Shown: positions 1 to 18,451 of the stretch, one piece after another
Layout: the number at the start of each line of letters is the position of its first letter
Position numbering within the stretch: the first letter of the stretch is position 1
Program-made: the position numbers and the translations under genes
The notes under the pieces: generated by a model
Seen by the model: the letters and a program-made list of their open reading frames with translations, nothing else
Databases searched by the model: none
Told to the model about the DNA's origin: nothing
Assembly (NCBI GenBank): GCA_934675095.1
Contig: CAKUPC010000040.1
Location: 1-18,451 of the forward strand
From: an uncultured Bacteroidales bacterium
Lineage (GTDB): Bacteria > Bacteroidota > Bacteroidia > Bacteroidales > UBA932
DNA length: 18,451 nt
Reading direction: 5' to 3'

Positions 1-570
1 GTGATGCTCCTCGACATGAGTGAGGAATCCGTGCTCGTCCGCAGTTCCGATTCCGCGAGACACGGTGCCTGAATCTGAAAGAGTGTTGTCAATCTCGAAG
101 CCGACGAGCGCATATTTGCCCGTCGAACCCTCGTTCTTCTTGAACCAGTCAGCGAGTACCTTGAAGGACTCCTTTCCGTAGTAGTCGTCACCGTTGATGA
201 CGGCGAACGGCTCGTGAATGGCATCCTTCGCCATAAGCACGGCATGGTTGGTTCCCCAAGGCTTCACGCGCTCAGGGTTGAGAGCAAATCCTGCCGGAAT
301 CTTGTCGAGCTCCTGAATCACGAAGTCGAACTGCAGAGGGGTTCCGTCGAGGCATTTCACATGACTGTACCTTTCAGCGACGTGCTTCTTGAAGTCCTCA
401 AGGAAATATTCCCTGACGATATACACGACTTTTCCGAATCCTGCCTGTACGGCGTCATAGATTGAATAGTCGATGATTGTCTCGCCGTTAGGACCGAGTC
501 CGTCCATCTGTTTGAGTCCGCCGTAACGGCTGCCCATTCCGGCTGCAAGTACAAGAAGTGTAGGTTTCAT
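1..570 (-). CDS. Sugar nucleotidyltransferase (NTP_transferase family), C-terminus cut off by window
   Basis: An open frame runs from an ATG at 570 to the window edge, giving 190 residues with no stop. The N-terminus MKPTLLVLAAGMGSRYGGLK is the nucleotide-binding signature of NTP-transferases (LAAGxGxRxxG). It is followed by the GETIIDYSIYDA segment and, near residue 128, by the INGDDYY acidic motif expected to bind the metal and the NTP. The family transfers a nucleotidyl group from an NTP to a sugar phosphate, giving an NDP-sugar for envelope or polysaccharide synthesis in the cytoplasm. The sugar specificity cannot be read from this part. The start is secure because the signature begins at the first residue and the upstream leader is AT-rich. 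The gene is divergent from the septum-protein gene at 732, about 160 bp away. Confidence is high for the family and low for the substrate. Confidence 0.88.
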   Translation of the reverse strand, partial: MKPTLLVLAAGMGSRYGGLKQMDGLGPNGETIIDYSIYDAVQAGFGKVVYIVREYFLEDFKKHVAERYSHVKCLDGTPLQFDFVIQELDKIPAGFALNPERVKPWGTNHAVLMAKDAIHEPFAVINGDDYYGKESFKVLADWFKKNEGSTGKYALVGFEIDNTLSDSGTVSRGIGTADEHGFLTHVEEHH

Positions 571-696
571 AATATTTGTTTTTATTAAGTTATATCCTAT
601 TTATATATATTGATATGTGTACTCCCCGACCCATGGATTTTCACGCAAATTTTGCACAAAAATCGGGACAAAGTCGCAAAATCCTACAAAAATAGT

Positions 697-705
697 TAAT
701 TTTGC
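697..705 (+). promoter_or_regulatory. Bacteroidota -7 element before the FtsB/DivIC-like gene
   Basis: TAATTTTGC matches the TAnnTTTG consensus of the Bacteroidota primary sigma factor. I see no matching TTTG about 20 nt upstream, so only the -7 half is supported. If it is real, transcription starts around 709-712. That rules out the TTG at 702 as a start codon, since it lies inside the element, and favours TTG 732. Confidence 0.5.
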
Positions 706-731
706 AGAGATATGCGGTAATTTTTTTTGTT

Positions 732-1079
732 TTGAGCAGGATTAAGGACATATGTGAGAAGACAAAGGGCGCTTTCAGTAAACTGAGGGACGCTCTACGG
801 GATCCGAAGAAGTCGTTTCTGTGCTTTGCGGGGGTGGTTCTGGCCGTATTCCTCTACGCCTGGACCTTCGGACACGGAAATACATTCATCAGCTGGATTC
901 GCGCCAAGGCCGAAATCGTGTCGATGAACCGGCAGATTCGGGAATATGAGGAAAAGGCTCTTGAAATGGACGGCCGCATCAATGACCTGAAAACCAACCG
1001 TGATTCCCTTGAAAAATTCGCCCGTGAAAAATTCTTCTTCTCCGCCCCCGACGAGGATATCTATGTCGTCGGGGAATGA
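732..1079 (+). CDS. Septum formation initiator family protein (FtsB/DivIC-like)
   Basis: This is a small bitopic membrane protein of 115 aa from TTG 732. It has a short basic cytoplasmic N-terminus, one membrane helix at about residues 29-48 (SFLCFAGVVLAVFLYAWTF) and then a heptad-rich, charged coiled coil at about 58-100. The C-terminal EKFAREKFFFSAPDEDIYVV matches the FtsB/DivIC pattern in which a REKF(Y/F) motif is followed by an acidic stretch. The family bridges early and late divisome proteins with FtsL and FtsQ at the septum. The start is uncertain. The frame is open back to TTG 702, but that codon overlaps a -7 promoter element, and the only nearby ATG (712) is out of frame and stops after two codons. 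TTG 732 gives a usual length and an MSRIKD start. It is not part of an obvious operon. Confidence 0.8.
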   Translation: MSRIKDICEKTKGAFSKLRDALRDPKKSFLCFAGVVLAVFLYAWTFGHGNTFISWIRAKAEIVSMNRQIREYEEKALEMDGRINDLKTNRDSLEKFAREKFFFSAPDEDIYVVGE

Positions 1080-1103
1080 ACTCGTGTGGAGGGGAAGTGC
1101 GGA

Positions 1104-1128
1104 CGGCAATCGTGAAAGGCGATTGCCG
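1104..1128 (+). terminator. Hairpin downstream of the FtsB/DivIC-like gene, possible transcript end
   Basis: CGGCAATCG (1104-1112) and CGATTGCCG (1120-1128) form a perfect 9-bp stem with a 7-nt loop, 24 bp after the stop codon. No T-run follows, so it is not a classical intrinsic terminator. It may instead mark a 3' end or stabilise the transcript. Confidence 0.4.
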
Positions 1129-1153
1129 CGATAGGAACAATTCATAACCGTTG

Positions 1154-1186
1154 TTTGGCGGGTGTGGAATAAGGATGTACCTTTGC
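1154..1186 (+). promoter_or_regulatory. Bacteroidota-type promoter for the 47-aa ORF
   Basis: TTTG (1154-1157), a 20-nt spacer and TACCTTTG (1178-1185) fit the -33/-7 promoter form of this phylum. The predicted start of transcription near 1192 leaves about 30 nt of leader, with AAAGG at 1213-1217 just before the ATG at 1223. Confidence 0.7.
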
Positions 1187-1222
1187 AATCGTAAAAATTA
1201 GTGATATAAAGTAAAGGTATTT

Positions 1223-1366
1223 ATGAAAACGGCAATTTTTGTTTCTTTGGTTGTTATTTGCGCAGTTGCCTCATTGTTCAACGCTTATGCCAAGTCAGGC
1301 AAGCATCTCTCATTCGTCGTAAGGCGCCACAAGGATATGGACGTAAGGGACGGGATGGTCAAGTAA
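1223..1366 (+). CDS. 47-aa exported or membrane peptide, unknown function
   Basis: ATG 1223 opens a 47-codon frame ending with TAA at 1364-1366. The N-terminus MKTAIFVSLVVICAVASLF has a Lys, a long hydrophobic core and then NAYAKS, so it reads either as a Sec signal peptide cleaved after AYA or as a single membrane anchor. The remaining 25 or so residues are basic, rich in Lys, Arg and His, and end DVRDGMVK. Support for a real gene comes from the good promoter (1154-1186), the AAAGG ribosome-binding-like sequence 5 nt before the ATG and the hairpin with a T-run about 40 bp after the stop. I do not recognise the family. It lies between a septum-protein gene and a LysR regulator and shows no clear functional link to either. 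Confidence 0.6.
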   Translation: MKTAIFVSLVVICAVASLFNAYAKSGKHLSFVVRRHKDMDVRDGMVK

Positions 1367-1374
1367 TTGTAACA

Positions 1375-1406
1375 TTTGAATTTTAGTCCCGAATGAACTA
1401 TATTTG
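1375..1406 (+). promoter_or_regulatory. Bacteroidota-type promoter for lysR
   Basis: TTTG (1375-1378), a 20-nt spacer and TATATTTG (1399-1406) match the -33/-7 consensus fully. The expected start of transcription is near 1412, only about 25 nt before ATG 1438. The last base of the -7 element is the first base of the hairpin at 1406-1430. Confidence 0.75.
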
Positions 1407-1430
1407 CAGGTAATTTTTACCTGCTTTTTT
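1406..1430 (+). terminator. Perfect hairpin plus T-run: terminator of the 47-aa gene and/or lysR operator
   Basis: GCAGGTAA (1406-1413) pairs with TTACCTGC (1417-1424) across a 3-nt loop and is followed by six Ts (1425-1430). The form is that of an intrinsic terminator, suiting the 47-aa gene that ends at 1366. The stem overlaps the end of the lysR -7 element and the lysR start of transcription, so the same palindrome could also be an operator. Confidence 0.6.
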
Positions 1431-1437
1431 GATTTTT

Positions 1438-2343
1438 ATGGAACTGCGTCATCTACAGGCATTTGTAAAACTTACACAGACATTGAACTTTTCGGCGGCG
1501 GCAAGCGAGCTGTGCATCACGCAGAGCACGCTGTCGGCGACCATCAGGCAGCTTGAGGACGACCTCGGGGTCGAGCTCTTCACTCGCAACAGCCACGGGG
1601 TCACCATTACGGAGGCCGGCGAGCAGCTGCTCCCGTTCGCGCAGGAAGCTCTCTATCAGGCGGAGAACTGCGTGAGCCGGATGTATGACCTGAGCAACAT
1701 GAAGTGCGGCAGGCTGAAAATCGGAGTCACGCACTCATTCTCCCTGATGATGGTGGAGGCCATCCTCGCGTTCAACAAGCAGTACCCGGGCATCGAGCTT
1801 GAAATTCACTACAAGACGATGGGGGAACTCCTGGACAAGCTCATCAAGCACGAACTTGACTTTGTGCTCTCCTACAAGCCTTCGATAACGAGCCCGCTCA
1901 TCGAGTCGCACGTGATTTTCGATGACAAGCTCTCGCTCGTCGTCTCCCAGGACAATCCTCTCGCCTCGCTTCAGTCGGTGAGGGTTGAGGAACTTGCGAA
2001 GTACAGGCTGGCTCTTCCGGCGAAGGGACTTCAGGCCCGCAATCTTCTGGAGGAGCTGTGCAAGGCACACGGAACGGAGGTGAAGGCCGCCATCGAGTTC
2101 GACCTCATCACGCCGCTTCTCAGGCTTGTGTATAACAGCAACTTCGCGACCGTGCTCTCTTCCGCGTCAATCCAGTCCCACGACTATCTCCGGGCGATTC
2201 CGATTGACGCCGACCACAACCTGATGGAGGGCTCGTTCCACATACTCAAGGGCGCCTACAAGAAGAAGTCGGCCAAGGAGTTCATCAGGATTCTGTGCGA
2301 GACTGAGGCTGTGAGGCAGCGACGCATCGACGGCTTTGAATGA
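1438..2343 (+). CDS. LysR family transcriptional regulator
   Basis: This 301-aa protein has the usual length and layout of the LysR family. A winged helix-turn-helix spans about residues 3-62 (MELRHLQAFVKL, then LCITQSTLSATIRQLEDDLG and LFTRN). A periplasmic-binding-protein-like effector domain spans about 88-295 (GRLKIGVTHSF). The frame is open a little upstream to a TTG at 1429, but ATG 1438 gives the standard MELRHLQ start. It has its own promoter (1375-1406). The permease gene begins only 7 nt after its stop on the same strand, so the two are probably co-transcribed and the regulator probably controls that transporter. Most LysR genes are divergent from their target, so this co-directional arrangement is slightly unusual. 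The effector is unknown. Confidence 0.92.
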   Translation: MELRHLQAFVKLTQTLNFSAAASELCITQSTLSATIRQLEDDLGVELFTRNSHGVTITEAGEQLLPFAQEALYQAENCVSRMYDLSNMKCGRLKIGVTHSFSLMMVEAILAFNKQYPGIELEIHYKTMGELLDKLIKHELDFVLSYKPSITSPLIESHVIFDDKLSLVVSQDNPLASLQSVRVEELAKYRLALPAKGLQARNLLEELCKAHGTEVKAAIEFDLITPLLRLVYNSNFATVLSSASIQSHDYLRAIPIDADHNLMEGSFHILKGAYKKKSAKEFIRILCETEAVRQRRIDGFE

Positions 2344-2350
2344 ATAAAAT

Positions 2351-3532
2351 ATGGAATGGTTAAATAATTTGGTGTCGGGACAGGGCGTGGCACATTCGAT
2401 AATAATAATCGCCCTGACAATCACGGCGGGACTGCTGTGCGACAGAATCAAGATAAAGGGCGTGAAGCTCGGCGTGACGTGGATTCTGTTCATCGGCATA
2501 TTCCTCGGACAGCTCGGTTTTACCCTTGATCCAACGACCTGTCACTTCGTCAAGGAGTTCGGACTCATACTATTTGTGTATTCGATAGGTCTGGAGGTCG
2601 GGCCTCATTTCTTCTCTTCGTTCAAGAGCGGGGGAGTGACGCTGAACCTGCTCGCGACCGGCATAGTGCTGCTCGGAACGGTCACCGCCTATCTGATTCA
2701 CGTCATCACCGGTGAGGACCTTTTCGCGATGACCGGCGTTCTCTACGGCTCGGTGACCAACACTCCGGGACTCGGCGCGGCTCAGCAGACATTTTCCGAC
2801 CTGAACGAGGGATTGAACAACGCCAAGTTCGCCTGCGGATATGCAGTCGCCTACCCGATGGGAGTTATGGGAATCATACTGAGCGTCATATTCATACGAG
2901 TTATTTTCCGCATCAGCCTCGACAAGGAGCAGAAGCACGATACGAAGATTGACCATGAGGCCAAGGCAGCCGTGGCCCAGAAGATTGAGTCTCCGGATGT
3001 CGGACCTGTCTTTCTCGGCATCATGCTCGGCGTGCTTCTCGGCTCGATTCCGATTTTCTTCCCGGGAATGTCGGTTCCGGTCAAGCTCGGACTTGCCGGC
3101 GGCCCGCTCATAGTTTCCATACTCATCTCCTCGTTCAGCGCCAAGGTGGGGCTCCGCACTGGCATCTCCCCGTCGGCGAACCTGATGATGCGTCAGGTGG
3201 GCATCTGCCTCTTCATCGCCGCCGTGGGCATCAGCGCCGGTGACGGATTCATCGAAACCATCATGAACGGCGGCTACTGGTGGATTCTCTATGCCTTCAT
3301 CATCTCGACGCTTCCGCTCCTGATTGTTGCGGCGTTCGCGCGTATTGTGCTGCACCTGAACTACTTCGCCATCATAGGAATGATTGCCGGAGCCACCACC
3401 GACCCGCCCGCCCTTGCCTACGCGAACTCCATCTGCGAGAGCGACGAGGCCGCGGTTGCCTATTCGACGGTCTATCCGCTGTCGATGTTTCTGCGGATTC
3501 TGGCAGCCCAGGTATTAGTGCTGATAGCATGA
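2351..3532 (+). CDS. AspT/YidE-type antiporter-like permease lacking the central RCK_C domains
   Basis: This is a 393-aa polytopic membrane protein with an internal duplication. The first half (about 10-188) carries GSVTNTPGLGAAQ at 133-145, and the second half (about 218-393) carries GATTDPPALAYA at 347-358. These are the paired signatures of the aspartate-alanine antiporter / YidE / YbjL family. Family members are usually about 540-560 aa because two TrkA-C (RCK_C) domains sit between the halves. Here that cytoplasmic part is only about 30 charged residues (188-217, DKEQKHDTKIDHEAK), so the regulatory domains are absent while both membrane halves look complete. The substrate is unknown; amino acids or dicarboxylates are family-based guesses. 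It follows lysR by 7 nt and is followed by a strong terminator, so the two form a closed operon. Confidence 0.82.
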   Translation: MEWLNNLVSGQGVAHSIIIIALTITAGLLCDRIKIKGVKLGVTWILFIGIFLGQLGFTLDPTTCHFVKEFGLILFVYSIGLEVGPHFFSSFKSGGVTLNLLATGIVLLGTVTAYLIHVITGEDLFAMTGVLYGSVTNTPGLGAAQQTFSDLNEGLNNAKFACGYAVAYPMGVMGIILSVIFIRVIFRISLDKEQKHDTKIDHEAKAAVAQKIESPDVGPVFLGIMLGVLLGSIPIFFPGMSVPVKLGLAGGPLIVSILISSFSAKVGLRTGISPSANLMMRQVGICLFIAAVGISAGDGFIETIMNGGYWWILYAFIISTLPLLIVAAFARIVLHLNYFAIIGMIAGATTDPPALAYANSICESDEAAVAYSTVYPLSMFLRILAAQVLVLIA

Positions 3533-3589
3533 CATCCCCTTTCTTTCAGAGATTTATAGAGAGGAATATAAAAGAAAAACTATAAAGAA

Positions 3590-3632
3590 AACCGGCTCGG
3601 ACTGTTGGGTCTGGGCCGGTTGGTGGTTTTTT
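3590..3632 (+). terminator. Intrinsic terminator of the lysR-permease operon
   Basis: AACCGGC (3590-3596) pairs with GCCGGTT (3615-3621), and the stem continues inward through TCGGAC/GTCTGG with two G-T pairs to a 6-nt loop. A T-run follows at 3627-3632. The hairpin lies about 57 bp after the permease stop. It lies between the ends of two convergent genes. Confidence 0.85.
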
Positions 3633-3666
3633 GAAAATATTGGAATAAGGTCCTTTGGGAGGAGGA

Positions 3667-4113
3667 CTACTTTATAAGGTTACCTGTCTGGTCGAGGCTG
3701 AAGGCGAACCAGTCGGAGCAGTCCTGATAGCTGTACGGGATGTATTCCGCGCAGTGGACGAACGCGAGGTTCTGCTTTTTGTTCACATAGACATCGACCT
3801 TGAGCCCGTTTCCGGCCTCGGTTTCGCTCCAGTCCATCTTGGACGGGTCGTTCTTGAGGGCGTCGAGAATCTCGGACTTGCGGCTTGCCGGGAAATACTT
3901 GGTCTTCTTGCAGAAGCAGATTCCGGACTTGCAGTCTTTGTAGCCGGACTTTGTGGTGCAGAAGAGCACGACTCCGCAGAACGCGAGGCAGCATCCGAGT
4001 ATGTTCACTCCGACGGAGGAGGGGATTATCACTGTGATGATTCCCGCGATGACGAGAACCGAAGATATGGTTATGTCGAGCGCGTTGTGCACCCGTTTGA
4101 AATCTTTTGTCAT
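3667..4113 (-). CDS. Hypothetical cysteine-rich membrane protein, 148 aa
   Basis: I do not recognise this protein. It has a short basic N-terminus, two closely spaced hydrophobic helices (about residues 14-31 and 35-52) and a soluble C-terminal domain of about 95 residues. Nine cysteines stand out (positions 41, 42, 46, 52, 61, 66, 68, 121 and 132), including CKSGICFC just after the second helix. These might form disulfides or bind metal, but no named motif is met. The C-terminal part has aromatic residues and strand-like segments (GLKVDVYVNKKQNLAFVHC). ATG 4113 is preceded by an AT-rich leader on its strand. The gene is convergent with the permease and lies in the same direction as the secreted protein at 4192-4620, with a 78-bp gap. 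The context does not suggest a role. Confidence 0.65.
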   Translation of the reverse strand: MTKDFKRVHNALDITISSVLVIAGIITVIIPSSVGVNILGCCLAFCGVVLFCTTKSGYKDCKSGICFCKKTKYFPASRKSEILDALKNDPSKMDWSETEAGNGLKVDVYVNKKQNLAFVHCAEYIPYSYQDCSDWFAFSLDQTGNLIK

Positions 4114-4191
4114 AGTATTATATTATTTGTTTTTAGATGAATCTGTCATCTCGAACGAAGAGAGAAAAATTTTTGCTTTTGGGAGCGGTTT

Positions 4192-4620
4192 CTAAATCCG
4201 CAGGCGTTCGAGAACTATGGCTGATGAGAGTCCGGACAGGGCTCCGCTCACGGGACTCGTGATGCAGTCCAGCATGAAATTGCCGGGACGTGCAGTGCAG
4301 ACAGTCTTTCCGCTGCGGAAGAATCCCGTGCGCGAATGCTGCTGCGGACTGTTGTTTCTCTCTTCGGAGAAATTGCGGACGCGGGAAGCCGAGCTGACGG
4401 TCCTTGCGGCAGAAAATACAAGGCCTCCGTCATTCAGGGCTGTCCGGTTGCACCAGTCCGCATCTTCCTGCCCTCTGTCCTGACTGCTTAAAAGTGACGA
4501 TTGTGAATTGATCTGTTCTTCATGAAAGGCATCATTTCCCTGCACGACCTCAGTCCCGCGAGTTCCCGACAGGGCAAACACGGCGACAGCGAGTGCTATG
4601 AGTCTGACAAATGCCTTCAT
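4192..4620 (-). CDS. Predicted secreted hypothetical protein, 142 aa
   Basis: ATG 4620 begins MKAFVRLIALAVAVFALSGT, a good Sec signal peptide. The rest is Ser-, Arg- and Asn-rich and low in hydrophobics, with no domain I recognise. The frame also opens at a TTG at 4629, but ATG 4620 places the Lys directly before the hydrophobic core. On this strand a TATATTTGC -7 element (4656-4648) lies about 28 nt upstream, which supports both the gene and the start. The C-terminal half is unusual in composition and could be drifting or non-functional, so I am moderately sure that a protein is made and not sure of any function. Confidence 0.5.
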   Translation of the reverse strand: MKAFVRLIALAVAVFALSGTRGTEVVQGNDAFHEEQINSQSSLLSSQDRGQEDADWCNRTALNDGGLVFSAARTVSSASRVRNFSEERNNSPQQHSRTGFFRSGKTVCTARPGNFMLDCITSPVSGALSGLSSAIVLERLRI

Positions 4621-4647
4621 GAAAGCCAATCAATAAATCAATTTAAC

Positions 4648-4656
4648 GCAAATATA
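4648..4656 (-). promoter_or_regulatory. -7 promoter element for the secreted protein at 4192-4620
   Basis: Read on the minus strand, TATATTTGC fits TAnnTTTG. The transcript would begin about 20 nt before ATG 4620. No good TTTG at the -33 distance was found, so this is a half-supported promoter. Confidence 0.5.
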
Positions 4657-4857
4657 GTCTTTTTATTTGATATTGTTCCGCTAAAGGCACATTCTGAATG
4701 TCAAAATGTCACGGGCTGTCAGTGGCGTGTCTGCGGCTGAGAGGTTGGCTTCAAATTTGTTCGCGGATTCCGTCGGGGCTGCAAAGCCCTGCACATATCG
4801 GTTACTGAAGTTTTGCAGTTTGCGGACTTCATTTGTTTAACTTAAAGATTTTGGATT

Positions 4858-5472
4858 ATGTTGGATTTTATTTCACAGATGACCGGAAAGGCCGCCAAGG
4901 CCGTGAAGAACTGGTGGCTGCTTCTCGTTGCCGGAGTGCTCGGCATTGCAGCCGGAATCGCTGTTTTTTGTTTCCCCGCAGACAGCTACTATGTTTTCAG
5001 TGTTATGTTCGGTGTAATAATGCTTGTCACCGGCGTCACGGAACTCGTCGTAGCGGTGAGCAGCCGCAACTGGTTCATGATGAGGGGCTACAACATCGTC
5101 GGAGGCATACTCGACATCATAGTCGGAATCATGCTCTGCTCCTGGCCTCAGGTCACGATGGCCACGCTTCCGATTTTCCTCGGTATCTGGCTCATCTACC
5201 ACAGCTTTATGATTATCGGCCTTGCCGGTGATATGAGTGCATTCAAGGTGTCAGGTTCTGGCTGGCTTATCTGCGGTGGCATACTGATGCTCCTGCTCTC
5301 GATTCTGATTGTCCTCAATCCGTTCACGCTTGGAGTCAATGTTGTCGTGATTCTGCTCGGCATTGGTCTCATCGTCTTCGGCGCAGTCCTCGTTGGTGCG
5401 TCAGTTCGCCTGAGCAAGGTGCACAGCTACTTCAAGGAACTGAATGATGCCAATGGCGTAGAAGAACAATAA
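4858..5472 (+). CDS. DUF308/HdeD-like integral membrane protein
   Basis: This 204-aa protein is almost entirely membrane helix. About six helices occur in pairs, each pair holding a Gly-rich repeat such as GVLGIAAGIAVFCFPA, GGILDIIVGIMLCSWP and GGILMLLLSILIVLNP. This spaced helix / proline-ended repeat is typical of the DUF308 family, which includes the E. coli acid-resistance membrane protein HdeD. The length matches that family. The first 17 residues are amphipathic and Lys-rich, and the C-terminus (KVHSYFKELNDANGVEEQ) is a charged cytoplasmic tail. The function in Bacteroidota is not established. The gene is divergent from the secreted protein upstream, and its stop codon abuts that of the AraC gene with no bases between, so the two transcripts must overlap at their 3' ends. 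Confidence 0.8.
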   Translation: MLDFISQMTGKAAKAVKNWWLLLVAGVLGIAAGIAVFCFPADSYYVFSVMFGVIMLVTGVTELVVAVSSRNWFMMRGYNIVGGILDIIVGIMLCSWPQVTMATLPIFLGIWLIYHSFMIIGLAGDMSAFKVSGSGWLICGGILMLLLSILIVLNPFTLGVNVVVILLGIGLIVFGAVLVGASVRLSKVHSYFKELNDANGVEEQ

Positions 5473-6384
5473 TCAGTTTCTGATGTACTCGTTAGGGGTC
5501 ATTCCGGTGGCTTTTTTGAAAACTCGGGTAAAGTGCTGAGGATACTGGAATCCCAGTTCCCAGGCAACCTGCGATATTGATTTCTCGGGATCGAGCAGAC
5601 GCTCCTTCCCGAGACTTATTATTTTACGCTGGATGTATTCCTGGGCGGAACTTCCGGTTTCCTTGCGGATGAGGTCTCCGAAATAGTTGGGGGAGAGGCA
5701 GAGTTCTCCGGCACACCAGCGGACCGTCGGAAGTCCGTTCCGCATGGCGTTGTCTCCCTCGAAATACTTGTTGAGCAGTGCCTCGAAGCGAGTCAGTATG
5801 TCTTTGTTAACATTTTCTCGCGTGACGAACTGCCGCTCGTAAAACCTTAGGCAATAGTCGAGAAGCAGCTCTATATTCGTGGAAATCAGCCTCTTGCTGA
5901 GCCGGTCTATTGAATGCTCCAGCTCCTGACTGATGTTTCCGAGACAGTCGATGAACACGGCCCGCTCCCTCTCCGAAAGATGCAGGGCCTCGTTGGACTC
6001 GTAGGAGAAGAAGGAATACTCCCCGATGTGCCGCCCGAGCGACGTTCCGTGAATCAGGTCGGGGTGAAATACCAGCGCCCATCCCTTGGGCTGGAACACC
6101 TCGCCGTTGTCCTCAACCCCGACGACTTGCCCCGGCGCGATGCACACGACCGTACCTTCCTGATAGTCATACTTCTGCCTTCCGTAAATCAGGTCCCCGC
6201 ATTTCACTTCCTTCAGGAACACCGCATAGAATCCGAACTTGTGCCGGCAGTGCCTCATCGGCGGGCACTTCGACCAGTCAATCACGCTCACGAGCGGGTG
6301 AAGCGTCTCCACTCCGAAAAGGTCGTTATATTCCGCGACGGTCTCTATCGTCTGTATCTCAGTTGCCTTGTTCTCGTTTGCCAT
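5473..6384 (-). CDS. AraC family transcriptional regulator
   Basis: This 303-aa protein has an N-terminal cupin-like sensing part (about residues 25-115, with GTVVCIAPGQVV and WALVFHPDLIHGT), a helical linker and a C-terminal AraC DNA-binding domain (about 223-302). The two helix-turn-helix units include LSPNYFGDLIRKETG and ISQVAWELGFQYPQHFTRVF, ending in the usual GMTPNEYIRN. ATG 6384 fits the promoter element at 6465-6473. It is divergent from the ROK kinase gene with a 287-bp shared upstream region, so it is a candidate local regulator of the sugar-acid locus. However, the palindrome there is LacI-like, not the direct repeat usual for AraC proteins. The ligand cannot be predicted. Confidence 0.9.
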   Translation of the reverse strand: MANENKATEIQTIETVAEYNDLFGVETLHPLVSVIDWSKCPPMRHCRHKFGFYAVFLKEVKCGDLIYGRQKYDYQEGTVVCIAPGQVVGVEDNGEVFQPKGWALVFHPDLIHGTSLGRHIGEYSFFSYESNEALHLSERERAVFIDCLGNISQELEHSIDRLSKRLISTNIELLLDYCLRFYERQFVTRENVNKDILTRFEALLNKYFEGDNAMRNGLPTVRWCAGELCLSPNYFGDLIRKETGSSAQEYIQRKIISLGKERLLDPEKSISQVAWELGFQYPQHFTRVFKKATGMTPNEYIRN

Positions 6385-6464
6385 ATTTCCGTATATTCAG
6401 TATCTTTCAGAAAATTTTGCCCGGAGCCGGTGCCTCTTTTTCAGAGTATCCGTCTCATTTCACG

Positions 6465-6473
6465 GCAAATATA
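6465..6473 (-). promoter_or_regulatory. -7 promoter element for the AraC regulator gene
   Basis: On the minus strand TATATTTGC fits TAnnTTTG, giving a leader of roughly 75 nt before ATG 6384. A TTTC at a 22-nt distance is only a weak -33 match. Confidence 0.5.
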
Positions 6474-6562
6474 GCACATAAAAACGATTCCGCGCATCCG
6501 AAACCTCCGTCGTTCCGTAATCGATATAACATATTCCGTAATATGGGTCACCTCCATTTCCA

Positions 6563-6602
6563 GCAGATTTTAACGAAAATTTCTGTAAATTTCAGGCAGT
6601 TT
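6563..6602 (+). repeat. 40-bp direct repeat, copy A (upstream of ROK kinase)
   Basis: This 40-bp element matches 34 of 40 positions with 7569-7608. It begins GCAGATTTT and ends with TTTCAGGCAGTTT, both identical in the two copies. It sits just upstream of the palindrome at 6606-6621. It could be a regulator binding site or the trace of a duplicated promoter region. Confidence 0.7.
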
Positions 6603-6605
6603 CTT

Positions 6606-6646
6606 CCGTGTGCGTACACGGAATATCGCTTTTATTTCGTATCTTG
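6606..6646 (+). promoter_or_regulatory. LacI-type palindromic operator and promoter of the ROK kinase gene
   Basis: CCGTGTGCGTACACGG (6606-6621) is palindromic at 14 of 16 positions with a central CG, the form of LacI-family operators. Eighteen nt later comes TATCTTG (6640-6646), a shortened -7 element. The palindrome therefore occupies the place of the -33 box. The whole 41-bp block matches 35 of 41 positions in the EIIC promoter (8951-8991). The distance from palindrome to ATG is 50 nt here and 52 nt there. Confidence 0.75.
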
Positions 6647-6671
6647 TGAGATATTTGAAAATTACGGGATT

Positions 6672-7502
6672 ATGAATGTACTTGGAATAGACATCGGCGG
6701 AACATCGATTGCCGTCGGAAAGGTTGAGGACGGGAAGATTGTCAGGCAGGTGAGGGCCGGGACGCGGGCTGCTGAGGGCGGTGATGTAACTCTCGGAGTG
6801 CTGAAAAGCCTTGTGGCAGAGCTGATTGACGGAGAAACGAGGGCGATTGGCGTCGGAGTACCGAGTGTCGTTGACAGAAAGAGAGGCGTCGCCTACAATG
6901 TGCAGAACATCGCCGGCTGGGATGAGGTCGATATACGCGGGATTCTCGAAGGGGAGTTCGGGCTTCCAGTGTTTGTCGATAACGACGCCAACTGCTTCGC
7001 CTTCGGGGAGAAGATTTTCGGAAAGGGACGCGAGTTTCAGAACTTTGTCGGGGTCACGCTCGGCACGGGCGTCGGCTCCGGCATCATCAGCGCTGGCCGG
7101 CTGCTTCCGGACGCCAACTGCGGCTCCGGGGAATTCGGCGAGGTGCGTGTCGGGGGCGTGAAGTTCGACAACTGGTGCGGCAGCCATTTCTTTCCTGACG
7201 AGACGGGAATGTCAGGAGCGGAACTCTCTGCCTTGGCAGGAACCGGAGACGCGGGGGCGCTCAGAGCCTTCGAGGAATACGGACGCCGTCTGTCCGAACT
7301 TGTCCGGCTGATAGTGCTCGTGCTCGACCCTGAGGCGGTCATCTTCGGCGGCTCCATCGCAAAGTCCTTCGACCTTTTCGGCGACGCCATCCGTGCAAAC
7401 CTCACTGACTTCCCCTATCCGAAGTCGATTGAGAAACTGAAAATCCTCGCCTCTGACGGCAACGACAGCGGTGTTCTCGGTGCCGCGTCGCTGTGCTTCT
7501 GA
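6672..7502 (+). CDS. ROK family sugar kinase
   Basis: This 276-aa protein from ATG 6672 starts MNVLGIDIGGTS, the phosphate-1 loop of the ROK/actin-like ATPase fold. Asp105 in VDNDANC is the expected catalytic base, GTGVGSGI (131-138) is the phosphate-2 segment, and DPEAVIFGGSIA (219-230) is the adenosine loop. The zinc-binding CxCGxxGCxE motif of classical ROK proteins is missing: GEFGEV (153-158) has Val where the zinc His is expected, and only one Cys (169) remains nearby. The frame is open far upstream, but the ROK signature fixes this start. The enzyme should phosphorylate a sugar or keto-sugar with ATP in the cytoplasm. Sharing an operator with the EIIC permease and lying near kduI suggest a sugar-acid or related substrate. 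The exact substrate is unknown. Confidence 0.88.
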   Translation: MNVLGIDIGGTSIAVGKVEDGKIVRQVRAGTRAAEGGDVTLGVLKSLVAELIDGETRAIGVGVPSVVDRKRGVAYNVQNIAGWDEVDIRGILEGEFGLPVFVDNDANCFAFGEKIFGKGREFQNFVGVTLGTGVGSGIISAGRLLPDANCGSGEFGEVRVGGVKFDNWCGSHFFPDETGMSGAELSALAGTGDAGALRAFEEYGRRLSELVRLIVLVLDPEAVIFGGSIAKSFDLFGDAIRANLTDFPYPKSIEKLKILASDGNDSGVLGAASLCF

Positions 7503-7568
7503 GAGTCGGGGCTCGGACAAATCTTCTTCGTTTTCGCCCGCTGTCGTCGTGCTTGCCTTGGGTTTATG

Positions 7569-7608
7569 GCAGATTTTGGTGAAAATTGCTGTGAGTTTCA
7601 GGCAGTTT
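7569..7608 (+). repeat. 40-bp direct repeat, copy B (upstream of the HTCS pseudogene)
   Basis: This copy is 34/40 identical to 6563-6602, so the pair brackets the ROK gene. Its last segment TTTCAGGCA (7596-7604) also pairs perfectly with TGCCTGAAA (7620-7628), forming an inverted repeat around a -7 element. Confidence 0.7.
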
Positions 7609-7628
7609 TTGTATATTTGTGCCTGAAA
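7596..7628 (+). promoter_or_regulatory. Promoter element inside a 9-bp inverted repeat, probable old HTCS promoter
   Basis: TATATTTG (7612-7619) fits the -7 consensus. It lies in the 15-nt spacer between TTTCAGGCA (7596-7604) and its exact complement TGCCTGAAA (7620-7628). It faces the remains of the HTCS gene. Intact coding sequence no longer follows it, because the downstream bases switch within about 15 nt to an antisense DUF4143 fragment. Confidence 0.55.
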
Positions 7629-7639
7629 CTATAGGCAAA

Positions 7640-7955
7640 CATCAAATCTGGTTCGCGCAGCGGCACCTGCTTTTCTGTTTTGTTATGCTCTTGAACGAGT
7701 CGTTTTATTTCCAAAAGATGTTTGGCTCCTTCTTCTATCTCACGACTGCCAAGTTTGCATTCTATGAGAGCGTAGCACCCATCGTCAAGATGAAGCACGA
7801 GGTCGGCTTCCAGTCCGTAGCGGTCACGATAGTATGACAAATGGTTGCCAAAGACGACAAGCAGCATGAATCAAGTCTTCAATCTTCATATCTGAAGTAA
7901 TGCCATCTATGTCCAGGTCTTGATTATCGAACAAATCCTTTAGTGAAATCCTCAT
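7640..7955 (-). pseudogene. Fragment of a DUF4143-type AAA ATPase, antisense inside the HTCS ruin
   Basis: Minus-strand translation of about 7867-7640 contains YYRDRYGLEADLVLHL, CYALIECKLGSREIEEG and AKHLLEIKRLVQEHNKTEKQ. These are the C-terminal part of the DUF4143 (PD-(D/E)xK-like) region found at the end of a common Bacteroidales AAA ATPase family. No ATPase domain is present. The frame runs off the family at about 7640 into the promoter-proximal repeat, so the true C-terminus is missing. Upstream, the open frame from an ATG at 7955 is in a different frame and stops in the middle, so a frameshift or second breakpoint lies near 7865. It is a dead scrap, probably brought in by recombination. 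I am sure of the family of the central part and unsure of the exact ends. Confidence 0.7.
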
Positions 7956-8869
7956 CTCCATCGCCCGTTTCGATGCAGGGGCTCTCCCCGAGCCTCTTGC
8001 GCGGCGCTGTCCGGACGGGCTTCAGGCTCCTGTCGTGCTCATTGAGGTGAACGATTCCGGAAGGGGCATACCTGAGGATGACCTTGAAAGGATTTTTGCT
8101 CCGTTTTATCGTGTTGATGAGCGCAGAAACGGCGACCTGTACGGGACTGGAACAGGCCTTCACCTTACAAAGAGCATCGTGGAAATGCACGGGGGAGTAA
8201 CAGGCTCTCGCGAAGGCCTCCGAATGGCATCCGGACCTTGTCGTGTGCGACATAATAATGCCGGAGATGGACGGACTGGAACTCCTCCGCAGGCTGAAAT
8301 CGGACTCCGAAACCTCACGGATTCCGGTGATTCTGCTCACGGCGCGGACCTCGGTAGAACAGACCCGCGAGGGACTCCGCGCCGGGGCTGACGACTATGT
8401 CACCAAGCCGTTCGACATCCGTCTTCTCAAGGCCAGAATTGACTCGCTGATTGAAAGCCGCGTGCATCTGAAGGAAATGTTTCTCAAGGAGTTCAGCGTC
8501 GAACTCTCCGACGGGGAGATGAACCACACTGACAGATATTTCCTGTCCCGGGCCTGCGACTATGTCAAGGACCACCTCTCCGATGAGAACCTCAGCATCG
8601 AGGGCTTCGGACGGAGCATGCACCTGAGCCGGACGCAGCTCTATCGTAAGATAAAGTCCATGACGGGGCTCTCCCCGAGCGCGTTCGTGTGCGAACTTCG
8701 TCTGAAAATCGCCGCCTCGCTCCTGTCCGAGACCAATCTGAACATCTCCGAGGTTGCCTACAAGGTCGGATTCAGTTCACCGTCCTACTTCACGACCAGC
8801 TTCCGGCGTCTCTACGGGATGTCCCCGAAGGAATATGCCTCCCGTCGGCAGGCTCAACTTCCGGAGTAG
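7942..8869 (+). pseudogene. Decayed hybrid two-component system (HATPase-REC-AraC remnant)
   Basis: Three pieces of an HTCS survive in order. Part of the histidine-kinase ATPase domain reads from about 7945 to 8193, with NDSGRGIP (N/G1 region), FAPFYRVD and GTGTGLHLTKSIVEMHGG (G2). A different frame then takes over at about 8201 (QALAKASEWHPD) with the second half of a receiver domain: phosphoacceptor Asp in VVCDIIMPEMDG (codon 8249-8251), LLTART and VTKPFD. A complete AraC DNA-binding domain follows, ending at 8869. The sensor domain, membrane helix, HisKA domain, end of the ATPase domain and first half of the receiver are lost. The 208-aa frame from GTG 8243 could still be translated as a half-receiver plus AraC protein, but the absent acidic pocket means no normal phosphorylation. 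It was probably once the regulator of this locus. Confidence 0.85.
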
Positions 8870-8950
8870 CCCACTTAGAAACAGTTTCTTGATTTGGAGT
8901 TTGATATTGTCAGGAAATGTTATAAGTTTTCAGCCATTATATATAAAATT

Positions 8951-8991
8951 CCGTGCGCGTACACGGAGTTTCGGATTTATTTCGTATATTG
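8951..8991 (+). promoter_or_regulatory. LacI-type palindromic operator and promoter of the EIIC gene
   Basis: CCGTGCGCGTACACGG (8951-8966) differs at one base from the palindrome before the ROK gene. Eighteen nt later comes TATATTG (8985-8991) as the -7 element, the same spacing as at the ROK gene. The sequence between (TTTATTTCGTAT) is shared. ATG 9019 lies 52 nt after the palindrome. A degenerate TTTCAGCCA (8928-8936) upstream resembles the TTTCAGGCA of the 40-bp repeats. Confidence 0.75.
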
Positions 8992-9018
8992 CAGAAATTT
9001 TTGAGAAACAACATATTT

Positions 9019-10431
9019 ATGGAAAAAGTCTTCAGCTATATCATCGGTCTCGGTGCGGCCGTGATGATGCCGGTAATCTTCACGATTCTCGGCATTTGCA
9101 TCGGAATCAAGCCCGGGAAGGCACTCAAGAGCGGACTTCTTGTGGGAGTCGGTTTTGTCGGACTTTCTGTCGTGACCGGGCTGCTCACCAGTGCGCTCGG
9201 CCCGGCGCTCTCGAAGGTGGTCGAGATTTACGGGCTTCAGCTAAAGGTGTTCGACATGGGCTGGCCGGCTGCTGCCTCTGTGGCCTATAACACTGCTGTC
9301 GGTGCGCTCATCATTCCGGTCTGCCTCGGGGTGAACCTTCTGATGCTCCTCACCAAGACCACACGCACGGTGAACATCGACCTGTGGAACTACTGGCATT
9401 TCGCCTTCATCGGGGCGGTCGTCTATTTCGCGATGGACAGCCTTCTCTGGGGATTTTTCGCGGCAATCGTATGCTACATCATAACCCTCGTCCTTGCCGA
9501 CCGCACGGCGTCCAAGTTTCAGGGATTCTACGACGGCATGGAGGGGATATCAATCCCGCAGCCGTTCTGCCAGGGATTCGTGCCTTTCGCCGAGGCAATC
9601 AATGCCGGACTTGACAGGATTCCGGGCTTCGACAAGGTTAACATCGACGCGGACGGAATGAAGAAGAAGTTCGGACTCTTCGGAGAGCCGCTTTTCCTCG
9701 GAGTCATCATCGGAATCATCATCGGCTGCCTCTCCTGCCGGGGCTGGGGCGAGATTGTCGAGAAGATTCCGTACATACTCGGTCTCGGAATAAAAATCGG
9801 CGCCGTGATGGAACTCATCCCGCGCATCACCTCGCTCTTCATCGAGGGGCTCAAGCCAATCTCCGAAGCGACTAAGAGTCTGATTGCCCGCAAGTTCAAG
9901 GGCGCGTCCGGAGTCAACATCGGAATGAGTCCGGCGCTCGTCATCGGCCATCCGACCACTCTCGTCGTGTCGCTGCTTCTTATCCCTGTGACGCTCATCC
10001 TTGCGGTTGTGCTCCCTGGCAACGAGTTCCTTCCGCTCGCCTCGCTTGCCGGAATGTTCTACATTTTCCCGATGATTCTCCCGATTACCAAGGGCAATGT
10101 CGTCAAGACTTTCATAATCGGGCTTGTTCTGGTGCTCGGAGGACTCTACCTCGTGACTGACCTCGCCCCGTATTTCACACTCGCGGCGCAGGATGTCTAT
10201 GCACAGACCGGCGACGCTGCCGTGGCCATTCCGGAAGGATTTCAGGGCGGTTCGCTCGACTTTGCCTCCAGCCCTCTCGCATGGGTGATTTTTCACCTTA
10301 CTCACAGCTGCAAGTGGGTCGGCATCGTGGTCCTCGTCCTTTCGACGGCTGCTCTGATGGTGTGGAACCGCATCAAGATTGTGAAGGCTCAGAAGGCTGC
10401 GGCGGATGTCGCCAAGACCGAAAATGAATAA
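9019..10431 (+). CDS. Galactitol-type PTS EIIC permease without partner subunits
   Basis: This 470-aa polytopic protein matches the EIIC-Gat (GatC/SgcC) family. It starts MEKVFSYIIGLGAAVMMPVI, with GIKPGKALKSGLLVGVGFVG near residue 30, a central loop around GMEGISIPQPFCQGFVPFAEA, and the late GVNIGMSPALVIGHPTT segment. About ten to twelve membrane helices fill a length close to E. coli GatC (451 aa). The frame extends 22 codons upstream, but ATG 9019 gives the family start and follows the promoter at 8951-8991. In enteric bacteria EIIC works with EIIA and EIIB, which phosphorylate the sugar during uptake. No EIIA, EIIB, HPr or EI is encoded here, and Bacteroidota mostly lack a PTS. A PTS-independent role with the ROK kinase is my inference. 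KduI follows 76 bp downstream, so the two are probably co-transcribed. Confidence 0.85.
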   Translation: MEKVFSYIIGLGAAVMMPVIFTILGICIGIKPGKALKSGLLVGVGFVGLSVVTGLLTSALGPALSKVVEIYGLQLKVFDMGWPAAASVAYNTAVGALIIPVCLGVNLLMLLTKTTRTVNIDLWNYWHFAFIGAVVYFAMDSLLWGFFAAIVCYIITLVLADRTASKFQGFYDGMEGISIPQPFCQGFVPFAEAINAGLDRIPGFDKVNIDADGMKKKFGLFGEPLFLGVIIGIIIGCLSCRGWGEIVEKIPYILGLGIKIGAVMELIPRITSLFIEGLKPISEATKSLIARKFKGASGVNIGMSPALVIGHPTTLVVSLLLIPVTLILAVVLPGNEFLPLASLAGMFYIFPMILPITKGNVVKTFIIGLVLVLGGLYLVTDLAPYFTLAAQDVYAQTGDAAVAIPEGFQGGSLDFASSPLAWVIFHLTHSCKWVGIVVLVLSTAALMVWNRIKIVKAQKAAADVAKTENE

Positions 10432-10507
10432 TCCCGAATCCATCGTTCGCCGGACGAATAAGACTGGGAATAAAATAAGACGAAAATTTTGAATAGAGTA
10501 AAATAAT

Positions 10508-11458
10508 ATGAATATGAAAAAGACAATATTTGTTGCGGCGATTATGTCGCTTTCGGCACTCACCGCATTCGGACAGGTGAACTACCGCGTCCAGACAGCC
10601 TGCCACCCCGATGATGTGAAACACTATGACACGCAGCGCCTTCGCAGCGCCTTCGTCATGGAAAAGGTGATGACCCCGGACGAAATCAACCTCACCTACA
10701 CTCTCTATGACCGCCTGATTTACGGCGGCGCGATGCCCGTGAGCAAGACCCTCGTCCTCGAAACTTTCGACGAGCTCAAGGCGGAGCATTTCCTCGACCG
10801 CAGGGAACTCGGAGTCATCAACATAGCGGGTGACGGCATCGTGACCGTCGATGGAAAGGAATATCCCCTCAAGTACAAGGAGGCTCTCTATGTCGGCTGC
10901 GGCAAGAAGGAAGTGACTTTCAGAAGCGTCGATCCGCAGAAGCCCGCGAAGTTCTACATCAACTCCGCCCCGGCCTACAAGGAGTATGTCACACAGCTGA
11001 TTACGACCGACAAGAAGGCTGACCCTAAGAAATATGCCTTCGCAATCTCGGATCATTACGGCAAGATGGAGGACTCCAACGACCGCGTCGTGAACCAGCT
11101 CATCGTGTGGCCGGTTCTCAGCCGCGTCAAGGGAGGCGGAACCAACCAGCTTCAGATGGGACTCACCGAACTGGCCCCGGGCTCTGTCTGGAACACGATG
11201 CCCGCCCACACCCACACGCGCCGTATGGAGGCATATTTCTATTTTAATGTCGCCGAGGGCAACGCAATCTGTCACCTGATGGGCGAGCCGAAGGAGGAAA
11301 GGCTTCTCTGGCTCCACAACGAGCAGGCCGTGACCTCACCGGAATGGTCAATCCACGCCGCAGCCGGCACCCGCAACTACACCTTCATCTGGGGTATGGG
11401 CGGCGAAAACCTCAACTACGCCGACAAGGACGAAATCCCTTATCTCGAAATGAGGTAG
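10508..11458 (+). CDS. kduI: 5-keto-4-deoxyuronate isomerase (KduI) with a Sec signal peptide
   Basis: KduI converts 4-deoxy-L-threo-5-hexosulose uronate, formed from unsaturated uronates released by lyases, to 3-deoxy-D-glycero-2,5-hexodiulosonate. This 316-aa copy shows the cupin metal site His234, His236 and Glu241 ([14 protein letters not shown]) plus His283 ([11 protein letters not shown]), and the family segments [14 protein letters not shown] and [11 protein letters not shown]. The unusual part is the N-terminus. [20 protein letters not shown] is a convincing signal peptide with a likely cut before QVNYRV, where normal cytoplasmic KduI of about 280 aa would begin. Residue 24 is encoded by GTG (10577) after GGACAG, so a shorter cytoplasmic form is possible. 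Start codons at 10508 and 10514 both keep the signal. The gene follows the EIIC permease by 76 bp, which ties it to uptake of uronate products. Confidence 0.88.
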
Positions 11459-11495
11459 GCTTCCGTGGGGACATATCTCTGAACGATTCGGAAAT

Positions 11496-14400
11496 ATGAA
11501 AGGTTGTTCTGACCGCATAGGATTATTCCGCAGCACGGGCGTTGTGTCCGCGCTGCGGATTGCGCTTTTGTGCTTTGTGCCGCTGTTTGCCGGCGCCGGG
11601 GTTGCTGATGCGTTCAGAATGCCGTATTTCAGCCATCTCTCTGTTGAAGACGGACTTTCTCAGAGCACGGTCTTTTCCATCTGTCAGGACAGCACCGGAT
11701 TCATGTGGTTCGGGACGATGGACGGGCTCAGCCGCTACGACGGCTATGAATTTCGTGTGTGGCGTCATACTCCTGCGGACAGCGCCTCAATATCTTCCGA
11801 CATAGTCAGGCTTGTCTATTCCGACGGCAGCGGAAGAATTTGGGCCGGCACGGTGAACGGGCTGTCGCTCTATGATGCGGACTCGGACTCATTCCGCAAC
11901 TGGGCTGTGGGTGAAGTCGGGGGAATTGCGGAGGCAGAGGGCGGTGAACTCTATGTTGCGGCAGGCGGGCAACTGATGATTTTCAATCCTGAGACATTGC
12001 AATGGCGAAGCGGACTTCTTGGCGGCGGAGTGCTTCCGACGATGCTGTGTCGCGATGGAAACACGCTCTGGATAGCGACAGACGGGGCGGGACTGTTCCG
12101 GCTCGACATTGTTGACGGCGAGGTAAGAAAGGTTCCTGAATTTGCATCGGAAAAACCGATAAATTCGATTTTCGCATACGGCGAGACTCTTTGGATTGCC
12201 ACGGAGGGGGACGGCCTGTGGTGTCTTTCGCTCAACGGGAAGAGCTGCACCTCCGCAGAGAGATTCACCGGAGGCGACGGATTGCCGTCCAATTACGCGC
12301 GTTCTCTTTCAGCCGACGACTCGGGGCGCATCTGGGTCGGGACTTATGGCGGTCTGGGCATACTTGAGGACGGTGTCTTCAATTCCGTCCGGAGCGACAC
12401 TTTTCAGGAAGGAGCCCTGTCCCAGAGTTCTGTCCGCAGTATCTGTCGTGACAACCAGGGAGGTATGTGGCTCGGAACCTATTTCGGGGGACTGAACTAT
12501 TGGCATCCCCTGCGCAATCATTTCTCCTCAATCAAAAGACAGAGACATTACAGTTCCTTGAATGATGATGTGGTGAGTTGTCTGGCCGAGGATGGAAACG
12601 GATATGTCTGGATAGGAACCAACACCGGTGGCGTGAACCGTTGGGACAGTTCCAGTGGGACATTCCGCTATTGGATGCTGAAGTCCGGAGACGGCAGTTT
12701 TCCGGAATCCAATGATATAAAGGCACTTTGGGCGGATGACGCGGCAGGAAAGGTCTATGTCGGCGCACATGCCGGCGGTCTGTCCTGCATCAGCATGACC
12801 ACCGGTGTCGTCACTCGTTTCGACTCAAAGTCACCTTCGTCTGCGGAACGCCTGCTGGATGTCTATTCCATAGTCCCGGAGCCGTCCTCGTCAAGGCTTT
12901 GGCTCGGGACTCTCAGCGGTGTGCGGTTGTTTGACAGGCGCACGGGGGAGATATATGTTCCGGAGTTTTCCGATTCCGCAAAGTCGTCTGCAATGGCATC
13001 GGCGCGTGCCCTTATGCTCGATTCCTCCGGACATTTGTGGGCAGGGGGAGGCAGCGGTCTTATGGTTTATTCAGTCTCTGATGACCGGCTGTCGCTTTGC
13101 CGGGAAATCGCGGCGCCTTCCGGACTGTATGTGCACAGCTTTCTTGAAGTGCCCGGCAAGTCCGTCTGGGTCGGGACACGTGAGGGACTGCTGTGCTATG
13201 GTCTTTCCGACGGCACCTGGAATCACTACACGGTTGAAGACGGACTCCCGAGCAACATTGTCGATGGGCTTGAGGCTGATGAGTACGGCATGATATGGGT
13301 GAGCACTGACATGGGAATCAGCCGTTTCAACCCCTACACGTCCTCGTTCCGCAACTTTACTGTCGAAGACGGGCTTTCCGGAAGTCAGTTCAACCCTTCT
13401 TCGAGCCTTCGCAGGAGCGGAGGGGAGATTCTTTTTGGCGGTATCAACGGCATAACCATGTTCCGTCCGGAACTTTTTTCCGGCAATCCATATTCTCCTC
13501 AACCGGTAATTACAGGTTTTCGGCTTTCGGGAAAATATGCTTCCGAGAATGTCCGTTTCAATGTGCCGGAGATAAGGCTGTCGCATGACAGGAACTCTTT
13601 CTCGGTATCCTTCTCTGTCCCTGACTATCTTTCAGGTCACCACGGCACCTTTTCCTACATTCTCGAGGGGCATGATGAGGACTGGACTGAAACATGCTCA
13701 TCGAGGACTGCCTCCTGGTCCAATCTTCCTCACGGGGAATATTTCTTCCGTCTGAAATCGGCCAACAGTGACGGCAAATGGTGCGATTCAGAGACGACCC
13801 TTAAGATAGTTGTCCGCCCCGTGTGGTACATGACGCTGCCGGCTCTGATTGTGTTCGCTTTTATGGCCGCTTTGGCGTTTGTGGCGTTATATCTCTTGAT
13901 AGTCCGGAAAAAAGACAGGCAGAAAAAGGATGAACTGGCGGAGCAGGAGGCCGTTCATCAGGAGGAACTCCAGCAGATGAAGACGCGCTTTTTCATAAAC
14001 ATATCTCATGAGATGCGCACGCCTCTGATGCTGATTGTCAATCCGTTGTCTGAAATGATAGCCCGCTGCAACGATATGTGGATGCGTAGGCAGCTGAAAT
14101 ATCTCGACCGCAACGCCCGCCGTCTGCTGCACCTTGTGAACCAGCTCATAGACTACCGTCGTGCGGAGCTTGGAGTCTTTCGGCTGAGTGTCCGCCCGGA
14201 GCCGGTGATGAAGATAATCCGCGAGAATTGGTCCTATTACGAGGTTCTTGCGCAGAAAAAGAAACTGAAGTACCGTCTTGAGTCTTCCGTGGGGGACGCT
14301 TCCGCTCTCGTAGATGCGCAGTATCTTGAGCTGATCCTCAACAATCTGCTGTCCAATGCATTCAAATATACGGCCTCAGGCTCCGTCACTCTCTCGGCGG

Positions 14401-15521
14401 AACTCACTCCGGAAGACCTTGTACTGAAGGTTGCCGACACCGGTTCCGGCATCCCGAAAGACAGGCAGGAGCAGATTTTCGAGCGGTTCTATCAGGTGGA
14501 GCGGGACAACATCGGAAGCGGGATAGGCCTGTCCCTTGTTCAGCGGCTTGTTGAACTTCACCACGGCAAGATTGAGATTGACAGCGAACCGGGGAAGGGC
14601 TCGACTTTCACTGTGCATCTTCCGCAGTCCTCCGGCGCATATTCGGCGGAGGAACTCGGCGGGGTGCAGGAAATGCATTCGTCAAATGCGCGTGAGAGGT
14701 ATATACTCGATTCAGAGGAAATCGACAGTTCTGAACCGGCGGACGGCGCTTCTCCGGTTCAGGAAGAGACCGGTGGCCTGCTGTTGATTGTTGAGGACAA
14801 CGAGGATATCGCCGCCTATCTTCGCGACTCGCTTTCGGACGGCTTTGAGATACGCCTTGCAAGGAACGGCGAGCAGGCTCTTGCCGCGGTGAACGATTCT
14901 CTTCCGGATTTGGTGATTACGGATTTGAATATGCCTGTGATGGACGGGTTGAAGCTTTGTTCGCGGCTTAAGCAGAATGTGGAGACCTCGGACATTCCTG
15001 TCATAGTCATTTCCTCGAGCACTGATTCCAAAGATCAGCTCGCGGCATTCCGGGCCGGCGCCGATGACTTTATGTCCAAGCCGTTCCAGCTTTCCATACT
15101 CCAGAACAAGATTCGCAATATGCTGCGGACGCGGGCGAGGGTTATGGACAAGGCCGCAAAGTCTTCGGAACTGGAGTCGGGGAGGGCCGGACTTTCAGCC
15201 TACGACGAGGAACTGCTTGCCAAGGCTGCCGCGATAGTCGGGAAAAATATGGACAACGCGGACTTCTCCACGGCCGACTTTGCCGCCGAGATGGGCATGT
15301 CCCGCTCGAACCTCCACCTCAAGCTGAAGGCTCTCACCGGAGAGTCTGCCCTGGACTTCATCCGCCGCATCCGCTTCAAGGAGGCCTGCCGCCTGCTCAA
15401 GGACGGCCGCTACTCCATCTCCGTCATCAGCGACCTCGTCGGCTTCAACAGCCCGTCCTACTTCGCCACCTGCTTCAAACGCTACATGGGCTGTCTCCCG
15501 ACCGAATGGGGCAAACGCTAA
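11496..15521 (+). CDS. Hybrid two-component system regulator (HTCS), full length
   Basis: This 1341-aa one-piece sensor-regulator has the full HTCS layout. A signal peptide (1-39, ending AGAGVADA) is followed by a large periplasmic sensor of Reg_prop beta-propeller repeats (LSVEDGLSQSTVFSI, GFMWFGTMDGLSRYDG and later GYVWIGTNTGGVNRWD) and a Y_Y_Y domain (about 700-775). A membrane helix lies at about 780-805. HisKA has the phospho-His838 in NISHEMRTPL, and HATPase has NNLLSNAFKY (about 948) and DTGSGIP. The receiver has EDNED, Asp1143 in ITDLNMPVMDG and SKPF. A C-terminal AraC domain (about 1245-1338) completes it. Such proteins sense an oligosaccharide in the periplasm and activate a polysaccharide utilisation locus. 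It starts 37 nt after kduI on the same strand and ends at a terminator, so its target is likely this locus or the neighbouring susD one. Confidence 0.96.
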   Translation: MKGCSDRIGLFRSTGVVSALRIALLCFVPLFAGAGVADAFRMPYFSHLSVEDGLSQSTVFSICQDSTGFMWFGTMDGLSRYDGYEFRVWRHTPADSASISSDIVRLVYSDGSGRIWAGTVNGLSLYDADSDSFRNWAVGEVGGIAEAEGGELYVAAGGQLMIFNPETLQWRSGLLGGGVLPTMLCRDGNTLWIATDGAGLFRLDIVDGEVRKVPEFASEKPINSIFAYGETLWIATEGDGLWCLSLNGKSCTSAERFTGGDGLPSNYARSLSADDSGRIWVGTYGGLGILEDGVFNSVRSDTFQEGALSQSSVRSICRDNQGGMWLGTYFGGLNYWHPLRNHFSSIKRQRHYSSLNDDVVSCLAEDGNGYVWIGTNTGGVNRWDSSSGTFRYWMLKSGDGSFPESNDIKALWADDAAGKVYVGAHAGGLSCISMTTGVVTRFDSKSPSSAERLLDVYSIVPEPSSSRLWLGTLSGVRLFDRRTGEIYVPEFSDSAKSSAMASARALMLDSSGHLWAGGGSGLMVYSVSDDRLSLCREIAAPSGLYVHSFLEVPGKSVWVGTREGLLCYGLSDGTWNHYTVEDGLPSNIVDGLEADEYGMIWVSTDMGISRFNPYTSSFRNFTVEDGLSGSQFNPSSSLRRSGGEILFGGINGITMFRPELFSGNPYSPQPVITGFRLSGKYASENVRFNVPEIRLSHDRNSFSVSFSVPDYLSGHHGTFSYILEGHDEDWTETCSSRTASWSNLPHGEYFFRLKSANSDGKWCDSETTLKIVVRPVWYMTLPALIVFAFMAALAFVALYLLIVRKKDRQKKDELAEQEAVHQEELQQMKTRFFINISHEMRTPLMLIVNPLSEMIARCNDMWMRRQLKYLDRNARRLLHLVNQLIDYRRAELGVFRLSVRPEPVMKIIRENWSYYEVLAQKKKLKYRLESSVGDASALVDAQYLELILNNLLSNAFKYTASGSVTLSAELTPEDLVLKVADTGSGIPKDRQEQIFERFYQVERDNIGSGIGLSLVQRLVELHHGKIEIDSEPGKGSTFTVHLPQSSGAYSAEELGGVQEMHSSNARERYILDSEEIDSSEPADGASPVQEETGGLLLIVEDNEDIAAYLRDSLSDGFEIRLARNGEQALAAVNDSLPDLVITDLNMPVMDGLKLCSRLKQNVETSDIPVIVISSSTDSKDQLAAFRAGADDFMSKPFQLSILQNKIRNMLRTRARVMDKAAKSSELESGRAGLSAYDEELLAKAAAIVGKNMDNADFSTADFAAEMGMSRSNLHLKLKALTGESALDFIRRIRFKEACRLLKDGRYSISVISDLVGFNSPSYFATCFKRYMGCLPTEWGKR

Positions 15522-15529
15522 AATCCTGT

Positions 15530-15566
15530 AAAAATCCGCAATATTTATTGTGTACTGCGGATTTTT
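15530..15566 (+). terminator. Intrinsic terminator after the HTCS gene (possibly bidirectional)
   Basis: AAAAATCCGCA (15530-15540) and TGCGGATTTTT (15556-15566) pair perfectly over 11 bp with a 15-nt loop, 8 nt after the HTCS stop. The A-run and T-run at either side allow termination from both directions, which fits the minus-strand lipoprotein gene on the other side. Confidence 0.85.
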
Positions 15567-15578
15567 GCGTAATTTTGC
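15548..15578 (+). promoter_or_regulatory. Promoter-like element within and after the HTCS terminator
   Basis: TTG (15548-15550), a 19-nt spacer and TAATTTTGC (15570-15578) fit the Bacteroidota promoter form. The -33 part lies in the terminator loop. Transcription would run through 15585-15780, which holds no convincing reading frame, so the product could be a small RNA antisense to the end of the lipoprotein transcript, or nothing at all. Confidence 0.4.
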
Positions 15579-15796
15579 GCAGTATAGTGAGAATATTGAG
15601 GAAAAATTGCTGCTTCTCGTCAGCCCTCGCTACAATATTGTCAGTTTCTCAGACTGGGCAATGCAATAAGCTTGATTTCGTATGGACAAGAAAAATCAGC
15701 AGCGGCGGCAAACGCCGCCACTGCAAAAATATGAAAGGGGTTTCTCATTATTTCTGATGCTGTCCTTCTACGGCTCTTTTAGAATGAGTCGTAGGA
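15579..15796. other. Gene-free gap with a strong GC hairpin (15699-15724)
   Basis: No credible coding frame is seen between the HTCS terminator and the lipoprotein stop. GCAG (15699-15702) pairs with CTGC (15721-15724), and GGCGGC (15704-15709) pairs with GCCGCC (15714-15719), with one C-A mismatch and a 4-nt AAAC loop. In either direction it could end a transcript, but no T-run of note follows it on the plus strand. On the minus strand the run TTTTTGC lies 5' to it, so it is not a textbook terminator there either. Confidence 0.5.
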
Positions 15797-17734
15797 TTAG
15801 TCCGCGCTAGTGGTTGACGATGTATTTGTACGTTTGGCACCTATTGTGTTTGATATGCCTTCGTCAAAGACGTACTCTCCGTATGTTTCCATACTTGGAT
15901 TCCAGGTTTCAGACATTGGCTTTCCTACCAGTTTTTTGAATGAGTTTATTGTCATTGACTTGTAGGCAGAATCTCCTATTCCTGCTCCGGTTGTTGCATT
16001 TGAAGCAGAATTGTAATACACATTATTGGTCGTAACCCCCGTAGCATTAGGGGCAGAAGTGTTGATTTTGAATGAAACTATTTGCGATTTAGTATCCTCT
16101 GTCTTATTGCATTCAAAGAAAAGATTCTTGGCCATCCCGAAAGACGTTGCGATGTCTCCGACAATTATCATATTTCGGTCAGAAATGATATTGTCGAACG
16201 TTGATGATTCCAAATTGAATGAATCAATCGTCATCTTCGCCCCATAGACAAGCCTGAACTTCGTTGCCGCAGATGACGATTCAGCATAGAAGATATTATT
16301 CTTGAGGGATATACTCTGCGCTGAAGAGGCATTCTCGCTTTTTACATTGAGCAGATAGACATTCTCTCCGCTGATACCGAATTCACAATCTTCAACAGTA
16401 AGTTTGAGTTTTGTAAAGACATTGACAGTATTGAATTCGAAAAAGTTCTTCCCTATGTTCTTGAAATGGCAATTTGAGAATGCTATATTTCCGAAAGTCT
16501 TAAAAGCATGACCATCAGTATTTATATTCTGAGCAAAGGCATTTTTAGCACCGATAGTGCATCTGAGATTTGCAAGAAGCATAAGTTCTCCTCCGTCATA
16601 CGGTCTTACTTGTCTGTAAAAATCCACATTGGATCTCATGGCAGCATCTGCACCCACAACAATGAGAGACTTGTATGCTGAAGCGGCATTGAATTTCGCT
16701 TTTGTACAACTTGAGGTTATGAAATATACTCCAGTGTCAGATGCGGCGAGGTTGAAACTTTTGTCCCGTCTGTCAGACACAAGCACTCCCCCCGGATTGG
16801 TAGTCTTGTTGAATGTGATGCCGCAGAAAGTCAGATTGAAGCCATCATTGTATTTCACGAAATAGTTTTCGTGCTTGGCATAATCCGTAGAGGCAAGCGC
16901 TTTCATCGTAAGGATGCTGTTCCTCTCTGCAATCTGGCTATATTTTATGGAAGTCCTCTTTGCGACCTGACTACCGTCCGTTTTGGAAAGTATTACTGTA
17001 AAGCCTTCCTCGAACTCGACCGGAAGAATAGTGAAGAAATAGTCACCGGCAGCGAGAGCGCTTCCGTCAGATTTGCGGAGTGTTACATAAGTTTCCGCCT
17101 TGTTTGCAGTCGGTGTGATTGTGGGATTTCCATTGTTGTAATCAATTGTGAATGCCCCGGCAAGAATCTCGTCTTTGTTGCCCATAAGGGTAATCGATTT
17201 TACATCATCCATGTCTTCAGCTAATGTGAACTTAATGTGGGAGCATACATTCTTAAATAAAAGTTGATTATTCTCATCTGCTTTGGCAACCATTATTGCC
17301 GTATTGCTGGCAAAAGATCCTATAGTCGCCTCTTGAACGGAGGGCAGGATTGTTGATATGGTATTAGCGGCTAAATCAATCTTGGATTCTGTAATATTAG
17401 GATATAGAGCATAAAAAACATCTGCATCTTCTGGAACACTCCCTGAAAATGAAAGGAAATTCTCAGATATCGTAAATTTATTCTTGTGGTTTTCTGTTAT
17501 AGCCGAATTGTCAAAGACACTGATAATGTCATTTTTAAGCCAATTAACAGACCTTCCGTCATTATCAAGTATTGTCTTGCTTTCCGGTTGTCCTTCGAGG
17601 TTTGCAGAGAACTGCACGTCAATGTATTTTACTTCCTTTGCAGGAGTGTTAGGCTCTTCAATTATTTCCTTGTTGCAGGCTACCGCAGCTGCTGCGACAG
17701 CGAGCATGATTACAAAATGCTTTTTCATGTTCAT
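15797..17734 (-). CDS. Surface lipoprotein, fimbrillin-like N-terminus and repeat-rich C-terminus
   Basis: This 645-aa protein has a lipoprotein signal (MKKHFVIMLAVAAAAVAC, Cys20 lipidated) followed by an acidic NKEIIEEPNTP linker, which fits export to the outer-membrane surface. Residues of about 35-290 have the pattern of Bacteroidales fimbrillin-like lipoproteins (VQFSANLEGQPESKTIL, WLKNDIISVFD, FSGSVPEDADVFYALYP). The remaining part (about 320-620) repeats short beta-strand and Asn-rich segments such as NIAFSNCHFKNIGKNFFEF and ISLKNNIFYAESS, suggestive of a parallel beta-helix that may bind glycan. No catalytic motif is clear. The coding sequence is visibly more AT-rich than the rest of the window. 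It starts 8 nt after the 47-aa peptide gene. I infer a surface glycan-binding or adhesive role linked to the upstream susD, but the exact family is uncertain. Confidence 0.75.
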   Translation of the reverse strand: MNMKKHFVIMLAVAAAAVACNKEIIEEPNTPAKEVKYIDVQFSANLEGQPESKTILDNDGRSVNWLKNDIISVFDNSAITENHKNKFTISENFLSFSGSVPEDADVFYALYPNITESKIDLAANTISTILPSVQEATIGSFASNTAIMVAKADENNQLLFKNVCSHIKFTLAEDMDDVKSITLMGNKDEILAGAFTIDYNNGNPTITPTANKAETYVTLRKSDGSALAAGDYFFTILPVEFEEGFTVILSKTDGSQVAKRTSIKYSQIAERNSILTMKALASTDYAKHENYFVKYNDGFNLTFCGITFNKTTNPGGVLVSDRRDKSFNLAASDTGVYFITSSCTKAKFNAASAYKSLIVVGADAAMRSNVDFYRQVRPYDGGELMLLANLRCTIGAKNAFAQNINTDGHAFKTFGNIAFSNCHFKNIGKNFFEFNTVNVFTKLKLTVEDCEFGISGENVYLLNVKSENASSAQSISLKNNIFYAESSSAATKFRLVYGAKMTIDSFNLESSTFDNIISDRNMIIVGDIATSFGMAKNLFFECNKTEDTKSQIVSFKINTSAPNATGVTTNNVYYNSASNATTGAGIGDSAYKSMTINSFKKLVGKPMSETWNPSMETYGEYVFDEGISNTIGAKRTNTSSTTSAD

Positions 17735-17742
17735 TTCAGGTT

Positions 17743-17886
17743 TTATTCCCAGTCAACGCCTGAGTCTTCGTTATTGAAGATGTTATAGCTTTCATTTTTT
17801 GTCGTTAGGCTTTGCGCAAAGCCTATCTCCGTGTTAAGTGTCATTGCCTCCACTCTGGGGGGGGCATAGAATTTTGTGGTTTTCAT
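17743..17886 (-). CDS. 47-aa peptide upstream of the lipoprotein, unknown function
   Basis: ATG 17886 opens a 47-codon frame (MKTTKFYAPPRVEAMTLNTE...) ending 8 nt before the lipoprotein start. The frame continues upstream to 17955, but this ATG follows an A-rich leader of the type seen before translated genes in the phylum. Short ORFs of this style (MK-K/T, aromatic, Pro-Pro, E-V/A, then a Gln-Ser segment) are often found just before surface lipoprotein genes in Bacteroidales. It has no signal peptide and no known domain, and its C-terminus is acidic (NNEDSGVDWE). Codons 8-10 lie on a run of eight C (eight G on the plus strand, 17857-17864), which can slip in replication and switch the frame. 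Tight spacing suggests translational coupling with the lipoprotein. Confidence 0.6.
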   Translation of the reverse strand: MKTTKFYAPPRVEAMTLNTEIGFAQSLTTKNESYNIFNNEDSGVDWE

Positions 17887-17966
17887 AATTTTACTGTTTA
17901 TTAGTGTTGTTGTTTTTACGTGTTTCAATTCAGTTTTTGTCAAGCTGCCTGTCAAGCCACTGAGAG

Positions 17967-18091
17967 GGCGGGGATGAAGAAAAGGATGGGATGCAAGGCG
18001 GACGGCGCGGATGAAACCGCAGCAGCCTTGGCGGCTGTGAGGATTTCATCAAGACATCCAACGCCGCAGACCGCCTTTTCTTCGCCCCGCC
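17967..18091. repeat. 125-bp imperfect inverted repeat directly after susD
   Basis: The ends GGCGGGG (17967-17973) and CCCCGCC (18085-18091) pair, and the pairing continues with GAAGAAAAGG / CCTTTTCTTC after one bulge, giving about 17 bp of near-perfect terminal inverted repeat. Inside, GATGAAA pairs with TTTCATC and CAGCC with GGCTG at the centre, so most of the element can fold. It begins 2 nt after the susD stop codon (minus-strand sense). It may be a 3' hairpin that ends or protects the susCD transcript, or a MITE-like insertion. No transposase is present and no target duplication was seen. Confidence 0.7.
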
Positions 18092-18093
18092 AC

Positions 18094-18451
18094 CTATTTC
18101 CAGCCCTCGTTCTGCCGGCACTGCGGCATCATGTCCAGATCCCGCTGCGGAATCGGGAGCACCTCGTGGCGGCCCTTGACGGTGTAGTCGGCGATGATGT
18201 AGAGCGACGGCATCTGCTCATGCCAGTCGGCGCACTTTCCGGCGGTCTCCATGATGGTCTCGTAGTAGATGCCCCAGCGGACAAGATCCTGGCGGCGGTG
18301 TCCCTCGAAGGCGAGTTCGTAGGCACGCTCGTCGCGGACAGCCTGTTGGAACTGCTCGTAGCTCAGGCCTGTCGAGAGGTCAGAAACTGACGATGCCGTG
18401 CCGACAGGGAGGCCGCAGGCGCGGCGGCGCACGATGTTGACTGCGGAATAG
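18094..18451 (-). CDS. SusD/RagB outer-membrane glycan-binding lipoprotein, C-terminal part only
   Basis: The frame enters from the right edge of the window and gives the last 119 residues. They match the SusD/RagB C-terminus: a VRRRA segment, then ERAYELAFEGHRRQDLVRWG, then HEVLPIPQRDLDMMPQCRQNEGW just before the stop at 18094. These motifs (RxxEL.fEg.Rw.DL.R.g; lPiP..el..np...qN.g) are highly typical. SusD sits on a SusC TonB-dependent transporter at the cell surface and binds oligosaccharides for import. SusC should lie further right on the same strand, outside the window. The glycan cannot be deduced. Downstream are the inverted repeat, the 47-aa peptide and the lipoprotein on the same strand. 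Confidence 0.95.
   Translation of the reverse strand, partial: YSAVNIVRRRACGLPVGTASSVSDLSTGLSYEQFQQAVRDERAYELAFEGHRRQDLVRWGIYYETIMETAGKCADWHEQMPSLYIIADYTVKGRHEVLPIPQRDLDMMPQCRQNEGWK

Follow-up and report, generated by a model that had tools for sequence, protein, structure and literature searches.

Exported KduI and a PTS-less EIIC permease point to a split uptake route for unsaturated uronates in gut Bacteroidales

KduI is an enzyme of uronic-acid breakdown that is normally intracellular. In the window analysed here, a stretch of 18,451 nucleotides from an uncultured Bacteroidales bacterium, its predicted product begins with a signal peptide and its gene follows that of a galactitol-type EIIC permease. 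How would the product of an exported KduI reach the cytoplasm, and what does an EIIC do without a PTS? The inner-membrane entry of the unsaturated-uronate lyase product in Bacteroidales is a gap in published reconstructions, for example in the available part of PMC3878776. The recurrence of this gene pair in many gut Bacteroidales points to an undescribed uptake of pectin and glycosaminoglycan breakdown products; the pathway that it would feed is a variant of the known DKI-DKII-KDG route.

The features of the window are collected in Table 1. No member of the EIIA, EIIB, HPr or EI families occurs among the window proteins scanned by profile, which confirms the initial annotation of a GatC-type EIIC without these partners. 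The EIIC itself scores 386 bits against TIGR00827, under the 542-bit cut-off, while KduI is a full-length match to NF002091 above its curated cut-off. A reductase, a PfkB kinase and an aldolase are absent from the window, whose genome presumably resembles those of its relatives. Among the other genes, the remnant upstream of EIIC combines an ATPase-like piece (read by eye), half a receiver and an AraC-type HTH in differing frames, the intact hybrid regulator starts 37 bp past kduI, and the lipoprotein-like protein has no Pfam match.

Table 1 Features of the window with coordinates and supporting matches.
Feature	Position	Strand	Evidence
Operator-like near-palindrome CCGTGTGCGTACACGG	6606..6621		upstream of ROK
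ROK-family kinase (276 aa)	6672..7502	+	PF00480, 145.6 bits
DUF4143 protein remnant (gene debris)	7598..7867	-	PF13635 positions 128-159 of 160, under cut-off
Hybrid two-component regulator remnant	about 8035..8869	+	Response_reg from profile position 48; HTH_18
Operator-like near-palindrome CCGTGCGCGTACACGG	8951..8966		upstream of EIIC
EIIC-GAT permease (470 aa)	9019..10431	+	PF03611, 252 bits
KduI, 5-dehydro-4-deoxy-D-glucuronate isomerase, predicted exported	10508..11458	+	NF002091 369 bits, cut-off 250
KduI Sec-type signal peptide (22 aa)	10508..10573	+	sequence reading; predicted cleavage before Q23
Hybrid two-component system regulator	11496..15521	+	Reg_prop, Y_Y_Y, HisKA, HATPase, receiver, HTH_18
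Lipoprotein-like protein	15797..17734	-	homologues in L001 and L002, upstream of DhuD-EIIC genes

We gathered 80 EIIC relatives, whose best segments are 73-87% identical to the window EIIC. In profile searches, 48 of the 49 EIIC-bearing genomes gave no match to EI, HPr, EIIB (PF02302) or EIIA (PF00359), as the initial annotation would predict for ptsI, ptsH, EIIA and EIIB; many of these genomes are MAGs, and the absence presumes reasonably complete drafts. The same searches matched EI, HPr, EIIB and EIIA in 7, 7, 6 and 7 of 14 control genomes, respectively. The exception, G044, carries HPr, EI and a mannitol EIICBA, that is, a mannitol-type PTS. Contamination as the source of these genes was considered and dropped, the contig also carrying Bacteroidales-like genes. 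G044 is what would favour a functional PTS, with partners elsewhere in the genome and an EIIC that phosphorylates its substrate. We regard such a system as extremely unlikely: the controls worked while the other genomes gave no match, five PTS-type EIIC relatives each have EIIA and EIIB genes adjacent, and two pocket residues of the EIIC are replaced. Where all five PTS-type EIICs have an Asp, 92 of the 94 EIICs of the present kind have Ser and the other two Thr; a His found in four of the five is Gln in all 94. In the EIIC the two residues are S304 and Q181.

We take UlaA, the ascorbate EIIC, to belong to the same superfamily as the window EIIC. UlaA Asp314 and His194 are reported to contact the substrate (PMC6048161), and, judged by spacing, the replaced Asp and His may occupy these two positions. 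An AlphaFold2 model of the EIIC built from 15 close sequences had a pLDDT of 42 and was unusable. The galactitol-type PTS EIIC (GatC; TIGR00827; 9u82) has the same PF03611 domain, the 9u82 profile match spanning positions 3-459, but the EIIC described here differs from it in its lack of partners, its sub-threshold TIGR00827 score and the exchange of Asp/His for Ser/Gln. It is apparently a PTS subunit repurposed as a stand-alone carrier. There is a laboratory counterpart: a mutant PF03611 EIIC is described to allow facilitated diffusion in ptsI-negative E. coli (PMC10989795), and among mutants moving xylose or glucose (PMC10989795, PMC12089948) a PF03611 EIIC is reported to transport xylose without phosphorylation. 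As far as the available parts of these papers go, those proteins were made in the laboratory in a PTS-bearing E. coli, whereas the present lineage is natural and apparently PTS-free.

The second half of the question concerns KduI. Signal peptides were called with our own hydropathy-and-start rule, the one of the window KduI being read from sequence. A whole KduI lies within 4.5 kb of EIIC in 72 of the 80 Bacteroidales loci, and all 72 have a signal peptide; relatives show N-termini as signal-like as that of the window. The signal-peptide KduI of the initial annotation is therefore both confirmed in the window and a constant partner of EIIC in relatives; the ROK kinase, which was to be looked for beside them across Bacteroidota, was not found among the recurrent neighbours. 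Together with four KduIs from L127-L143 (two of them re-fetched genes), the 72 from L001-L080 make up 76 EIIC-linked KduIs scored, and every one passes the rule; 13 distinct KduIs away from EIIC apparently lack a signal peptide. Residues H234, H236, E241 and H283 are invariant in an 11-sequence alignment, and from the E. coli KduI positions we take them to be the His/His/Glu/His metal ligands. The solved chain 9kd0 aligns to the window KduI from the first residue past the predicted cleavage site; it is an exported-type KduI handled without its signal peptide, so its depositors may know parts of this picture.

Two loci, L151 and L152, have an EIIC-adjacent KduI that falls on the cytosolic-enzyme side of the tree (100/100) and yet bears a signal-like N-terminus. 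Conversely, the second KduI of L006, which is not adjacent to EIIC, sits inside the exported group without such an N-terminus. The export signal seems to have been acquired or lost repeatedly. In L027, EIIC is accompanied by reductase, kinase and aldolase, and no KduI was found in the locus or in its whole genome (G019).

A PfkB kinase is present in 37 of the 80 EIIC loci and a KDPG aldolase in 31; the matches of the kinase to the KDG-kinase model and of the reductase to the KduD model stay under the cut-offs. After inspection of flagged rows, none of the reductases, PfkB kinases and aldolases near EIIC has a signal peptide, which means that the product of an exported KduI must cross the inner membrane. 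The KduI family and the order of steps are those of the KduI-KduD pathway of Dickeya and E. coli and of the hybrid kduI-dhuD clusters of Bacteroidota (PMC12838403), reductase, kinase and aldolase being adjacent in relatives. Here, however, KduI comes with a signal peptide and an EIIC partner, and the available part of that paper mentions neither.

We now propose a stand-alone, PTS-free uptake route for the unsaturated-uronate pathway, which we consider probable on the evidence of protein families, signal peptides, gene linkage, PTS absence in relatives and a common operator. With exported KduI as a constant partner and no detectable PTS, periplasmic isomerisation followed by phosphorylation-independent entry through EIIC is the best reading, and EIIC would be the best candidate for moving the KduI product across the inner membrane. 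Lyases and GH88/GH105 hydrolases acting outside the cytoplasm would free 5-keto-4-deoxyuronate (DHU, DKI), which the exported KduI would convert in the periplasm to 2,5-diketo-3-deoxygluconate (DKII). EIIC-GAT would then carry DKII inward without phosphorylating it, probably by the elevator movement described for this superfamily and probably coupled to protons. A point against the scheme is that DKII is an anion, so that plain facilitated diffusion inward would oppose the membrane potential. In the cytoplasm, a DhuD/KduD-type reductase would yield KDG, a PfkB kinase KDPG, and KDPG aldolase would split the latter; intracellular phosphorylation would act as the trap. UlaA, an elevator-type carrier (PMC6048161), serves as a model for the movement, although it is reported to be PTS-dependent itself. 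We lean towards an evolutionary account in which a PTS permease subunit was captured, lost its phosphorelay and became a dedicated secondary carrier of DKII, in step with the move of KduI to the periplasm, so that the pathway is now split across the inner membrane with a patchy distribution in Bacteroidales.

Linkage alone cannot separate the substrate of KduI from its product. EIIC might instead bring in DHU (DKI) before isomerisation, or the unsaturated uronate itself, the periplasmic KduI detoxifying or storing a reactive keto-aldehyde or acting in some similar way. In 12 of the 49 genomes there is, in addition, a whole KduI of the cytosolic type next to a reductase or DUF4861 gene, so some DHU must be handled inside; in 35 of the 49, however, no whole KduI was found apart from the EIIC-adjacent one, and imported DHU would meet no KduI in the cytoplasm. 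We hold this alternative to be unlikely.

It is also rather improbable that EIIC imports another sugar of the same polysaccharide, be it galacturonate, a polyol or a neutral one, with co-regulation as its sole tie to the exported KduI. In favour of this, the family bears the name of the galactitol PTS, the operons lie within polysaccharide loci that involve many sugars, and an MFS transporter gene, which would be an alternative carrier, lies near EIIC in 33 of the 80 loci. Against this, the polysaccharide varies from locus to locus, whereas the recurring genes are those for KduI, reductase, kinase and aldolase: L001 carries a PL8 lyase, a sulfatase and GH88, L019 a heparinase II/III, and Bacteroides loci GH105 and pectinesterases, which are pectin-, chondroitin- and heparin-type genes. 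The EIIC loci seem to have the product in common, not the polysaccharide. Against the proposed route, 32 of 54 fully flanked loci had, with the few probes used, no recognised GH88/105, and 26 had no recognised GH88/105, lyase, pectinesterase or GH28. In its favour, L001 has a lipoprotein-type DUF4861 domain fused to EIIC in one 888-aa frame. Its model (pLDDT 87) resembles GH38 mannosidase beta-domains best among PDB entries, and these matches, with TM-scores around 0.4-0.5, give no function.

KdgT of Enterobacteria likewise imports intermediates of the KDG pathway, with KduI cytoplasmic there; its family is presumably unrelated to EIIC. In the CC0, CC BY and CC BY-SA literature we found no description of an exported KduI or of a PTS-less EIIC beside KduI, and no papers on DUF4861, 9KD0, 9KCZ, 9U82, 9U84, 9U8E or 9U8H. 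The linkage suggests which protein may act as the carrier and in which compartment KduI may work, and both can be tested directly in culturable gut species such as Phocaeicola vulgatus and Bacteroides faecis. If DKII entry through EIIC is true, a PTS permease works without a PTS in nature, and the name under which the protein is published, 'PTS galactitol transporter subunit IIC', is misleading in these genomes.

EIIC and ROK have a control region in common. A 16-bp pattern, with two mismatches allowed, has 3 matches in the window (one being the 6606 site on the opposite strand) against 0.03 expected, and none of 200 shuffles reaches 3. Over 43 bp, the sequence from position 6604 and that from 8949 agree at 37 positions. 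The 41-bp region that the initial annotation had assigned jointly to ROK and EIIC is thus real, but it exists as two separate operator copies and not in a single transcription unit, about 1.5 kb of apparent gene debris lying between the two genes. The same pattern stands upstream of EIIC and of cytosolic kduI genes in Bacteroides. Across 1.57 Mb, 25 of 26 distinct sites have EIIC, kduI or the window ROK no more than 300 bp downstream, in stretches that make up 1.8% of bases, although the pattern was fitted to the same sites. The operator appears LacI-type, as in a KdgR-like regulon of DHU use, and would place EIIC-kduI, the Bacteroides operon with the cytosolic kduI and the window ROK under common control by a putative LacI-type regulator. 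A motif scan recognised no LacI gene near EIIC (the strict motif gave 0); a looser motif hit two overlapping loci, with one LacI gene beside a 63% ROK relative in L127. For B. thetaiotaomicron, the available part of PMC3878776 reports a KdgR, BT0487.

Finally, the ROK kinase had been proposed to phosphorylate the imported acid or its reduced form. It carries the operator of the wider regulon and is therefore probably co-regulated with EIIC-kduI, and the window has no PfkB kinase; nevertheless, ROK as the pathway kinase acting on DKII or KDG is very unlikely, since relatives have PfkB in the operon and no ROK cluster is found among the recurrent EIIC neighbours. Periplasmic isomerisation and phosphorylation-independent entry through EIIC, as in the original scheme, survive as the best reading, without this ROK step. 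The protein has GEFGE and lacks the His of ExGH, presumably the usual ROK substrate motif; 15 ROK relatives (34-63% identity) also lack ExGH and have other residues at that place. The nearest ROK found (63%) lies on a contig other than that of its genome's EIIC, and the nearest relatives sit with a GH2 glucosaminidase-type enzyme and in other glycan loci. A hexose or hexosamine freed along with the uronate would be the likelier ROK substrate.

The KduI gene of the window lies just downstream of the EIIC-GAT permease gene (EIIC), and its product carries a positive start, a hydrophobic core and small residues preceding the predicted cleavage site. In their source names, close relatives of both proteins carry the labels Candidatus Cryptobacteroides, Bacteroidales and Rikenellaceae. 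What looks like gene debris between the ROK-family kinase (ROK) and EIIC suggests a past rearrangement of the locus.

Features of the Bacteroidales window
Feature	Position	Strand	Basis or remark
ROK	6672-7502	+	sequence and profile matches
Apparent gene debris (DUF4143 remnant and broken hybrid two-component regulator)	7598-8869		ROK-EIIC interval
EIIC-GAT	9019-10431	+	sequence and profile matches
KduI	10508-11458	+	sequence and profile matches
HTCS regulator	from 11496		after KduI
Protein without Pfam match	15797-17734		homologues upstream of the reductase-EIIC genes in related loci L001 and L002
End of SusD-like gene	18094-18450	-	read by eye

Genomes were scanned with an EIIC alignment, and the best 80 of 552 confirmed loci were kept (L001-L080; best EIIC segments at 73-87% identity). 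Among these 80, a KduI match of some kind occurs in 75, always downstream on the same strand and within 150 bp in 54; a whole KduI lies at most 4.5 kb from EIIC in 72. The other eight hold KduI in broken pieces (L015), pieces at the locus end (L029, L042), no match with 75 to 1,631 bases left downstream (L021, L033, L059, L061), or no KduI either at the locus or anywhere in the whole genome (L027, genome G019).

The initial annotation had placed KduI in the periplasm, and the presence of an export signal beside EIIC is borne out: by our own rule (a hydrophobic stretch of 10 residues, with a start codon lying 14-45 residues before the mature part), a signal peptide precedes all 76 KduIs within 4.5 kb of EIIC, 72 in L001-L080 and four in a later set, two of these four being the same genes fetched twice. 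KduIs elsewhere gave 14 rows for 13 distinct genes (L006 and L143 show one gene), of which 13 rows fail the rule; the remaining one, L131, passes only via an open frame upstream of its siblings' start and was counted as lacking a signal. Judged by motif, the exported type is found at 15 of 16 loci of the G001-group set (L096, the sixteenth, being the remaining half of a split gene) and at 8 of 10 in L147-L156, L081-L156 partly repeating genomes already counted. In L151 and L152 the EIIC-adjacent KduI belongs to the other subfamily, yet its N-terminus is signal-like; in a tree built from 61 of the 103 distinct KduIs, whose root is not fixed so that gains and losses of the signal cannot be ordered, both group with 12 cytosolic KduIs (100/100). 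A second, signal-less KduI of L006 falls among the exported ones. The predicted export signal tracks the neighbouring EIIC, not strictly the family branch. This L006 copy (16201-17124) adjoins a reductase matching D-mannonate oxidoreductase. Of two solved chains, 9kd0 aligns to exported-type KduI from one residue past the predicted cleavage site, and 9kcz is similar to the cytosolic type.

PTS families were searched in 49 genomes, reached via 49 of the best 80 of the 552 confirmed EIIC loci. As the initial annotation had proposed, PTS partners are missing: EI (PF05524), EIIB (PF02302), HPr (PF00381) and EIIA (PF00359) had no match in 48 of the 49, genomes of unstated completeness, so that EIIC would be unable to work as a PTS there. 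Matches were found among 14 control genomes (EI 7, EIIB 6, HPr 7, EIIA 7); the P. vulgatus ATCC 8482 sequence is complete. G044 is the exception: a single contig carries HPr, EI, a fused EIICBA and a gene of the mannitol-1-phosphate dehydrogenase type, which may be either acquired or a contaminant. That contig (C24, 8000-18000, L144) holds a mannitol-type PTS and also genes resembling Bacteroidales ones.

KduI itself is present in 48 of the 49 genomes. Two matches occur in 14 (in G044 the second is a fragment), which leaves the EIIC-adjacent copy as the only whole KduI found in 35. Twelve Bacteroides/Phocaeicola-type genomes have a second KduI of 280 aa, with no room for a signal peptide and usually adjoining a reductase and DUF4861; that of G005 is also signal-less.

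On plasmids, the nearest PTS-type EIIC relatives have about 26-40% identity among the 25 rows listed of 452 matching records. Six of these 25 were opened: EIIA and EIIB adjoin EIIC in five, and the sixth (Phocaeicola, 81%) is without annotation. When 94 Bacteroidal EIICs were aligned with five PTS-type ones, 41 columns were common to both groups. Two columns are fixed but different, the PTS Asp becoming Ser304 in 92 of 94 (Thr in two) and the PTS Phe becoming Tyr348 in all 94, while position 181 is Gln in all 94 versus His in four of the five PTS members. Galactitol-type EIIC 9u82 has, in the printed alignment, Asp and His where Ser304 and Gln181 stand. UlaA binds its substrate through Asp314 and His194, according to the available part of PMC6048161; their spacing suggests that they may be the equivalents of Ser304 and Gln181.

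KduI would act outside the cytoplasm and the reductase inside; EIIC, the membrane protein constantly co-encoded between them, is on these sequence grounds the best candidate for carrying what KduI makes, DKII (2,5-diketo-3-deoxygluconate). Entry would proceed by secondary transport through EIIC, with trapping by a downstream kinase. A mutant PF03611 EIIC in E. coli offers a precedent for non-phosphorylating transport (PMC10989795, as far as its accessible text goes). EIIC with exported KduI would constitute a variant of a known pathway, and no description of the pair was found in the literature searched, which missed most subscription papers.

EIIC has a patchy distribution and, within the samples searched, does not extend beyond the query's close relatives. 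It occurs in 15 of the 101 G001-group genomes, in 3 of 395 from the phylum sample and in 10 of 393 from the order sample, two weak partial matches in the last being left out. Bacteroides/Phocaeicola loci have GH105 and pectinesterases on the opposite strand, then EIIC, KduI and an MFS transporter. The Muribaculaceae-/Cryptobacteroides-type order is reductase, sometimes DUF4861, EIIC, KduI, PfkB kinase and KDPG aldolase. The reductase best matches the NCBIfam gluconate 5-dehydrogenase model, above cut-off, and the KduD model below that model's own cut-off; KDG/KDGal kinase models match PfkB below cut-off, and the KDPG aldolase model matches above cut-off. Across the best 80 of 552 loci we counted the reductase in 49, MFS in 33, both in 6, neither in 4, PfkB in 37, aldolase in 31 and DUF4861 in 20. 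The 54 fully flanked loci among them hold KduI (53), reductase (32), MFS (26), PfkB (25), aldolase (20), GH88/105 (22) and, by our own probes, lyase/pectinesterase/GH28 (21), with 28 holding this class or GH88/105. No signal peptide was found at 111 reductase, PfkB or aldolase starts, two reductase rows that could not be judged being left out; in the three that the rule picked out (L039, L034, L033), the hydrophobic stretch lies upstream of the apparent start.

Upstream in L001, the closest relative, lie a PL8-type lyase, a GH88-like protein and a sulfatase; DUF4861 (PF16153) is fused there to EIIC in a single 888-aa frame (8735-11401) and is preceded by what looks like a lipoprotein signal. 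DUF4861 proteins of EIIC loci are lipoprotein-like or exported-looking, with a predicted fold like a sugar-enzyme beta-domain. L019 holds heparinase II/III. In Muribaculaceae-type genomes, a glutamate-synthase small-subunit-like oxidoreductase repeatedly adjoins EIIC-KduI (cluster 8, found at 16 loci, for example L016:12437-13753).

The pattern YCGTKYRCGNNMACGR was searched in 1.57 Mb (the best 80 of 552 EIIC loci, 12 cytosolic-kduI loci and the window) and has 26 distinct sites: 15 at most 300 bp upstream of EIIC, others upstream of cytosolic kduI at 8 of 12 loci, two in the window, before ROK and before EIIC, and a single one elsewhere, in L044. Upstream stretches of EIIC, kduI and the window ROK make up 1.8% of these bases; the pattern was written after sight of such sites, so the enrichment is descriptive, and sites outside are nearly absent. 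Its central CG gives it the look of a LacI-family operator. A LacI regulator, KdgR (BT0487), is reported to govern glucuronate and galacturonate use (PMC3878776, available part).

ROK, which the initial annotation had phosphorylating the imported acid or its reduced form, shares this pattern with EIIC and is probably co-regulated; its role as pathway kinase on KDG or DKII was not supported, its relatives sitting in other glycan loci. The closest among 31 genomes searched (63% identity, G086) adjoins a LacI-type regulator and a SusC/SusD-like pair on contig C3, and EIIC of that genome is on C15. Relatives at 34-44% sit in glycan loci. The one in L145 directly precedes a GH2 protein that contains an exo-beta-glucosaminidase domain; others, as judged by eye, adjoin GH2-, GH20- and GH92-like genes. 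A full-length relative (41%) occurs in one of nine Bacteroides/Phocaeicola-type genomes, G016. A hexose or hexosamine is the more likely substrate, rather than KDG or DKII. The window ROK has Glu at a position that is usually His in ROK kinases.
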